Below, one piece after another: positions 1-64,000 of a stretch of DNA of 64,000 nt (positions are counted from its first letter, which is position 1; each line of letters starts with the position of its first letter). The stretch comes from Bacillota bacterium. Lineage in GTDB: Bacteria; Bacillota; Negativicutes; Sporomusales; CTSoil-080. The notes beneath the pieces were generated by a model, which was given only the letters and a program-made list of their open reading frames with translations, searched no databases and was not told where the DNA came from. The DNA lies in NCBI GenBank assembly GCA_017889635.1, contig JAGGAC010000001.1:186001-250000 (forward strand), written 5' to 3'. The position numbers were made by a program, and so were the translations under genes.

Positions 1-101
1 CAAGGTTATTGACTAACACACTATACTATCTGCTATGCACTCCGGTAGGTTGGCTGGTGCTGATCGGAGCCGGGGTGCTGGCGGTAGTAGCAATAAAATA
101 G
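1..101 (+). CDS. C-terminal end of a small membrane protein (partial)
   Basis: An open frame enters from the left edge (codons begin at position 3) and stops at TAG 99-101. The last residues form one hydrophobic helix (PVGWLVLIGAGVLAVVAIK) with a terminal lysine, as in small phage membrane proteins. The next gene has its own ribosome binding site shortly downstream. Only 32 codons are visible, so no function can be given. Confidence 0.4.
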   Translation, partial: RLLTNTLYYLLCTPVGWLVLIGAGVLAVVAIK

Positions 102-150
102 ATAAGGGGCGGCTGAATAAGCTGCCCTACACGTGTGGGGAGGGGCAAAT

Positions 151-498
151 ATGAAAAGCTGTATAGCAAGTGATAGTTACGAAGGGGTATTTGTGTACTA
201 TCAGGATGAGATAGAACGCGATGAAGCGTTAGAATATGCAAAAGATGAAATCAAAGATTGGGAGGAAAAGGGCAAGAGGCTGGAGAGTGTTAGCCTTAGT
301 TTAGATAATGAGGATGTTGTAATTACAGCAAGAGAATGGTCACATATACGGCGTATAAGGCGCATCACCGGCTACTTGAGCGAGGTAACAAATTTCAACG
401 ATGCCAAACGCGCTGAGCTGAGCGACCGGACAAACAATGATAATCAAGAGTACAATTATCCGAGTGACAGAGAAAGATATTTAAATAAAATGCTTTGA
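151..498 (+). CDS. Small phage protein with an NrdD C-terminal-like motif
   Basis: A 115-residue protein. ATG 151 is chosen over GTG 133 because the sequence GGGGAGGGGC lies just upstream of it. Residues about 70-90 (RRITGYLSEVTNFNDAKRAE) closely resemble the conserved C-terminal stretch of class III anaerobic ribonucleotide reductase (NrdD), where the usual form is R-x-TGYL...N-D-A-K-x-x-E. The radical-bearing glycine region and the ten-stranded barrel are absent, so this cannot be a working reductase. Short NrdD-like proteins of this kind are known in phage genomes. The role is unknown; it may interact with host NrdD, but that is a guess. Confidence 0.6.
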   Translation: MKSCIASDSYEGVFVYYQDEIERDEALEYAKDEIKDWEEKGKRLESVSLSLDNEDVVITAREWSHIRRIRRITGYLSEVTNFNDAKRAELSDRTNNDNQEYNYPSDRERYLNKML

Positions 499-518
499 TT
501 TTGTGGGGAGGGGTTAGG

Positions 519-1001
519 ATGGGAGCAGCATTAAAAATAAACTACCAGGACGAGAACAAACAGGCGGCAAAGTGGCTTTTGGAGTACCCCGAACGTAGAC
601 AGGCTTATTTAGAGAGAATGAACAGTATTCAATTCCTGGGGGCAGTGGTATGCGATGGTATGCCACATGGTACAGATACAGGCAGACCGGCAGAAAAGAA
701 GGGCATAAGGTTAGCTGATTTAGACTATGACAAACGATGGATTATAGCTATTGAGATGGCAGAGCAGACATTAAGCCGGAGAAAGCGAGCCTTTTTAGAC
801 ATACGGCGCATGGCTGAATTAGTGAAAACATCTACAGGTGGTAGGCCGGGGTGGATAGATTACACGATGTCCCGGTATTCGGATTGGCATGAGAGGGAAT
901 ATGGCTATTGCAATATACCAACTAGACAGACCTTTTATAAATGGTGGGATGAGATGGTTAATATTGTGGTAAGGATAGCAATTCGACAGAGTTGTTTATA
1001 A
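519..1001 (+). CDS. Putative phage late-gene transcription regulator (ArpU/RinA-like position)
   Basis: A 160-residue protein starting at ATG 519 behind GGGGAGGGG; the longer frame from TTG 495 lacks a ribosome site. It is basic, with a GMPHGTDTGRPAEKK segment and a helix-rich RRKRAFLDIRR region. The C-terminal part reads like a helix-turn-helix (IPTRQTFYKWWDE). Its size and its position as the last gene before the terminase block match ArpU/RinA-type activators of Firmicute phages. The repeats at 1014-1037 just downstream fit an activator-dependent late promoter. The family assignment is by context and general resemblance only. Confidence 0.5.
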   Translation: MGAALKINYQDENKQAAKWLLEYPERRQAYLERMNSIQFLGAVVCDGMPHGTDTGRPAEKKGIRLADLDYDKRWIIAIEMAEQTLSRRKRAFLDIRRMAELVKTSTGGRPGWIDYTMSRYSDWHEREYGYCNIPTRQTFYKWWDEMVNIVVRIAIRQSCL

Positions 1002-1013
1002 AAATACTTTTGT

Positions 1014-1050
1014 AATTTACCAAAGTCCTAATTTACCGTGGTACTATGAT
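1014..1050 (+). promoter_or_regulatory. Candidate late promoter with tandem AATTTACC repeats
   Basis: Two exact copies of AATTTACC start 16 bases apart (1014-1021 and 1030-1037). They are followed by a -10-like TATGAT at 1045-1050, with no good -35 box at standard spacing. Direct repeats replacing a -35 box are what an activator-dependent phage late promoter would look like. The regulator encoded at 519-1001 is the obvious candidate partner; that link is inference. Confidence 0.4.
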
Positions 1051-1101
1051 AGTGTGCAGAAGCACAAATAATAGACCTTGGACCAGGTCTAGTTCTTGCA
1101 A

Positions 1102-1136
1102 AGCGGCCATGTTGTATTCTTAGGCCGCTAATTTTT
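1102..1136 (+). terminator. Stem-loop with T-tract in the pre-terminase leader
   Basis: AGCGGCC (1102-1108) pairs with GGCCGCT (1123-1129), followed by AATTTTT. A second small palindrome, AGACCT-N6-AGGTCT, lies at 1073-1090. The terminator stands between the candidate late promoter and the late genes, so late transcription would need to read through it. Confidence 0.5.
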
Positions 1137-1199
1137 AAAGTAGAGCCTGACAGCTTATGTTGTTGGGCTTTTATAATGCCTAAAAATAGGGGTGATTAT

Positions 1200-1373
1200 A
1201 TGCCGACTGTAAAATGCGATAAACGGGATTGCGAGAGACAAGGGACGGATGTGTGCATGGCACCGAGGATTGCACTTACAAAGGGGAAATGTGATATGTA
1301 CCAACCTGATCGGCAGACCGCGCTTAATCATGAGCCGGTGCGCAGTGGCAAGAGGGGCAGGGTGCTAAGATGA
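1200..1373 (+). CDS. Small Cys-rich protein (DUF1540-like pattern)
   Basis: A 57-residue protein starting at ATG 1200 (TAGGGGTGAT upstream), rather than the in-frame ATG at 1176. Four cysteines are arranged C-x4-C-x7-C-x11-C, followed by a Met-Tyr, which resembles the DUF1540 metal-binding pattern of Firmicutes. The C-terminus is basic. Its stop overlaps the next start (ATGA at 1370), so translation is probably coupled. Confidence 0.5.
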   Translation: MPTVKCDKRDCERQGTDVCMAPRIALTKGKCDMYQPDRQTALNHEPVRSGKRGRVLR

Positions 1374-1480
1374 GGCTGTTATGCTGGTTGGGCTGGCACA
1401 AGTGGCTAACATATTTCGGGATGAGATTCTGCGACAGGTGCGGTAAAAAGCAATATAAGCGATATGGTATATGGTCATGA
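1370..1480 (+). CDS. 36-residue Cys-rich phage peptide
   Basis: A short frame (MRLLCWLGWHKWLTYF...) contains a zinc-ribbon-like knuckle CDRCGKKQ near its end. It starts in an ATGA overlap with the preceding gene and ends in an ATGA overlap (1477-1480) with the HNH gene. This double coupling is the main reason to believe it is translated. It has no known function. Confidence 0.45.
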   Translation: MRLLCWLGWHKWLTYFGMRFCDRCGKKQYKRYGIWS

Positions 1481-1719
1481 TACCAAAGCCACGCAGGGTA
1501 GTGGATAAAAAGCTAATACAGCGTATACATGAGATCGGCTGCTGCGAATATTGCGGGAGCCGTTTTAATTTGCAGGTGCATCATATCAAGAGCCGGGGCA
1601 GCGGAGGCCATGATGTGCCGGAGAATCTTATATTGTTGTGCTATGTGTGCCATAACAAGGTACACGCTGGCAATATAGGCCGGGATAAGTTGAGAGAGAT
1701 TGTGAGGGATAGACAATGA
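1477..1719 (+). CDS. HNH endonuclease
   Basis: An 80-residue protein whose start at ATG 1477 overlaps the preceding stop. It has the complete small HNH fold signature: CEYC near residue 23, LQVHHI (the catalytic HH), an RGSGGHD loop, NLILLC, then CHNKVH with the second zinc-binding Cys and terminal His. HNH nucleases next to terminase genes assist DNA packaging in many tailed phages. The end overlaps the next ATG (ATGA at 1716). Confidence 0.8.
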   Translation: MIPKPRRVVDKKLIQRIHEIGCCEYCGSRFNLQVHHIKSRGSGGHDVPENLILLCYVCHNKVHAGNIGRDKLREIVRDRQ

Positions 1720-1922
1720 AATGGCTTAAAGATTTTATTTGGTTTGTGATAGCGTCGTATGGATTTATGGTTGGACATAGGGGGATTAATTTTTGGGTTA
1801 CTCTTGTCCCCAAAGGTATATGGTTTTGCAAACAGCAGCACGCATGGAGGAAACTTACACCTAAACAACGCGAAGCATGGTATTTGTCGGGCGAGGGAAG
1901 GACAATTGACATTGTATGCTAA
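1716..1922 (+). CDS. Small phage protein, unknown function
   Basis: A 68-residue protein with an N-terminal hydrophobic segment (WLKDFIWFVIASYGFMVG) that could span or touch the membrane. A basic part follows, WRKLTPKQREAWYLSGEGR, typical of small phage proteins. It begins in an ATGA overlap with the HNH gene and ends overlapping the next start, so it belongs to the same coupled run. The function is not recognised. Confidence 0.5.
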   Translation: MKWLKDFIWFVIASYGFMVGHRGINFWVTLVPKGIWFCKQQHAWRKLTPKQREAWYLSGEGRTIDIVC

Positions 1923-2122
1923 CAGCGACTGAGAGAGCCGAACGCGACCCGGCAGCATTACAGCGGGCATTATTAGAGATTGAACAAGCGATAGCAGAGC
2001 TTGGGCCACAGTTGATTGACGCAAAGATGCGAGCGACTGAGTGTGATTTTGCATTAAAGATACTCAAAGAACGCAAGAGTGCGTTACAGAGTACATTAAA
2101 GAGTTTAGGCAACTGTATTTAA
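1916..2122 (+). CDS. Small coiled-coil phage protein
   Basis: A 68-residue protein, nearly all helical with heptad-like spacing (LQRALLEIEQAIAELG...LKILKERKSALQSTLKSL). It overlaps the preceding gene by seven bases and precedes the terminase small subunit. It may be a packaging accessory, but nothing in the sequence proves this. Confidence 0.5.
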   Translation: MLTATERAERDPAALQRALLEIEQAIAELGPQLIDAKMRATECDFALKILKERKSALQSTLKSLGNCI

Positions 2123-2135
2123 AGGTGGTGATAAT

Positions 2136-2573
2136 ATGGCCCGTCATAATTGGGATGAAATAAGAAAAGAGTATATAGAAGGAATGGAACAAGATGGGCA
2201 GCTAGTTTATCCGACACAAAAGTCAATTGCTGATAAATACGGGATAGCCCCAGAAACCGTTAATCGCAAGGCTAAAGCTGAACAGTGGGAAGTTCAAAGA
2301 GAAATATTCGTCAATAAAACATCAATAAAGCGTCAAGAGAAAAAGGCAGAATTGATCTCTGACGAAGGTAGCCAGTTTGATCTTGATTGTTTTAATGCTG
2401 CCAAGGCTGGGATAGAGAAGATACAGCATGGAATAGGCAATTGCTTCTTGGTTGAAGACCTAAACAAATTGTCTTCGGCGCTAAAAAACTTTCAAACTGT
2501 GGGTAAGGCCAGCCTTGGTGATAAGACAACAGGCGACAACACTATCATAATAAGTTGGGATAATGATGCCTAA
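2136..2573 (+). CDS. Terminase small subunit
   Basis: A 145-residue protein with ribosome site AAAGGTGGTGAT. Residues about 25-55 (YPTQKSIADKYGIAPETVNR) form a helix-turn-helix of the kind used by small terminase subunits to recognise phage DNA. The rest is helical, as expected for the oligomerisation part. It lies directly upstream of the large subunit and overlaps it by 11 bases, the normal arrangement. It would recognise the pac or cos site and load the packaging motor. Confidence 0.75.
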   Translation: MARHNWDEIRKEYIEGMEQDGQLVYPTQKSIADKYGIAPETVNRKAKAEQWEVQREIFVNKTSIKRQEKKAELISDEGSQFDLDCFNAAKAGIEKIQHGIGNCFLVEDLNKLSSALKNFQTVGKASLGDKTTGDNTIIISWDNDA

Positions 2574-3918
2574 AATTACTATTCCATATAAACCTAGAAC
2601 GATTTGGCGCGACAAAATACATCCGGCATTAGAGCAGTACCGTTGGGCCGTTATAGTTGCGCATAGACGGTTTGGTAAAACCGTTGGTAGTGTTAACCAT
2701 CTTATCCGCAGGGCAACACAAAATAAACTCCTGTCGCCACAGTACGCTTATATAGCACCATTCCAAAAACAAGCGCGAATGATTGCATGGAATTATCTTA
2801 AATACTATACAAACGTCATACCGGGAACTAAAGCCAATGAAACCAATTTATATATAGAATTCCCGACTATGCATAAAAACGCGCCAGGAGCGCGCATATA
2901 CATTGTGGGTGCAGATAATCCTGACGTTCTTCGCGGTACTTATTGGGATGGCGTAATAATAGACGAATACGCACAGATAAAGCCCGAACTATGGGGCGAA
3001 GTTATCCGGCCTGCCTTGGCTGATAGAACAGGGTGGGCTGTTTTTATTGGTACACCTAAAGGCCAAAACCAGTTTTACGAGATATATCAGAGGGCTTGTG
3101 CATCAAATGAATGGTATGTCTGCATGTATCGTGCTGATGAATCAGGCGTAATACCTGACGATGAGCTAGAGAGCATGAAGCGAGATATGACTCCAACAGA
3201 GGTTAGACAGGAGTTATATTGTGACTTCACGGCATCGGCGTTTAATGTGCTGATTACTATTGATGTAGCTACTGAGGCGGCTAAAAGAATATATACCGAA
3301 GCTGATGTGATGACCGCCGAAAAGGTGTTAGGTGTTGATGTGGCTAGGTTTGGCGATGATAGAAGCGTTATTTTTAGGCGGCGAGGTTTACAGGCGTTTA
3401 ATCCTAAGATATATGACAACATTGACAATATGCAGTTAGCGGCGTGTGTAGCGGCTGAAATACAGGATTTTGATCCTGATGCTGTATTTATTGATTCAGG
3501 GCGAGGCGAAGGCGTTATTGATAGGCTGCGACAATTAGGGTTTAAAGATGTAATGGAAGTGCCATTTGGCGGCGCGGCGTTGAAGAAGGAACGATATGCA
3601 AACAAACGGACTGAGATGTGGGATTCTGTACGCGAATGGCTAGAGAAGCGAGGCGGGGCAATACCTAATATACCAGAGTTAAAGACTGACCTTGTTACGC
3701 CTGAGTATAGCTTTGATACTGCGAACAGGATGAAGCTAGAACCCAAAGAGAAGATCAAGGAACGGCTTGGCAAGTCTACAGACTTAGGCGATGCATTAGC
3801 TTTGACCTTTGCTTATCCTGTAGTCCCTAAGACTCTACGACAAGCCAAGGCAGATAAAAACGGTATGTACTTTGCAAATAATGGTGAGCGGTATAATCCG
3901 CTGGCAAGGAGGCGATAA
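2563..3918 (+). CDS. terL: Terminase large subunit (packaging ATPase and nuclease)
   Basis: A 451-residue protein of typical length. The N-terminal ATPase carries the Walker A-type loop HRRFGKT (34-40), Walker B VIIDE (131-135) and the coupling motif FIGTPKG (161-167). The C-terminal RNase H-like nuclease has acidic residues in GVDVARFGDD (D259), FIDSGRGEG (D311) and DLGDAL (D410). It translocates DNA into the prohead and cuts it. The start could be ATG 2563 or the adjacent ATG 2566. Confidence 0.95.
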   Translation: MMPKITIPYKPRTIWRDKIHPALEQYRWAVIVAHRRFGKTVGSVNHLIRRATQNKLLSPQYAYIAPFQKQARMIAWNYLKYYTNVIPGTKANETNLYIEFPTMHKNAPGARIYIVGADNPDVLRGTYWDGVIIDEYAQIKPELWGEVIRPALADRTGWAVFIGTPKGQNQFYEIYQRACASNEWYVCMYRADESGVIPDDELESMKRDMTPTEVRQELYCDFTASAFNVLITIDVATEAAKRIYTEADVMTAEKVLGVDVARFGDDRSVIFRRRGLQAFNPKIYDNIDNMQLAACVAAEIQDFDPDAVFIDSGRGEGVIDRLRQLGFKDVMEVPFGGAALKKERYANKRTEMWDSVREWLEKRGGAIPNIPELKTDLVTPEYSFDTANRMKLEPKEKIKERLGKSTDLGDALALTFAYPVVPKTLRQAKADKNGMYFANNGERYNPLARRR

Positions 3919-3919
3919 T

Positions 3920-4132
3920 ATGTGTTTTTCAACAAGTGTATCAAGTGATTCAAGCGACTACTCAGCCGCGCCAACATCTGTATCAACCGGCGATTCCGAA
4001 ACGCTCCAAGAGGAACAGGAGAAGCAGCGCAAGAAGCTGCGCGAGGCAAATGGTTATGCGAAGAATATTGTTGCCGGCACAAGTAGCCTGTCGTCGTCAA
4101 ACGTAAGTAAGAAAAGTTTGTTAGGCGAGTGA
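3920..4132 (+). CDS. Small podovirus protein between terminase and portal
   Basis: A 70-residue Ser-rich protein starting at ATG 3920 behind GGAGGCGATAAT. The layout (MCFS start, charged coil in the middle, terminal GTSSLSSSNVSKKSLLGE) matches small proteins that lie between terminase and head-tail connector genes in BPP-1/T7-related phages. Those usually end in a TAxKKTLLG-type tail. The function is unknown. Confidence 0.55.
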   Translation: MCFSTSVSSDSSDYSAAPTSVSTGDSETLQEEQEKQRKKLREANGYAKNIVAGTSSLSSSNVSKKSLLGE

Positions 4133-4139
4133 TGCGACT

Positions 4140-5858
4140 ATGAAATGGGGAGGGAAAAAACCACTACCATTGACGCGGGACGAGTTAAATAAAATACACA
4201 AGGCTATGTTTGACGTACAGTCAAGTGGACAATGGCTGGAAAAGTGGAAGGATATTCGCGACTATATTAATCCATACATCGGCTTCTTTGATGAGGATAT
4301 GCCGAACAATGGTGAGCGCCGCGATGATCTGATGATTAACACGTTGCCATTACAGGCCAATAATATACAGGCTTCTGGGATGCAAGACGGGATTACATCA
4401 CCGTCTAGGCCGTGGTATAGGTTGGCAATAGTTGACCCAACATTGCAGGATAATGACGAGGTAAAACGATGGTGCGATGATGTAACCAATATACTGCTTG
4501 ATTTATTCGCTCGTTCTAACTTCTACGATTCATCGATTGAGTTTTATAAGGAACTTGGCGCTCCAGGAACAGCGGCGATGCTGATTGAGGAAGACCCTGA
4601 CCATGGTATATGGTGCCGGACGTTTACAATTGGTGAGTATGCAGTTGGGACAGATCATCGTAACAGAGTTAACCGATTCGCCAGGAACGTGCAGATGAAT
4701 GTCGCGGAAATGGTATCAGCATTTGGCCTTGATAATTGCCCTAATACAGTACAGGTGCTGTGGAAAAACAAGAGCGTCGAGAAGTACCAGAAGATCAAGC
4801 ACTTGGTTATACCTAATCCTAACTATATTGAAGGCAAGATGATCAAGTGGGTTAAGAAGTATATTTCCCTGTATTGGTGCAACTCTGATAAAGACGATGA
4901 TTACCTGGAAATAGGCGGGTATGATGACTTTCCATTTGCCGTTAGTCGCTGGTCTGTCAAGGGCGCTGATATATACGGACGCGGACCAGGATGGTATGCG
5001 CTAGGCGATGCGAAGGCACTACAGGCGATGGAAGAGGATATTCATACCGGAATTAAGAAACAGGTTGAGCCGCCAACGATTGCCCCGGTTGATATTTTAA
5101 GCGCTGGCGGGGTGAATACATTACCTAATGGTGTGACTTACTATAGTCGTGATGTAGGTGCTAATCCTGTTCAATCGCTGTATCAGGTTAACCTAGCAAT
5201 ACAAGAGGTTGAGGCTAAAAAACAGTCGATAGAAGCTGAGATAAACAAACATTTCTATGTGGACCTGTTTTCAATGCTGGAAAATGAAATGGCTGACCGG
5301 AGCCAGATAACGGCCCGTGAAATTATCGAGCGTGTGCAGGAAAAAATGAGCCGTATTGGCCCAGTGTTTAACAGACTACAGCATGAGTTTTTACAGCCGG
5401 TTATTGATCGGGTGTTTAACATTGCGATGCGTAACAACCTATTGCCGCCGCCGCCCGATGTGCTTCAAGGGGTTAACTTAAAGATTGAATATGTATCGGT
5501 TATGGCACAAGCTCAGAAGATGCAGGGTATCACAGCGCTGCAACAGTTTACAGAGTATGCGGGAGAATTATCGCAGCTTAGTCAAGGCTCGGTACTGGAC
5601 AAGATTGACTTTGATAAATTAGTAGATAAGAGCGCCGACATGCTTGGTATTTCGCCGTCAATCATTAAGTCGGATGAGCAAGTGGCTAAGACAAGGCAAC
5701 AGAGAGCGCAACAAGAACAGGCGGCTCAGGCGATGGCTGCCGTACAGCAAACGGCTAATATAGCACAGACAGCAGCACAAACGCCGTTGGGCAATGGTTC
5801 TGCTCTTGATGCTCTTATACCTGGCGCGGGCGGTTACCAAGGCGCAGGAGGTAACTAA
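4140..5858 (+). CDS. Portal (head-tail connector) protein
   Basis: A 572-residue protein of the bacteriophage head-to-tail connecting family (T7 gp8-like). The N-terminal section KWKDIRDYINPYIGFF...RRDDLMINTLP...GMQDGITSPSRPWYRL is characteristic. The centre carries the clip/wing region and the C-terminus is Gln/Ala-rich. It forms the dodecameric ring at the capsid vertex through which DNA passes. Its stop overlaps the following ATG (TAATG), showing a tight operon. Confidence 0.9.
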   Translation: MKWGGKKPLPLTRDELNKIHKAMFDVQSSGQWLEKWKDIRDYINPYIGFFDEDMPNNGERRDDLMINTLPLQANNIQASGMQDGITSPSRPWYRLAIVDPTLQDNDEVKRWCDDVTNILLDLFARSNFYDSSIEFYKELGAPGTAAMLIEEDPDHGIWCRTFTIGEYAVGTDHRNRVNRFARNVQMNVAEMVSAFGLDNCPNTVQVLWKNKSVEKYQKIKHLVIPNPNYIEGKMIKWVKKYISLYWCNSDKDDDYLEIGGYDDFPFAVSRWSVKGADIYGRGPGWYALGDAKALQAMEEDIHTGIKKQVEPPTIAPVDILSAGGVNTLPNGVTYYSRDVGANPVQSLYQVNLAIQEVEAKKQSIEAEINKHFYVDLFSMLENEMADRSQITAREIIERVQEKMSRIGPVFNRLQHEFLQPVIDRVFNIAMRNNLLPPPPDVLQGVNLKIEYVSVMAQAQKMQGITALQQFTEYAGELSQLSQGSVLDKIDFDKLVDKSADMLGISPSIIKSDEQVAKTRQQRAQQEQAAQAMAAVQQTANIAQTAAQTPLGNGSALDALIPGAGGYQGAGGN

Positions 5859-6196
5859 TGAGTGATGACATACTAAAACAGCAAGTAGCCACACAGTTAG
5901 ATGTGCAAAACTTATATGACCTTCGCGCCTTGATGGATACACAACAGGGCCGCAGGTTTTTTCAATGGCTATTACTCAAGTGCGGTCGCAACAATACATC
6001 GTTTACTAGAGATAGCCGGACATACTTCAACGAGGGTATGCGTAACGTGGCATTGCTCCTAGAAAGCAGTATGAAGGCCATAGGGCTTGAAGGCGTTGAC
6101 CTGCTGCATCAATCAGAGCGTGAGTACATTGAACTGTCAGAAGCAATCAAGCGGCAGATATTAGACCAAGGTGGTGATGGACATGGCAAAGTGTAA
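5858..6196 (+). CDS. Bbp19-like phage protein
   Basis: A 112-residue protein. LRALMDTQQGRRFFQWLLLKCG...SFTRDSRTYFNEGMRNVALLL matches the conserved pattern of the Bbp19 family of Bordetella phage BPP-1 (x-TxxGRRxxWWLL...SFxxxxxxTxFxEGxRNxGL). The family has no firmly established role; it is always found among head genes. A ten-codon Lys-rich frame (MAKCKGGKKK, 6183-6215) overlaps its end and may or may not be translated. Confidence 0.8.
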   Translation: MSDDILKQQVATQLDVQNLYDLRALMDTQQGRRFFQWLLLKCGRNNTSFTRDSRTYFNEGMRNVALLLESSMKAIGLEGVDLLHQSEREYIELSEAIKRQILDQGGDGHGKV

Positions 6197-6229
6197 AGGC
6201 GGCAAAAAGAAATAGGGAGGATACAAACA

Positions 6230-6270
6230 AGAAGGATTGCAGGATAATTACCTGCCACCTTCTTTTTTAT
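6230..6270 (+). terminator. Rho-independent terminator after the portal/Bbp19 genes
   Basis: GAAGG-att-GCAGG pairs with CCTGC-ca-CCTTC around a seven-base loop, followed by a T-tract (6263-6268). It separates the portal genes from the inserted homing endonuclease. Confidence 0.8.
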
Positions 6271-6294
6271 TTTATCAATAAAGGAGAAAGTGGC

Positions 6295-6807
6295 ATGGAA
6301 ATATGGAAAGACGTTGAAGACTATGAAGGTATTTACCAAGTAAGCAACCTTGGAAATGTTAGATCTTTAAATTATAGAAGAAAGGGATTGATTAGCAATG
6401 TAAAACAAGGAATAGACCATTATGGATATCCTAAAATTCGTTTGTATAAAAATGGAGTAAGGCTAGAATATAAAGTTCATAGATTGGTTGCCAAAGCGTT
6501 TTTGGATAACAGCATGGGATTACCGGAAGTAAATCATAAGGACTACAACAGAAAAAATAATAATATTAGCAATCTCGAATGGGTTTCTAAACTAGACAAT
6601 ATTATACATCAATCAAAAAGAGGATTGTTCGGTCGGCAGGCAACAACCAGACGAATAATAGCTATTCCTATTAATGGTGGAGAAACGCTATTATTCAACA
6701 GCGTTAAAGAGGCATCACAAGGGATTGGAGTTGCACAATGTTGTATATCTTATTGCTTATCTGGTAAACAAAAATTCACAAGGGGATACATAGTGAAAGG
6801 AGCGTGA
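6295..6807 (+). CDS. Free-standing HNH homing endonuclease
   Basis: A 170-residue protein with NUMOD4 at the N-terminus (EIWKDVEDYEGIYQVSNLG). An HNH_3-type core follows (KVHRLVAKAFL...EVNHKDYNRKNNNISNLEWVS). A C-terminal NUMOD1-like helix-turn-helix (FNSVKEASQGIGVAQCCISYCL) completes it. It would cut a specific phage DNA site and promote its own spread. It is A+T-rich next to its neighbours and bracketed by two terminators (6230-6270 and 6819-6845), so it looks like a late insertion between Bbp19-like and scaffold genes. Confidence 0.9.
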   Translation: MEIWKDVEDYEGIYQVSNLGNVRSLNYRRKGLISNVKQGIDHYGYPKIRLYKNGVRLEYKVHRLVAKAFLDNSMGLPEVNHKDYNRKNNNISNLEWVSKLDNIIHQSKRGLFGRQATTRRIIAIPINGGETLLFNSVKEASQGIGVAQCCISYCLSGKQKFTRGYIVKGA

Positions 6808-6818
6808 TCCAATCTGAG

Positions 6819-6845
6819 CCGGGCCAATACCCCGGTTATTTTTAT
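6819..6845 (+). terminator. Terminator after the homing endonuclease
   Basis: CCGGG (6819-6823) pairs with CCCGG (6831-6835) and is followed by TTATTTTTAT. It closes the homing endonuclease unit just before the scaffold gene. Confidence 0.65.
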
Positions 6846-6868
6846 GCTTATTTTAGGGAGTGATTAAC

Positions 6869-7531
6869 ATGATTTTTACTGCTTTACAAGATAACACTGA
6901 TAGGCAGTTTGATCTACAACTATTCGCAGATGGTGAACCGGCACCTGACACTGGATTTGCTGCTGGCGATACCGGAGATGCTGGCGCACAGAGCGATACA
7001 TCAGCGGCAGAAGGTGATTTGTTAACCGGTAATAGTGGTGAGGGCGAGCAAAAGAGTGAAGACGGTGAGCAAAAGGGCGATAAGCCAACTGCGCCGGAGA
7101 AATACGAAGATTTTACTATGCCAGAAGGTATGACATGGGATGCCGAAAAATCTGCTGAATTCTTGGATGTTGCAAAAGAACTGGGCTTATCACAGGAACA
7201 AGCGCAAAAACTTGTAAATGTTGGTGCAAAGCTTATCGGCGGCAGCCAGGAATCAATTCAGCAGCAAGCGGCAGAACAAAGTAAGGCATGGCGTGAGGAA
7301 AGCCTTGCTAAGTACCAGAAAGCTGATATTGAGCTGGCTAATAAGACACTAGGCCAGTTTGCTACACCTGAGTTTAAAGAGCTATTGGAGGCTACAGGGC
7401 TGGCAAATAGTCCTGCGATGATCGGGATATTCAAGGAAATCGGCGAGGCAATAAGTGAGGGTAAGTTTATAGAGGGCAATCAGGCAACACAAAAAGAGTT
7501 GTCGCTTGCTGAAAGATTATTTGGTAAATAA
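6869..7531 (+). CDS. Capsid scaffolding protein
   Basis: A 220-residue protein from ATG 6869 (TTAGGGAGTGATT upstream), preferred over GTG 6860. It is acidic, with a disordered Asp/Gly/Glu-rich region (about 20-75). A helical section PEGMTWDAEKSAEFLDVAKELGLSQEQAQKLV follows, typical of podovirus scaffold proteins. It sits immediately before the major capsid gene. It would guide prohead assembly and leave the mature particle. Confidence 0.75.
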   Translation: MIFTALQDNTDRQFDLQLFADGEPAPDTGFAAGDTGDAGAQSDTSAAEGDLLTGNSGEGEQKSEDGEQKGDKPTAPEKYEDFTMPEGMTWDAEKSAEFLDVAKELGLSQEQAQKLVNVGAKLIGGSQESIQQQAAEQSKAWREESLAKYQKADIELANKTLGQFATPEFKELLEATGLANSPAMIGIFKEIGEAISEGKFIEGNQATQKELSLAERLFGK

Positions 7532-7544
7532 GGAGATGATTTAA

Positions 7545-8576
7545 ATGGCTGAACTAACTAATACATGGCCTACACTGTTCAACATCAGTAAAGACTTAGA
7601 TTCTAGTGGCAAACTAGCCGCTGTTGGCGAAGTATTGACCGAAACGAATGAAATACTTGACGACATTCCGTGGGTTGCAGGTAATTCCACAGGTGGTCAT
7701 AAGATTAGCTTGCGCGAAAACATTCCGGCGCCAACGTGGAGACAATTTAACCAAGGTGTATATCCTAGCGTGTCAACTACTGGTCAAATCATGGAAGTGT
7801 GCGGCACAATGAGTAACTATTCCGAAGTTGACAAGGCCTTGGCAGACCTCAATGGGAATACCGCTGATTATAAATTAAAACAGGCCAAGCCTATTATGGA
7901 AGGGTTTAACCAGTCAATGGCGTCGACTCTTATTAGCGGCGACTATGATGCTGATAATGCCAAGTTTAACGGCCTTGCTGCTAGATATTACGGATTAACG
8001 TCTAGCACTGGTGGAACTACTTATAAAAACGTTATTGGTGCTGGCGGTTCTACCAAAGCTAATGGGATAACGTCAATCTATCTTGTTGGATGGTCTCCTA
8101 ATACTGTATATGGCATCTATCCGAAAGGTTCAACCGCTGGGCTTCATATGAATGACCTGGGCGAAGTTACCTTGTTCCCAACTGCTGGCGGTCAAATGCA
8201 AGGGTATAGAACATACTTCCAATGGGATTGCGGTATGGCTGTAGAGGATTGGCGGTATGTGGTTCGCATCGCTAATATTGATGTTACGGCCCTGCTGACT
8301 GCTGGCGATTCAACTGATACATCAGCAAATGTCATGAAATATATGAGTATGGCTCTTGATATTCCACCGACTACTGGTAACGTACGGTGGGCTTTTTATT
8401 GTCACCCTAAAGTACGATCAATGCTCAGAGTTCAACTAATGAGCAAATCTAATGCTTGGTTGTCGCTTGAAACTTTCACCAATGGGCAAGGAATTCCACG
8501 GCCTACTCTGTCATTCATGGGAGTGCCTATTCGTCGTGTAGATGAAATGACTCTAACTGAATCTGTAATATCGTAA
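7545..8576 (+). CDS. Major capsid protein (BPP-1 Bbp17-like)
   Basis: A 343-residue protein with ribosome site AAGGAGATGATTTAA. Segments such as LVGWSPNTVYGIYPKGSTAGLHMNDLGEV and RWAFYCHPKVRSMLRVQLM are typical of the BPP-1-type podovirus capsid family, a topological variant of the HK97 fold. It is flanked by scaffold and cement-type genes. It forms the icosahedral shell. Confidence 0.88.
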   Translation: MAELTNTWPTLFNISKDLDSSGKLAAVGEVLTETNEILDDIPWVAGNSTGGHKISLRENIPAPTWRQFNQGVYPSVSTTGQIMEVCGTMSNYSEVDKALADLNGNTADYKLKQAKPIMEGFNQSMASTLISGDYDADNAKFNGLAARYYGLTSSTGGTTYKNVIGAGGSTKANGITSIYLVGWSPNTVYGIYPKGSTAGLHMNDLGEVTLFPTAGGQMQGYRTYFQWDCGMAVEDWRYVVRIANIDVTALLTAGDSTDTSANVMKYMSMALDIPPTTGNVRWAFYCHPKVRSMLRVQLMSKSNAWLSLETFTNGQGIPRPTLSFMGVPIRRVDEMTLTESVIS

Positions 8577-8589
8577 GGAGGGATTATAC

Positions 8590-8982
8590 ATGGCTTTAAT
8601 TGATTATTTGACTAGATTTTCAGATGACCAGGCCGTAACAACTAGTGCGGCCTCTACTAACTATATTAATGGGCTTGCCGCCGGCACTGGTATCAATGAC
8701 CAGATTTTTCTAATAGCCGGTGTTGGCACTGCCTTTGCTGGTGGTACATCACTAGAAATTAGCTGGCAGACTTCAACGTCTAGCGATTTCAGCACATATG
8801 CAACATTGTTTACTTCTGGCACTATTTTATTAGCTGATTTGACAGCTAATACTGTGCTGGTTCAAGTTCCTATTCCAATTGGTACTTTGCAGTATAACCG
8901 ACTGTATTACACTGTTGACGGGACAATGACCGCAGGAACAGTAAACGCATTCTTACAGTGCGGCGTAGTTGTAGGAGTTTAA
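8590..8982 (+). CDS. Bbp16-like capsid cement protein
   Basis: A 130-residue protein. The N-terminus (IDYLTRFSDDQAVTTSAASTNYINGLAAG) matches the Bbp16 family, whose usual opening is xxLxFSDxQAxTxxAASTNxID. In BPP-1 this protein is the jelly-roll cement that dimerises on the outside of the shell. Its position directly after the capsid gene is the same here. The remainder is all-beta in character, which fits. Confidence 0.8.
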   Translation: MALIDYLTRFSDDQAVTTSAASTNYINGLAAGTGINDQIFLIAGVGTAFAGGTSLEISWQTSTSSDFSTYATLFTSGTILLADLTANTVLVQVPIPIGTLQYNRLYYTVDGTMTAGTVNAFLQCGVVVGV

Positions 8983-8987
8983 TGTTG

Positions 8988-9016
8988 GGGACGGTTAATC
9001 CGTCCCTTTCTTATTT
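8988..9016 (+). terminator. Terminator after the head genes
   Basis: GGGACGG (8988-8994) and CCGTCCC (9000-9006) form a perfect seven-base-pair stem with a five-base loop, followed by TTTCTTATTT. It ends the capsid/cement transcript and separates head from tail genes. Confidence 0.85.
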
Positions 9017-9029
9017 GGGGAGGTAAGTT

Positions 9030-9641
9030 ATGGCCTCAGTAGTTGAAATATGTAATTTGGCCTTGGCTAAGATTGGTCAAGGCACTATTAATACATTGAG
9101 CGAAGCAAGCCCACAGGCAGAAGCTTGCAGTCTTGTATACGAACCTACAAGGGACGCATTGCTACGGCAATACCCTTGGAACTTTGCAACTAAGTCGGCA
9201 TTTTTGGGGCAGGTGTCAGTTACAATCCCAGAAGCTGATGTGTGGTTATATATTTATCAGTATCCAACTAATGCCCTGCATGTTCGCAAGGTATTCAACA
9301 AAGGCAATATTGCCCCAGAGATACCGAATGACTACGAAATCATCAGTACAGGCAATTCAAAATATGTCTGCTGTAATATAGACCAAGCTATTGCGCGGTA
9401 CACGCTGCGCGTTACCGACACCACTGTATTTGATCCGCTTTTTGTCCAAGCGCTGGCTTGCAAAATTGCTACTGAACTAGCAATGCAAAAAGGCGACACA
9501 AACCGGATTAAGGTTACTATGTCGTCGTTCAACGAGGCGCATCAGGCCGCTATGCTTGCCGGGGCAATTGAGGGAGCAGAGCAGAGGCCACAAAGCCAGA
9601 AATCTAAATCAGCGCGATCATATATAAACGCAAGGCGGTGA
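9030..9641 (+). CDS. Tail tubular protein A (T7 gp11-like)
   Basis: A 203-residue protein. The pattern EICNLALAKIGQGTINTLSEASPQAEACSLVYEPTRDALLRQYPWNFA is the signature of the T7 gp11 tail adaptor family. It would form the ring between the portal and the nozzle. The next gene encodes the nozzle partner, with four bases between them. Confidence 0.9.
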   Translation: MASVVEICNLALAKIGQGTINTLSEASPQAEACSLVYEPTRDALLRQYPWNFATKSAFLGQVSVTIPEADVWLYIYQYPTNALHVRKVFNKGNIAPEIPNDYEIISTGNSKYVCCNIDQAIARYTLRVTDTTVFDPLFVQALACKIATELAMQKGDTNRIKVTMSSFNEAHQAAMLAGAIEGAEQRPQSQKSKSARSYINARR

Positions 9642-9645
9642 GTAG

Positions 9646-12420
9646 ATGTTATATATAATGCAAAACAGTTTTACAGGCGGTGAGTTCGCGCCAAGCATGG
9701 ATTCGCGCCAGGACGTACAAAAGTACGGTACTGGCTGTAAAACGATGAAAAACTTCTACGTTAAGCCGCAGGGTTCAGCAGTAAATAGGCCGGGAACCGT
9801 CTTTGTAGCCGAAACTAAGGACAGCGGAGAGGCATACTTAATACCGTTTTCATTTAACGAGTCGATTGCATACATGCTAGAATTTGGCGACTATTATGTC
9901 CGGTTTTACAGGGATAGCGGTCAGTTAGTGCTTTCATCTGCTGATGCATGGGCAGCGTCAACAGCTTATGCTGTAAATGACTATGTTGAAGTTAATAGCC
10001 TAATATATCGATGCACTACGGCCCACACGTCAACCAGCGATGACGAGCCGGGAACAGGGACTAATTGGGCTACTTACTGGGTACAGAGCGCAATATATCA
10101 AATAACGTCACCTTATCCAATCGCTGATGTACCTGACTTAAAATTTACTCAGTCTGCCGATGTAATGTATTTGGCCCACGCTGATTATGCACCAAGGACT
10201 CTTACAAGGTCAGGTGATACTAGATGGGCAATAGCCTTATTTGCCTTCACGTTAGGGCCATTTGCGCCAATGAATCTTACTGATACTACGATAACACCAA
10301 GCGGCACATTGACGGTTGATGGTGAGATTACGCTTAGTGCCTCTGATGATGTATTTACATCTAATCATGTTGGGGCTTTGTTTAGGCTTGACCAGGACAT
10401 TGAAGCACAATGTTTGAGTGGCAAATTTACAAGTTCGGGAGTGTGTTCCAGTAACAAAACCGATACTCTGTCGTCATCCCACACCCACAGTTCTTATACG
10501 ATTACATATACAATGACTGTTTCCGGAACATACAGCGGTGGCACAGTAACGCTATATTATTCAACTGATAATAGTAGCTTCTCATCAGTTTTATCTGAGA
10601 CAGCAAACGGAGAGTTTGAGTATTCAGTAGCTACGACAAGAGGATATGCTTATGCGACAATATCTGATTTAGAATCTGGATCATGTTCAGTCACACTAAA
10701 ACAGTCATATTACGGTGGCACAAGTTCAGTGTCCGTATCTAGCGGCGCCAACGGTGGCGTAACAGGCATGGGTACATGGATGTTAACCACTCATGGCACA
10801 TGGACAGGCGTATTGTACCTTGAAAAGTCAGAGGATGGCGGGGAGAGCTGGAAGAAACTAAGACAATACTCGTGTGCCACAGATAACATTGCTGATTCTG
10901 GTACAGAAGATGACGAAATTGTTATGCTGCGGGTGAGGATGTATTCGTGGGACTCAACAGATAGCGATGACGTTTGCCGCTTTGACTTGCAATTCGAACC
11001 ATATACATCTTATGGCATATGCGAGATAACAGCCGTTACCAGCACGACAGAAGCAACCGCAACAGTTAAACAGCAGTTTGGTAGTACAGACGCTACAGAA
11101 TACTGGTATCAAGGGGCATGGAGCGAAGAAAGAGGCTGGCCTAGTGCGGTTGTGTTTTATCAGAATAGGCTAGTGTTTGGCGCGACAGAATCCGAACCTC
11201 AAACGCTGTGGACTTCGAATAGCGGCGACTATACCAACTTTGGAGTATCGGCAACGGTGGAAGATGATGACGCTATTACTACTCCGTTAGTAAATGACAA
11301 GGTAAATGCAATAAAGTCACTAAAGGCCCTGTCTAAAATTATCGGCCTAACCGCTGGCGGGTATTGGGTTATTGGCGCGGGTGATTCTACAGCATTTACC
11401 CCATCTTCACAAAATGCCAGTGCTGAAGGCTACTTTGGTGCATCAAGTCTAGAGCCGGTAATTATCGGCAACCGGATATTATTTACAAGCTGCAAAGGCG
11501 CTATTGTTCGGGATATGGGTTATGACTATTCGGCTGAGTCATATATTGCAGTTGATTTGACGCTGTATGCCGAGCATTTGTTTAAGAACCGGACGATAAA
11601 GCAATGGGCCTACGCACAAGAGCCGGACGGTATTGTCTGGTGCATTGGTAGCGATGGGACATTACTTGGCTTAACTTATCTCAAAGAGCAGCAGGTTTGC
11701 GGCTGGCACCGACATGAAACAGATGGCACATATGAGAGTGTTGCTGTTATTCCTGGTGATGACCGGGACCAAGTGTGGTTTATTGTTAACCGCACTATCA
11801 ACGGTGAAACAAAGCGCTATGTTGAAGTAATGGCGGCGCGGGTAACCGATGCGGCTACATCAACAAACAGCGATGGCGAAGAGGTTGTGGTTTATGATCC
11901 TGCTGATCAATATTTCGTTGACTGTGGGCTTAGTTATTCTAGCGACACGGCGGTAAGTACGATCAGCGGCCTGGATCACCTTGAAGGCAAAACAGTATCT
12001 ATCTTAGCGGATGGCAATGTGCATCCACAGAAAACTGTAACTGACGGAGCTATTACTCTTGATTACTCAGCTAGTGTAGTGCATGTCGGGCTACCTTATA
12101 CCTGTGACCTAGAGACTCTTAATATTGAGTTTCAAGCCCAAGATGGGACAATACAGACACGGTATAAGACCATTACAAAGGCTACAATCCGCTTTGAGAA
12201 TTCACGCGGGGCTTTTGTTGGTACTAGCTTTTCTAAGCTATATGAGCTAAAAATGCGCTCTACAGAGGCGTATGGTGTACCGATTGCCCTTTATACTGGC
12301 GATAAAGAGATACAGTTTAACTCAGCACCAAGTGTAAAGGGTAGGATATGTATTCGTATGAGCGATCCGTTACCGATCGCAGTAGCTGCTATTGTAACAG
12401 AGGTGACGCTCGATGGTTAA
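9646..12420 (+). CDS. Tail tubular protein B / nozzle (T7 gp12-like)
   Basis: A 924-residue protein; ATG 9646 follows GGCGGTGAG. The start MQNSFTGGEFAPSMDSRQDVQKYGTGCKTMKNFYV and PQGSAVNRPGT are diagnostic of the podovirus nozzle family. The central region (about 250-460) is rich in Ser/Thr and beta strands with a glycine-rich Ig-like segment, an insertion relative to shorter members. It makes the tail tip through which ejection proteins and DNA pass. It overlaps the next gene by eight bases. Confidence 0.88.
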   Translation: MLYIMQNSFTGGEFAPSMDSRQDVQKYGTGCKTMKNFYVKPQGSAVNRPGTVFVAETKDSGEAYLIPFSFNESIAYMLEFGDYYVRFYRDSGQLVLSSADAWAASTAYAVNDYVEVNSLIYRCTTAHTSTSDDEPGTGTNWATYWVQSAIYQITSPYPIADVPDLKFTQSADVMYLAHADYAPRTLTRSGDTRWAIALFAFTLGPFAPMNLTDTTITPSGTLTVDGEITLSASDDVFTSNHVGALFRLDQDIEAQCLSGKFTSSGVCSSNKTDTLSSSHTHSSYTITYTMTVSGTYSGGTVTLYYSTDNSSFSSVLSETANGEFEYSVATTRGYAYATISDLESGSCSVTLKQSYYGGTSSVSVSSGANGGVTGMGTWMLTTHGTWTGVLYLEKSEDGGESWKKLRQYSCATDNIADSGTEDDEIVMLRVRMYSWDSTDSDDVCRFDLQFEPYTSYGICEITAVTSTTEATATVKQQFGSTDATEYWYQGAWSEERGWPSAVVFYQNRLVFGATESEPQTLWTSNSGDYTNFGVSATVEDDDAITTPLVNDKVNAIKSLKALSKIIGLTAGGYWVIGAGDSTAFTPSSQNASAEGYFGASSLEPVIIGNRILFTSCKGAIVRDMGYDYSAESYIAVDLTLYAEHLFKNRTIKQWAYAQEPDGIVWCIGSDGTLLGLTYLKEQQVCGWHRHETDGTYESVAVIPGDDRDQVWFIVNRTINGETKRYVEVMAARVTDAATSTNSDGEEVVVYDPADQYFVDCGLSYSSDTAVSTISGLDHLEGKTVSILADGNVHPQKTVTDGAITLDYSASVVHVGLPYTCDLETLNIEFQAQDGTIQTRYKTITKATIRFENSRGAFVGTSFSKLYELKMRSTEAYGVPIALYTGDKEIQFNSAPSVKGRICIRMSDPLPIAVAAIVTEVTLDG

Positions 12421-12847
12421 TGTCAGACAAGCAAACTTAGATGATGTTGACTATATAGGCGCGAGAATGCGTGGCGAAGACGTAGAAGAGTGTTTGGCTA
12501 TTGCAAATATGAATGGTCAAGACGCTCTTTTTATGTCTTATGCGTCTTCCTGTGAAAGCTGGGTTGCAGAAGTAAACGGCGAGATCGTCTGTATATATGG
12601 CGTGGTTAAACCTAATTCATTATGGATGCTGTTTGTTTGCGGTATTGATCAATTACCAATGTCATTTTTTCGTGAAAGCCGGATTCAATTAACTAGCCTG
12701 TTGGACAGATACGGCGTACTTGGCAACTATACGGCGGCTAACAATACCTTTATTTTAAAGTGGCTTACATGGCTTGGTTTTAGTATTGGCCCAGAGGAAG
12801 TATATAACGGCGTATCAATACGGAGATTCAGAAAGGAGGCGGCGTAA
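12413..12847 (+). CDS. T7 gp13-like protein (GNAT-fold)
   Basis: A 144-residue protein. The opening VRQANLDDVDYIGARMRGEDVEECLA and the closing LKWLTWLGFSIGPEEV are typical of T7 gp13-like proteins, which have an acetyltransferase-type fold. In T7, gp13 helps internal-virion assembly. The canonical acetyl-CoA loop is not obvious, so catalysis is doubtful. It overlaps the nozzle gene and abuts the gp14-like gene. Confidence 0.75.
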   Translation: MVNVRQANLDDVDYIGARMRGEDVEECLAIANMNGQDALFMSYASSCESWVAEVNGEIVCIYGVVKPNSLWMLFVCGIDQLPMSFFRESRIQLTSLLDRYGVLGNYTAANNTFILKWLTWLGFSIGPEEVYNGVSIRRFRKEAA

Positions 12848-13393
12848 ATGTGTGTAGCTGCGGCAACGATAGCCTCATCATTAGTTAGTGCAGTTGCTGG
12901 AGTACAGTCGGCGAAATCTCAATCATCGGCGTATGCCCAACAGGCTAAAATAGCTGAAAATAATGCGGCAAGGGCAGAGAGCCAAGCCGCCAATGTTGCA
13001 AGGTCGGGTGCGGATCAGGAACAGCAGATTAGAAAACAAGGCAATGCAATGATGGGCAAACAGACTGCAATGTACGGCGCTTCTAATATTGATACAAATT
13101 CCGGCAGCGCACAGGATGTAATACAGTCTACCGACTATGAAAATCTAATGGACGCGCTAACTGTTCGCCACAATACTGCCAATTCCGTATACGGACTGGA
13201 AACAGAGGCACAGAGCGACCGTAGTCAAGCGTCAGCGTATCGAACAGCAGCGTCAAATGCTACTAAGGCCGGATGGCTGAACGCTGGAACAAGTCTACTC
13301 ACTGGGGCTACTACATTGGCTAGTGAATACAACAAATATCAATCAACAGGCGGAACGGGATCACTGTGGGGCAAATGGACATATAAGAAATGA
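12848..13393 (+). CDS. Internal virion protein (gp14-like)
   Basis: A 181-residue protein. It opens with a hydrophobic Ala/Ser-rich segment (ATIASSLVSAVAG), followed by a long Ala/Gln helix (QSSAYAQQAKIAENNAARAESQAANVARSG). GKQTAMYGASNIDTNSGSAQDV is a typical motif of podovirus gp14-type proteins. These leave the capsid first and insert in the outer membrane. Order and spacing are as in T7-like phages. Confidence 0.75.
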   Translation: MCVAAATIASSLVSAVAGVQSAKSQSSAYAQQAKIAENNAARAESQAANVARSGADQEQQIRKQGNAMMGKQTAMYGASNIDTNSGSAQDVIQSTDYENLMDALTVRHNTANSVYGLETEAQSDRSQASAYRTAASNATKAGWLNAGTSLLTGATTLASEYNKYQSTGGTGSLWGKWTYKK

Positions 13394-13403
13394 GGTGATT
13401 TAA

Positions 13404-14975
13404 TTGCCTGTAGTACCACGTTATCAACGACAAGTTAATTTACAAACTCCAACAATCCGCGAGCCAGCCATGGATGTAAAGCAGCTTAATATAGGTGCTG
13501 TTAATGATGCAGCACAGGGCTTTGCAAAGGCAGCTATGGGGCTTGGACAAGAACTGAATAATGAACGGGTTGAGCAGCAACACCAAGATAATTTGAGCTT
13601 TGTACAAGGATTGACTTACGGCTTTTTAAAGGATGCAAATGGGCTACAGAATCAAATTGCTAATTTAAAAGGTCAGGACGCAGTTACTACTGTTAAAAAT
13701 GATCCTAATGCGCCGCCAGGATTGGAAAGCACGATTATTTCTCCTGGTGCTGGATGGCAAGCAGAAGATGGAGTTAAAAAACTTGCGGCTGATACTCTAA
13801 ATAAGTGTACTAATGATGATCAAAAGAGAATGCTTTCAAGTGTTCTCTTAAATCATGTAGCTACAATTACTAATTTTGGCGCTGACCATGAATCAAAACA
13901 AAAAGAGGTAATGTGGCAGAACAATAATAGTTTGGCAACAGATGAAGCAACTAATGCAGCATATATGAGTTTTAATTTGTTAGATAAGAATAAACCGGAC
14001 TGGCAGTCTGCTAACCAAAACGTAATTAATTGTTTAGGATTAGTTGATTTAAAAAGCCAACATGATGGAATCACCGGAGATGCAGCCGCCTACAATAAAT
14101 CGGTTTACATGCAAAAAGCATTAGGCCAGTACATTACTGATACGATTAAAACCGACCCAGAAAGGGCGGTTATGGTTTATAACCAGTACAAGGATAAACT
14201 TTCGCCTGAAATGCAAATGGGGATAGAATCAAAAATGCACCCTTCTATCGTAGCCTATAACGCACAGAAAATATCTGATGATCTAATTACTCGATTTGGC
14301 CGTGATGAAATGGGGGCATTGGCTACATTGAATCAAGAGCATAAAGATGATCCTGATTTACCGCAATACAGAAAAATCTACGCTTCAAATATGACAACTT
14401 ACCGTGTTGCATATAACCAACAAAGGGAAGATTTAAGAAACAGTGTAGCAGAAAAAATGCTGCTATGCGGTGATGATACTAGTCAAATGTATAGTGTTTT
14501 ACATACTTCTGGATTATCAAAGGTTGATCAAGATACATTAGAAACAAAATATATAAAACCAAAGATTAAAACTCAAAATAAAATTGCAAGTGGAAAAGCA
14601 AATTATACTCCAGAACAAAAATTTTGGATCGGGTATGGGAAAAATGGTGGACATATAAACAATGCGCGGCTATGCCAAGAATATTACACCAGAATACAAG
14701 ATGGAGAAGATATTTCTGATGCTGAACAAAAAAAATATGACAAAGCTGCGTACTATGAAAATGGATATAACGCATTTTTAGGAAATAAAGGCTACGAAAT
14801 ACAAGATAAAAACGAGCAAGCACAAGAACAACCGCAGTTAACCGAGGGACAAAAACTTTGGTACAAAACCTATTATACTGCCTATCAAAAGTTTGTTGAC
14901 AATGGTATGACACCAGAAAAGGCCCGGCAAAAGGCTGAGCAATGTACGAATGATTTATCGAATGAGAGGTACTAA
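13404..14975 (+). CDS. Internal virion protein (gp15-like position)
   Basis: A 523-residue helical protein, with TTG as start codon behind GAGGTGATTTAA. It is rich in Gln, Asn and Lys and has no membrane segment. It stands between the gp14-like protein and the giant transglycosylase protein, exactly where T7 gp15 lies, so it is probably a core/ejection protein that forms the DNA channel. Sequence resemblance to gp15 is weak; the call rests mainly on position. Confidence 0.65.
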   Translation: MPVVPRYQRQVNLQTPTIREPAMDVKQLNIGAVNDAAQGFAKAAMGLGQELNNERVEQQHQDNLSFVQGLTYGFLKDANGLQNQIANLKGQDAVTTVKNDPNAPPGLESTIISPGAGWQAEDGVKKLAADTLNKCTNDDQKRMLSSVLLNHVATITNFGADHESKQKEVMWQNNNSLATDEATNAAYMSFNLLDKNKPDWQSANQNVINCLGLVDLKSQHDGITGDAAAYNKSVYMQKALGQYITDTIKTDPERAVMVYNQYKDKLSPEMQMGIESKMHPSIVAYNAQKISDDLITRFGRDEMGALATLNQEHKDDPDLPQYRKIYASNMTTYRVAYNQQREDLRNSVAEKMLLCGDDTSQMYSVLHTSGLSKVDQDTLETKYIKPKIKTQNKIASGKANYTPEQKFWIGYGKNGGHINNARLCQEYYTRIQDGEDISDAEQKKYDKAAYYENGYNAFLGNKGYEIQDKNEQAQEQPQLTEGQKLWYKTYYTAYQKFVDNGMTPEKARQKAEQCTNDLSNERY

Positions 14976-14978
14976 AGT

Positions 14979-17900
14979 ATGGGAGCATGGGACTATATAA
15001 CTGGTGCGTTTGATAGTGCTGAAAATGTCGTAAAAAAGGGTCTTGATTATTTATCTAGTGGTTATTCTCAGAAGGCATTTGAAGATACCAATTATGCTAA
15101 TCATGTTATGGGCTATAGAGAGGCTACTCCGGAGCAGGAACAGGCATTAACGGAAGTGCAAACAGGCGAAAATCCTGATGCTAATTATTATTATGCACCA
15201 CCTGAAACAATTGACGAAAAAATTGATAGGTGGATGAAAAATGACCAGGATTCATTTGTAAACAATGTAAAAGAAGCTGCAAGTCATACTATGAGTTATT
15301 TGGAGCAAAACCCATATGCGGCAATTACCGGGGAAAGAGTTCCGTCAAACCCGCAAACAGCAGTTAATACATTAAAGATAGTGCATGACTTTGCTGTGGG
15401 TGCGAGACAAAGTTATGGCGAATTGCAAAGAACTACAGACGATCTGGATAAAGTTGCATATCATGATGATGAGACAGGGACATATATACCTAAAACCGGA
15501 TATACACAAAATGACGTAGACTTTGCCGTTAAACAGCGTAATCAGGCGCTTAAAACATTTCGTTATGAAACTATTTATCGGGTAATTCCTCCGGCTGGAA
15601 TATTCGAGAACGCAATGGATTCTTACTCATCAGGAGGACTAGGCAAAGTTGGGCGCGACTTAACATACGGTCCATTGGTTGATATAATGTCTGATCCTGA
15701 TTTTCAGCAAAAATTTAATGAAAACCCCGAAGCAATGAACGCTAATGTTCTAATGGCAGGATCACAGCTAATTCCTTTGGCTGGAGTATTAGGCGGCACA
15801 TTTAGCAAAGGAAAAAGATATTTTTCAATGAAAACAGCCAAAGAAGTAGGCAAAGAAACCGCTGAAAAAGAAGTAACCCCAGGAGCTATGAGTAGTGAAG
15901 CACCTGCTGCTACTGCCACTGCTTCTATGTCAGACGCAGATATTTCGGCAAGTATTGATAGGTGGCAACGTGACCATGATAATCCTACTCAGAATAATAC
16001 ATCTGCTCAACCGGGCACAGTCGATGCAGATATTCAAGACGCGTCTGCACAATACGGCGTATCACCTGCTTTAATAAGGTCTGTTATAAAGGCCGAATCT
16101 AGTTTTAACCCGGATGCAAAGTCACCTGTAGGTGCTATTGGATATATGCAGTTAATGCCGGAAACAGCGGAGGGGCTTGGTGTTGATCCGCATAACCCAA
16201 GGCAAAACATTATGGGTGGAACTAAATACCTTCGTCAGCTTTTAGATGAGTTTGACGGTGATACTGAGAAAGCGCTCGCAGCATATAACGCTGGACCAGA
16301 AGCAGTAAAAAAATATGGTGGGATACCGCCGTATAAGGAAACGCAAGCTTATGTAAGCAAGATAATGGATGACCTAAAAAATGAATCCGAAGAACGGCCT
16401 AGAATGGCAGAAAATGGCGAAGCTAATGTAAACGTATCTAACGAAGAAGAAACAGGCTCACGAGCCGCTACAGAAGATCAGGAGTCAATTGAGTATAATA
16501 AGCCACTAACGAGTGAAGAGAAAGCGGTGGGAAAAACTCTAGGCGAAGAAAAAGCGGCAGAAATTCAAGAAGAAGGAATAAGTGAAGGGAAAACGCCAGA
16601 AAAATTTGCATTGTACGATGAAGAAAAGGATGCTGCAATAGAAAAAGAATTAAACGAAGCGATTCAAAGCGGCAAACATCTTACCAATGATGATATAAAG
16701 GCCATTGTAAATAAGCATTATACTTCGGATATCCCTGATAATGTACAGGCCGCACTAGGAACGCCTTCGACTAAAAATGGAACAGGTAGTGCTAAGCCAG
16801 TAACACGTGCAGAGATTAATAAGACTGTTAATGACTTGGTTACTTCCAGAACTGGCAGAATCGGCTTTGCCGGGGCAAAAGGAATATTTAAGGTTGATAA
16901 AGATGTTATCCGGTCAAGAAACTTCGGCGACTTCGATACGCAAGCACACGAGGTTGGGCATTATTTGGATAAGCAATTAAAAATATCCGGTCATGATAGT
17001 GAATTAATTTCTGCCGCTGATAATATTTGGGGAGGCAATAAGATTTATGATAAATATACACCGGAACAGCGTAGAGCCGAAGGAATTGCCGAATTTACTC
17101 GCCAGTATCTAACCGATCCGGCGAAAGCAAAACAAAACTTCCCTGGATATTACAACGATTTTGTTGATAAGCTTGGCCAAAACAAAGATTTAGCTGTAAA
17201 AGTTCAAGATATTGGCGATAAAATGCAAAGGTGGTTTAACCAATCACCAGAAGCCAGAGGACGCGGCGGTGTGTCATTCGGCAATGATACAGGGATATTC
17301 GATACAATAAAAGATAAGGCTACAAACGCTGCATATAAAGCATATGAGGCGTTTTTTGATGACAAGGTGGATCTGGCGCGGCAGTCGGCAGCTATCGAAA
17401 AACAAATAGGCCAAGAATTAAAGTATGAAAAAAATCCATATAAAAAGGCGCGGATGGTTCAAACGTCCGCGCTTGCGAGGGCCGAAATGCTAGTTTGGGA
17501 TGATAACCCAACTTTAGTACGAGACACTCTTAATAAGATATATAATAATAAACTTCGTTATGATGTCACGATGAAAGAAATATTCAATGGTCTTGACAAA
17601 AAAAATCTAGATGGAAAATATCCTGGTTACCTGCAAAACGGTAACTTTAAAAATTGGCATGAAGCACTCAGCACTTTATTGACAGCCAAAAAGCAATTAG
17701 AAAATTATAAGGTTAAAACTTTAGATGTAAGAGCAGAGTATCAAAAAGCCTACAATATAGCAAGACAAGAATTATTCAATGCTAAAGCCAATCTTGATAA
17801 TGTTAGAAAGAACAAACATAATAGTTATACTCAACATCGTTTTGCTGTGCTTAAAGCAGAAGAAATTGTTGATGAAGCAACGACCAAATTTAAGCAAGCT

Positions 17901-19919
17901 GAGGATGCGTTGAAAAAAGCCAATAGTACAGAGTACAAAGGGCCAATGTCAAATGCTGATGCAGAAACTATTGTTAAAAACGCTCCAAAAGAGTTAGATG
18001 ATTTAACCGAAAAAGTATACCAATACAGCGACAACCTATTAAGTATAGCTCAGGAGTGCGGCCTAATTAGTCAAAAGACAGTTGACGCATTGCACCAAAA
18101 ATATAAGAACTATGTTCCAATGAGCAGAGAGTTTTCTGACGAGGCTGCAATGGAAAATACCTTTGCTACAGGTAAGAAGATTGGCAATGTATCTAATCCG
18201 CTGAAAAAGTTGACGGATGAGGGATCAACGCGAAATGTTATTGACCCGCTTGAAAACCTTATTAAAAATACTTACACATTATTAAGCGCAGCAGAACGAA
18301 ATAAGGTAGCACAAACCTTTGTTGCTTTGAGTAAGGAAAGTGGATTAGGTGAATTTGCCGAAGCTGTTTCTGGTGGTTCTGGCGATGCTAAATCCAGTAT
18401 ATTTACAGTAATGGTAGACGGTAAAAAGCAGGCTTTTCAAACTACTCCAGAGTTTTACCGAGCGATAATGAGCATGAATCAAGCATCAGCAAATATGTTA
18501 ATTAGTATCTTTAAGCCATTTGCACAAGCGTTAAGAGTTGGGGCTACGATTTCGCCTGACTTTGTAGTTAGAAATCTTATTCGCGACACGTTAACGGCTG
18601 GTATTTACTCCGAAACAGGTTTTAAACCAGTTCTTGATACTGCAAAAGGCGTTTTATCACTTGTTAAAGATAAAGAATTAGCTTATGAATTTAAAGCTTC
18701 TGGCGCTCCACTATCGGCCTTTGTTGGTCTTGATCGCAAAGGTGTAAATAGAATGATTGATGAAGCGGTTAACGGCAAGAACTGGGAGAACCCATTAACA
18801 TATATAAGGGCGGGATATGATGGACTTAGGGAAGTATCTGAGGCGGCAGAATCAGGAACAAGGATAAGAGAATTCGAACGTGCCAGACAGCAAGGGAAGA
18901 GTATTGATGAGGCTGGACTACTTGCTAAGAATGTAACGCTTGATTTTAGCCGCGCTGGAACACTTACGCGGCAGATTAATCAGGTAATACCTTTTTTCAA
19001 TGCGGCATTACAGGGTGGAGATAGGTTTATAAGGGGAATGATTAATAACCCTAAACGAGCAATACCACTTGCATTGATGTATATAACATTGCCAAGTATT
19101 GTTACATGGCTTATGAATCATGACAAGGATTGGTATAAAGAACTATCTGACGATATAAAGAACGGATGTTGGCTGCTTGAACACAATGGGACAATTATTC
19201 GTGTTCCGAAACCGTTCGAACCGGGAATATTCTTTGGTTCTGCTGTAGAAAGGGCATTAGATAAAGCATACGGTGAAGACCCAAAAGCAGTGGAGAAATG
19301 GGTATCATATGCAGCACAAGGTTTTGCACCTAATGTTATTCCTACACTTGTAGGTCCAATAATTGAGTGGATGACTAATTACAGTTTCTTTACTGGTAAA
19401 TCTGTAGTGGGCAAGAAAGAACAACGTTTACCTGATGAATACCAATTCAATGACTATACTTCAGAAGCAGCTAAGAAATTAGGAAGAGCAACTGGATTAT
19501 CTCCTGAAAAAATTGATAATACGATAAATGGTTATTTAGGCAGTGCAGGTAAATTCTTTGTTGGGTTAGGTGATACGTTCATAGGCGACAAAAAAGAAAT
19601 GCCCGCGAAAAACTGGAACGAGATTCCAGGAGTTCGTGGGCTTACTTATACATCGTTTAAAAATTCTAACTCTGTTAATGAGTTTTACGAAAAACTTGAT
19701 GAAATGGAAAAGAACCATGCTGCTACGGGTAAAAAAGGTATAGTACCAGCAGACTTAAAGAAATTCCGTACTGCTGAACAGACTATAAAGGATTTGCATA
19801 AAGAAAATAGAGGTATTACAAGCAACGTCAATTTATCGGCAGAGCAAAAACGGCAAAAGATTGATACTAACAACGCTAAAATATTACAACTAGCTAAGAA
19901 GGCACTGGGGAAAAATTAA
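14979..19919 (+). CDS. Giant ejection protein: lytic transglycosylase, HEVGH metalloprotease motif, LPD38
   Basis: A 1646-residue internal virion protein. At about 350-470 it carries an SLT lytic transglycosylase domain (YGVSPALIRSVIKAESSFNP, IGYMQLMPETAEGLGV, ALAAYNAGPEAVKKYGG). HEVGH at 657-661 with downstream EGIAEF (E701/E705) forms a gluzincin-type HExxH...E zinc site. A coiled coil lies about 890-1000. From about 1010 to 1500 there is the large polyvalent-protein region LPD38 (YVPMSREF, SPDFVVRNLIRDTLT, NVTLDFSRAGTLTRQINQVIPFFNAAL, EPGIFFGSAVERAL). It would digest peptidoglycan during DNA entry, with the protease acting on a host or virion protein. Its stop shares TTAA with the facing gene. 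Confidence 0.88.
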   Translation: MGAWDYITGAFDSAENVVKKGLDYLSSGYSQKAFEDTNYANHVMGYREATPEQEQALTEVQTGENPDANYYYAPPETIDEKIDRWMKNDQDSFVNNVKEAASHTMSYLEQNPYAAITGERVPSNPQTAVNTLKIVHDFAVGARQSYGELQRTTDDLDKVAYHDDETGTYIPKTGYTQNDVDFAVKQRNQALKTFRYETIYRVIPPAGIFENAMDSYSSGGLGKVGRDLTYGPLVDIMSDPDFQQKFNENPEAMNANVLMAGSQLIPLAGVLGGTFSKGKRYFSMKTAKEVGKETAEKEVTPGAMSSEAPAATATASMSDADISASIDRWQRDHDNPTQNNTSAQPGTVDADIQDASAQYGVSPALIRSVIKAESSFNPDAKSPVGAIGYMQLMPETAEGLGVDPHNPRQNIMGGTKYLRQLLDEFDGDTEKALAAYNAGPEAVKKYGGIPPYKETQAYVSKIMDDLKNESEERPRMAENGEANVNVSNEEETGSRAATEDQESIEYNKPLTSEEKAVGKTLGEEKAAEIQEEGISEGKTPEKFALYDEEKDAAIEKELNEAIQSGKHLTNDDIKAIVNKHYTSDIPDNVQAALGTPSTKNGTGSAKPVTRAEINKTVNDLVTSRTGRIGFAGAKGIFKVDKDVIRSRNFGDFDTQAHEVGHYLDKQLKISGHDSELISAADNIWGGNKIYDKYTPEQRRAEGIAEFTRQYLTDPAKAKQNFPGYYNDFVDKLGQNKDLAVKVQDIGDKMQRWFNQSPEARGRGGVSFGNDTGIFDTIKDKATNAAYKAYEAFFDDKVDLARQSAAIEKQIGQELKYEKNPYKKARMVQTSALARAEMLVWDDNPTLVRDTLNKIYNNKLRYDVTMKEIFNGLDKKNLDGKYPGYLQNGNFKNWHEALSTLLTAKKQLENYKVKTLDVRAEYQKAYNIARQELFNAKANLDNVRKNKHNSYTQHRFAVLKAEEIVDEATTKFKQAEDALKKANSTEYKGPMSNADAETIVKNAPKELDDLTEKVYQYSDNLLSIAQECGLISQKTVDALHQKYKNYVPMSREFSDEAAMENTFATGKKIGNVSNPLKKLTDEGSTRNVIDPLENLIKNTYTLLSAAERNKVAQTFVALSKESGLGEFAEAVSGGSGDAKSSIFTVMVDGKKQAFQTTPEFYRAIMSMNQASANMLISIFKPFAQALRVGATISPDFVVRNLIRDTLTAGIYSETGFKPVLDTAKGVLSLVKDKELAYEFKASGAPLSAFVGLDRKGVNRMIDEAVNGKNWENPLTYIRAGYDGLREVSEAAESGTRIREFERARQQGKSIDEAGLLAKNVTLDFSRAGTLTRQINQVIPFFNAALQGGDRFIRGMINNPKRAIPLALMYITLPSIVTWLMNHDKDWYKELSDDIKNGCWLLEHNGTIIRVPKPFEPGIFFGSAVERALDKAYGEDPKAVEKWVSYAAQGFAPNVIPTLVGPIIEWMTNYSFFTGKSVVGKKEQRLPDEYQFNDYTSEAAKKLGRATGLSPEKIDNTINGYLGSAGKFFVGLGDTFIGDKKEMPAKNWNEIPGVRGLTYTSFKNSNSVNEFYEKLDEMEKNHAATGKKGIVPADLKKFRTAEQTIKDLHKENRGITSNVNLSAEQKRQKIDTNNAKILQLAKKALGKN

Positions 19920-20119
19920 TCTAGCATACCATGACTTCCGTGACCGCCCAATAAACCGCCGACTATTATCAATATGAGAATCGCGAAAAATACTAATACA
20001 TTTAAAGTTCCGTGCTTATGAAATGCATCTTCAAAACCTGTTACAATAGCGCCGATTAATCCAACCGCCATAAATATGCCAAGTATGTAACAAATAAACG
20101 TCCATACAGTTTCAAGCAT
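19916..20119 (-). CDS. Small membrane protein on the reverse strand
   Basis: A 67-residue protein, start MLETVW behind AAAGGGGAAG. Two membrane segments (FICYILGIFMAVGLIGAIVT and VLVFFAILILIIVGGLLGG) are separated by a charged loop, with a His/Gly-rich tail. It runs against the late operon and overlaps the ejection gene's stop. Reverse-strand genes in a late region are often lysogeny-expressed morons; superinfection exclusion would fit, but nothing proves it. Confidence 0.6.
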   Translation of the reverse strand: MLETVWTFICYILGIFMAVGLIGAIVTGFEDAFHKHGTLNVLVFFAILILIIVGGLLGGHGSHGMLD

Positions 20120-20134
20120 ATAACTTCCCCTTTC

Positions 20135-20165
20135 AAGGAGTGGCACTCGCTACTCCTTTTTATTT
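20135..20165 (+). terminator. Terminator downstream of the ejection-protein gene
   Basis: AAGGAGT (20135-20141) pairs with ACTCCTT (20152-20158), followed by TTTATTTT. It would stop forward transcripts from the tail operon after crossing the reverse-strand gene. Confidence 0.75.
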
Positions 20166-20194
20166 TATCCAAAAAAGTTAAGGAGATGTATAAA

Positions 20195-20365
20195 ATGGGA
20201 AATAAGGCAGAAAAAATTGACAAGCTATTAGATGATTTAATTGATTTGAATACTAACTTAGTTGAGCAATTGAAAGGTCAACATATTAACTATATTACTC
20301 CTGATATGGTACGTGAAATTAGAGAAAATACCCAGGCTATTTACCAGATAGTTTTTAACCGTTAA
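20195..20365 (+). CDS. 56-residue phage protein, unknown function
   Basis: A short frame begins at ATG 20195 with a strong site TTAAGGAGATG. The protein (MGNKAEKIDKLLDDLIDLN...) is acidic, helical and ends EIRENTQAIYQIVFNR. It sits between two reverse-strand genes and its stop shares TTAA with the facing one. The good ribosome site supports translation. Confidence 0.55.
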   Translation: MGNKAEKIDKLLDDLIDLNTNLVEQLKGQHINYITPDMVREIRENTQAIYQIVFNR

Positions 20366-20544
20366 TCGCTATTAGTAATTAATTTATAAATTAATTTGTA
20401 AGCTCTAGCCGTTTCGTTGATTATACATTGATTAATTTGCTCGCATGATGATTTGTTAACTCTTAGATTGTAATCGTCAAAACTTAAATGCCCTTTTTCT
20501 ATAAGCGAAACAAGTATATCCTTTGCAATTTCCTTATCATCCAT
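20362..20544 (-). CDS. Small reverse-strand protein, unknown function
   Basis: A 60-residue protein starting MDDKEIAKDILVSLIEKG behind AAAGGATGATTTA. It is mostly helical, with conserved-looking KGHLSFDDYNLRV. Like the gene at 19916-20119, it faces the late operon and ends in a TTAA shared with a forward gene. It could be a lysogenic moron; the function is not recognised. Confidence 0.5.
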   Translation of the reverse strand: MDDKEIAKDILVSLIEKGHLSFDDYNLRVNKSSCEQINQCIINETARAYKLIYKLITNSD

Positions 20545-20633
20545 TAAATCATCCTTTCCAGCCTGGGCGCATATTCAATTTTCGACATTTGGAAGAAAAA
20601 CCCTGTAATTTTTATCCAAAAAGGAGGGATTAC

Positions 20634-22964
20634 ATGACAGTATCAAACACCGTGACAAAAAATACTTATACCTGTAACAGCGCTACATATGTATTTGCAT
20701 ATACCTTTGATATTACAGAGTCCAGCGATATTCATCTTTACCAGACGTATGATGGTACAACAACCGAGATAACAAGTGGCTTCACGGTTGACACTACAAA
20801 TAAGGAAGTCACATACTCAGCAGCGGCAAGCCTTGACAGTAACTATACTATAACGCTGGCAAGAGAAATTGGCCTAACGCAAAGTATCAGTCTTCAGAAT
20901 CAAGGTGAATACTTTGCTAAAACGCACGAAGGCGAATTTGATAAGCTGACAATGATTAACCAACAACAGCAGGAGACATTAGACAGGAGCTTAAAGGCTC
21001 CTGTTTCTGTTGATACGTCAACCGTTGATATGACACTTCCTACGCCAACGGCGGGGAAGACGATCAAATGGAACTCTACTGCTACAGGTTGGGAATTAGC
21101 GAGTGACCCTGATGTTGCAGCAACGGCAGCGGCTACAAGCGAATCTAACGCCGCGACAAGTGAATCTAATGCAGAAAAATATGCGGCAAATGCCAAGAAC
21201 AGTGAAGAGAATGCGGCAACGTATGAAGAAGAAGCAAAAGCTCATGCAGAGGCATCGGCGGCGGCTGATGTATCCGGGCTAACTAACTACACTGGGACAG
21301 CGAAACTTGCAGATATAAAAGCAAAAGGGCCACTGGTTGATATTCGGGCTTTTGGTTGTGTTGGGGATGGGACAACAGATGATACTGAGGATTTTTTATT
21401 AGCGGCAAGTTATGTGTTGGAGAATAGTTTGGGGCTGCTTATTCCAGCAGGGCATACATTTTTATTATCTTCTGCACTTACTGCGGATTATATAAATGGA
21501 TTAGTAATCGTCGGTCAAGGGCCAACTTCAATACTATACTTTAGTGGTGATATTAACTGCTTTGATATGACGAATGTTGTAAACGCAGATGTTTCTAATT
21601 TAAAAATACAAGTTGATACCACTAATACATCAAGTATTTTTTATCTTTATGGCACTACAACAAGTATAATAAAAAATAAGTTTAGAGATATAATCGTTGA
21701 TACTACAACCTCAGCAATAGGAAACTACACAGGGTTTTATCTATATAGCTCATCCAAGGGCGTTTGGAATAACAGTTTTAATAATTTACAGATAAGAAAC
21801 TCACTTTACGGTGTTAAATGCGAAATTGCAGCCTCGTCTTCGGCTTGGATAACTGCAAACGAGTTTAATAATATCAATATTATTGGAATTGGAGATAGTG
21901 GGATAGGTTTTTATATAACAAGAGCCAGCACTACTAAAGGCCAAATTTCTAATATAGCAGTAAATAATCTGCTTATACAAGATACAAACTCTAGCGATAC
22001 TGGGACGCGCTACGGAATCTATTTGGCTGGATGGGGACATTCATTTACAAATGTTAATATGCATGATGATAGCTCTACAGGTACATTTAAACAGGTTGGC
22101 GGTAGCGCGAGCGGGACTACAATACAATTTGCTTCTGCTGAAGGAGATTGTACTTTTCAAGATTTAACGGCTGCAAACATCAGCGGAATGGCAATACAAA
22201 ATCAGAACGTTGATAATGTTCCGCAATTTTTAGCATTTATCCAATCGCCTCAAAATCAAATACTAAATCCTCAATTTAAATATGGTACGGATAAATGGGA
22301 TACAAAAGATTGCACAGATACAGTGACAAGTGATACAACATCACCGGCTGGCAACATGGTAGCTTTGTCTAAAAGCGTTACAACAAGAGGCCATTTCTAT
22401 CAAACTGCTATTAATCCATATTACTTACGCGGTATGACTGTGACTTTCTTTGCCGAAGTTGCTACAAGTACAGATAATTCTTTATTGCTGTATGTAAGTG
22501 ATTACACTACATCTTCTACTACTGAAAATAATGCCGAAGTAAGCGGTTATCTTACTGGTGATGGGGTAAGGCGAATAGTCTCAAGAACTTTTACTGTTTC
22601 AAGCACAGCTACAAAAGTAATTTTTGGCATAGCTTTAGACGGAGATACAGACGCTACAGCAGATGTATATTGGGCTAGTGTAGTTATAGGCTGTGCAGCA
22701 CCATTACAACCTATTGGCGAACCGAATTTTAAAGACCGTTCAAAAGGTACGATTACTGTAACAGCTACTTCAACATCAGTTACATTTTCGCATGGTTGCG
22801 CTGTTACCCCGACTGCCGCAGATTTTCATATTGTGCCAACTTCTTCGCTAGGTAGTGCCTCTTATTATTATATAAGTTCCGTTACGTCAAGTAGTGCGAC
22901 ATTAGCTCTTGACGCGGCTCCTGCTTCAGTCGTGACCTTTGAATATAAATGCCATGTAAATTAA
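20634..22964 (+). CDS. Tailspike/tail fibre with beta-helix lyase-like domain
   Basis: A 776-residue protein from ATG 20634 (AAAAAGGAGGGATTAC). Residues 1-125 match the T7 gp17-type virion-binding N-terminus (YTCNSATYVFAYTFDITES, ...LAREIGLTQSISLQNQG). An Ala/Glu/Ser coiled coil follows (about 150-210). VDIRAFGCVGDGTTDDTEDF at about 235 is the classical start of a pectate-lyase-type right-handed beta-helix, extending to about 540. The last 190 residues are beta-rich and probably bind or trimerise. It is the host-recognition protein, likely degrading a surface polysaccharide. Confidence 0.85.
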   Translation: MTVSNTVTKNTYTCNSATYVFAYTFDITESSDIHLYQTYDGTTTEITSGFTVDTTNKEVTYSAAASLDSNYTITLAREIGLTQSISLQNQGEYFAKTHEGEFDKLTMINQQQQETLDRSLKAPVSVDTSTVDMTLPTPTAGKTIKWNSTATGWELASDPDVAATAAATSESNAATSESNAEKYAANAKNSEENAATYEEEAKAHAEASAAADVSGLTNYTGTAKLADIKAKGPLVDIRAFGCVGDGTTDDTEDFLLAASYVLENSLGLLIPAGHTFLLSSALTADYINGLVIVGQGPTSILYFSGDINCFDMTNVVNADVSNLKIQVDTTNTSSIFYLYGTTTSIIKNKFRDIIVDTTTSAIGNYTGFYLYSSSKGVWNNSFNNLQIRNSLYGVKCEIAASSSAWITANEFNNINIIGIGDSGIGFYITRASTTKGQISNIAVNNLLIQDTNSSDTGTRYGIYLAGWGHSFTNVNMHDDSSTGTFKQVGGSASGTTIQFASAEGDCTFQDLTAANISGMAIQNQNVDNVPQFLAFIQSPQNQILNPQFKYGTDKWDTKDCTDTVTSDTTSPAGNMVALSKSVTTRGHFYQTAINPYYLRGMTVTFFAEVATSTDNSLLLYVSDYTTSSTTENNAEVSGYLTGDGVRRIVSRTFTVSSTATKVIFGIALDGDTDATADVYWASVVIGCAAPLQPIGEPNFKDRSKGTITVTATSTSVTFSHGCAVTPTAADFHIVPTSSLGSASYYYISSVTSSSATLALDAAPASVVTFEYKCHVN

Positions 22965-22978
22965 AGGAGGGTGAGTTT

Positions 22979-23281
22979 ATGGGATTACAAAAAACGTTAA
23001 CGCTGGATTCTGGTTTATCAGCTACAGATGCCTATATAAAAATAAGTGATTATGTAGGCAATAAGTCGAGTGTTACTTATGATGTTAAGGCGTGGGTATC
23101 AAAAACGGCTGCTGATACTACGACAACGCCATGTATTTGGCAACAGTTTTTCACGACTAGCTATGATCTGACTAGCACAACAAATATATTAAAGTTTGGC
23201 TATGCGTATATTAAAACTACCGATGATTTAAGCGATGCAACAGATGTGTTAGATACGACGACTACAACGACAACGAGTTAA
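22979..23281 (+). CDS. Small tail-associated protein, unknown function
   Basis: A 100-residue protein from ATG 22979 (AAAGGAGGGTGAG). It starts MGLQKTLTLDSGLSATDAYIKI, a beta-rich pattern seen in small phage proteins downstream of tail fibres. It ends in a run of Thr (DTTTTTTTS). It may be a spike cap or accessory; this is inferred from place only. Confidence 0.55.
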   Translation: MGLQKTLTLDSGLSATDAYIKISDYVGNKSSVTYDVKAWVSKTAADTTTTPCIWQQFFTTSYDLTSTTNILKFGYAYIKTTDDLSDATDVLDTTTTTTTS

Positions 23282-23309
23282 GACACGGGGAAGATAAGGA
23301 GCTAAAAGT

Positions 23310-23579
23310 ATGGAACAAAGCGAATTTTTCTCTTTATTAGACTCTCTTTATGCCTTTGATGAGGGAGCAACAGATAGCGGAATAAATGATAAGATTACTA
23401 AAAATAAAATAAGGCAATATCTAGCGCAGATGCTTGAAATGGATTTAGTATTACTTATCACTTCGTTTGTACGAGAATACTATCTATCTGATTCAGCAAT
23501 AAATAGCGGATACTCAATTATTGATGTTTTAGCCTTTTTAGAGTGGCTAGATAGAGAAATGAATATATGTATTAATTGA
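23310..23579 (+). CDS. Small acidic phage protein, unknown function
   Basis: An 89-residue protein from ATG 23310 (AAGGAGCTAAAAG). It is helical and acidic (SEFFSLLDSLYAFDEGATD..., VLAFLEWLDREMN), without a recognised domain. It lies between the tail-associated gene and the lysis cassette and is followed by a terminator overlapping its stop. Confidence 0.5.
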   Translation: MEQSEFFSLLDSLYAFDEGATDSGINDKITKNKIRQYLAQMLEMDLVLLITSFVREYYLSDSAINSGYSIIDVLAFLEWLDREMNICIN

Positions 23580-23597
23580 GCCACTAGGCTCTTTTTA
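23578..23597 (+). terminator. Terminator before the lysis cassette
   Basis: GAGCC-ACTA-GGCTC followed by TTTTTA. The stem overlaps the stop codon of the upstream gene. Confidence 0.7.
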
Positions 23598-23615
23598 GTT
23601 TGGGAGGGTGATAAT

Positions 23616-23906
23616 ACGCGAACTACACTATTAATATTGTTGCTTATGCTCATCATGCCAATTTGTTACGCAAATACTGTCCACCAAATTGAAGACAGTA
23701 TGCCACTCGACAAATGGGCACATCTTGGCGCGGGCTATATTATCAGCGATCAATTACATAGGTACACAAAATTTACACCGTTGGAGCGCACTCTGGCGGT
23801 GTTTTGTGTTGCGTATGCAAAAGAAAGGTGGGCAGATAGTAAGTTTGACCGCGGCGATATTGCTGCAACGGTCGGCGGGGCGGCGTTGTATGAGGTTAAT
23901 TTCTAG
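23616..23906 (+). CDS. Secreted YfiM/DUF2279-like protein, unusual start codon
   Basis: The ribosome site GGGAGGGTG (23602-23610) is five bases from an ACG at 23616. Reading from it gives a clean signal peptide (RTTLLILLLMLIMPICYA). The conventional start, TTG 23637, lies 26 bases from that site and cuts the signal short. The mature part, MPLDKWAHLGAGYIISDQL...AKERWADSKFDRGDIAATVGGAAL, resembles YfiM/DUF2279-type periplasmic proteins. The place beside XhlA- and holin-like genes suggests a lysis accessory. The start codon is uncertain. Confidence 0.6.
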   Translation, partial: TRTTLLILLLMLIMPICYANTVHQIEDSMPLDKWAHLGAGYIISDQLHRYTKFTPLERTLAVFCVAYAKERWADSKFDRGDIAATVGGAALYEVNF

Positions 23907-23921
23907 TGGGGAGGGTGAGGG

Positions 23922-24203
23922 ATGGGTGAAAACCAAATTCAAGTACCGATGGACGCATTTTTAGAGATTATAAAAGGGCAGGCCAGGATAGAGGCAAAGT
24001 TAGATGCTCATATCGGTACAGAGTCTACCATTGATGCAAGAGTTTTGGCGTTAGAAACTGATAATAACAAGTCAAAAGGTGGAGTGAAGATGCTTACCTG
24101 GTTGATACCTGTTTTATCCGGTTCGGCAGCAATAGTCGGAACGGCGATAACCTATACTGTTACAGTTGGAAAATATATTGAACAGTTTCAACATCTAAAA
24201 TAA
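23922..24203 (+). CDS. XhlA-like lysis accessory membrane protein
   Basis: A 93-residue protein with a cytoplasmic coiled N-terminus (FLEIIKGQARIEAKLDAHIGTE..., DARVLALETDNN). One C-terminal membrane segment follows (LTWLIPVLSGSAAIVGTAITYTV). This is the layout of haemolysin XhlA, which works with a holin in phage-induced lysis. The ribosome site is GGGGAGGGTGAGGG. It is followed at once by the holin-like gene and the endolysin. Confidence 0.7.
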   Translation: MGENQIQVPMDAFLEIIKGQARIEAKLDAHIGTESTIDARVLALETDNNKSKGGVKMLTWLIPVLSGSAAIVGTAITYTVTVGKYIEQFQHLK

Positions 24204-24215
24204 TGAGGTGAGCGC

Positions 24216-24401
24216 ATGAACATTATTGATAATCACAGATTACTGCCAACAGCCTTCGCTATCTTGTATGTCGTGGCGTGGCTGGCGAATCAGTTAGGAT
24301 ATACGCAGCTAGACCTGGAAAAGTTGTGGGCGCTGGGTGTATATGTACTTGGCAAGTATGGGGCTGATTCGCTCTGGAACACGCCGAAAGGGAGTATGTA
24401 A
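24216..24401 (+). CDS. Small holin-like membrane protein
   Basis: A 61-residue protein with one membrane segment (LLPTAFAILYVVAWLANQLGY). The C-terminal half LWALGVYVLGKYGADSLWNTPKGSM resembles small holin-like proteins of Firmicute phages. It sits between XhlA-like and endolysin genes, the usual holin position. Having one clear membrane helix instead of two or three leaves some doubt. Confidence 0.6.
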   Translation: MNIIDNHRLLPTAFAILYVVAWLANQLGYTQLDLEKLWALGVYVLGKYGADSLWNTPKGSM

Positions 24402-24402
24402 A

Positions 24403-24960
24403 ATGCGAGTAGTATGTGACCCTGGTCATGCTGGGCGTACTGTTGACCCCGGCGCGATAAATCAAAATTCTGGTTTGCAGGAGGCTGACATTGCCCTGGT
24501 GGTTAGCAGACTGGTTAAACAATACTTAGAAGCGGCTGGCTGTGAAGTTAAACTGACCCGTGACGCGTGGGAAGATCCCAAAACTGATGAATTAAGTTAT
24601 CGAACATCTGTAGCCAACGAGTGGGGCACAGATGTTTTTGTTTCACTGCACTGTAATTCAGCAATCAGCGAAGAGGCAAAGGGCTTTGAGGTATGGACTT
24701 CGCCAGGGCAAACCGATGGCGACAATTTAGCTGGCTACATTTATAGCCAAATTCGTAACACCTTTCCTGATCGGCAAGGGCGCGGATTAAGAGAGGCTAA
24801 TTTTTATGTATTAACTCATACTAACGCCCCGGCCTGTCTGGTGGAAATGGCGTTTATCAGTAATGACGAAGAGGCACAGCTATTGTCTACGCCATCATGG
24901 CAGGAACAAATGGCGAGGGCAATTGCTAGGGGCGTGACCGATTATGCAAGCAGAGTTTAA
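24403..24960 (+). CDS. Endolysin: N-acetylmuramoyl-L-alanine amidase (Amidase_3)
   Basis: A 185-residue protein from ATG 24403. The full Amidase_3 zinc site is visible: His in CDPGHAG, Glu in LQEADIAL, His in VSLHCNS, and the catalytic Glu in VEMAFISN. There is no signal peptide and no wall-binding domain, so it needs the holin to reach the wall. It cleaves the amide bond between MurNAc and L-Ala. Confidence 0.92.
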   Translation: MRVVCDPGHAGRTVDPGAINQNSGLQEADIALVVSRLVKQYLEAAGCEVKLTRDAWEDPKTDELSYRTSVANEWGTDVFVSLHCNSAISEEAKGFEVWTSPGQTDGDNLAGYIYSQIRNTFPDRQGRGLREANFYVLTHTNAPACLVEMAFISNDEEAQLLSTPSWQEQMARAIARGVTDYASRV

Positions 24961-25036
24961 TAAGCAAAGTATTTGGCCACTGTTATCAAAACAGATGGCT
25001 ATTTATTTTAATAAAATTAAAGGAGTGTGTTCATTT

Positions 25037-25576
25037 ATGTCTGATGAAACCACAGTAACGACAACCGAGGAAACCACTGCCACGGAGGCAACCGATACCA
25101 CAGAAGCGACTGAAACTGCTACTGAAACTACTGCAACCGATACAACTACAACGGAGGAAACGACTGATACTACTACCGATGCTGATACTACAACGGAAAC
25201 TGAATCAACAGATGATTCAACTGATACTTCTACCGATTCAACTACCGATAGTTCTACTGATTCAACCGAAACCACGACCACAACCGATACTACAACCGAG
25301 GAGGAATCTACTGTGTCTGATATTACTGATACCGCTACCGAGGCCGCAGAAGCCGCCGTTATTACGAGTATAGTAACCACTACTACATCTACTACCACGG
25401 ATATTGCTGATAGTATTACAGCAAAAGTAAAGGAGCTTACTGCTGAAATCTCTACTACAAAGAGTCTTTGGGTTAAGACTCGTAATTCTATTGAAATAGC
25501 GGCTATGACTGGTGCATTGGCTGGCCTTGTCGCCGGGTTAAAGGAAGGTTTAGAAGATTTAAAAGACAAGATTTAA
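25037..25576 (+). CDS. Thr/Asp/Glu/Ser-rich low-complexity protein
   Basis: A 179-residue protein from ATG 25037 (AAAGGAGTGTG). Residues 2-110 are nearly pure Thr, Glu, Asp, Ser and Ala in irregular TETATD/STDS-type repeats, very acidic and presumably unfolded. The last 70 residues form helices, ending in IAAMTGALAGLVAGLKEGLEDLKDKI, which may be amphipathic or membrane-associated. It lies between endolysin and a papain-like hydrolase and has its own terminator. No family is recognised. Confidence 0.65.
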   Translation: MSDETTVTTTEETTATEATDTTEATETATETTATDTTTTEETTDTTTDADTTTETESTDDSTDTSTDSTTDSSTDSTETTTTTDTTTEEESTVSDITDTATEAAEAAVITSIVTTTTSTTTDIADSITAKVKELTAEISTTKSLWVKTRNSIEIAAMTGALAGLVAGLKEGLEDLKDKI

Positions 25577-25582
25577 GGTGCT

Positions 25583-25610
25583 GGCCCGGTCTTTGATCGG
25601 GCCTTTTTTC
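25583..25610 (+). terminator. Terminator after the Thr-rich gene
   Basis: GGCCCG (25583-25588) pairs with CGGGCC (25598-25603), followed by six T residues. Confidence 0.85.
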
Positions 25611-25636
25611 TATATATGGGGAGGTGCATATATATA

Positions 25637-26098
25637 ATGAAGGTAAATGTTTTATTCTCATATCCAGAAACGGTATTTGGTCGCATAATCGATGCCGTTG
25701 AAGGCCCAGGAGCAGACCCAAGCCACGCCGCTATATTTATGCTTGATGGAATTTTAGAGGCATTAGACAACGGTTTTGTTAAGTCACCACTTACCGCCTA
25801 TGATGGTCACAAGACGACTATTATCACTGTCGATGTGCCTGACATAGACGATGCAGAACTAGAAGCAAAGCGGCTTTTGAATACACCTTATGGCTGGATT
25901 GATTGTATAAATGGTGGATTGCGTGAAATTACAGGCCAGCAGATTCCCGGCGATGGTGAGGTAACAGTAAACTGTTCTGAGGCTGTGGCGCGGATACTGA
26001 GGGCTGGGGGCTTAGATGTATTGCCGGGGGTATATGCTGACGGGATTACTCCTGCGGCATTGTTAGATGCTTTACAGCCGTTGGCGGTGGCAGCATGA
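25637..26098 (+). CDS. Permuted papain-like amidase/peptidase (YiiX/YebB-like)
   Basis: A 153-residue protein from ATG 25637, with GGGGAGGTG ten bases upstream. The permuted papain layout is visible: SHAAIFM near residue 33 provides the histidine. NTPYGWIDCINGG follows, and then NCSEAVARILRAGG provides the likely catalytic cysteine. Such enzymes hydrolyse amide bonds in peptides, peptidoglycan or lipids. Similar genes occur near phage lysis cassettes. The substrate is unknown. Confidence 0.7.
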   Translation: MKVNVLFSYPETVFGRIIDAVEGPGADPSHAAIFMLDGILEALDNGFVKSPLTAYDGHKTTIITVDVPDIDDAELEAKRLLNTPYGWIDCINGGLREITGQQIPGDGEVTVNCSEAVARILRAGGLDVLPGVYADGITPAALLDALQPLAVAA

Positions 26099-26184
26099 AG
26101 ATTTCAATTCCTGACTTCAAATTTACGATAAAAATACCTTGGCTGTCGAAGTGGTTGTTTGACAGAAAAGTTAAAGGGAAATAG
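26095..26184 (+). CDS. 29-residue basic phage peptide
   Basis: A frame starting in an ATGA overlap with the papain-like gene encodes MKISIPDFKFTIKIPWLSK and a KGK end. It is basic and amphipathic. The overlap suggests coupled translation; otherwise unsupported. Confidence 0.35.
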   Translation: MKISIPDFKFTIKIPWLSKWLFDRKVKGK

Positions 26185-26187
26185 CAT

Positions 26188-26227
26188 CGCAGAATAGAAT
26201 ATCGTAATTTAACATTATATTTCTGCG
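26188..26227. promoter_or_regulatory. Inverted repeat upstream of the XRE gene (operator candidate)
   Basis: CGCAGAA (26188-26194) and TTCTGCG (26221-26227) flank an A+T-rich centre, just before the XRE gene. It could be an operator for that protein or a hairpin ending the upstream operon; there is no T-tract, so an operator is a little more likely. Confidence 0.35.
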
Positions 26228-26237
26228 GCGGTGGGCT

Positions 26238-26438
26238 ATGCTAAAAAATAAACTAAAAAGTTTTCGACATAAATATGAAATGAATCAACTAGAATTTGCT
26301 GCTTTTCTTGGCGTTAACAAATCGCTGTACAACAGGTGGGAACGGCAACAGGGGCAACCAAATAGTGTGTCGATGATTAAATTAGCTAAAAAACTAGGGT
26401 GTAAAATAGATGACCTCTTCGAAGAAGTTCCGGATTAA
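26238..26438 (+). CDS. XRE/Cro-type DNA-binding regulator
   Basis: A 66-residue single-domain helix-turn-helix protein (LKSFRHKYEMNQLEFAAFLGVNKSLYNRWE..., MIKLAKKLGCKIDDLFEE). Size and sequence fit the Cro/XRE family. It heads the plasmid-like module and probably controls it. Its stop lies inside a terminator stem. Confidence 0.85.
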   Translation: MLKNKLKSFRHKYEMNQLEFAAFLGVNKSLYNRWERQQGQPNSVSMIKLAKKLGCKIDDLFEEVPD

Positions 26439-26456
26439 TCTCCGGGACTTTTTATT
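26427..26456 (+). terminator. Terminator overlapping the XRE gene end
   Basis: GTTCCGG (26427-26433) pairs with CCGGGAC (26442-26448, one G-T pair), followed by TTTTTATTT. The stop codon is in the loop. Confidence 0.65.
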
Positions 26457-26458
26457 TA

Positions 26459-26511
26459 TATAAATATACGCAAGACAGGCAATTTATGCCGTATATGTGC
26501 GTATATTTATA
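26459..26511. repeat. Large nested inverted repeat upstream of the FtsK-like gene
   Basis: TATAAATATACGCA (26459-26472) and TGCGTATATTTATA (26498-26511) are a perfect 14-base inverted repeat. Inside is a second small palindrome, GGCA-ATTTA-TGCC. The sequence ATATACGCA plus AGAC recurs with one extra A at 28330-28343. Such structures are typical of replication or nicking origins and of operators. The neighbouring ATPase and relaxation-like genes make an origin-type site attractive. Confidence 0.5.
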
Positions 26512-26536
26512 AAAACTGGAAGGAGGTGTACATACG

Positions 26537-27748
26537 TTGAATATACTAACCGAAATAAAAAACGATATACGGGCCGTTATTATGCCTATGCTTGGCAGGG
26601 ATATTCCCCTTGCTGTAATTGAAACTATAGAAGCGTTGTGGGCCGAAGAAAAACGGCCACAGATACATGCGAAGAAAAGAACGTCAACCGGATATACGTT
26701 TACTATTGCGCTGCCGCCAGGAATTAGCTTTAAGGACTTTTACAGTAAATTAGATTATTTTAAGGATTCTGCTGGCGGCAATAAGGTTAATACTTCAATT
26801 GTGCAAGCTGGCAAAATGGCTGTTTTGCAGATAAGCACTAATCTATTAGGCAATTATTTTGAGTATCCCCGTGACTATCCGCTAAAAGGCATTTTGCCGG
26901 TGCCGATCGGCTACAGTACAAACGGGTTACAGGTAATCGACATTGCTACTTTGCCACATCTGCTAGTTGGTGGCACAACCGGCGCGGGGAAAAGTAATGC
27001 TATACATGTGATAGTCAATTCACTACTGAGATTGCCAGAGCCACCACTAATAATTTTGATTGATTTAAAAATGTCGGAATACAACTACTTAGAAAATCAG
27101 GTATTGCTCGTCACCGACATTGATACGGCGTGTCAAGCATTGGCGAGACTTGTCCAGGAAATGCGGCAACGACAACTACTATTAAAAAAATCTCGTTGCG
27201 TTGATATAAAAAAATATAATCGGCACAGCAAAATGCAGTACATAGTTCTGGTGATTGACGAACTGGCCGAATTAAAGGATAAAGATGCCCAGGAAGATTT
27301 AGAAACATTGCTCCGCTTGTGCCGAGCGTCAGGCATTTGCATTGTTGCAGCTACTCAGCGTCCATCATCAAAAATATTCCTGTCTAAGTCTTTCGGTGAT
27401 GCAAAGGCGAACTTTTCCGGGCGGCTATGCTATCAGACAATATCAGATGTTGACAGCCGGATTATCCTAGATTCGGGCGAAGGTGCAACATTGCCAGCTA
27501 TTCCAGGCCGCGCATATTTGCGGATCGGCAGAGAGATTACCGAAATACAAACGCCATATTTGGACCCGGAGGAGGTGCAATATGTCGATAAATTTCCGGC
27601 GGCAGGGTTACCAACGGAACTCCCGACTAATCGAGACGTTGAAGGAATGGGGAGTGCTGGACACTCAGCAAATACAGGTGCTAATATTTCCATCGTCGCG
27701 AGTCACCCAGCGAAGGCTGAGGGCTTTGACAGAAAGCGGACGGATTAA
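26537..27748 (+). CDS. FtsK/SpoIIIE-type DNA translocase ATPase
   Basis: A 403-residue protein with TTG start behind GGAAGGAGGTG. Walker A GGTTGAGKSNA is near residue 150 and Walker B VLVIDELAELKD near 240. Sensor-like IVAATQRPSSKIF and NFSGRLCYQT follow. There are no membrane segments, unlike chromosomal FtsK. Such soluble members drive conjugative transfer (ConQ/TcpA type) or replicon handling in plasmids and some phages. The last 55 residues are encoded by DNA shared with the next gene in another frame. Confidence 0.85.
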   Translation: MNILTEIKNDIRAVIMPMLGRDIPLAVIETIEALWAEEKRPQIHAKKRTSTGYTFTIALPPGISFKDFYSKLDYFKDSAGGNKVNTSIVQAGKMAVLQISTNLLGNYFEYPRDYPLKGILPVPIGYSTNGLQVIDIATLPHLLVGGTTGAGKSNAIHVIVNSLLRLPEPPLIILIDLKMSEYNYLENQVLLVTDIDTACQALARLVQEMRQRQLLLKKSRCVDIKKYNRHSKMQYIVLVIDELAELKDKDAQEDLETLLRLCRASGICIVAATQRPSSKIFLSKSFGDAKANFSGRLCYQTISDVDSRIILDSGEGATLPAIPGRAYLRIGREITEIQTPYLDPEEVQYVDKFPAAGLPTELPTNRDVEGMGSAGHSANTGANISIVASHPAKAEGFDRKRTD

Positions 27749-28040
27749 ACGAAGCACTCAGACCTTGCCATATTTCTACTACATTGAGCCAGTAGCTAAT
27801 CCCCTGCGGCGTATAGCAATAAACTGGGCTAGACTATGGCTTTTGAAACAATCAAAAAGCTGGGAGCGTATAACAATTGATTATCAAACTAGCACTTGTA
27901 CGGTCGCTAATACTATCACCGGCGTGGAAAGACAAATTTATATAGTCGAGAGAGGTTTTAAATTACCGGGTGATAATGTGCTGGTTATTAGCGATGACGC
28001 GGTAAATAATTGGCGGGAGGCAGTATTATGCGAAAAATAG
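27582..28040 (+). CDS. Replication-relaxation-like winged-helix protein
   Basis: A 152-residue protein. ATG 27582 follows GGAGGAGGTGCAAT, a very strong site lying inside the FtsK-like gene, so the two overlap by 167 bases in different frames. The N-terminal winged helix (LIETLKEWGVLDTQQIQVLIF...TQRRLRALTESGRIKR) matches the plasmid replication-relaxation family, but the protein is shorter than usual. It probably binds DNA at the origin-like repeat. Confidence 0.7.
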   Translation: MSINFRRQGYQRNSRLIETLKEWGVLDTQQIQVLIFPSSRVTQRRLRALTESGRIKRSTQTLPYFYYIEPVANPLRRIAINWARLWLLKQSKSWERITIDYQTSTCTVANTITGVERQIYIVERGFKLPGDNVLVISDDAVNNWREAVLCEK

Positions 28041-28321
28041 TAGGACTGTTCGCTTGGTGTATTCCATCCGTCAGTCATGCCGCCGGTTTACAGGATTTAA
28101 TTACCGGGGCAAGCCCTGACGCAAAATACTATGTCTATGGTGTGCTTGCTATATTTGCGGTGTGCATTGTTGGCAAGGCTGGCGGGTTGATCTTATCAGG
28201 TTTTGGTGATGGCCGTGGTGGACGGTTAATGAGCAATGGTAGTTACTTGGCAGCAATCGGGATATTTATGTCTTTGGCACTTATGCTGTTTAAACAGTTT
28301 TGCACGATGGTCGTTGGATAG
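28028..28321 (+). CDS. Small secreted two-helix membrane protein (pilin/coat-like)
   Basis: A 97-residue protein from ATG 28028 (GGCGGGAGGCAG). It has a signal peptide ending SVSHA|AG. Two membrane helices follow (YYVYGVLAIFAVCIVGKAGGLILSGF and YLAAIGIFMSLALMLFKQF), joined by a glycine/arginine loop. This topology and size match VirB2/TrbC pilins and some filamentous-phage coat proteins, but no sequence signature proves either. It overlaps the preceding gene by 13 bases and so belongs to the same operon. Confidence 0.6.
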   Translation: MRKIVGLFAWCIPSVSHAAGLQDLITGASPDAKYYVYGVLAIFAVCIVGKAGGLILSGFGDGRGGRLMSNGSYLAAIGIFMSLALMLFKQFCTMVVG

Positions 28322-28330
28322 TTCGGCTGA

Positions 28331-28348
28331 TATACGCAAAGACGTATA
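28331..28348. repeat. Small palindrome TATACG-N6-CGTATA
   Basis: This palindrome follows the pilin-like gene. It repeats the ATATACGCA core of the larger inverted repeat at 26459-26511. It could be a second binding site for the same protein. Confidence 0.4.
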
Positions 28349-28433
28349 AAAACAAGCTTTGATAATTGAGGTTATGGTGGCGATCTTGATTAGAAACAGG
28401 GTTACGGTTAGTATATAATTAGGAGGGATTTAT

Positions 28434-28637
28434 ATGGAAAAAATTCGCGAACTATTAAATGAGGCGGCACAGGTTTGCGAAGAATCAGGAATTCCATTTT
28501 TGGCGGCTTATGGAATTGATAAAATTTCTGTTGTTGAGTTTACCCCACCGGGGACACCGGAGCGATTGAAGAAGACAAAAGTCACTTTGATGATGGGAGC
28601 GAAACAGGTTCGCCGAAATGTGGAAATACAAGATTGA
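28434..28637 (+). CDS. Small phage/plasmid-like protein, unknown function
   Basis: A 67-residue protein with ribosome site TTAGGAGGG. A weak promoter lies upstream (TTAGAA at 28390, 18-base spacer, TATAAT at 28414). It has a helical N-terminus (KIRELLNEAAQVCEESG), then beta strands. It is the last intact gene before the broken host gene. Confidence 0.55.
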   Translation: MEKIRELLNEAAQVCEESGIPFLAAYGIDKISVVEFTPPGTPERLKKTKVTLMMGAKQVRRNVEIQD

Positions 28638-28704
28638 GTATCTAAATTGGTCACGAAGCTAATGGGATAGCGATAATTCAGCACTTCTTTACGTGTGGTT
28701 TTGT

Positions 28705-29170
28705 TCACGGCGCATTCGTACCATGTATGCCGTAGGCGTCGTAGTTGAGCCCAAGCCAGCGGCTTCCTAGTACACCACCGGGATTAATGATTTTGGTGGC
28801 GATTGAACGGAGTGTTGCCGTTAAATAAGGTAAGCTGACGTGTTGATTTGGTGATCAGTAGATTAGCGCGTTGAACGGTTTGGGGTTTCTTTGGTTTGGA
28901 GATTGTTGGTATCTGAGTGACGGCGGCTTTATGTAGCCGGCAGTAGGTAATAGGCGTAAGTTCACCGGTTGCCGACAGGCCGTTGGCCTCTTGAAAGCGG
29001 TTTACTGCTTCTATGGTATTGGCGTCATAAAAACCATGGGGGGCGGAGTGGTATAGACCTTGTTCGGTCAGTAATTTTTGGATTTCACCGATTAGTGTAT
29101 GACGGTCATTTTCGGTGAAGTTGACAACAGACAGCCGACGGTACGGCAGGTGAATTATTCTGATTTGCAT
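28705..29170 (-). pseudogene. L,D-transpeptidase with peptidoglycan-binding domain (broken)
   Basis: Reverse-strand reading starts at ATG 29170 (AGAAGG upstream). It has a peptidoglycan-binding domain (LTEQGLYHSAPHGFYDANTIEAVNRFQEANGLS), then the beginning of a YkuD domain (LLITKSTRQLTLFNGN). The frame then stops at 28784. In another frame the YkuD domain resumes as IATKIINPGGVLGSRWLGLNYDAYGIHGTNAP and ends at 28705, where the Trp of NAPW should be. The TPTP segment between the parts is missing, and so is the catalytic SxGCxRM part. It is an internal deletion with frameshift plus loss of the 3' end at the prophage side. Confidence 0.8.
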
Positions 29171-29389
29171 TTGGTCAACCTTCTTCCGATTTTTAGATAC
29201 TAGAGCTAAACCATTATATGCCCGAGATAGCGATAGTGTTTTTAGCAAAACTGCATAATAGCGCTAAGCATGGGAAAAATATGAAAAGTGGTGGTTTCCC
29301 AACTTTGAAAAATTTGCCTAAATAGTGGCAGGCAAATATCCCTGCATGTAGAATATTAAAAATATCAATACTGCATGCGGGGTGTTTTT

Positions 29390-29875
29390 ATGCAAGAAGT
29401 AGAATCCATCAACGAATTGCAATTGGTGGTTTTTTCTTTAGCTACTGAAGAATATGGTTTGCTGATAACTAAGGTACAGGAAATAAATCGCATAGTTCCA
29501 ATAACAAAGTTGCCGCAAACTCCGAATTTTATGGAAGGTATTATTAATCTTCGCGGACGGGTTATTCCAATAATAGATCTGAGAAAGCGCTTTCAGTTAA
29601 AGGTATCTGATTATGATGAAGATACACGGATTATTATTGTTGAGGTTGCTGGTCAGACGGTAGGGGTTATTGTAGATGCCGTGACTGAGGTTGTCTGCTT
29701 ATCTAAAGCACTTGTTGAACCGCCGCCGCCTAGTTTTATTTTGGATGCTGAATATGTTGATGGTATTGGCAAATTTGATGAGCGATTGCTTATCCTTTTA
29801 AATATTGATAAAATACTGACAAGTCAGGAAGAAATTATTTTAAAACAGTTTCGGCAGAATGGAGAACCGGGTTGA
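29390..29875 (+). CDS. cheW: Chemotaxis coupling protein CheW
   Basis: A 161-residue single-domain protein. The start is at ATG 29390 behind GCGGGGTG. CheW hallmarks are clear: LVVFSLATEEYGLLITKVQEI, the strongly conserved NFMEGIINLRGRVIPIIDLRKRF, and VGVIVDAVTEV. It bridges CheA and chemoreceptors at the inner membrane. It lies upstream of ispE with a four-base overlap, an unusual partner, so co-transcription may be only positional. Confidence 0.92.
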   Translation: MQEVESINELQLVVFSLATEEYGLLITKVQEINRIVPITKLPQTPNFMEGIINLRGRVIPIIDLRKRFQLKVSDYDEDTRIIIVEVAGQTVGVIVDAVTEVVCLSKALVEPPPPSFILDAEYVDGIGKFDERLLILLNIDKILTSQEEIILKQFRQNGEPG

Positions 29876-30759
29876 TTATTGAAGCAAACGCAAAAATAAA
29901 TTTAGCTCTGGATATTCTTCATAAGCGTGCTGATGGTTACCACGAAGTGGAAATGGTTATGCAGACAGTTGCCTTAGCTGATGAGGTAGGTCTGTATGAA
30001 GAACCGGAAGGAATAATTGTTGAGACTAATATTCCTGGTTTGGATTCTGGCCCGTCGAATTTGGCCTATCGTGCTGCAAGTCTTGTTATAAAAACATATG
30101 GGGTGCGCCGAGGGGTGAGGATTATCCTGAATAAGCGCATTCCTATGGCTGCCGGGTTGGCTGGTGGTAGCTCTGACGCAGCTGCTGTGCTAAAAGGCTT
30201 AAATAGGTTATGGAGTCTAGGACTATCTTTGGGTGAACTAGAGAAACTTGGGGCAACGCTGGGATCCGATGTGCCGTTTTGCTTAAATGGCGGAACTATG
30301 TTGGCAACTGGACGGGGGGAAGTATTATCGCCACTGACCTTTTTGCCGCATATATGGGTTGTGCTGGCAAAACCACCAGTTGATGTGTCGACTGGGTGGG
30401 TATACAATAATTACAGCCCTGCATCGGTCAGTGTGCGCCCAGATATTCAGGGAATGGTTGAGTGTTTAGCAACCAGGGATTTTATAGGCATTGCCGGACG
30501 GATGGGCAATGTTTTGGAGTCAGTGACGATAGCGGCTCATCCAGAGATTGCTGAATTGAAGAAGGTTATGTATGAAAATGGTGCTGTAGCAAGTATGATG
30601 TCTGGTAGTGGACCTACAGTTTTTGGTTTGACTACCGATCGTGAGCAAGCATGTTCTGTTGCTGAGGCGATTAGACGTCAGAGTGATGCCTGGGTTATTG
30701 TTACAGAGACTGTTGATTCGGGTGGAGGGGAAATATGGAACGCCGGTTGTCGCCCATAA
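29872..30759 (+). CDS. ispE: 4-diphosphocytidyl-2-C-methyl-D-erythritol kinase
   Basis: A 295-residue GHMP kinase of normal length. Its TTG start overlaps the cheW stop. The N-terminus AKINLALDILHKRADGYHEVEMVMQTV, the ATP loop PMAAGLAGGSSDAAAVLKGLN and the late MMSGSGPTVFGL are diagnostic. It phosphorylates CDP-ME in the non-mevalonate isoprenoid pathway. It overlaps the following gntR gene by 25 bases. Confidence 0.96.
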   Translation: MIIEANAKINLALDILHKRADGYHEVEMVMQTVALADEVGLYEEPEGIIVETNIPGLDSGPSNLAYRAASLVIKTYGVRRGVRIILNKRIPMAAGLAGGSSDAAAVLKGLNRLWSLGLSLGELEKLGATLGSDVPFCLNGGTMLATGRGEVLSPLTFLPHIWVVLAKPPVDVSTGWVYNNYSPASVSVRPDIQGMVECLATRDFIGIAGRMGNVLESVTIAAHPEIAELKKVMYENGAVASMMSGSGPTVFGLTTDREQACSVAEAIRRQSDAWVIVTETVDSGGGEIWNAGCRP

Positions 30760-31421
30760 AATTAAATAGTTATAAACCTCTATGGGAGGTTGTAAGTGAA
30801 GCTTTGCGTGAAGCTATTGTTAACGAAATTTTAAAGCCTGGTGAGCGGCTGATGGAAATTCAGCTTGCTGAAGAACTGGGAGTGAGTCGTACCCCTGTGA
30901 GAGAGGCTATTCGGCGCTTGGAGTTGGAAGGGTTTCTGGTGACGGTGCCCAGGCGGGGAACATATGTCTCAAATTTGTCAATACGTGATGTTAACGAGGT
31001 ATTTGAAATTCGTACAGCGCTTGATGTGTTGGCAGCAGAGCTTGCAGCTGAAAGGATAACTGAAGAAGAACTGGAACAGATGGAACGTCTTTTGGTTCAG
31101 ATTAGTGAGTATATCGAAAATGGGGACGTTGATAATATAGTTGCTGCGGACGGCCAATTTCACGATATTCTTTATCAGGCCAGCCGTAATGACCGTTTGG
31201 TAGGGATAATTAACAATTTGCGGGAACAGTTTACACGGTTCAGAACAATTTCTATGGCTTATCCTGGTAGGCTGAAGAATACTCTGGAAGAACATCGCCG
31301 CTTAGTGGAGGCTATTGCCCAACGCGATTCAGAATTGGCGAAAGAGTATGCCCGCGAACATATGGAAAACGCCGAGCAGATACTGCTTATTGACCTAAGT
31401 GAGCGTAGGCGGGAGGCATAG
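30735..31421 (+). CDS. GntR-family regulator (FadR/FCD subgroup)
   Basis: A 228-residue protein. The N-terminal winged helix (LREAIVNEILKPGERLMEIQLAEELGVSRTPVREAIRRLE) is followed by an all-helical FCD ligand domain with metal-binding acidic and His residues (DGQFHDILY, EEHRRLVEAI). Ribosome site GGAGGGGAAAT. It lies between ispE and a nucleotidyltransferase gene. The effector is unknown; FCD members usually sense organic acids. Confidence 0.9.
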   Translation: MERRLSPIKLNSYKPLWEVVSEALREAIVNEILKPGERLMEIQLAEELGVSRTPVREAIRRLELEGFLVTVPRRGTYVSNLSIRDVNEVFEIRTALDVLAAELAAERITEEELEQMERLLVQISEYIENGDVDNIVAADGQFHDILYQASRNDRLVGIINNLREQFTRFRTISMAYPGRLKNTLEEHRRLVEAIAQRDSELAKEYAREHMENAEQILLIDLSERRREA

Positions 31422-31445
31422 TTTTATTGAAGGAGGGACGCGTGC

Positions 31446-32204
31446 ATGCATGACGCCATTATTCTGGCGGGCGGCGAAAGCAATAAGTTATTCAATCAAG
31501 GAACTAGAGAGAACTTCGAAGCTCTGATTGATATTGCCGGTAAGCCTATGGTGACTTTTGTTGCGGAGGCTTTAGCTCAAAGTGAACAGGTTCGAAAAAT
31601 TTTTGTTTTGGGACCGTCAGAGGCGTTGGCAAAATGCCAGTTCCCGGCTAATACTTTAGTGATTGAGGGTGGGCGAACGATTGTCGAGACCATCCGTCGT
31701 GGCATGATGGGGCTTGGGCATAATGAAAAGACGTTAGTGGCTACTGCTGATATTCCGCTTTTAACTGCGGAAGCGGTAAATCACTTTTTGAGCCAATGCA
31801 ACAAGGTATCAGCAGACTTGTATTATCCTATTGTGAGGAAAGAGGTTAACGAGCGACGATATCCAAATGCCAGGCGAACGTATGTCCGCTTAAGGGAAGG
31901 CGTTTATACCGGCGGTAATTTGTTTTTGGTTAATCCAGCTATCGTTGATTCCTGTGCTCAGATTGCTGAGAAAATTATTGCTAACCGAAAAGATCCTTTG
32001 CGGTTGTGCAAAATGTTAGGGTGGTCATTTGTTATCCGGTTTTTGTTGGGAACTTTGCGTCTTGCTGATGTGGAGACAAGGGTTGAGGAGATTCTGGGAA
32101 TAACCGGAGCGGTGATTCAGTCTCCGTATCCTGAACTAGGGATTGATGTTGATAAGCCTAGTGATTTGGAATTGGTGAGAGAGACATTTTCTGTACGAGT
32201 ATGA
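31446..32204 (+). CDS. MobA-like NTP transferase family protein
   Basis: A 252-residue protein with a Rossmann nucleotidyltransferase pattern: IILAGGESNKL, GKPMVTFV, and the metal-binding VATADIPLLT. A final GIDVDKPSDLELV is typical of sugar- or cofactor-nucleotidyltransferases. The ribosome site GAAGGAGG is strong. Proteins of this kind sit near ispE/purR/glmU in related Firmicutes, but the substrate is not known. Confidence 0.75.
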   Translation: MHDAIILAGGESNKLFNQGTRENFEALIDIAGKPMVTFVAEALAQSEQVRKIFVLGPSEALAKCQFPANTLVIEGGRTIVETIRRGMMGLGHNEKTLVATADIPLLTAEAVNHFLSQCNKVSADLYYPIVRKEVNERRYPNARRTYVRLREGVYTGGNLFLVNPAIVDSCAQIAEKIIANRKDPLRLCKMLGWSFVIRFLLGTLRLADVETRVEEILGITGAVIQSPYPELGIDVDKPSDLELVRETFSVRV

Positions 32205-32224
32205 TTAATAAAAACGATTTAATT

Positions 32225-32256
32225 AGCGCGATATTGTATCGCGCTTCACTTATTTT
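32225..32256 (+). terminator. Terminator after the nucleotidyltransferase gene
   Basis: AGCGCGAT and ATCGCGCT form a perfect eight-base-pair stem with loop ATTGT, followed by TCACTTATTTT. Confidence 0.75.
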
Positions 32257-32335
32257 CCGATCCTAAGGTTTTTTATATTTCTGGCAGGAATTGTTCTTGT
32301 TGCAGAGAATGTGAATAAAAATGTTTATGGCAGGA

Positions 32336-32350
32336 AAAATGTTCGGCTTT
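32336..32350 (-). promoter_or_regulatory. PurBox upstream of purR
   Basis: Read on the reverse strand the sequence is AAAGCCGAACATT, matching the Bacillus PurBox AWWWCCGAACWWT with one difference. It lies just upstream of purR. A much weaker second half may be at about 32308-32320 (GTGAATAAA). This indicates autoregulation by PurR. Confidence 0.6.
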
Positions 32351-32372
32351 TCTGCTAATTATGGAGGACGGA

Positions 32373-33188
32373 ATGGAAAAAATACGGCGGCAAGAACGAA
32401 GAATTGCGCTAACAAAGATTTTGGTTGATAACCCAAATCAATTGTTTCCGCTTAGCCATTTCAGTGGGTTGTTTATGGCTGCGAAGTCTACTGTTTGCGA
32501 AGATGTTGATGCAATACGGCTGGCGATAGAACAGTTTGGTTTGGGAAAATTAGAGACGGTTTCTGGTGCCGGTGGAGGAATTAAATATATACCGGTTAAG
32601 TCTGCTGCAAAGATTGAGGAGATTTTGTGCGGACTATCGACAAAACTAGCCTCGCCTGACAGAATTATTCCTGGTGGGTTTATCTATATGTCTGATATTT
32701 TGTTCAATGTTCAATTAATGTCTCCTATTGGAGAAGTGTTTATGACGCGTTTTGCTTCAGCGGCACCGGATTATATAATGACAGTTGAGACTAAAGGTAT
32801 TCCTTTAGCTTACTCAACAGCCCGGGCTTTTAATTTACCGTTGATAACGGTTCGACGTGACAGTCGAGTAACAGAAGGGTCTGCTGTAAGCATAAACTAT
32901 GTTACCGGTTCTTCGCGGCGGATTCAAACTATGTCTTTGCCGCGTCGTGCTATACCAAGCGGGGCAAGAGTGTTGATTATTGATGATTTTATGAAAGCTG
33001 GCGGTACGGCACGAGGGATGATTGAATTGGCTGAGGAAGTTGGAGCTGAGGTAGTTGGAACCGGGGTTTTGGTGGCAACTGCCGAACCACGTGAAAAATT
33101 AGTAAAAGACTATTTGGCGTTACTTATCTTGCAGACGGTGGATGAGCATAATAAGAAAACGGACATTCGACCAGCGGTTAATAGCTGA
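32373..33188 (+). CDS. purR: Pur operon repressor PurR (PRPP-binding)
   Basis: A 271-residue protein of usual length. ATG 32373 is chosen because GGAGGACGG lies right before it; ATG 32361 is too early. There is an N-terminal winged helix (RRIALTKILVDNPNQLFPLSHFSGLF) and a C-terminal phosphoribosyltransferase-like domain with the PRPP loop VLIIDDFMKAGGTA. It represses purine genes when PRPP is low. Confidence 0.95.
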   Translation: MEKIRRQERRIALTKILVDNPNQLFPLSHFSGLFMAAKSTVCEDVDAIRLAIEQFGLGKLETVSGAGGGIKYIPVKSAAKIEEILCGLSTKLASPDRIIPGGFIYMSDILFNVQLMSPIGEVFMTRFASAAPDYIMTVETKGIPLAYSTARAFNLPLITVRRDSRVTEGSAVSINYVTGSSRRIQTMSLPRRAIPSGARVLIIDDFMKAGGTARGMIELAEEVGAEVVGTGVLVATAEPREKLVKDYLALLILQTVDEHNKKTDIRPAVNS

Positions 33189-33213
33189 ATTTCTGTCCGT
33201 TGGAGGATAGCTT

Positions 33214-34431
33214 ATGATTGGCGAGCCAGAGTTGACCTTAACTGATATTGAACAGGCATATGCAGCGTTAAGTGGAGTGGCGCATATCACACCGTTGGAT
33301 CGCAGTACAACTTTTAGCAATCTAGCGGGTTGCGACATCTATTTAAAGTTGGAAAACATGCAGAAAACCGGCTCTTTTAAAATAAGAGGTGCTTACAATA
33401 AGGTTAGGTTGCTGACTGCTGGGGAAAGGGAAAAGGGTGTTATCGCAGCATCAGCTGGAAACCACGCTCAGGGGGTGGCTTTTGCTGCCAGAAGTGCAGG
33501 GATTAAGGCGACTATTGTTATGCCTGAGGTAGCTCCCTTGGCTAAAGTGGTTGCGACGAGAGGCTATGGAGCGGAGGTTTTATTAAAGGGGCTAGGATAC
33601 GACGATGCTTACGAGAAAGCTGTTGAAGTTCAGCAGAGTAGCGGTCAGACGTTTGTTCACGCTTTTGATGATTACGCTGTGATCGCTGGACAAGGTACGG
33701 TGGGTCTCGAGATTATTCGGCAATTAAGTGATGTGGATTGTATTGTTGTGCCAATTGGCGGTGGTGGATTAATTGCCGGTATTGCAGTCGCTGTTAAATC
33801 ACTCTGTCCGCGGGTAAAAGTTTATGGGGTGCAGGCTAAGGGCGCGGCGGCGGTATATATATCAAAACAAGAACATCACATCCAAGGGATTACTGATGCT
33901 GTTACAATGGCTGATGGCATTGCGGTGAAGCTTCCGGGTGAAAAGAGCTTTGGCATAATTGATAAATATGTTGATGACATATTTGTTGTTGATGATGATA
34001 CTACTGCAGCAACAATTCTGATGCTTTTGGAACGAGCTAAGTTAATGGTTGAGGGAGCTGGCGCCGTTAGTTTGGCGGCGGTTATTAGTGGGAGTATTCC
34101 GACGAAGGGAAAGGTAGTTAGTGTGATTTCCGGAGGGAATATTGATGTAAATATAATTTCCAGGCTTATTGAGCGTGGGTTGGTGGAGTCGGGCCGGAGG
34201 GTAAAGATCACGACGACTATTTTTGACAGGCCGGGTGAATTGCAGAAGCTTCTTGCGCTGATAGCTAGCGCACGCGGTAATTTAAATACAGTGTATCATG
34301 ATCGTGTAGAGCATCAGGTGCCTATTGGCCAAACTGTGGTTGAGATTAGCCTGGAGACTCGCGACGCAATGCATACAGAGGAAATATTGTCTGTTTTGCG
34401 CAAAGAAGGGTATCATGTTGATGTTATTTAA
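33214..34431 (+). CDS. ilvA: Threonine ammonia-lyase (short form with ACT domain)
   Basis: A 405-residue PLP enzyme. The PLP lysine is K56 in GSFKIRGAYNK, the phosphate-binding loop is IGGGGLIAG, and SAGNHAQGVAFAA is typical. The C-terminus (from about 330) is a single ACT-like domain. It converts threonine to 2-oxobutyrate and ammonia. The length suits the TdcB-with-ACT type; whether it is biosynthetic or catabolic cannot be told here. Confidence 0.9.
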   Translation: MIGEPELTLTDIEQAYAALSGVAHITPLDRSTTFSNLAGCDIYLKLENMQKTGSFKIRGAYNKVRLLTAGEREKGVIAASAGNHAQGVAFAARSAGIKATIVMPEVAPLAKVVATRGYGAEVLLKGLGYDDAYEKAVEVQQSSGQTFVHAFDDYAVIAGQGTVGLEIIRQLSDVDCIVVPIGGGGLIAGIAVAVKSLCPRVKVYGVQAKGAAAVYISKQEHHIQGITDAVTMADGIAVKLPGEKSFGIIDKYVDDIFVVDDDTTAATILMLLERAKLMVEGAGAVSLAAVISGSIPTKGKVVSVISGGNIDVNIISRLIERGLVESGRRVKITTTIFDRPGELQKLLALIASARGNLNTVYHDRVEHQVPIGQTVVEISLETRDAMHTEEILSVLRKEGYHVDVI

Positions 34432-34498
34432 GAGGAAAACGGGCGGTTAGTGTCGAAGAGCAATTCGGTTAAAGAACATTTATACAGGGGGAACAGGA

Positions 34499-35866
34499 AT
34501 GGCGGATTTTGTGGCTATAGTATTGGCAGCAGGAAAGGGTACTAGGATGAAGTCATCGCTTCCTAAGGTGCTCCATAAGGTGGGTGGAAAACCCATGGTG
34601 CGACATGTACTGAATGCTGCAAGAGCTGCTGGGGCTGTAAGGAATATTCTTGTTGTTGGGTTTGGTGGTGATCGTGTTCGGGAGGAGGTTGGCCTGGATG
34701 CTGAGTACGCACTGCAGGCCGAGCAACTCGGTACTGGACACGCAGTGCTAGAGACACGAGATTTGCTGGCAGATTATAATGGAACGGTTATGGTGCTTTG
34801 CGGCGATACACCGCTGCTTGAGGATAAAATGCTGGCTAAACTGTTTCATGAGCATCTTACTACTGGTGCTTCAGCTACTGTACTAACGGCACTTATGCCT
34901 GATCCTACTGGGTATGGAAGAGTTATTCGTGACCAGCAGGGACAGGTTGTAAAAATCGTCGAACAAAAAGACGCAACTCCGGACGAACTTGCTGTCCGAG
35001 AGATTAATACCGGAATTTATTGTTTTGAAAGTAAAGCGTTGTTTGCGGCGCTAGGTGGTATTACCTGCGATAATGCCCAGGGTGAGTATTATTTGACTGA
35101 TGTAATTGGGAAACTGGTAGCGGGCGATGCCAAAGTATGGGCTGTTATTGCAGATGATCATCAGCAGACTATGGGAATTAATTCTCGGGCTCAAATGGCT
35201 GAGGCTGAAGGAATTTTGCGTAAGCGTAAGCTGGTGAGGCTTATGGATAGCGGAGTTACAATAATGGATCCTCAATCGACGTTTATTGATGATGAAGTCG
35301 AAATTGCACCGGATACGGTTATTTACCCGTTTACTTGGCTGGAAGGCCGGACTACAATCGGAACCGGGACTGTAGTGGGACCTAATGTGAGGTTTTCTGA
35401 TACTGTCATTGGTGAAAATGTAACTGTTCATTTTACATATGCTCACGAATGTAGGGTTGGCAATAATGTTACTGTTGGGCCGTATGTTCATTTGCGGCCC
35501 GGCACTGTTTTGGCTGATGGGGTTAAAATTGGCAACTTTGTTGAAGTGAAAAATACTAACGTCGGTAACGGTAGCAAGATTCCGCATCTCAGTTATGTCG
35601 GCGATGCCGACATGGGGGCGCGAGTTAATATTGGTTCAGGTACGATAACCGTAAATTATGATGGAACTAAGAAACACCGCACTATCATAGAAGATGACGC
35701 ATTTATCGGCTGCAATACTAATTTGGTGGCTCCGGTTACTGTAGGGCGGGGGGCCTATGTGGCTGCCGGGTCAACCATTACTAAGAACGTGCCGCCCGAA
35801 GCCCTGGGGGTTGCTAGAGCCCGCCAGAATAATATCGCAGACTGGACAAAGAAACCTAAAGGCTAA
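34499..35866 (+). CDS. glmU: Bifunctional UDP-GlcNAc pyrophosphorylase / GlcN-1-P acetyltransferase
   Basis: A 455-residue protein of normal length. The N-terminal pyrophosphorylase has LAAGKGTRMKSSLPKVLHKVGGKPM and the metal-binding LCGDTPLL. From about 250 there are left-handed beta-helix hexapeptide repeats with HLRPGTVLADGVKIGNFVEVKN, SGTITVNYDGTKKHRT and GCNTNLVAPVTVG. It supplies UDP-GlcNAc for cell wall. It is followed by prs, as in many Firmicutes. Confidence 0.97.
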   Translation: MADFVAIVLAAGKGTRMKSSLPKVLHKVGGKPMVRHVLNAARAAGAVRNILVVGFGGDRVREEVGLDAEYALQAEQLGTGHAVLETRDLLADYNGTVMVLCGDTPLLEDKMLAKLFHEHLTTGASATVLTALMPDPTGYGRVIRDQQGQVVKIVEQKDATPDELAVREINTGIYCFESKALFAALGGITCDNAQGEYYLTDVIGKLVAGDAKVWAVIADDHQQTMGINSRAQMAEAEGILRKRKLVRLMDSGVTIMDPQSTFIDDEVEIAPDTVIYPFTWLEGRTTIGTGTVVGPNVRFSDTVIGENVTVHFTYAHECRVGNNVTVGPYVHLRPGTVLADGVKIGNFVEVKNTNVGNGSKIPHLSYVGDADMGARVNIGSGTITVNYDGTKKHRTIIEDDAFIGCNTNLVAPVTVGRGAYVAAGSTITKNVPPEALGVARARQNNIADWTKKPKG

Positions 35867-35884
35867 AGTAGTGGGGGGAGAAAA

Positions 35885-36838
35885 ATGGTATTAGATAATG
35901 GGAAGCGGCTTCGGATTTTAACAGGTAGTGCAAATCCGGGACTTGCGGAAGAAATTGCAGCTTATTTGGGACTGTCGGTGGGAGAAGCTTTTGTAGGTAA
36001 GTTTAATAACGGCGAGACTCAGATTATGATTGAGGAAAGTGTGCGCGGTGCTAACGTGTTTATTGTTCAGCCGACTTGCCAGCCGGTAAACGATACGCTG
36101 ATGGAACTTTTGATAATGGTTGATGCTGTAAGGAGAGCTTCTGCCACACAGATTACAGCGGTAATTCCTTACTATGGGTATGCGCGTCAGGATCGTAAGA
36201 CACGCGGACGGGAACCGATTTCTGCAAAACTGGTAGCTAATCTTTTGACCACTGCTGGAGTTACCAGAGTGGTTACAATGGATCTTCATGCCGGTCAAAT
36301 CCAGGGCTTTTTTGATATTCCGGTGGACCATTTGCTGGGAGTGCCACTTCTATCAGATTATTTGGTAACTAAGCAGCTTGACGATTTGGTCGTAGTTTCA
36401 CCAGATCTTGGTGGAGTGACCAGGGCTAGGCAGCTGGCTGACAGACTGCACGCGCCAATTGCAATTATCGAGAAGCGCCGTCCGGCTCCTGGGGTAGCTG
36501 AGGTCATGAATCTGATTGGCAACGTGGAAGGTAAAACTGCGGTAATTATTGATGATATAGTTGATACCGCGGGGTCGCTGACTGAGGGAGCTAAAGCTTT
36601 GGGGAAATATGGAGCTAAAGAGGTTTATGCCTGTTGTACCCATGCGGTGCTTAGCAGTCCAGCGTTAGAGCGAGTGGAAGCATCGAATATTAAAGAACTT
36701 ATAGTGACTAATACAATTCCATTAGACCCTGAGAAAAGTAGTCCTAAACTAAAGGTATTATCTGTTGCTCCGCTGTTTGGAGAGGCAATTATTCGTATTT
36801 TTGGAGATTTATCTGTTAGTAAGTTGTTTGATGCTTAA
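35885..36838 (+). CDS. prs: Ribose-phosphate pyrophosphokinase
   Basis: A 317-residue protein. It contains [57 protein letters not shown] and the PRPP loop [13 protein letters not shown]. It makes PRPP from ribose 5-phosphate and ATP. It is nineteen bases from glmU and probably co-transcribed; its product is also the PurR effector. Confidence 0.97.
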
Positions 36839-36842
36839 TGTT

Positions 36843-37472
36843 ATGAAAGAATACCGGATTGAGAGGGCGGTTATGGCAGATGTACCGGCCATTGCCGCGC
36901 TGTTTACCGAAAGTTTTAAAGAAAGTGTCCTGCATCACTGTGGCGGAAAGATGCCTAAGCCATGTGCGATGCGGGACGTCTTTGCCTTAGTGTATGAAGC
37001 CGAGCCAGCGGCGGCATTTGTAGCTCGGTCGTCAGAAGGGATAATCGGCTATTGTTTTGCGCCCACGGCGTTGCCGCGTCTTTGGTGGCGGGCGGTGCTT
37101 GGGGGGCATATCTTTAAGTGGGCTTTACGTTGGATTAGTGGGCAATATGGGTTTGGGTTTTCGCCAGTAAAAGTAATTTTATTGAATAAGCTGGCGTTTC
37201 TTCGTTCGGCGGCGACACCGACAAAGGCGTCTAATGCCCGGATCTTATCGATTGCAGTTGCTCTAGATTGGCGTGGCAGGGGGATAGCCGGCGATCTCTT
37301 AGCAGCGGGGCTAGCGTATTTTCGAGTGACTGGCGCACATAGAGTACGGCTTGAGGTGCGTCCTGATAATATTTCGGCGATCAAGGTTTATCAAAAAAAG
37401 GGGTTCGTCGAAGCAGGAATGACTTATGATTCTCAGGGGCCATGGCTTATTATGTTTAAAGAAATGGAGTAG
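36843..37472 (+). CDS. GNAT-family N-acetyltransferase
   Basis: A 209-residue protein. The start is uncertain: ATG 36843 or 36831 by protein alignment logic, or ATG 36873 behind GAGAGGGCGG. The acetyl-CoA loop is RILSIAVALDWRGRGIAGDLLAAGL, followed by RLEVRPDNISAIKVYQKKGFVEAG, typical of the family. The acceptor substrate is unknown. It lies between prs and the polysaccharide deacetylase. Confidence 0.85.
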   Translation: MKEYRIERAVMADVPAIAALFTESFKESVLHHCGGKMPKPCAMRDVFALVYEAEPAAAFVARSSEGIIGYCFAPTALPRLWWRAVLGGHIFKWALRWISGQYGFGFSPVKVILLNKLAFLRSAATPTKASNARILSIAVALDWRGRGIAGDLLAAGLAYFRVTGAHRVRLEVRPDNISAIKVYQKKGFVEAGMTYDSQGPWLIMFKEME

Positions 37473-37475
37473 GCT

Positions 37476-38291
37476 ATGCTGGACTTGAATGTGCGCTTGG
37501 TCAGTATTCTTGGGGTGCTCACAGTCATTGTTTTGCTGGGGCTAACGCTCGATTACTTAGGTAAATTACAACGTCCGTTTCGTTTGGGCCTTTGGGTAGC
37601 GCTTTTAGGAATTGCTGCCGGGGGATTATTTACCTTTATGGCGGTTAGGCCGGTTGGCCATTTCTATGGTCCAGTTTTTTCTGAGCTTAAGACTGCCCAG
37701 AAAGTAGTGGCTTTAACTTTTGATGACGGGCCGTATCCTCCTTATACTGATCAGATATTGGATATTCTCAAGGAAGCACGTGTTCCGGCAACTTTCTTTG
37801 TGGTGGGATTAAATGCTCAAAAATATCCGGACTTGCTGCGGCGGATAGTGGCTGAGGGGCATCAGGTAGGAAATCATACATATCATCATCTTGATCTTTT
37901 AAAGGCCGATAGTGTCGCTATTAGCAAAGAAGTTGATAGTACCAATGCTACTATTATGGATATTACTGGCAAGGGAACTCTGTTAGTAAGGCCGCCGCAC
38001 GGTTTTCGTGATGCTCTTGTGATGGAAATGATGGCCGAGCGGAAGCTTAGTGTGGTTGAATGGTCGGTGGCTAGCCGCGACTGGACTAATCCAGGGGTGG
38101 AGACAATAGTTGACCGCACTTTGAGCAAAGTGAAAAATGGGGCGATTATTCTTTTGCATGATGGTGATGGGGTAGAGCAAGCTGCATCAAGGGCTCAGAC
38201 GGTGGAGGCGACGCGCCGGATTATTCGCGAGCTTAAGGCTGAAGGGTATACCTTCGTAACTGTTAGTGAGATTTTGAAACCGGAGGACTAA
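37476..38291 (+). CDS. Membrane-anchored polysaccharide deacetylase (NodB domain)
   Basis: A 271-residue protein. It has two N-terminal membrane helices (VSILGVLTVIVLLGLTLDYL and LGLWVALLGIAAGGLFTFMAV), then a complete NodB domain. Motifs are TFDDGPYPPYT (catalytic and metal Asp), HTYHHLD (metal His), RPPHGFRD and LLHDGDG (catalytic His). It would remove N-acetyl groups from peptidoglycan or a related glycan outside the inner membrane. It abuts pth. Confidence 0.92.
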   Translation: MLDLNVRLVSILGVLTVIVLLGLTLDYLGKLQRPFRLGLWVALLGIAAGGLFTFMAVRPVGHFYGPVFSELKTAQKVVALTFDDGPYPPYTDQILDILKEARVPATFFVVGLNAQKYPDLLRRIVAEGHQVGNHTYHHLDLLKADSVAISKEVDSTNATIMDITGKGTLLVRPPHGFRDALVMEMMAERKLSVVEWSVASRDWTNPGVETIVDRTLSKVKNGAIILLHDGDGVEQAASRAQTVEATRRIIRELKAEGYTFVTVSEILKPED

Positions 38292-38852
38292 ATGAAGATC
38301 GTTGTTGGTTTGGGTAATCCCGGGAATCGATACAGTGCCACCAGGCATAATGTGGGATTCATGACTACTGACCTGTTGGCTGCGCGCTGGGAAGTAGATA
38401 ACTGGAAAAATAGATTCGATGGGTTGGTTGCTGAATATCGCGGTGTTGACACAGTGCTTCTCATAAAGCCTCAGACGTACATGAATTTGAGCGGTGCCGC
38501 AGTGAAGGCTGCCGTCAATTGGTACAAGTTGTCGGTGGAAGATGTGATTGTTATTTATGATGATCTTGATTTGCCTTCTGGAAAATTGCGACTTCGCACA
38601 AAAGGTGGTTCGGGTGGCCATCGTGGAATTGAATCTATTTTGATGGAGCTTGGAAAGGATGATTTTGCGCGGGTTCGTATTGGGATTGGTCGTCCGCCAC
38701 AGTTTATGGCGACTGCTGATTATGTACTGGGGCGATTTTCTCCAGAGGAAATACAGGTGGTAGAACCGTCACTCAAGCGGGCTGCGGATGCGGTTGAGGC
38801 CATAATTAAAGGTGGGATGGCTAAGGCTGCTAATGAATATAACAAAGGCTGA
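38292..38852 (+). CDS. pth: Peptidyl-tRNA hydrolase
   Basis: A 186-residue protein. It has GLGNPGNRYSATRHNVGF with catalytic H19, KPQTYMNLSG, and the conserved DDLDLPSGKLRLRTKGGSGGHRGIESI. It recycles peptidyl-tRNA released by stalled ribosomes. The glmU-prs-...-pth order is common in Firmicutes. Confidence 0.97.
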   Translation: MKIVVGLGNPGNRYSATRHNVGFMTTDLLAARWEVDNWKNRFDGLVAEYRGVDTVLLIKPQTYMNLSGAAVKAAVNWYKLSVEDVIVIYDDLDLPSGKLRLRTKGGSGGHRGIESILMELGKDDFARVRIGIGRPPQFMATADYVLGRFSPEEIQVVEPSLKRAADAVEAIIKGGMAKAANEYNKG

Positions 38853-38873
38853 TTATAAATGAGGTGGAACTGA

Positions 38874-40115
38874 GTGCTGACTGCGCTTTACGCGGATGCG
38901 AACGGAAAGATATATGATGCGCCTGGATATTGGGCGGTGGGGCGAACTGGTTTTTTTGACGCGGCACTGACAATGGATGATGTTATACCCTTGCCTGGAG
39001 GAACTGATCTGATGTTTCTGCCGGGAGCGAGCGCAGTCGCTGTGCGTTCAGGTAAGCTTGAATCAATTGCTACGTCGCTATTTGCGGTGGCAGCTATTTT
39101 ACCGGTAGGCTATACTAGGACACACCTTCCTGCATATGTAAAACAAGCGGAGGCGCCGTTTTTGCCGCTTTATGGCTATACTGCAGTAGCTGCCCATAAA
39201 GATAGATTGTACGTAGCGGCAGTGAAAAGTGATGACAACGCAAAATGGCACCCTAGCCGATTCAATACGCCTGGTTTGGCGAATAAAATTGCTAAGGTGC
39301 GGCAGGAACTAACTGATAACCGGCTTGTGGAGCATCTGGCCCGCTGTTCAGAAGAGTGGCATTGTTGTACAGCTGAGAATCTTTTTTATCATCGTTGGGA
39401 AGCTGGTATTCCTGTATCACAAACCTGCAATGCAAACTGTTTAGGCTGTATTTCGCTCCAACCGTCCGGCTGTTGTCCTGCATCTCAGAGTAGGATAACA
39501 TTTGTTCCGAGTGTAGCGGAAGTAGCTGCGGTTGGAGTTTATCATCTTAGCGGTGCGCCGGAGCCGATTATCAGTTTTGGCCAAGGGTGCGAAGGAGAGC
39601 CGTCCATCGCGGCAGATACTATCGCTTCAGCGGTAGGACAAATACGCAAACATACAAGCCGCGGAGTAATAAACATAAATACTAATGCCGGCTTTACCGA
39701 GGGGCTAAACATGATAGTCGATGCTGGTCTTGACAGTATGCGGGTAAGTGTTATTAGTGGCAGAGAGGAAACCCATCAAGCATATTATCGAGGAAATTAT
39801 TCCTTGGATGCGGTAAAAAAATCAATTGCTTATGCTAAAAAGAAGGGTGTATATGTGTCGTTGAATATGCTGCTGCTCCCAGGACTCAATGATCAGGCGG
39901 CGGAAATGGCTGCCTGGCGATTATTTATCCAGGAAACCGGGGTGGATATGATCCAGCTTCGCAACCTTAACATCGACCCGGATATGGTATGGCAAGCGTT
40001 GCCGGAAATAAGTGATAGGTCGCTGGGCATCAGAAAATTTATTAAAGAATTGCGGCAGGAGTATCCTGATGTGCAGATTGGTAATTTTAGCAGGTATATC
40101 AGGACGGAACCCTAA
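38874..40115 (+). CDS. Radical SAM protein with large N-terminal extension
   Basis: A 413-residue protein with GTG start behind GAGGTGGAACTGA. The iron-sulfur motif CNANCLGC is not at the N-terminus but near residue 187, followed by SFGQGCEGEPSI (SAM-binding GEP) and INTNAG. The first 180 residues are beta-rich, with an unusual Cys cluster CSEEWHCCTAEN just before the radical SAM core and CCPA after it. The extra cysteines could bind a second cluster. The substrate is unknown. Confidence 0.8.
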   Translation: MLTALYADANGKIYDAPGYWAVGRTGFFDAALTMDDVIPLPGGTDLMFLPGASAVAVRSGKLESIATSLFAVAAILPVGYTRTHLPAYVKQAEAPFLPLYGYTAVAAHKDRLYVAAVKSDDNAKWHPSRFNTPGLANKIAKVRQELTDNRLVEHLARCSEEWHCCTAENLFYHRWEAGIPVSQTCNANCLGCISLQPSGCCPASQSRITFVPSVAEVAAVGVYHLSGAPEPIISFGQGCEGEPSIAADTIASAVGQIRKHTSRGVININTNAGFTEGLNMIVDAGLDSMRVSVISGREETHQAYYRGNYSLDAVKKSIAYAKKKGVYVSLNMLLLPGLNDQAAEMAAWRLFIQETGVDMIQLRNLNIDPDMVWQALPEISDRSLGIRKFIKELRQEYPDVQIGNFSRYIRTEP

Positions 40116-40341
40116 GTTGTTTAAGAATAACAACGTGGCGTATGGGGATTAATACTATTAAATATAACTGATAAAAGTGAGAATGAATTCTTATTTTGAG
40201 AAAAGATAGATTATTTGGCGATGTTTCTTAAAGTTAACAATACTTATGAAGGTTATTAGCAAAATGTGTAGAATTTTGTAATAGGATTTTTCGGATAAAC
40301 AGTTTTGATCAGTATTGTTATTTATTGAAGGAGGCCAAAAA
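40116..40341 (+). other. A+T-rich intergenic region before the CheY-CheX gene
   Basis: GTTGTT-N7-AACAAC (40116-40134) is a weak hairpin without T-tract just after the radical SAM gene. The remaining 200 bases are A+T-rich with no clear promoter consensus. The ribosome site AAGGAGG lies at the right end. Confidence 0.4.
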
Positions 40342-41199
40342 ATGAGTGTTAAAGTTATGGTTGTAGATGATTCGGCTTTTTCCAGAGTGATGATAGCAGA
40401 CGCTCTAGCAGAGGGAGGATATGAAGTCGTAGGTGAGGCAGAATCGATAGATACTCTGATAGAAACGTATGATAGCTGCAAACCTGATGTTATTACGATG
40501 GATATAGCAATGCCTGGCGCAGATGGTTTTGAGTGTAGTAAAAACCTTATTTTGCATGACCCTAAGGTGAAGATAATTTTGGTCAGTTCGATGAAAGACG
40601 AAGAAACTGAGCAAGAAGCTAGGCGCATTGGAATAGCCGGTTATGTTCAGAAGCCGGTGGAGGCTGAAGCATTGTTAACGGTAATTAATAGTGTTCTGGC
40701 TCCGGATACTATGTACCAGACCTTGGATGAGTTTGGCGTGGGTGTTTTTAAAGAAGCGCTTGCCCAAAGCGTTACCCGTATGACTAAAACAACGGCAACG
40801 TTTGCAGAAGATAATGAATGCTGTAACAATGCTTCTCAGGAGATTACGGTAGTTATCGGTATTATAGGGCGGTACTCAGGTAATATGATTGTGGCTCTTT
40901 CAGCAGAAACGGCGAACAAAATGACGGAGATAATTCTCCGGCGCGAAGCGAAGAGCCGTGAAGAGGTAGTCGGATTAGCGGCTGAATTTGCCAATGTTGT
41001 TGGCGGTATTGCTTGTTCGATGCTCAATAAGAAAGAAAAAGCCTTTGGTTTAAGGGTGGCTCCGCCAAGTGTTTTTTATGGGGGAGCCACTGAAGTTGTC
41101 AGCCCTAATATCAAATGCCATAATACTTATGCAGATACCGAGTTTGGCCGTATTTATCTAAGTGTTGGTTTTAAAAAGGGGTCGGTATTATGGATGTAA
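40342..41199 (+). CDS. CheY receiver fused to CheX-like phosphatase domain
   Basis: A 285-residue protein. The receiver domain (1-120) has acidic VVDDSAFSR, phospho-acceptor Asp in DVITMDIAMPG, IILVSS and the invariant Lys in YVQKPVEA. The second half (130-285) is a CheC/CheX-type domain with the E-x-x-N phosphatase motif in LAAEFANVVGG. It may dephosphorylate its own or other CheY domains. It overlaps the next gene, a stand-alone CheX, by ten bases. Confidence 0.85.
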   Translation: MSVKVMVVDDSAFSRVMIADALAEGGYEVVGEAESIDTLIETYDSCKPDVITMDIAMPGADGFECSKNLILHDPKVKIILVSSMKDEETEQEARRIGIAGYVQKPVEAEALLTVINSVLAPDTMYQTLDEFGVGVFKEALAQSVTRMTKTTATFAEDNECCNNASQEITVVIGIIGRYSGNMIVALSAETANKMTEIILRREAKSREEVVGLAAEFANVVGGIACSMLNKKEKAFGLRVAPPSVFYGGATEVVSPNIKCHNTYADTEFGRIYLSVGFKKGSVLWM

Positions 41200-41651
41200 A
41201 TGCTATTAATCCCATATTGGATGCATTTGCGCATATATTGCCGCAAGTGGGGTTCCAAGTGGTAGAAAAAAAGGCAATATCACTGGAAAGTTCCTGTCTG
41301 CGCAATCCTGGAATGATTATAAATATTGGAGTTATGGGACCGCTTAAGGGGGCAATACTAATTGGAATGGATGTCGAGTCAGCTAAACAGTTTGCCTCTA
41401 AAATGATGATGGGTATGGAGGTGGTAGAACTAGATAGTTTGGCCCAAAGTGCCATTTCTGAAATGGGGAATATGGTATGTGCTAATGCTTGTACTAATTT
41501 TAGCCAGAGCGGCATGGGCGGACTTGATATTTCACCACCTACTTTGCTGATTGGTAAAGATGCAATGATTAAACTCTCGGTGCCAAAGGTGATTGGAGTA
41601 ACTTTTGCTGTTGATGGCATCAGAGTAGATGTGTTTGTGGGCTTGTTTTAA
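41190..41651 (+). CDS. CheX-like chemotaxis phosphatase
   Basis: A 153-residue protein of the CheC/FliY/CheX family. The active helix SLAQSAISEMGNMVCANA carries the E-x-x-N pair that positions water for CheY-P hydrolysis. One domain only, matching CheX (CheC would have two such helices). Translationally coupled to the CheY-CheX fusion, so the pair likely tunes the same signal. Confidence 0.85.
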   Translation: MDVNAINPILDAFAHILPQVGFQVVEKKAISLESSCLRNPGMIINIGVMGPLKGAILIGMDVESAKQFASKMMMGMEVVELDSLAQSAISEMGNMVCANACTNFSQSGMGGLDISPPTLLIGKDAMIKLSVPKVIGVTFAVDGIRVDVFVGLF

Positions 41652-41660
41652 TGGTTTGGA

Positions 41661-41710
41661 AAAAGTTAGGCCGCAAAGCCATAATTGATGACTTTGCGGC
41701 CTAACTTTTT
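41661..41710. terminator. Very strong terminator after cheX
   Basis: AAAAGTTAGGCCGCAAAG (41661-41678) pairs perfectly with 41692-41709, an 18-base-pair stem ending in a T-run. Confidence 0.9.
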
Positions 41711-41763
41711 GCCGGTTGCTTTTCTTGAAATAAAGGGCTGCTGCGCAATCCAAGCTGGTTTTA

Positions 41764-41772
41764 TGGTAAAAT
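41764..41772 (+). promoter_or_regulatory. Extended -10 promoter for putP
   Basis: TGG-TAAAAT (TG at 41764, hexamer 41767-41772) lies 50 bases before the putP start. The same TGGTAAAAT occurs at 46828-46836. Confidence 0.5.
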
Positions 41773-41821
41773 AGCTTAGTTAAGGTTGATTAATAAACGT
41801 TTATGGAGAGTGAGAAACAAA

Positions 41822-43303
41822 ATGATTGAAAGTAGTACCGGGATTTTGGCGGCGTTCGCGATTTATTTGATTGTGATGATGGGAATAGGTATTTATTATT
41901 GGCGGAAAGAACAGACGATGTCTGATTATATTCTCGGGGGACGCCAACTGGGCGCTTGGGTAACGTCAATGAGTGCGGAGGCATCGGATATGAGCGGCTG
42001 GATGCTGATGGGATTGCCGGGATATGCTTATGTTGCCGGCCTTGAGGCCAGCTGGATCGCGCTGGGATTGATTCTTGGGACATGGGCTAACTGGCGGTTT
42101 ATTGCCAAAAGGTTGCGGCAGTATACCCAGATTGCTAATGATTCTTTGACTTTACCTGATTACTTCCAGAATCGGTTTCAGGATAAATCACAGATACTCA
42201 GGGTTATTTCTGCGGTATTTATCCTAATATTTTTCTTGATCTATACTTCGTCAGGCTTTGTGGCTGGTGGAAAACTTTTTCAGACTGTGTTTGGCTTGCC
42301 ATACACAACTGCAATGGTGCTGGGAGCGTTTGTTGTAGTTTTTTACACTTTTCTTGGCGGGTTTATGGCCGTGTGTTGGACTGATTTTGTACAGGGCGTT
42401 ATGATGTTTTTTGCTATTTTAGCGGTGCCTATTACTGCAACATTTTTGTTGGGAGGACCTATAGCTACAGCTAATTCGTTGACTACGATGCATGCCGAGT
42501 TGTTCCACTTTTTTTCGGGTGCGAACGGAAAACCACTTACGCTAATTGCTGTTGTTTCTATGATGGCCTGGGGCCTGGGGTACTTTGGGCAACCGCATAT
42601 TCTGGTGCGATTTATGGCAATACGTTCATCGGCGGAAGTAAAAAAGGCCACTAATATTGCGATGACTTGGGTAATATTTTCGCTAGTCGCAGCTGTTCTG
42701 GTAGGACTTGTGGGACGGGCTTACCTTACAACACCGCTGGAAGGTTCGGCGGTGGAGACGGTCTTTATGGTGATGACCCATGATGTTTTCAGCAGTTTTT
42801 TTGCCGGACTGATTTTAGCTGCTGTATTAGCTGCGGTGATGAGCACTGCGTCATCTCAACTTCTTGTGACGGCATCAGCGGTATCGCAAGATTTTTATAA
42901 AGCACTGTTTAGGCGAGATGCTGGTGAAAAAGAGTTGGTATGGGTTAGCCGGGCGACAGTACTTGTTGTGACTGTGGCAGCAGTACTTTTAGGCATTGAT
43001 CCTAATAATTTTATTTTGGATATGGTGGCCTACGCTTGGGCTGGATTCGGTGCAGCCTTCGGACCTACGCTGGTGCTGTCGTTGTTTTGGAAGCGTATGA
43101 CTCGTAACGGGGCGCTGGCCGGAATCATAGTAGGCGGGATAACGGTGTTAATTTGGAAACAATTTGCGTTTTGGGGGCTGTATGAAATTGTACCGGGCTT
43201 TGTGCTGTCTTGCCTGGCGATATATTTTGTTAGCATTTTTGATATTCCGCCAACCCAGGCGGTGCTAAATGAATTTGAAGCGGTGGATAAAAGCGAAATA
43301 TAG
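41822..43303 (+). CDS. putP: Sodium/proline symporter
   Basis: A 493-residue solute:sodium symporter with about 13 membrane helices, start ATG 41822 (GAGTGAGAAACAAA). SDYILGGRQLGAWVTSMSAEASDMSGWMLMGLPG is the diagnostic PutP segment containing sodium-site residues. FFLIYTSSGFVAGGKLF and the late STASSQLLVTASAVSQDFYKA follow the family. It imports proline with sodium. Confidence 0.93.
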   Translation: MIESSTGILAAFAIYLIVMMGIGIYYWRKEQTMSDYILGGRQLGAWVTSMSAEASDMSGWMLMGLPGYAYVAGLEASWIALGLILGTWANWRFIAKRLRQYTQIANDSLTLPDYFQNRFQDKSQILRVISAVFILIFFLIYTSSGFVAGGKLFQTVFGLPYTTAMVLGAFVVVFYTFLGGFMAVCWTDFVQGVMMFFAILAVPITATFLLGGPIATANSLTTMHAELFHFFSGANGKPLTLIAVVSMMAWGLGYFGQPHILVRFMAIRSSAEVKKATNIAMTWVIFSLVAAVLVGLVGRAYLTTPLEGSAVETVFMVMTHDVFSSFFAGLILAAVLAAVMSTASSQLLVTASAVSQDFYKALFRRDAGEKELVWVSRATVLVVTVAAVLLGIDPNNFILDMVAYAWAGFGAAFGPTLVLSLFWKRMTRNGALAGIIVGGITVLIWKQFAFWGLYEIVPGFVLSCLAIYFVSIFDIPPTQAVLNEFEAVDKSEI

Positions 43304-43361
43304 GTGGTGCGACATCGGTAATTGGAGGTAATGGCGGATGGTAGAGAGGAGGTTTCTAGGC

Positions 43362-43973
43362 GTGAAAAGAGTGCTGATTTGTATATTATGTATGCTTTTA
43401 CTGGGTGATGTAGGGGTAGGCTTTGCGGCTAATAACGCTGGTGTTAATTCTATTGATATGACAATACAAGATTTGACTAATGCGATAAAGAAAAACCCAA
43501 ACGATGCAGTGAATTATTACAAACGAGGAAATGCATATTTTAGTAAAGCTGAGTATGGACAAGCAATAAAAGATTTTACAAAAGCTGTGGAAAATAATCC
43601 TGGATATGCGTATGCTTACTTAAGTTGTGGTTGGTCTTATGCTAAATTTGGGCAGGACGAGTTGGCACTTAATGATTATAGCCAGGCTATTATGTGCAAT
43701 CCTTTTCTTGAACAAGCCTACTCTGACCGTGCAAATATTTATATTAAACGTGGACTGTATGATTTAGCTATTGGTGACTGCAGTAGGGCAATACAGAATA
43801 ATCCGAAATGTATTACTGCTTATATCAACAAAGCGGCAGCTTATGAGAAGCAAGGTTTATTTCAGGAAGCAATTAAAACATATAAAAGTCTTCTTTTAAA
43901 TGTATCATCGCAAGACCTTCAAGAAATTGATGGGGCGAAGCAACGTATTTTAGCGTTGGGCGGCATAATTTGA
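43362..43973 (+). CDS. Secreted tetratricopeptide repeat protein
   Basis: A 203-residue protein. GTG 43362 behind GAGAGGAGG gives a clean signal peptide (KRVLICILCMLLLGDVGVGFA). ATG 43338 behind GGAGG is the alternative. The mature part holds about four TPR units (for example AVNYYKRGNAYFSKAEYGQAIKDFTKAVENNP and AYLSCGWSYAKFGQDELALNDYSQAI). It acts outside the cytoplasm in protein-protein binding; the partner is unknown. Confidence 0.8.
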   Translation: MKRVLICILCMLLLGDVGVGFAANNAGVNSIDMTIQDLTNAIKKNPNDAVNYYKRGNAYFSKAEYGQAIKDFTKAVENNPGYAYAYLSCGWSYAKFGQDELALNDYSQAIMCNPFLEQAYSDRANIYIKRGLYDLAIGDCSRAIQNNPKCITAYINKAAAYEKQGLFQEAIKTYKSLLLNVSSQDLQEIDGAKQRILALGGII

Positions 43974-44001
43974 TATTTTGGGGGCTCTATTAATACAAAT
44001 A

Positions 44002-44047
44002 AAAACAACGGCGAGAGCTTTTTCCGATCTGCTCTCGCCGTTGTTTT
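44002..44047. terminator. Bidirectional terminator between TPR gene and amidase
   Basis: AAAACAACGGCGAGAGC (44002-44018) pairs perfectly with 44031-44047, a 17-base-pair stem ending in TTGTTTT. The opposite flank also gives T residues on the reverse strand. Confidence 0.88.
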
Positions 44048-44083
44048 GCCTTTACCCATCCACCTACTACGGCACCACCCGTA

Positions 44084-44125
44084 GCAATCCCCATAAATAT
44101 AATACATTATTTTTATGGGGATTGC
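44084..44125. repeat. Second long inverted repeat, no T-tract
   Basis: GCAATCCCCATAAA (44084-44097) and TTTATGGGGATTGC (44112-44125) form a perfect 14-base-pair stem in the same convergent gap. It lacks a T-tract on either side, so its role beside the good terminator is unclear. Confidence 0.5.
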
Positions 44126-44152
44126 AAATGAGAAGTAAAGGAAATATAAACA

Positions 44153-45280
44153 TTATTTTAAGTTGGAAGATTTTTCTTTGAGTGCATGAATGAATTGATC
44201 CCAGGGGAAAAGGGTTCCCGGACACACCGTACCTTGGGTTACGGCTCGGTGGGGGACAACGTTTTCAAGTGGGACATGGTATTTGGCCATAAGCTCCAGG
44301 GTTAAGGTTACAAGGGCGTCTAGCTGTTGGGAAGTGGGAAGACTGGTCTCGAAGTTTCCAACAAGTGAGATGCCTATGCTTCTTTTATTTGCGCCCAGCG
44401 CATGTGACCCGATTGCGTTTTCTGGTCGCCCGTTTTGGACAACGCCATCAGGCAGAATTACTTTATGGTAGCCAATGCCAGCCCAGCCTTTGGCCAGATG
44501 CATTTCGTGGATATCGGCAACTGAAACATTGTCTATAGCAGTGTGGTGAATGACAATCATATCTGTTTTTTTCCGTTGTTGTAGTATTTCTGAAAAATAA
44601 AGCTCAGGCCTAAAGAAGTTTCCGGTTATGACCCACTCTTCAGGCGGGTAAGTTTTATTAACGGTGGTTGCTGACGGATCAGGATTAGTTACTTCGCCTT
44701 TCTTCATGTAGGTTTTGACGATTGAGGGCGGGGCCGCGGATATTTCAAAGCCGCGTATTTTGGTATGCATGTTGATTTTGGTTTGGCTGTCATTATCTAA
44801 GAAGAAGGTAATCAGGTTGTATTTACCGGCAGGATTTTGAATAATTACCGCTAGGCTGCTATTTGGCGCAGAAGCGGACGTAAGGACTATGCTATTTGGT
44901 GCAATTATTTGGTTATGCAGTTCGCTAAAATAGTTTTTGAAGTTTCTAATTTTGATGCTGCCATCAACTAGTGTGGTTTCTTTTGTGACAACATCTTGGC
45001 TGTTATATTCGACCCAAATAGTTTGATTAAGTCCGCCGGACGGTGTCATATATCCGTAAGACTTTGCAGTGCGGTCAGAGCTGTTTTGCCATTCGGCTGG
45101 CGTCCAGAATTGGTGAGCTGAATCTTCGACAATAAAATAACTGCCATACTTTTGTTCGATTTGCTTTTTGGTATCGCCAACTTCGGCAAAGGTAACTACA
45201 GTTAGGCAAGAAAATAAGATACAGGCTAAGATGAGTGTGAAAATTGTTTGTGTTAGTAGTTGTTTGCGGCAAATGATCAT
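44153..45280 (-). CDS. Secreted N-acetylmuramoyl-L-alanine amidase (PGRP/Amidase_2)
   Basis: A 375-residue protein with an N-terminal signal segment (TIFTLILACILFSCLTVVTFA). Residues 30-215 are a beta-rich part unlike known domains that reads as a stalk. The Amidase_2 domain follows from about 220: MIVIHHTA (zinc His), GWAGIGYHKVI, GSHALGANKRSIGISLVGNF, and VPHRAVTQGTVCPG (zinc His and the Cys/Asp position). It cleaves peptide stems from peptidoglycan in the envelope. Confidence 0.88.
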   Translation of the reverse strand: MIICRKQLLTQTIFTLILACILFSCLTVVTFAEVGDTKKQIEQKYGSYFIVEDSAHQFWTPAEWQNSSDRTAKSYGYMTPSGGLNQTIWVEYNSQDVVTKETTLVDGSIKIRNFKNYFSELHNQIIAPNSIVLTSASAPNSSLAVIIQNPAGKYNLITFFLDNDSQTKINMHTKIRGFEISAAPPSIVKTYMKKGEVTNPDPSATTVNKTYPPEEWVITGNFFRPELYFSEILQQRKKTDMIVIHHTAIDNVSVADIHEMHLAKGWAGIGYHKVILPDGVVQNGRPENAIGSHALGANKRSIGISLVGNFETSLPTSQQLDALVTLTLELMAKYHVPLENVVPHRAVTQGTVCPGTLFPWDQFIHALKEKSSNLK

Positions 45281-45523
45281 AGCAATAATAGTCTCCTGTT
45301 ATAATTTATCTTGATAACAGCCTGTAAGACTCCATCCTCTTAGGTCGGAGAAACAGGCTATAACACCCGAAGAACTTATATTATTATTTATTTCGGTACC
45401 TTAGGGTTAACACCCTTCCGGGAAGGCCGAAAATTTGTTGCGTGGTTGGTATTTGGAGGCATTGTTTGTGTTGGTGTGTAATATTACTAATATGACTTAG
45501 GGGTGGAAAGAGGGAAGTAAGTT
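45281..45523. other. Highly structured intergenic region upstream of the phosphatase gene
   Basis: Two compound hairpins are present. At 45319-45359: AGCCTGT, CTCC, CCT, loop CTT, AGG, GGAG, ACAGGCT with small internal loops. At 45391-45432: TTTCGG, CCTT, GGG, loop, CCC, AAGG, CCGAAA. Nested stems with regular internal loops look like a folded RNA rather than a terminator. It could belong to the forward phosphatase leader or, read in reverse, to the amidase leader. No known riboswitch is recognised. Confidence 0.45.
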
Positions 45524-46786
45524 TTGGGTAAGAAAAATGGATTACGTTATATATTCCTGATGGTTTTTGGGGCAATATTATTCTATGCTGGTATTTCGAC
45601 GGTGACTTGTGGGGCTAATTCAGCCCCGGATCATGTAATGCTTACTTGGACGGGAGATCCGGCGACAACAGAAACTATAACTTGGAGAACAGCGGGGACT
45701 GAAGCAGCCGGGCGGGTAGAGTATGTAGAAATGGGAGCAGAAAAATCTTTTTCCAGGAATGCTAAAGTGGCTTTGGCAAAAGTCACGATATTGGCTACTA
45801 ATTTGGGAGATCAGAGTATCCACTCCGCTACATTAACGCAGCTTAATCCAGGGACACGGTATCAATACCGTGTTGGTGATGAAACTGGGTGGAGTGAACC
45901 ACGAACCTTTACCACTGCTGTAGCTAACAGTCAGCAGTTTAGCTTTATCATTTTTGGTGATTCGCAAAGTACTAATTATAATGTTTGGCGCACGACGCTG
46001 CAAGCAGCTTATCAGGCGAATCCCGATGCATCATTCATGATAAATATGGGTGATTTAACTGATGTTGGACAGGACTATGCTCAATGGAATGCTTGGTTTA
46101 CAGCTGCCCGAGGGGTAATTGATAATATTCCGATTATGCCGGTGGTTGGGAATCACGAAACTTATACTCCCACGGGACAGTTTTCTAAACCGACATTCTT
46201 TACTGCTCAGTTTAAGCTGCCTTCTAATGGGCCGGCAGGTCTGAGAGGACAAGTATATTCTTTTGACTATGGTGATGTGCACTTCAGCGTATTGGATAGT
46301 CAGGATGGAGAAGAGGGGCGGTTTGTACCTGACATGTTGGCAGTGCAGCAGGCTTGGCTAGAGAAGGATCTGGCAGCAAGCAATAAGCGGTGGAAGGTAG
46401 TCCTAATCCATCGTCCGCTCTATAATAATAAATTAGCTAATGATAATGTAAAAATAAGAAAAATGTTCGCGGCGATATTGGATAAATATCATGTTGATGT
46501 AGTATTTACTGCTCATGAGCATGTTTACGCCCGCACCTACCCGCTTTATGGTGGTATGGCGATGAAGAGCGCTGACAAGGGGACCATTTATGTTGCGACC
46601 GGCCGTAGTGGCACAAAGACTTATCAGGACCCTGTAGCTAAAGCCGGGGATAAAATTTTTTGTAACCCCCTGGATGAGCCAAACTATTTAGTGGCGGAAG
46701 TCAAGGGCGATATGCTAATGGTAAGAGCATTTAAAAAAAGCGGAGCGATTATCGATGCCTGGAGTATTAATAAGGCGAGCCAGTGA
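45524..46786 (+). CDS. Purple acid phosphatase-like metallophosphoesterase, secreted
   Basis: A 420-residue protein, TTG start behind AGAGGGAAG. It has a signal peptide (YIFLMVFGAILFYAGISTVTCGA) and an N-terminal fibronectin-type domain (DHVMLTWTGDPATTETITWRT...LNPGTRYQYRVGD). The calcineurin-like domain follows: IIFGDSQ, NMGDLTDVG, VVGNHE, VVLIHRPLY, FTAHEHVYART. These provide the bimetal ligands. It would hydrolyse phosphate esters in the envelope. Confidence 0.9.
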   Translation: MGKKNGLRYIFLMVFGAILFYAGISTVTCGANSAPDHVMLTWTGDPATTETITWRTAGTEAAGRVEYVEMGAEKSFSRNAKVALAKVTILATNLGDQSIHSATLTQLNPGTRYQYRVGDETGWSEPRTFTTAVANSQQFSFIIFGDSQSTNYNVWRTTLQAAYQANPDASFMINMGDLTDVGQDYAQWNAWFTAARGVIDNIPIMPVVGNHETYTPTGQFSKPTFFTAQFKLPSNGPAGLRGQVYSFDYGDVHFSVLDSQDGEEGRFVPDMLAVQQAWLEKDLAASNKRWKVVLIHRPLYNNKLANDNVKIRKMFAAILDKYHVDVVFTAHEHVYARTYPLYGGMAMKSADKGTIYVATGRSGTKTYQDPVAKAGDKIFCNPLDEPNYLVAEVKGDMLMVRAFKKSGAIIDAWSINKASQ

Positions 46787-46827
46787 GTGTGAAATGGAGA
46801 TTTAGTCTGGAAAAACAGAGTTTATCA

Positions 46828-47057
46828 TGGTAAAATAATTTTGTTAATATCAGCTAATTAGTTTGACTGAATAATTTCCCGTGTGCCTTAGGTGGATGAC
46901 ACCCGTTGGGATCATACTGCTGGTTGGCCTATTTCTAAAGTTAGTTTAAAAATAGAATATTTCTAAACCGCTTGGATCCGCTTCGGACTTAGACGGCAAT
47001 GGGTTAATCAGGGTATTATGCCTTCTTGTCTGCTTTGTAGTGGACAAGAAGGTTTTT
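46828..47057 (+). promoter_or_regulatory. Structured leader with terminator upstream of the BASS transporter
   Basis: An extended -10 (TGG-TAAAAT, 46828-46836) starts the region. It holds GGTG-GATGA-CACC (46891-46903), ACTGCTG (46916-46922), several small stems, then GACGGCAATGGGTTAA (46992-47007). It ends with a terminator (CCTTCTTGTC at 47021-47030 with GACAAGAAGG, then TTTTT) 35 bases before the gene. TTAGGTG, ACTGCTG and GAC-GCAATGGGT-AA recall strings of the magnesium M-box, but the rest differs. It is a candidate riboswitch or attenuator. Confidence 0.5.
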
Positions 47058-47091
47058 GTTTTTAGTAATTTAATAAGGGAGTGTAATTTGA

Positions 47092-48054
47092 ATGGAAAGA
47101 TCAAATCGCTGTTTTGAAATTATTACTAAATATGTATCGGTATGGGTAGTTATTGGTGCCGGGGTAGCTTTTTTCTATCCGCCGATGTTTACATCACTAA
47201 GCAAAGAAATTCCTTATTTGTTAGCGCTTATTATGCTTGGTATGGGGTTAACCATGACGTTTGATGAATTTAGACTAGTTATTAATAGACCGAAGGACAT
47301 TTTTTATGGCGTAGTACTGCGATATTTGATAATGCCGTCAGTGGCCTGGCTGATATCCGTAATTCTGGCCTTGCCTCCTGAGTTAGCGGCTGGTTTGATC
47401 TTGGTCGGTTGCTGTCCTAGTGGTACAGCTTCTAATGTTTTAACCTTTATTGCCAGGGGGGATACTGCCCTCTCGGTTTCTGTTTCAAGTTTAAATACAC
47501 TGCTTGCGCCGCTTTTGACTCCGCTGATTTTTCTCTTTTTTGCTGGTGCAGTTATTCCTGTGGATGTAACTGGTTTATTACTAGATATTATTAAAATAAT
47601 AGTTGTGCCTATCATTTTGGGTGTATCATTCAGAATGGTTGCAGGAAAATATGTAAATAAATTGCAGCCGGCTATTCCGGCAATATCGGTTATTCTAGTT
47701 GTCGTAACTATTAGTGTAGTTGTTGCTGTCAATGCGGCGAAGATAAGTGCTGTAGCGGTTATCGCAATAGCAGCAGTTATACTGCACAATTTGATTGGTC
47801 TGGGGTTAGGCTATAGTGCATCGCGTTTTATTGGCATGAGTGAACCAAAATCCAGAGCGCTCACTTTTGAAATTGGTGTGGAAAATTCAGGATTAGCTGT
47901 AGCATTAGCCTTGGCACATCTTGATCCGGTTGCTGCAATTCCTGGGGCGATTTTTAGTGTCTGGCATAATCTGAGTGGAAGTGCGCTAGCAACATTCTGG
48001 GTTAAAAAGGATATGCGAAATTTAACTGAAGTTATAAAAGAACAACTCGGGTAA
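47092..48054 (+). CDS. Bile acid:sodium symporter (BASS) family transporter
   Basis: A 320-residue protein with about ten membrane helices. GMGLTMTFDEFRLVINRPKDIFYGVVLRYLIMPSVAWL and VGCCPSGTASNVLTFIARGDTALSVSVS are BASS signatures (the sodium-site crossover regions). FEIGVENSGLAVALA is the second crossover. Bacterial members transport varied organic anions, often pantoate or keto acids, so the substrate is unknown. A structured leader with terminator stands upstream. Confidence 0.92.
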   Translation: MERSNRCFEIITKYVSVWVVIGAGVAFFYPPMFTSLSKEIPYLLALIMLGMGLTMTFDEFRLVINRPKDIFYGVVLRYLIMPSVAWLISVILALPPELAAGLILVGCCPSGTASNVLTFIARGDTALSVSVSSLNTLLAPLLTPLIFLFFAGAVIPVDVTGLLLDIIKIIVVPIILGVSFRMVAGKYVNKLQPAIPAISVILVVVTISVVVAVNAAKISAVAVIAIAAVILHNLIGLGLGYSASRFIGMSEPKSRALTFEIGVENSGLAVALALAHLDPVAAIPGAIFSVWHNLSGSALATFWVKKDMRNLTEVIKEQLG

Positions 48055-48064
48055 GGTATTAATG

Positions 48065-48093
48065 TTGCGCTTGCTGTTTGCGTGTGTTATAAT
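48065..48093 (+). promoter_or_regulatory. Sigma-A promoter for rpmE
   Basis: TTGCGC (48065-48070), a 17-base spacer and TATAAT (48088-48093), 47 bases before the rpmE start. Confidence 0.8.
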
Positions 48094-48139
48094 AATTTAG
48101 TGTGGAATCAACCGACTGTGCAAAGCGAGGTGCAATAGA

Positions 48140-48343
48140 ATGAAAGAAAAAATTCATCCGAATTATAGCGAGGCTAAGGTAATTTGCGGTTGTGGCAATA
48201 CCTTTATGACCGGATCAGTTAAAAAGGAACTTCGTGTGGACGTATGTTCGAAGTGCCATCCGTTCTTTACCGGTCAACAGCGTCTGGGTGCTGCCCGTGG
48301 GCGTATTGAAAAATTCAATAAGCGTTACGGACAAGAGGGCTAA
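48140..48343 (+). CDS. rpmE: 50S ribosomal protein L31 (zinc-binding form)
   Basis: A 67-residue protein. [34 protein letters not shown] and a basic [10 protein letters not shown] tail are diagnostic. The CxC and CxxC cysteines mark the zinc-containing type. It has its own promoter and terminator. Confidence 0.97.
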
Positions 48344-48347
48344 AAGG

Positions 48348-48376
48348 AGCAGAGCAGCGATGCTCTGCTTTATTTA
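48348..48376 (+). terminator. Terminator after rpmE
   Basis: AGCAGAGCA-GCGA-TGCTCTGCT followed by TTATTTAT. Confidence 0.85.
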
Positions 48377-48450
48377 TAGCTACGATTGTTAAAGTAAGAC
48401 AATAAGATATAGGCTGGGAATGGACTGTTATATGAGAGGGGAGATTAACC

Positions 48451-49335
48451 GTGAAACCGAAGGTTTATGTTGGAGGGCAAGCGGTTATCGAAGGAGTAAT
48501 GATGCGTGGGCCGGAGTACATTGCTACTGCAGTCCGCGAGCCATCAGGCAATATTATTGTCAAAAAGGATCTGGTTTCATCAGTTACAGATAAGTATCCA
48601 GTTTTGAAAAAGCCCTTACTGCGTGGGGTTGTTTCGCTTGTTGAATCACTGGTGTTTGGTCTGAAGGCGCTGTCATTTTCAGCTCGGGCGGCCGGGGAGG
48701 AAGGCGAGGAACTAAGTGCTAAGGAAATAGGGATGACAATGGCTTTCGCACTTTTTTTGGCGATTGTTCTCTTTATTATTATTCCGACATATGGGGCAAA
48801 GTATATTCATAGTACTGTGACTGATGCACGTCTCCTGAATTTATTTGAGGGTGTACTCAGACTGGCGATCTTTTTCGCGTATGTGACAGGGATCTCTCTT
48901 TTGAAAGATATTCAGCGGGTCTTCCAGTATCATGGCGCTGAGCACAAGACTATCCATGCATATGAGGCAGGAGTTCCACTGACGGTAGAGAATATTCGCG
49001 GGTACAGCACGCTTCACCCGCGATGTGGGACAAATTTTCTTCTGATTGTTATGGTAGTTAGTATTTTTGTGTTCGCCTTTTTGGGATGGCCTGATTTATG
49101 GCTCAGAATATTGTCTCGGGTGGTGCTCATGCCGGTGATTGCTGGGGTTAGCTATGAAGTGATTCGGTTCGCTGGACGTAGTGACAAACAATGGGTGGCG
49201 TGGCTGATTACTCCGGGGTTGTGGTTGCAGAAGCTGACTACCAGGGAGCCAAGCGATGACCAAATCGAGGTGGCTGTTAAGGCACTTGAGGCAGCTAAAC
49301 CCGCTAATGTTGATGAGGTGAATGGCATTGCTTGA
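48451..49335 (+). CDS. DUF1385 membrane protein (YqhQ-like)
   Basis: A 294-residue protein with GTG start behind [49 protein letters not shown] and [13 protein letters not shown] are the invariant segments of DUF1385. Four to five membrane helices follow from about 95. The conserved His/Glu/Cys residues suggest metal binding, but the function is not established. The place between rpmE and prfA is conserved in Firmicutes. Confidence 0.9.
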
Positions 49336-50395
49336 CAAGGTGCAGGCTATTGAAGATAAGTATGTAGAACTTGAAAATTTAATTAGTGATCCGGCGACAA
49401 TGGCGAACATGAGTGAATGGCAGAAACTAACCAAAGCTCATTCGAAGTTGACTGATATCGTAGTTAAGTTTAGGGAATATAAAAGTGTTCACCAGGGCAT
49501 TACGGATGCCCTGGAACTTTTGAAAGATAAACTGGATGACGATTTCAGGGAGTTGGTGTCGGCTGAATTAACTGAGCTAAAGGCTGCGAAAGAACGTTTG
49601 GAAGCTGAACTTAAAGTGCTCCTTTTACCCCGTGACCCAAATGATGATAAGAATGTAATTATTGAAATACGCGGCGGCGCAGGTGGCGATGAGGCGGCTC
49701 TCTTTGCAGGTGATCTGTTCCGCATGTATACGCGCTATGCCGAGAATTGTGGTTGGCGAACCGAAATTATGGACGCTAACCCAACTGACTTGGGTGGATT
49801 TAAGGAAGTAGTATTCGTGGTCGAGGGTGACGGTGCGTATTCGCGTCTGAAATACGAAAGCGGAGTACATCGAGTGCAACGGGTACCAACAACTGAGGCG
49901 AGCGGACGGATTCACACTTCGACGGTTACCGTGGCAGTGCTGCCGGAAGCCGAAGAGGTAGATGTAGATATTAATCAAAATGATCTTAAAATTGACACGT
50001 ATTGTGCCAGCGGCGCAGGCGGTCAGCATGTAAATAAGACGGAATCGGCAGTAAGAATTACTCACTTGCCGTCAGGTGTGGTGGTACAGTGCCAGGATGA
50101 AAAGTCGCAGCTTAAAAACCGTGACCGGGCGATGCGAGTATTAAGGGCGAAGCTGTTGGAGCTTGCTGAAGCATCGCAACATGCGGAAGTGGCAGAGGCT
50201 CGAAAGAGTCAGGTTGGCACAGGAGACCGTAGTGAGAGAATCAGGACATATAATTTTCCGCAAGGTCGAGTGACAGATCACCGGATTGGACTGACGTTGC
50301 ATAAACTGGACTTCGTTTTGAACGGAGATTTGGGGGAATTGATCGGGGCGCTGACTACGACTGATCAAAGCGAACGCTTGAAGCAGGTTGAATGA
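49322..50395 (+). CDS. prfA: Peptide chain release factor 1
   Basis: A 357-residue protein. The tripeptide anticodon region is [14 protein letters not shown] (PxT type, reading UAA and UAG). GGQ stands in [19 protein letters not shown]. The lengths match RF1. The gene overlaps DUF1385 by 14 bases and prmC by four; prmC methylates this GGQ. Confidence 0.97.
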
Positions 50396-51261
50396 CAATG
50401 ACGGATGAAAAATGGACAATAGGCAAAATTTTAACATGGACTAAGCAGTACTTTGGTGAAAAAGGAGTGGATAATCCGCGCCTTGATGCTGAGGTGCTGC
50501 TTTCCCATGTTTTGGGACGGGATCGTCTTTATTTATATGTGAATTTTGATCAGCCGCTGGAGGCAAATGAGCTTGCGGAATTTCGGGAGCTGGTGAAACG
50601 ACGTGCGCTTAGGATGCCGGTAGCTTATTTGCTCGGGTGGAAGGAGTTTATGGGGCTGCGGTTTGCTGTTGGTCCGGCGGTATTAATTCCTCGTCCGGAT
50701 ACTGAGATTTTAGTGGAATATGCACTAAGTCGATTGAAGACGCGGCCGACATCGCTGATACTGGATGTGGGGACTGGGAGCGGAGCGATAGCGGTTAGCG
50801 TGCTTTCGCAAATGGCGGAGGCGCGAGGTATGGCTGTGGATATTTCTCTTGATGCGCTTAAGGTAGCAGAGAAAAACGCGGCTGACCATGGGGTGGCTGG
50901 ACGTCTCGAATTAAAGTGCGGTGATCTTTTTTCGCCTGCCGAGGGGCGGTGTTTTGACGCGGTTTTGAGTAACCCTCCGTATATTACGACAAGTGAAATG
51001 GCGGCACTGGCGCCTGAGTTATGGTATGAGCCGAAGGGAGCGTTGGCTGCAGGTGCGGACGGACTTGATTTTTATCGCCGGCTTGTTGCGGAAGGTAAGA
51101 TGTATGTAAAAAAAGGCGGCTTTATGGCTTTAGAGGTTGGCGCAGGTCAAGCTGCTGAAGTGTGCGCTTTGGCTGATTTAGCCTCTGGGCTTATAGCGGT
51201 GGAAGTTGTAAAGGATTACGCTGGGATTGACCGGGTGGTTGTTTTGGAATGGAGGTCATGA
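50392..51261 (+). CDS. prmC: Release factor glutamine methyltransferase
   Basis: A 289-residue protein. It has an N-terminal helical substrate domain ([39 protein letters not shown]). The SAM-binding domain has [15 protein letters not shown] and the NPPY catalytic motif in [14 protein letters not shown]. It methylates the GGQ glutamine of release factors, and directly follows prfA. Confidence 0.96.
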
Positions 51262-52319
51262 TGAAGACACAGGTGTATGTTGTTAATGGTGCTAACCCTG
51301 ATTTTAGTTTGCTGGCAAAGGCGGCTGAGGTACTCAGAGGTGGTGGACTGGTAGCATTCCCTACTGAGACAGTGTATGGCTTGGGGGCTAATGGGCTTAA
51401 TTCTGGAGCGGTGGCAAAGATTTTTGTAGCGAAAGGGCGACCTTCCGATAATCCGCTGATTTTGCATATTGCTGATGCCTCTGAGGTGGACAAGTTGGTG
51501 AGGCAAGTTCCCGTTTGCGCCAGGGCGCTTATGGATCGATTTTGGCCAGGACCGCTTACTGTGGTACTTGAACGGACACCGGCGGTGCCGGACGGAGTGA
51601 CAGGCGGGCTGAATACGGTGGCGATAAGGCAACCGGATTCAGTGGTGGCCAGGGACCTCATTCGTTTGGCAGGTATACCGCTGGCTGCGCCAAGTGCAAA
51701 TTCATCAGGTCGACCTAGTCCGACTACGGCTCAGGCGGTATTGGCTGATCTCGAAGGAAAGATAGATGTGGTGGTTGATGCTGGACCATGCGATATTGGG
51801 GTAGAGTCGACGGTAGTGGATTGTACGACTTCAGTACCAGTGGTCTTAAGGCCAGGCGGGATAACGCTGGAGATGCTGAGCGCAATATTGGGGGATAATA
51901 TTAAGGTCGATTCGGCGTTAAGGGGAGATAATGTTACTCCGCGATCTCCAGGAATGAAGTATAAGCATTATGCGCCGTTAGCTCCGATGATGCTATATGA
52001 GGGCGAAACAGGTGTTGCTCAAGAAATGCTTGTTGATGCTGTTAGACTAGCACTTTCGACAAAGCGGGTTGGCGCAGTGGTGTCGACCGAGACGGCGGGG
52101 TTACTGCCTGAAGGCGTAGCGGTGGCCGACTACGGGTCGCGGCAACGACCTGAAGAGGTGGCGGCTAATTTGTATAAAGCGCTTAGAAAGTTTGACAATG
52201 AACCGGTGGATGTTATATACGCAGAGGGGATTGTTGAGTCTGGGTTGGGGCTAGCGGTGATGAACAGGTTGCGAAAAGCTGCGGGATACAGAATAGTAAA
52301 GTGCGGTAGAGAGGGCTAA
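51261..52319 (+). CDS. tsaC: L-threonylcarbamoyladenylate synthase
   Basis: About 352 residues, Sua5/YwlC type. ATG 51261 lies five bases after GGAGG (ATG 51258 overlaps the prmC stop and is possible). LVAFPTETVYGLGANGLN, KIFVAKGRPSDNPLILHI and RFWPGPLTVVLERT are diagnostic. A C-terminal Sua5 domain (from about 215) distinguishes it from short TsaC. It makes the precursor for t6A on tRNAs. Confidence 0.95.
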   Translation: MKTQVYVVNGANPDFSLLAKAAEVLRGGGLVAFPTETVYGLGANGLNSGAVAKIFVAKGRPSDNPLILHIADASEVDKLVRQVPVCARALMDRFWPGPLTVVLERTPAVPDGVTGGLNTVAIRQPDSVVARDLIRLAGIPLAAPSANSSGRPSPTTAQAVLADLEGKIDVVVDAGPCDIGVESTVVDCTTSVPVVLRPGGITLEMLSAILGDNIKVDSALRGDNVTPRSPGMKYKHYAPLAPMMLYEGETGVAQEMLVDAVRLALSTKRVGAVVSTETAGLLPEGVAVADYGSRQRPEEVAANLYKALRKFDNEPVDVIYAEGIVESGLGLAVMNRLRKAAGYRIVKCGREG

Positions 52320-52371
52320 ATAGCATCCTAAACTTGGCTGTAGATTACCTGTTTTGGTTAATAATTAATAG

Positions 52372-52400
52372 TTGACAAACGTTACATAAAGTAATAAAAT
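52372..52400 (+). promoter_or_regulatory. Strong promoter of the tRNA pair
   Basis: TTGACA (52372-52377), a 17-base spacer and TAAAAT (52395-52400), 28 bases before the first tRNA. Confidence 0.85.
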
Positions 52401-52427
52401 ATAATATGTGACTTGGAGAGAATGCTT

Positions 52428-52504
52428 TGGGGAGTCGCCAAGTTGGTTAAGGCATCGGACTCTGACTCCGACATTCGAGGGTTCAAATCCTTCCTCCCCA
52501 GCCA
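52428..52504 (+). tRNA. tRNA-Gln (anticodon CTG)
   Basis: The cloverleaf is complete: acceptor TGGGGAG/CTCCCCA with the U1-A72 pair typical of tRNA-Gln, D arm GCC...GGC, anticodon arm TCGGA-CTCTGAC-TCCGA (CTG), T arm GAGGG-TTCAAAT-CCTTC, G73 and an encoded CCA. Confidence 0.92.
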
Positions 52505-52507
52505 TAT

Positions 52508-52583
<76 letters not shown>

Positions 52584-52591
52584 GAAAAATC

Positions 52592-52619
52592 AAGGCTTCG
52601 CAGTGATGCGAAGCCTTTT
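52592..52619 (+). terminator. Terminator after the tRNA pair
   Basis: AAGGCTTCGC-AGTGAT-GCGAAGCCTT followed by TTG. Confidence 0.85.
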
Positions 52620-52749
52620 GCTATGTATAGATGGCGGCAGTCGCAAAAAGGGCAAAAGTTTGACTCTAAAAAATACTAACTTTTTTTCTTGATGCCGCAG
52701 TCAAATAAATATTTTAGCGACCACAAATTTTGAACTCAGGGAGGAATTT

Positions 52750-53655
52750 ATGGATATTCGTCAACTGCGTTATTTTATTTCGGTTGCTGAAAACTTAAAC
52801 TTTACCGAAGCTGCTAGATCTCAGTATGTTGCACAGTCTGCTGTAAGCAGGCAAATTGCTGATTTAGAGAAGAAGCTCGGCGTAAATTTGTTTACCAGGG
52901 ATAAGCATTCTGTTTCCCTTACAGCAGCAGGCAGACTGCTTTTGCAAGAAGCTTATACAATTGTAGGGCGTTCCGATGCTGCTGTTGAGATGGTTAAGCA
53001 AGCTGCTGTTGGTACTGCAGGTATTTTAAAGATCGGCTATCTTGGAGTTCCCTTAATGCTGCCCTGGGCCGAACAATTGCGATTATTTCATCTTGCCAAC
53101 CCAAAAGTTCAGCTTCACTTTAATGAGTATGATGCCGGTAGTCTTACCAGCGAGTTGGAAAACCGAAAATTGGATATTGGTTTTACCAGATCGATCAGTG
53201 TTAAAAATAGCAGCGTAATAAATTGGCGAAAAATCGACGTTGACTCTGTTTGCGTTGTTATGCGTCCGGATCATCACTTAGCCAATAGTAAAAAGATTGA
53301 ATTTCGAGGTTTGGAAAATGAATCTTTTATTACAATTAGCCGATTAGCGTCTCCGGGGTTATATGATCATATGCTTGGATTGTGTTTAAAAAATAATATT
53401 TCGCCTAAAATTATATTTCAGCCTTCTAATGTTCAATCAGTGTTATTTTCAGTATTTATTGGTATGGGAATAGCGATTTTACCGCGATGTTTTGAAAACT
53501 GTCTGCCGACACTTCAACTCAAATTTATCGATATTGAGGGCGAAGAGGTAAATAGTGAGTTGGTAGTTGCCTGGAATAAAATGATTGATAATCCATCCGC
53601 GATGTTGTTTTTAAACTCTATCTTAAATCATACTGGTATTGCAGAGTTTGCGTAA
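52750..53655 (+). CDS. LysR-family regulator
   Basis: A 301-residue protein. The winged helix (MDIRQLRYFISVAENLNFTEAARSQYVAQSAVSRQIADLEKKLG) is complete. The periplasmic-binding-like effector domain includes LKIGYLGVPLMLP and FIGMGIAILPRC. It is next to the bicupin and aromatic-acid transporter genes, same strand, so it probably activates them. The DNA between carries a long inverted repeat. Confidence 0.92.
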   Translation: MDIRQLRYFISVAENLNFTEAARSQYVAQSAVSRQIADLEKKLGVNLFTRDKHSVSLTAAGRLLLQEAYTIVGRSDAAVEMVKQAAVGTAGILKIGYLGVPLMLPWAEQLRLFHLANPKVQLHFNEYDAGSLTSELENRKLDIGFTRSISVKNSSVINWRKIDVDSVCVVMRPDHHLANSKKIEFRGLENESFITISRLASPGLYDHMLGLCLKNNISPKIIFQPSNVQSVLFSVFIGMGIAILPRCFENCLPTLQLKFIDIEGEEVNSELVVAWNKMIDNPSAMLFLNSILNHTGIAEFA

Positions 53656-53736
53656 CTTTTACTATTGAATTACAACCACTTATAGAAGTGGCGGATTCTT
53701 GGGAACTCCCGCCTGAAAAGTGAATATATTATGAAA

Positions 53737-53794
53737 TAGTAATGACTTATCGGCATTGCGGTGATGACAACGTAATGCCGATAAGTCATTACTA
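53737..53794. repeat. 21-base perfect inverted repeat between lysR and bicupin gene
   Basis: Arms 53737-53757 and 53774-53794 are exact reverse complements (starting TAGTAATGACTTATC), with a 16-base loop. There is no T-tract after it on the forward strand. It may be a terminator of unusual form for lysR, a regulatory hairpin, or a remnant of a small mobile sequence. Confidence 0.6.
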
Positions 53795-53912
53795 TGATCG
53801 GAAATGGATGTTTCCTTAAAAATTGTCTTTAGGTTATTCTTAGTACGAGAGTTATAAAAATTTTAACAAAGTTATTGTTGCGCAGCTTTAACTGGTAAAG
53901 GGAGGATTCTAT

Positions 53913-54887
53913 ATGTATAAAGACGATCCTGCACGCGCATATAACCGTACCCGTGAGGAGATCCGTACGCGGGGAGCAATTTTTAATATTAATGAAGGCA
54001 TTAATATTGATAGTGGCAATGATTGTATCACTAGGCTTATTGGATGGCCGGGAGTAGGAACCCGTATGGTTGCATTTCATCTTTTGATTCACAAGCCGGG
54101 CGGCAGTTTCTCCATGCATAGTCATCCTATTTCTGAAGAGAGCATGATTTGCATTCGTGGCAAGGGAGAAGTTAATTTTGGTGCTGGGTGGGAAAAGGTA
54201 GAAGCCGGTAATATTTTGTTTGCCCCTATTGCCTGTCCGCATGCTACCAGGTGCGATTCGAATGCTACTGAAGATTTTATCGTTTTATCTTATGCTTGTC
54301 CGTCTCCTTTGGAGTTTTATCAGGAAATCGGACTCATGGAAAATGGAATATTCAAAACCGATGAGATTGACAGATTGCTGTTAAATCTTGAAGCAGATAA
54401 TATCCCCAAAGACTGTGTGATGGAACAAAATGATTTAGGAGGAATCTATCGGGCCGAGACAAGAGGCTACGAAGAAGTAGCCAAAAGCGGCGGAGTATTC
54501 AATGTCTATCGTGGGGCGCCGTTCTATGGTTATGGCGGCGAAATGAAGTTTTTAGTCTGGCCTGGTGTAGGAGCGAAAAATGTTGGACACCACAATGCCT
54601 GTCACGAGCCAGGTGTTGCCTTCAAACCTCATGTCCATCCGATTTCGGAGGATGCGGTTCTCTTTTGGAACGGCACAGGGATGGCATATCTGGAAAGTCG
54701 CTGGATAGAGGTATCTGAAGGCGATATATTGTATGCTCCGGCACTTGTGCGGCATGGTACAGGATGTCACAAAAACTCGCCACGAGCGATAATGTCCTGC
54801 GGCTGTGCAACACCTCCTCAATTTGATTTATATCAAAAGGCTGGATACTTAAAAGAAGGAAAGTTTGTGAAATTTGAAGTCAAATAA
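53913..54887 (+). CDS. Bicupin protein (gentisate dioxygenase-like fold)
   Basis: A 324-residue protein with ribosome site AAAGGGAGG. It is an internal duplication of a cupin. Half one has HSHPISEESM and CPHATRC; half two has HVHPISEDAVLFW and VRHGTGCH. Each half keeps the H-x-H...H metal ligands and a WPGVG start. The fold matches gentisate-type dioxygenases, but the sequence is not a clear match and an oxygenase would be odd in an anaerobe. It might be an isomerase or ligand sensor. The following gene encodes an aromatic-acid transporter. Confidence 0.75.
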   Translation: MYKDDPARAYNRTREEIRTRGAIFNINEGINIDSGNDCITRLIGWPGVGTRMVAFHLLIHKPGGSFSMHSHPISEESMICIRGKGEVNFGAGWEKVEAGNILFAPIACPHATRCDSNATEDFIVLSYACPSPLEFYQEIGLMENGIFKTDEIDRLLLNLEADNIPKDCVMEQNDLGGIYRAETRGYEEVAKSGGVFNVYRGAPFYGYGGEMKFLVWPGVGAKNVGHHNACHEPGVAFKPHVHPISEDAVLFWNGTGMAYLESRWIEVSEGDILYAPALVRHGTGCHKNSPRAIMSCGCATPPQFDLYQKAGYLKEGKFVKFEVK

Positions 54888-54983
54888 TGATAGGGTATTT
54901 TTGCAGAGTGCAAGTTAAGTTTTTGATATCCATACTATTTTAAATATTTAATATTTTCATTTTTTTAAAAAGGGGTTGCTCTT

Positions 54984-56282
54984 TTGGAAAAAGTTAATGT
55001 TAATAAATGGATTGACGAGGCTAAGATTAACCGTTTTCACTTATTAATGTTCTTTTTGTGTATCTGTATTGTTACTTTTGACGGCTATGATCTTGTTATT
55101 TATGGTGCCGCAGTTCCTTTGTTACTCAAAGAATTTGGGATTAGTCCTGCTTTGGCTGGAGTTATTGGAAGCTACGCTTTGTTTGGAGCAGCCTTTGGAG
55201 CGTTATTATTCGGGTGGCTGGCAGATAAAATAGGCCGAAAAGTTGCTATTATAATTTGTTCAGCGGTATTTAGCGCGGCCACAGGTCTTACTGGGTTAGC
55301 TAACGGTCCGGATGCCTTTGCAATTGGCCGGTTTTTAGCTGGGGTTGGTATCGGGGGGGCAATGCCTAATATTGTCGCTTTAGTTTCAGAATATGCACCG
55401 TCAAGGAACCGCTCTTTAGTTGTGGCCGTTATATTTTCTGGGATGCAAATAGGCGGAATTGCGGCAGCTGGCCTGAGCATGTGGTTATTTCCAATTGTGG
55501 GGTGGCGTCCGATATTTTATATTGGCGCACTACCGCTATTGCTTATTCCACTATTTATTAAAAGCTTGCCAGAGTCTCCGATTAAGTTAATTGATAGTAA
55601 CCGAATTGATGAAGTTAAAGCCATACTACGAAAATTGCGGCCAGGTGAGGTGTTTTCAGATACAGCAAAACTAGAAATTTTCAGAACGGTCAGTAAAGGA
55701 TCCGTTCGTGATGTTTTTGCCGAAGGCCGAGGTATGAGTACGGTGTTTATCTGGATTGTATATTTTATGAACATGTATATGATATTTGGCTTAGGTATTT
55801 GGCTACCTAAACTGATGATGGATGCTGGCTTTGGATTGGGATCCGGATTATGGTTTCTTCTTGTATTGCAATTTGCTGCATTCTTTGGCAGTCAGCTCGC
55901 GGGTTTTCTCGCTGACCGATTTGGAAGCAAGGTGACAATGGTTGGCGCCTATATAATAGCGTTTTTGGCAATCGTGCTAATGGCATATATGAAGAATTTT
56001 TACCTATTATCGGTGCTAGTTGCTTTAGCGGGCAGCGGATATTACGCTGGACAGAATGTGGCACATGGATATGTATCGCTTTATTATCCACAAGCGATTC
56101 GGTCTACTGGTATGGGATTGGCGTTTGGCGTAGGACGCTTGGGTGCTATACTTGGTCCAGCAATTGCAGGGGTTATAATGTCATTAAAACTGCCATTGAC
56201 GATTAACTTTATCAGTTTAGCTGTGCCAGGACTTATTGCTGCTGTTGTAATACTCTTTGTTCGCGATAAAAGGCAAGTATAA
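54984..56282 (+). CDS. MFS transporter, aromatic acid:proton symporter type
   Basis: A 432-residue protein with TTG start behind AAAAGGGGTTG and 12 membrane helices. FDGYDLVIYGAAVPLLLKEFG, the DGYD motif typical of the AAHS group (PcaK/BenK), and FGWLADKIGRKVAII (MFS motif A) are present. It would import a benzoate-like or hydroxylated aromatic acid. It follows the bicupin gene by 96 bases. Confidence 0.88.
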   Translation: MEKVNVNKWIDEAKINRFHLLMFFLCICIVTFDGYDLVIYGAAVPLLLKEFGISPALAGVIGSYALFGAAFGALLFGWLADKIGRKVAIIICSAVFSAATGLTGLANGPDAFAIGRFLAGVGIGGAMPNIVALVSEYAPSRNRSLVVAVIFSGMQIGGIAAAGLSMWLFPIVGWRPIFYIGALPLLLIPLFIKSLPESPIKLIDSNRIDEVKAILRKLRPGEVFSDTAKLEIFRTVSKGSVRDVFAEGRGMSTVFIWIVYFMNMYMIFGLGIWLPKLMMDAGFGLGSGLWFLLVLQFAAFFGSQLAGFLADRFGSKVTMVGAYIIAFLAIVLMAYMKNFYLLSVLVALAGSGYYAGQNVAHGYVSLYYPQAIRSTGMGLAFGVGRLGAILGPAIAGVIMSLKLPLTINFISLAVPGLIAAVVILFVRDKRQV

Positions 56283-56576
56283 CGATAGCGCTATGGTGAT
56301 TTTTGTGTGCGGATACATTGCGATTCTTGTTGACTGCTGAACGAGTGGTGGTTGTCTAATGAAGGAACTTGGAGGAAGGATGCTGAAATAATAATTGTGC
56401 AATAGCTGAATCGCCATTTGGGCAGGCTGATATATAAGCTGCCAAATGGTGATTCAGCTATTGTTGCAAATGAAATCTACGGAGGGGCTCGGTGGGGTTG
56501 CGTGGACTGTATGTCGCTAGCAGTGGTTGAAGCAAACTTATTTAGTATATAAAGAACAGGGGATTTAATATAATAT
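56283..56576. other. Intergenic region with a long hairpin
   Basis: At 56400-56463 a near-perfect hairpin is formed: CAATAGCTGAATC, CCATTTGG and CAG pair with CTG, CCAAATGG and GATTCAGCTATTG, with one bulge and one G-T pair. There is no T-tract. No gene is visible; two very short frames (12 and 16 codons) at 56470-56530 are not convincing. Confidence 0.5.
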
Positions 56577-57455
56577 ATGAAAAGATATAAGAGAGTTTAT
56601 TTAGAAATAACGAATGTATGTAACTTGAGATGTGATTTTTGTCCTGAAACAAAAAGGAAAGCTGAATTTATGTCAGAATCTACATTTGGAGAAATTCTGG
56701 ATCAAATTAAACCTTATACGGATTATATATATTTGCATGTAAAAGGGGAACCTTTATTACATCCTAAATTAGCCAGTTTTCTAGATATAAGTTATGAAAA
56801 GAGGTTTGCGGTAAATATTACAACAAATGGTACTTTAATAGATAAGGTAGCGGATACTTTAATTGAAAAGCCTGCAGTAAGGCAAATAAACTTTTCGCTT
56901 CATAGCTTTGATGGGAATCAGAATGAAATATCTAAAGATGTGTATATTGATAGTGTTCTTAAATTTTCAAGTAGAGCAATACTTGAATCAAACGTAATTA
57001 TTGCCTTGAGGTTATGGAATTTAGATGAAGCTTTATTATCAAAGGATCAAAGAAAAAGAAATTTAGCTATTCTTCATAAGATCGAAGAGAATTTTAAGTT
57101 GCCTTATAAAATTCAGGGCAATTTAGCTAAAACAAAGGCATTAAAAATAGCGGATCGGGTATATTTTAATCAAGATTATGAGTTTGAATGGCCTGATTTA
57201 AAGAGAGAAGAGGATTTTAATAAGGGATCTTGCTATGGATTAAGAAATCAAGTTGCTATTTTAGTTAATGGTACAGTAGTACCCTGTTGTCTTGATGGCG
57301 AAGGGATTATTAATTTAGGTAGTATTCATCAAGATGAATTCTCTGATATTATAAATGGAGAAAGAGCGGAAAATATAAGGCGCGGTTTTTGCAATAATAA
57401 TGTAGTAGAAGAACTTTGTCGAAAATGTGGCTATAGAAAGAGATTCGCAAAATAG
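56577..57455 (+). CDS. Radical SAM/SPASM-type enzyme, A+T-rich
   Basis: A 292-residue protein. The core motif CNLRCDFC lies at residues 15-22, VKGEPLLHPKL provides the GEP motif, and NITTNGTLI follows. The C-terminal auxiliary cluster region has cysteines in GSCYGLRNQ, VPCCLDGEG, GFCNNN and LCRKCGYRKR, as in SPASM proteins. The sequence is clearly more A+T-rich than its neighbours, a sign of acquisition. No precursor peptide or partner gene is adjacent, so the substrate is unknown. Confidence 0.85.
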   Translation: MKRYKRVYLEITNVCNLRCDFCPETKRKAEFMSESTFGEILDQIKPYTDYIYLHVKGEPLLHPKLASFLDISYEKRFAVNITTNGTLIDKVADTLIEKPAVRQINFSLHSFDGNQNEISKDVYIDSVLKFSSRAILESNVIIALRLWNLDEALLSKDQRKRNLAILHKIEENFKLPYKIQGNLAKTKALKIADRVYFNQDYEFEWPDLKREEDFNKGSCYGLRNQVAILVNGTVVPCCLDGEGIINLGSIHQDEFSDIINGERAENIRRGFCNNNVVEELCRKCGYRKRFAK

Positions 57456-57549
57456 TGTTGCTAAGTTCATCCGTGTGCTATTTGCTTGGGAGATTACTGC
57501 TTCTCAAGATCGCTATACTGGCTTGTGAACTATTTTGATTAGGAAAGAC

Positions 57550-57586
57550 AAAAAGGTGTCTGACTTTGTTGGTCAGACACCTTTTT
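57550..57586. terminator. Bidirectional terminator
   Basis: AAAAAGGTGTCTGAC (57550-57564) pairs perfectly with 57572-57586, with A and T flanks on both sides. The end of the reverse-strand gene lies inside it. Confidence 0.88.
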
Positions 57587-57785
57587 TGTGTCGCCGAGTG
57601 AAGTGACTAGGGAACAAGGTTCTTTCTTTTGGTGATTCTTTGCGAAACCGAGTGAATTCTTGTAATATTTCTTCCAACTCGAGGGCTAGATCATCTGTTT
57701 TACCGCTGTCTGTACAACTGGTCAGCGCCTGACATAATTCATCGATTTTCATAGCAAAGTAATCTTCAATGCTCGAACGTGGCAC
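57573..57785 (-). CDS. Small reverse-strand protein, unknown function
   Basis: A 70-residue protein with GTG start, GGAGG nine bases upstream on the reverse strand. It is helical and acidic in the centre (KIDELCQALTSCTD..., LALELEEILQEFTRFRKES) with a basic C-terminus. It is divergent from the MntP gene and ends in a bidirectional terminator. No family is recognised. Confidence 0.55.
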   Translation of the reverse strand: MPRSSIEDYFAMKIDELCQALTSCTDSGKTDDLALELEEILQEFTRFRKESPKERTLFPSHFTRRHKKGV

Positions 57786-57941
57786 CGCGATAAACCTCCA
57801 TAAATCACGCCTAAATTTACATTATATGCAAAAACAACCATATTATACCATGATGTTTGATGAGCATGCAAGGTATTCGATGCGAAAATAGACTATCTAT
57901 GGAATAAGTTTCATATAATGAGTTTGTGGAGGTGCTAGTGT

Positions 57942-58544
57942 ATGAGTTTATTGGAAGTATTCGTGCTAAGTGTTGCTTTGGGCACGGACTTAGTTTCGGT
58001 GGCTATTCCCATTGGCATGAACGGTGTTTCCCGGCGGACTATTTTTAATGCGGCGTTGGTTTTCGCATTATTTCATATTGTTATGATTTTGGCCGGGTAT
58101 TACTTCGGACACTGTTTAGGGATGATGGTTGAGCATGTGGAGACATACCATATTAATTGGCCAACAGCAGCAGTAGAAGACTGGACAGGTGCACTTGGTG
58201 CGCTGGTGCTTATAGCACTTGGGGTGCATATGATTAAGGAAAACTTTGCGGGCGAAAGTACATATAAGAATGCTACTTGTCCGTTAGAAGGCTTGGCGCT
58301 AGTGTGGCTTGCGATCAGCGTTAGTTTGGATGCACTGGCTGCCGGGTTCAGTTTAGGGATTATGGATGTTAATTTGCTAAAATTAAGTGTAATTTTAGGG
58401 TTAGTTATCTTTGGGTTGGCGATAATTGGTTTGATGCTGGGCAGACGTTTAGGTCATTTGATTGGAGCGCGGGCTGAACTAGTTGGTGGCGGGGCGCTGC
58501 TATTGCTGGGGTTGCATGTATTTTGGATGGCAATATGTTTCTAG
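57942..58544 (+). CDS. mntP: MntP-family manganese efflux pump
   Basis: A 200-residue protein with six membrane helices in two halves. The repeated Asp motifs, VALGTDLVSVAIPIG in the first half and SVSLDALAAGFSLG in the second, are the MntP signature (DUF204). It exports Mn(II). No yybP-ykoY manganese riboswitch is visible upstream; TATAAT in front of the gene may be its -10. Confidence 0.85.
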   Translation: MSLLEVFVLSVALGTDLVSVAIPIGMNGVSRRTIFNAALVFALFHIVMILAGYYFGHCLGMMVEHVETYHINWPTAAVEDWTGALGALVLIALGVHMIKENFAGESTYKNATCPLEGLALVWLAISVSLDALAAGFSLGIMDVNLLKLSVILGLVIFGLAIIGLMLGRRLGHLIGARAELVGGGALLLLGLHVFWMAICF

Positions 58545-58566
58545 GGCAATCTATTAATAACGAGCG

Positions 58567-58595
58567 TTTTTTATTATTGCAAGATATGATAAAAT
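58567..58595 (+). promoter_or_regulatory. Promoter for the arginine phosphatase-rpiB-glyA-upp run
   Basis: TTTTTT, a 17-base spacer and TAAAAT (58590-58595) with an upstream TG extension. The -35 is poor; the extended -10 carries the call. Confidence 0.45.
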
Positions 58596-58634
58596 AGTGG
58601 CGGATATACTATGTAAGAAGGATTTGGTGCGATT

Positions 58635-59102
58635 ATGCTGCGTATTTTGCTAGTTTGTTCCGGGAATACTTGTCGCAGTCCGATGGCTGAAACTTTACTT
58701 AAAGCTAAGATAAATGAAAGTGGTCTGGCTGATAAAGTTCAAGTGTTGTCAGCAGGCCTTTACGCCGCAGGGGAAATGCAAGCTTCAAATGGGGCGATGG
58801 CGGCTATGCGAAGGCGCGGTTTGGACTTGTCGTTACACCGTTCACGTCAAGTGTTACCGGATTTTGTACAAGCTGCTGATTTGGTGCTGACGATGACTGT
58901 TTCTCATAAACGTATGCTGGTAGCAGCAGTACCGGAATTCGCCTCTAAGGTGTATACATTGGCTGAGTATGCTGGCGACGAAAATGACGTCGTTGACCCT
59001 TTTGGTGGCAATGATGAAGTATACGAGTGCTGTGCTTTGGAGATTGAGCATTTGCTGGATAAAGCGTGGCAAAAAATAGTAGATTATGCAGGAAAAATTT
59101 GA
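58635..59102 (+). CDS. ywlE: Low-molecular-weight protein arginine phosphatase (YwlE-like)
   Basis: A 155-residue protein. The active loop CSGNTCRSPM near residue 8 carries the Thr (C-x3-TCRS) that marks arginine phosphatases rather than tyrosine phosphatases. The general acid region is VVDPFGGNDEVYECC. It removes phosphate from arginine on proteins marked for Clp degradation. It stands upstream of rpiB, as in Bacillus. Confidence 0.9.
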   Translation: MLRILLVCSGNTCRSPMAETLLKAKINESGLADKVQVLSAGLYAAGEMQASNGAMAAMRRRGLDLSLHRSRQVLPDFVQAADLVLTMTVSHKRMLVAAVPEFASKVYTLAEYAGDENDVVDPFGGNDEVYECCALEIEHLLDKAWQKIVDYAGKI

Positions 59103-59150
59103 TGTATGTAGAAAAGTTGTTGAATGATCAAACAAGAGAGGTGTAATAGT

Positions 59151-59588
59151 GTGCTTGTTGCGATTGGCAGTGACCATGGCGGTTTTAGGCTAAAGGAAGA
59201 AATAAAACTTTTTCTCAACGAGAATGGCATAGCTTTTCGTGATTTTGGGACAAATTCTACAGAATCAGTTGACTATCCAGATGTTTCCCGAGCAGTTGCC
59301 CAGGCTGTTTCAGGCGGGCAGTATGACCGGGGAATTATTGTGTGTGGCACCGGGGTTGGAGTCAGTATTGCCGCGAATAAAGTCAAGGGTATCAGGGCTG
59401 CACTTTGTCATGATGTTTATTCGGCTGAGATGTCGCGGGCTCACAATAACGCCAATGTGTTAACTATGGGTGAGCGGGTTATCGGCTTTGGTTTAGCCCG
59501 AGCGATTGTGGCTAAGTGGATGTCTACGGAGTTCGAGGGCGGGCGTCACGCCAGACGAGTGGCTATGATCGATGCTCTTGTGGAATAA
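59151..59588 (+). CDS. rpiB: Ribose-5-phosphate isomerase B
   Basis: A 145-residue protein. GTG 59151, five bases from GAGAGGTG, is chosen over ATG 59124. SDHGGFRLKEEIK, DYPDVSRAVAQAV and the catalytic CGTGVGVSIAANKVKGIRAAL are diagnostic. It interconverts ribose and ribulose 5-phosphate. Confidence 0.96.
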   Translation: MLVAIGSDHGGFRLKEEIKLFLNENGIAFRDFGTNSTESVDYPDVSRAVAQAVSGGQYDRGIIVCGTGVGVSIAANKVKGIRAALCHDVYSAEMSRAHNNANVLTMGERVIGFGLARAIVAKWMSTEFEGGRHARRVAMIDALVE

Positions 59589-59626
59589 TTTGTTCAAGGC
59601 TAGAGAAATCACGGAAGGTGATAGGG

Positions 59627-60190
59627 ATGGACGGAGAGTATGAGGCTATCAGGAAAGCGGTAACTGCGGCAGTAGAAGAGTTGTTGGCTGTAGCGGGGGT
59701 AAGGGCAGGCCAGGTGCTGATTGTGGGATGTAGTACCAGTGAAGTTCTAGGCCGCCGCATTGGATCGTCAGGCTCGAATGAGGTTGCCGCTGCAATTATG
59801 ATTGCCTTGAAAGACGTTTGTGCCCGCTGTGGTGTAGATTTGGCGATCCAGTGCTGTGAACATTTGAACCGAGCATTGGTGGTAGAACGTAGGGTGATGG
59901 AACGTTACCATTTGGAAGAAGTCAGTGTCGTGCCTGTTCTAGGTGCCGGTGGAGCTTTGGCGGCAAAGGCAATGAGAGACTTGTCTGATCCTGTTGTAGT
60001 TGAAAGAATACAGGCACACGTCGGACTGGATATTGGAGCAACACTTATTGGTATGCATTTAAAGCCTGTAGTGGTACCTGTTCGTTTAAAGCAAATTTTT
60101 ATCGGACAAGCTCAGGTTACAGCAGCACGTACTAGGCCGAAGCTGGTTGGAGGTATTAGGGCAGTTTATGAATTGCCGTCCTGCCAGTAG
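59627..60190 (+). CDS. UPF0340 protein (YwlG family)
   Basis: A 187-residue protein from ATG 59627 (GGAAGGTGATAGGG). [21 protein letters not shown]-type motif (here [13 protein letters not shown]), [13 protein letters not shown] and [21 protein letters not shown] are typical. Between rpiB and glyA in many Firmicutes; the function is unknown. Confidence 0.9.
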
Positions 60191-60230
60191 AACAAAACAA
60201 TTTATTAGTGAACATTTTGAGGAGGAAAAT

Positions 60231-61466
60231 ATGTCTATACTTGCCGGAGTTGATCCTGAAGTCGCCCACGCTATCAAGCTTGAACTAGGGCGGCAGCAAA
60301 ACAAAATTGAATTGATTGCTTCAGAAAACTTTGTTTCTAAGGCCGTTTTAGAGGCCCAAGGATCGGTGCTGACCAATAAATATGCCGAGGGGTATCCTGG
60401 ACACCGGTATTATGGTGGTTGCGAATATGTTGATATTGTTGAAAGTCTGGCTATTGAGCGGGCCAAGTCTTTGTTTGGGGCGGAGCACGTGAATGTACAG
60501 CCCCATTCCGGGGCGCAGGCTAATACGGCAGTGTATTTTGCTTTTTTGCAACCAGGAGATGTTATACTTGGAATGAATTTATCGCATGGTGGTCATTTGA
60601 CCCATGGAAGCCCAGTTAATATTTCCGGTAAATATTATAAGGTTGTGCCTTACGGAGTTGATGCTGAAACGCACCGCATTGATTATGATGAGGTACGAGA
60701 TTTGGCACTTAAACATCGTCCCAAGATGATGGTGGCTGGAGCTAGTGCTTATCCTCGAATTATTGATTTTGCCCGTCTTGGCGAGATTGCCCGTGAGGCG
60801 GGGGCGCTATTGATGGTAGATATCGCTCATATTGCTGGACTTGTGGCAACTGGGCTTCATCCTTCTCCTGTGCCGCATGCTGATTTTGTGACAACAACAA
60901 CCCATAAGACGTTGCGTGGTCCACGCGGCGGCTTGATTATGTGCCGGGCTGAATATGGCAAGGCTATTGATAAAGCTGTATTCCCGGGTATTCAGGGCGG
61001 TCCGTTGATGCATGTTATTGCTGCTAAGGCAGTGGCGTTGAAGGAGGCTATGAGTGAGGAATTTAGCCTTTATCAAGAGCAAATCTTAAAGAATGCTAAA
61101 ACCCTAGCCGAAAAGTTGGTACAGGAAGGGTTTTCGCTAGTTTCGGGAGGGACGGACAATCATCTAATGTTAGTTGATTTGAGAGCCCAAAAACTGACCG
61201 GCAAGGTAGCTGAAAAATTACTGGACGATGTGGGTGTGACGGTTAACAAAAATACCATACCCTTCGATCAGGAAAGTCCGTTTGTTACCAGCGGTATCAG
61301 GATTGGTGTGCCTGCGGTTACGTCTAGGGGCATGAATGAGGAAGCAATGCTTACGATAGGGGAAATCATTGCGATGGTGCTTAATAATCCTGAGGATGAG
61401 GCGGTAAGAACACGGGTTGCCGCGCTGGTAGGCGAATTATGCCGGAAATACCCGCTATATGCCTGA
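60231..61466 (+). CDS. glyA: Serine hydroxymethyltransferase
   Basis: A 411-residue protein from ATG 60231 (GAGGAGGAAAAT). It has [31 protein letters not shown], and the PLP lysine in [14 protein letters not shown]. It transfers a one-carbon unit from serine to tetrahydrofolate, feeding purine and thymidylate synthesis. Confidence 0.97.
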
Positions 61467-61497
61467 TTTTTACTTGAAGAACAGGAGCTGAGGCCCA

Positions 61498-62124
61498 ATG
61501 CAGATTAGAGTGATTGACCATCCGCTAATTCAACACAAGTTATCACTTATCCGTGATGTGAATACTGGTGCAAAAGAATTCCGTGAGCTTTTAGAAGAAA
61601 TTGCCATGCTAATGGCTTATGAAATTACTCGCAATTTACCGCTGGAAGAAACGGAGGTTACGACTCCTGTGGCTACTTGCCGGTGTCGAGTGCTGGCAGG
61701 GAAAAAACTAGCGGTAGTGCCGATTCTAAGGGCTGGGCTGGGAATGGTTAATGGTGTTATTAGGCTTATACCGGCAGCCAGAGTAGGCCATGTTGGAGTT
61801 TATCGTAATCCGGATACGTTACAGCCGGTGGAGTACTACTGTAAATTTCCTAGTGATATCGCGGAACGGGAGATTGTTGTTATTGATCCTATGTTAGCTA
61901 CAGGTGGATCAGTTGTGGCGGCTATAGATATGATAAAGCGCAGCGGCGCAAAAAGTATCAAGTTAATGTGTTTGGTGGCAGCTCCCGAAGGAGTACTATT
62001 GGTTAACGATCGCCATCCTGATGTGGAGATTTACACCGCATCGGTGGATGAGTATCTTAACGATCATGGTTATATTATTCCTGGGTTGGGAGATGCAGGG
62101 GATAGGATTTTTGGGACAAAGTAG
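61498..62124 (+). CDS. upp: Uracil phosphoribosyltransferase
   Basis: A 208-residue protein. [42 protein letters not shown] and the PRPP loop [11 protein letters not shown] are diagnostic. It salvages uracil to UMP. Confidence 0.97.
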
Positions 62125-62133
62125 TACAAGTAT

Positions 62134-62170
62134 AAACCCCGGTTCGCGCTTTTGCCGCTCCGGGGTTTTT
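62134..62170 (+). terminator. Terminator after upp
   Basis: AAACCCCGG pairs with CCGGGGTTT around a 17-base loop, followed by TT. Confidence 0.82.
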
Positions 62171-62221
62171 CCGCAGTTAACAGCCGGATGGATTGGCTGA
62201 AGAAAATTAAATTGGGTGGCG

Positions 62222-62674
62222 ATGGACAGTATGATCAGGCCGTCTTGGGATCAGTATTTTATGGATATCTGTGCGGTGGTGGCTAGCCGGTCGACATGTC
62301 TTCGACGTCAAGTTGGAGCTGTTATTGTAAAAGAAAAGCGTCTTTTAACCAGTGGGTATAATGGAGCCCCGCAGGGGCTGGATCATTGTGAAATAACTGG
62401 CTGCTTACGTAATGAACAGGAGGTGCCGTCAGGTCAGCGACACGAACTTTGCCGTGGTACACATGCGGAACAAAATGCTATCGTTCAGGCGGCGTTGCAT
62501 GGGGTGGCTATTGCGGGGGCGACATTGTATTGTACACACCAGCCATGTTCAGGTTGCACCAAGATGATTATTAACGCCGGTATCAAACGGGTGGTTTACT
62601 TGCATGCTTACCCGGATAAATTGGCTGAGCAATTGCTGAGGAGTGCAGGAATCGAATGTGTGTACTGTAAATAA
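62222..62674 (+). CDS. dCMP deaminase (ComEB-like)
   Basis: About 150 residues; start ATG 62222 or 62231, both near a weak GGGTGGCG. Zinc site: HAEQNAI (His and catalytic Glu) and [36 protein letters not shown] is diagnostic of the dCMP deaminase group. It makes dUMP for thymidylate synthesis. It faces the dCTP deaminase gene. Confidence 0.92.
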
Positions 62675-62707
62675 TCAAAAAGCTACCTTTAGGGTAGCTT
62701 TTTGATT
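62673..62707. terminator. Bidirectional terminator between the two deaminase genes
   Basis: AATCAAAAAGCTACC pairs perfectly with GGTAGCTTTTTGATT, giving T-tracts on both strands. Confidence 0.9.
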
Positions 62708-63227
62708 AGATTTCAAAGTCTTTGTACAATTTGCTTGGCATTATACCCTTGTTGTTTTGGTATTTTTTTGAGGAGTAGCGTTCGTACTCTCCCTCAATAA
62801 CGTGGTAGAATATCTGGCAAATTTTAACTCCGGCATAAATTCTAATAGGTTGGATGCAGAACATTTGCAGTGTCCAATACCCGGCGAAGCCGACGTCGCC
62901 AAATCCCGCAGTTGCATGAATAAAGAGGCCTAACCGTCCGACCGAACTACGACCTTCTAGCATTGGGACATATTTGTCGGTTTTAGTATACTCTGCTGTG
63001 CGGCCTAAATATAGCTTGCCGCTTTCCAGCACTAACCCTTCCGCCGGAATTTTTATGCGTTGGGCATGGTTTTCGACTTTCATGTCAAGGATGGGGGCTG
63101 AGTATGTCATTAATTCGTCATGCAAAGTTAGATTATAACTGTTGGGGTTTAGCTGTTTCTCATTAAAGGGCTCTATTATGATGTCGCCGCCAAGGTTACG
63201 TTTGATTTCTAGCCCGGATAGTATCAT
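62706..63227 (-). CDS. dcd: dCTP deaminase
   Basis: A 173-residue protein. Typical motifs are NPNSYNLTLHDEL, EGRSSVGRLGLFIHATAGFGDVGFAGYWTLQM (catalytic Ser-Arg-Ala-Glu area). It deaminates dCTP to dUTP, or directly to dUMP if bifunctional; the sequence alone does not settle which. It gives the cell a second route to dUMP beside dCMP deaminase. Confidence 0.9.
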   Translation of the reverse strand: MILSGLEIKRNLGGDIIIEPFNEKQLNPNSYNLTLHDELMTYSAPILDMKVENHAQRIKIPAEGLVLESGKLYLGRTAEYTKTDKYVPMLEGRSSVGRLGLFIHATAGFGDVGFAGYWTLQMFCIQPIRIYAGVKICQIFYHVIEGEYERYSSKKYQNNKGIMPSKLYKDFEI

Positions 63228-63413
63228 CGCATATGCCTCCTTTCGAGCTGCCGCTTCGGCGAATAGCTATTTCCCACCATATTTCGAGGGTGAATTGGAT
63301 TATTCCTTTTTATTTAAGCACTATCCTTGGAAATGCTTCATAGACTAAATTGCATTGAAGGCTGTGATGGGCTGGAAATAGATATTTAGCTCTTAAATAG
63401 GGGGGAAGCTACT

Positions 63414-64000
63414 ATGCCAGAGCGATCAAGTGAGGTTCTGTATGATGAAATAAATGAAGCTCTTAAACGAGGTGATTACCAGCAGGCTCTTGTGTATTGT
63501 CAGGCTATGGCCGAGCGGGGTGATTTTAAGTGTGAAGCTTTGTATAAAAAGATCAGAAATGTACTAAAGGATATAAATATTGAAAAGAATATTAAGCTTT
63601 TTGCGGCTGAATACAATAAGACGCAGCCGAAACGAGAAGATGTGCTTTGGCCGGAGGTAATTGTTCCCTGCTATAATCAGGGGCGGTTTCTCCGGGATGC
63701 TCTTGAATCGGTACCGGAAGGGATAAGTGTCACGGTGATAAACGACGCGTCTAATGATAATACTGCCGAAGAGATTGCGTGCTTAATGCACGACTATCAG
63801 TTTAAATTGATAACTAATGAGGTCAATTTGAATCAGGCTGGCAGTATTAATCGGGCGGTAAGTGAGTCGGAGAAAAATCTGTTTGTTGTTCTTAATGCCG
63901 ATGACGCTTTGGTAAGTTACGCGATACCTGCAATTATTGATGTATTTAAGTGTTTTGATTCGGTGCGCATGGTAGGCGGGGGCTGTATTACTTTCGAAGA
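63414..64000 (+). CDS. Family 2 glycosyltransferase (partial, runs off the window)
   Basis: An open frame from ATG 63414 (GGGGGGAAGC upstream) to the window end, 195 codons seen. The first 75 residues are helical, TPR-like (LYDEINEALKRGDYQQALVYCQAMAERGD). The GT-A domain then begins: PEVIVPCYNQGRFLRDAL, VTVINDASNDNTAEEI, NLNQAGSINRAV, LNADDAL with the DxD metal motif as ADD. The sugar and acceptor are unknown. Confidence 0.85.
   Translation, partial: MPERSSEVLYDEINEALKRGDYQQALVYCQAMAERGDFKCEALYKKIRNVLKDINIEKNIKLFAAEYNKTQPKREDVLWPEVIVPCYNQGRFLRDALESVPEGISVTVINDASNDNTAEEIACLMHDYQFKLITNEVNLNQAGSINRAVSESEKNLFVVLNADDALVSYAIPAIIDVFKCFDSVRMVGGGCITFE

Follow-up and report, generated by a model that had tools for sequence, protein, structure and literature searches.

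The window, a 64,000-nucleotide stretch of a Bacillota genome, holds at positions 26238–28321 a short cassette of four genes, for an XRE regulator, a soluble ATPase of the FtsK type, a Replic_Relax-like protein with a winged helix, and a two-helix protein with a signal peptide (Table 1). The last three genes form a tight rightward operon, and the XRE gene lies ahead of it. The surrounding element is a podovirus-type prophage that looks complete and is chromosomal, with genes for a serine recombinase, a CI-like repressor, a DnaB helicase, a terminase, a head-tail connector, an SLT-domain protein and an amidase. Lysis genes lie on one side of the cassette and the host boundary on the other, host genes beginning again at about 28.8–29.4 kb. 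The fifth small gene had no significant match in Pfam. A preliminary description of this DNA had listed the regulator, a repeat, the ATPase, the Replic_Relax-like protein and the two-helix protein, and all of them are present where it placed them. It had also entertained a hitchhiking mini-element, which we set aside: no integrase, replication initiator or flanking repeats belonging to the cassette itself were found. The 12-bp sequence TTGAGTATCTAA occurs as a direct repeat at L028:4364 and at window position 28634 and would enclose a prophage of 44,270 bp; we place no weight on it, as it lies inside a HipA-like gene and, by our estimate, about 0.1 matches of this kind are expected by chance.

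Table 1. Features of the cassette and its immediate surroundings in the window.
Feature	Position	Strand	Evidence or remark
Phage gene, 153 aa, directly downstream of the lysis genes	25637..26098	+	138/153 residues identical in the C20 prophage
XRE/Cro-type regulator, 66 aa	26238..26438	+	HTH_3 8.9e-10
Inverted repeat TTTATATAAATATACGCA ... TGCGTATATTTATAAAAA, upstream of ftsK	26455..26515	.	Arms 18 nt, 94% complementary
FtsK/TcpA-like dsDNA translocase-type ATPase, 403 aa	26537..27748	+	FtsK_SpoIIIE (Pfam) 6.5e-21; phrog_1358 3.6e-63
Winged-helix Replic_Relax (MOBC-like) family protein, 152 aa, degenerate PD-(D/E)XK domain	27582..28040	+	PF13814 1.1e-4
97-aa protein, predicted signal peptide (SHA|A) and two-helix membrane hairpin with short basic loop	28028..28321	+	Sequence, AF2
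Candidate operator half-site, second copy ATATACGCAAAGACGTATAAAAAC	28330..28353	.	71% match to 26493-26516; lies 5' of the fifth gene
Fifth small gene, encoding a 67-aa protein	28434..28637	+	Adjoins the module also in L014 and L037

In the ATPase, the phrog_1358 match spans residues 37–348, covering the motor and an upstream domain, and the Walker A (G146..GKS153) and Walker B (D241 E242) motifs are invariant in the family alignment. The protein has no membrane segment, and the build of chromosomal FtsK/SpoIIIE, with an N-terminal membrane domain and a C-terminal gamma domain in one chain, is absent, the Pfam matches all lying within the motor region; the genome also has a longer FtsK-type frame (724 aa, C118), which is a separate gene. 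Among solved structures, the family profile best matched TcpA of the Clostridium perfringens plasmid pCW3 (6o1w–6o1z; 6o1z at 1e-51 over profile positions 65–348), with FtsK (2ius, 9e-45) and an EssC-type FtsK/SpoIIIE protein ranking below it. Judged by these profile comparisons, the motor is nearest to the conjugation motor TcpA, with FtsK next; the TraB model NF041214 matches weakly (4.8e-8, 32 bits against a cut-off of 800). TcpA is itself FtsK-like and a proposed mover of dsDNA (PMC12857230), but the window ATPase lacks its N-terminal membrane helices and the surroundings contain no Tcp conjugation genes. The ftsK and Replic_Relax genes overlap by 167 nt. The ftsK C-terminal extension (27582–27748, about 55 codons) consists entirely of another frame of the winged-helix coding region, and overlaps of about 139–172 nt between the two genes also occur in L012, L013, L014, L016, L037 and L039.

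The partner protein scored 22.8 bits against PF13814, just under the cut-off of 25.3; 30 of 31 aligned relatives match the same profile at E up to 0.5. This profile represents the MOBC relaxases (PMC5357655; PMC12857230). The pattern D...E-x-(D/Q/E)...K (Asp, Glu and at least one Lys) is kept in 21 of the 31 aligned members. The other ten, which form the window clade (window, L012–L014, L016, L037–L039, L059 and L060), have all lost the Asp and the Lys, and only L038 and L059 among them retain the Glu. For a full-length relative, L056, the AF2 model (pLDDT 95) consists of a winged helix resembling Z-alpha domains (Z 8.7) and a second domain, and the matches reaching into the latter include PD-(D/E)XK nucleases: the nicking enzyme Nt.BspD6I (Z 7.4 over 139 residues), Can2, MunI and Shedu. 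These nuclease-fold scores are middling, no Foldseek E-value being below 0.001, and agree with the published MOBC assignment (PMC12857230); a search of PDB sequences with the Replic_Relax profile gave nothing useful. The full-length sister proteins share with MOBC relaxases both the conserved pattern and, in the models, the combination of winged helix and PD-(D/E)XK-like domain, whereas the window clade lacks the active-site residues and the window protein is shorter (152 aa against about 180–258 aa). As these residues are lost in the window protein and nine relatives, the partner is expected, on its sequence, to bind DNA without cutting it.

The helices of the two-helix protein fall at residues 2–27, 31–58 and 62–96 of its AF2 model, and the start of its gene overlaps the Replic_Relax stop by 13 nt. 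The earlier likening to VirB2/TrbC holds for the topology, as signal peptide and two helices are common to those pilins and the window protein, but not for family membership: no profile match to TrbC (PF04956) or T4SS_pilin was found at E up to 1. SpoIIIAC shares the two-helix hairpin with a short loop and likewise gave no match. The preliminary description had named holin membership as one outcome that would speak against it, and holin profiles in Pfam and PHROGs gave no match; its suggestion of an inovirus coat was rejected, with no match among PHROGs and Pfam profiles. Foldseek and VIA lists returned generic helical matches and no VirB2 pilin, and are uninformative for a two-helix protein. 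Profile comparison relates the protein to the hairpins of sister modules (hhalign probability 84%, E 8e-6), a type of score that membrane composition inflates. Two partners elsewhere did match such profiles, that of L022 genuinely to SpoIIIAC (3.9e-13) and that of phage Jayan weakly to T4SS_pilin (3.7e-4).

Among phage repressors, the XRE protein most resembles the RstR/CI type (NF041951 phage_RstR, 1.1e-9, below the cut-off of that model). The inverted repeat that follows its gene was equalled in strength by none of 300 dinucleotide shuffles, and the locus L015 has a repeat of different sequence at the same place, equalled by 3 of 300. In six other relatives the repeat upstream of ftsK was not significant, so that six of the eight loci tested were no better than chance. 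The repeat is probably the operator/promoter of the XRE protein, a candidate assignment made on modest evidence. The repeat noted earlier is real, but its origin-like label was rejected: the cassette has no initiator gene, the repeat sits where an XRE operator is expected, and the occurrence of another sequence at this position in L015 fits an operator co-varying with the XRE protein better than an origin. The L015 cassette itself is decayed, with a short Replic_Relax gene and no hairpin gene.

The genome carries two further copies. A different, HK97/siphovirus-type prophage on contig C20 holds a second cassette whose FtsK is 49% identical to that of the window, though the near-identical 153-aa gene of the lysis region adjoins it too. 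The third, on contig C28, is a decayed remnant; it preserves the start and end of the XRE gene with the middle deleted (L009:10675-10781), and an operator-like TATATACGCA is present. A scan of a collection of genome contigs for close relatives gave a single distant match.

We pooled three scans and the genome loci into a set of 61 distinct loci with the FtsK–Replic_Relax pair and used 72 FtsK relatives without the pair as controls. At 51 of the 61 pair loci a small protein containing at least two hydrophobic stretches is encoded next door, as against 8 of the 72 controls (Fisher p 4e-18); these counts indicate linkage rather than exact frequencies, as they come from a simple hydrophobicity rule and metagenome-rich collections. 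The linkage is kept despite a change of order, the hairpin gene being upstream in the Bacillus types and downstream in the window. In viral contigs, the FtsK relatives divide cleanly by the presence or absence of a Replic_Relax gene at the 3' end, and the distances of the two proteins are strongly correlated (Mantel r 0.905, 0 of 2000 permutations). In a reciprocal search through 398 genomes of the phylum, the Replic_Relax profile matched 13, the genome studied here among them. FtsK was adjacent in all ten loci of the same type with usable upstream sequence (L116–L125, one being the C20 copy); of the remaining matches, L126 and L127 end at contig edges and L128 adjoins a different ATPase fragment, VirD4-like by eye. 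All four genes have pN/pS of 0.17–0.39, indicating purifying selection, with synonymous sites near saturation. The cassette is a real module and not a chance pile-up, recurring in dozens of unrelated viruses. The strong co-occurrence across unrelated phages and genomes, assessed by a test set beforehand, bears out the shared module of the preliminary description; of its readings, a phage-plasmid maintenance module and a DNA-export device are both candidates.

The combination had been called unrecognised, and this did not hold, as it is already on record and therefore not a new kind of system. Two Bacillus phages carry TrbC/VirB2, Replic_Relax and FtsK genes interpreted as former plasmid functions (PMC9658697), and a similar plasmid-like block combines a replication-relaxation protein with ParM and a protein of the T4SS type (PMC9703825); the FtsK-like protein is found in 24 of 93 Bacillus phages (PMC4197329). 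In GBSV1 (gp40-44) and SpaA1 (P25-P28) the block sits between endolysin and integrase. The Bacillus/Geobacillus block (GBSV1, SpaA1, Novomoskovsk, Bolokhovo) has the gene pair, an HTH gene and a small neighbour protein in common with the window, but the window FtsK is only about 25% identical, its partner lacks the nuclease core, and its hairpin gene is downstream and has a signal peptide. What this case adds is a definition of the module by statistics, the placing of its motor next to TcpA, a clade with a dead relaxase, the family of hairpin proteins, an extension by M23 peptidases, and a host genome in which neither VirB4 nor VirD4 exceeds the cut-off. Phages of Firmicutes commonly carry the pair, and its annotation goes back years, but we found in the literature no tested function for it and no experimental test of any cassette member.

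The M23 peptidase genes lie directly 3' of the hairpin gene in L040, L043, L045, L047, L062, L208 (=L117) and L215 (=L125). These seven sister operons compare with none of the 72 controls having such a gene nearby. The encoded proteins are two membrane helices fused to Peptidase_M23 (1e-26 to 1e-34 for the four compared with Pfam), and L053 has a small protein, wall-hydrolase-like by eye, in the same place. The membrane partner and the wall peptidase thereby join the parts list of the module. Wall peptidases are typical of DNA-transfer machines that cross the envelope, and ParM is typical of plasmid maintenance. By phmmer with a narrow query set, which makes the counts lower bounds, we found ParM within 1 kb of 4 of 36 modules and 0 of 39 controls, integrases near 12 of 36 and 1 of 39, and lysis genes upstream in 17 of 36 and 0 of 39. 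The ParM and M23 queries found nothing in the window prophage. A ParM-like gene adjoins the cassette upstream of ftsK in L031:9899-10849, from a related genome, and in L059, with phage amidase genes close by. Small genes that look ribbon-helix-helix-like by eye lie directly upstream of ftsK in L117:158-376, L118:203-391, L123:3222-3467 and L008:6935-7129; those of L118 and L123 had no Pfam match, and the window has no such gene.

From the observed gene content and order, conservation, co-occurrence, family placement and the loss of the nuclease site in the clade, we infer an accessory cassette of temperate phages that would act as a membrane-tethered, sequence-guided dsDNA translocase for the phage's own DNA when it is off the chromosome, a reading to which we give about even confidence. 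The winged-helix protein would bind a site in the phage DNA and load the FtsK/TcpA-like ATPase ring, serving as both reader and loader in the way that FtsK-gamma and the TraB winged helix serve their own motors. The two-helix protein would anchor the ring at the inner membrane, or form a passage across it, so that the complex could use ATP hydrolysis to pull dsDNA towards or across the membrane, at the division septum or at a cell contact. The XRE protein would hold the operon low via the inverted repeat. The pair linkage, the correlated distances, the reciprocal search, purifying selection, the position of the motor next to TcpA and then FtsK, the seven M23 operons and the ParM neighbours all favour the translocase. 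Against it, the window prophage is chromosomal with a serine recombinase and gave empty ParM and M23 queries, so that neither a plasmid state nor transfer is seen directly; the parallel with FtsK-gamma is one of fold class (FtsK_gamma, E 0.23), winged helices being common; and the pair is also found in Bacillus phage Jayan, where the stretch viewed has no integrase, a poor fit to maintenance.

The translocase could serve plasmid-prophage maintenance only, the excised circle segregating at division or sporulation by septal pumping or anchoring, often with ParM/ParR, and without transfer. This is the published reading for Bacillus phages (PMC9658697, PMC9703825, PMC7685451), and the occurrence of ParM near modules and not near controls agrees with it. 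We hold it as a tentative possibility, as ParM is rare among the modules, integrases lie near a third of them (12/36), the window prophage has its own recombinase, and septal segregation needs neither the signal peptides of the hairpins nor the M23 peptidases of the sister operons.

The same peptidases and hairpin proteins favour mobilisation or self-transfer, in which a TcpA-like coupling protein and a MOBC-like relaxase export the phage DNA, alone, like TraB or TdtA, or via a resident system. The nearness of the motor to TcpA and the identity of PF13814 with the MOBC family (PMC5357655, PMC12857230) point the same way, and the MOBC-like gene of L128 adjoins the fragment that looks VirD4-type by eye. 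The loss of the active site in 10 of 10 aligned members of the window clade makes this unlikely for the cassette, and the lack of any AAA_10 (VirB4-type) match over the cut-off and of any TraG-D_C match in the host genome, a 152-contig draft, makes the route via a resident conjugation system improbable in this host. The naturally relaxase-dead clade separates models with a motor and a reader from those that nick and transfer.

In a bolder version, which we consider quite unlikely, tailed phages would be spreading a minimal machine for dsDNA transfer that does without VirB4 and moves the prophage genome straight into a neighbouring cell, with no particles made. Its parts would be the motor, the DNA reader and the membrane hairpins, joined in the sister lineages by an anchored wall peptidase; the window lineage would work without nicking. 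In Streptomyces plasmids, TraB is a lone FtsK/HerA-like motor that exports DNA without a full type IV secretion system. TdtA of Thermus is described in the same terms (PMC5365140), and both may share the proposed working principle with the cassette, by analogy only. Should the transfer reading prove true, a second, particle-free route between cells would be open to temperate phages.

The cassette could instead be a moron directed at other DNA and serving superinfection exclusion or anti-phage defence, in which a HerA/FtsK-like ATPase, a DNA-binding partner and a membrane protein stop incoming DNA. It does sit in the usual moron position with its own regulator, and PADLOC SspH and mad8 match the ATPase at about 1e-20. 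The latter is generic FtsK-type similarity, on which we rejected a known defence system; PADLOC defence models match neither the hairpin protein nor the partner, whose degenerate nuclease domain makes it a poor candidate for an effector, and the sister M23 peptidases do not fit, which leaves the moron very unlikely. It is highly improbable that the 97-aa protein is a holin of the adjoining lysis region with no tie to the FtsK pair, as its size, two-helix build, closeness to lysis genes and the weak match of one sister hairpin to Phage_holin_4_1 (0.04) are set against its overlap with the Replic_Relax stop, a linkage to the pair that survives changes of order, and the small hydrophobic genes that the lysis region already has upstream.

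Two observations concern the flanks of the cassette. A non-coding stretch 3' of the hairpin gene (window 28310–28430) is conserved with L014 and L016 (gtataaaaacaagct ... aaacagggtt.cggta), and the operator half-site alone does not account for it; Rfam gave no structural RNA match across window positions 24000–30000. At the other end, two separate loci carry immediately upstream of the cassette a gene that looks Ku-like by eye: L012:8022-8834, found as the same locus in genome G016, and L015:7970-8776.
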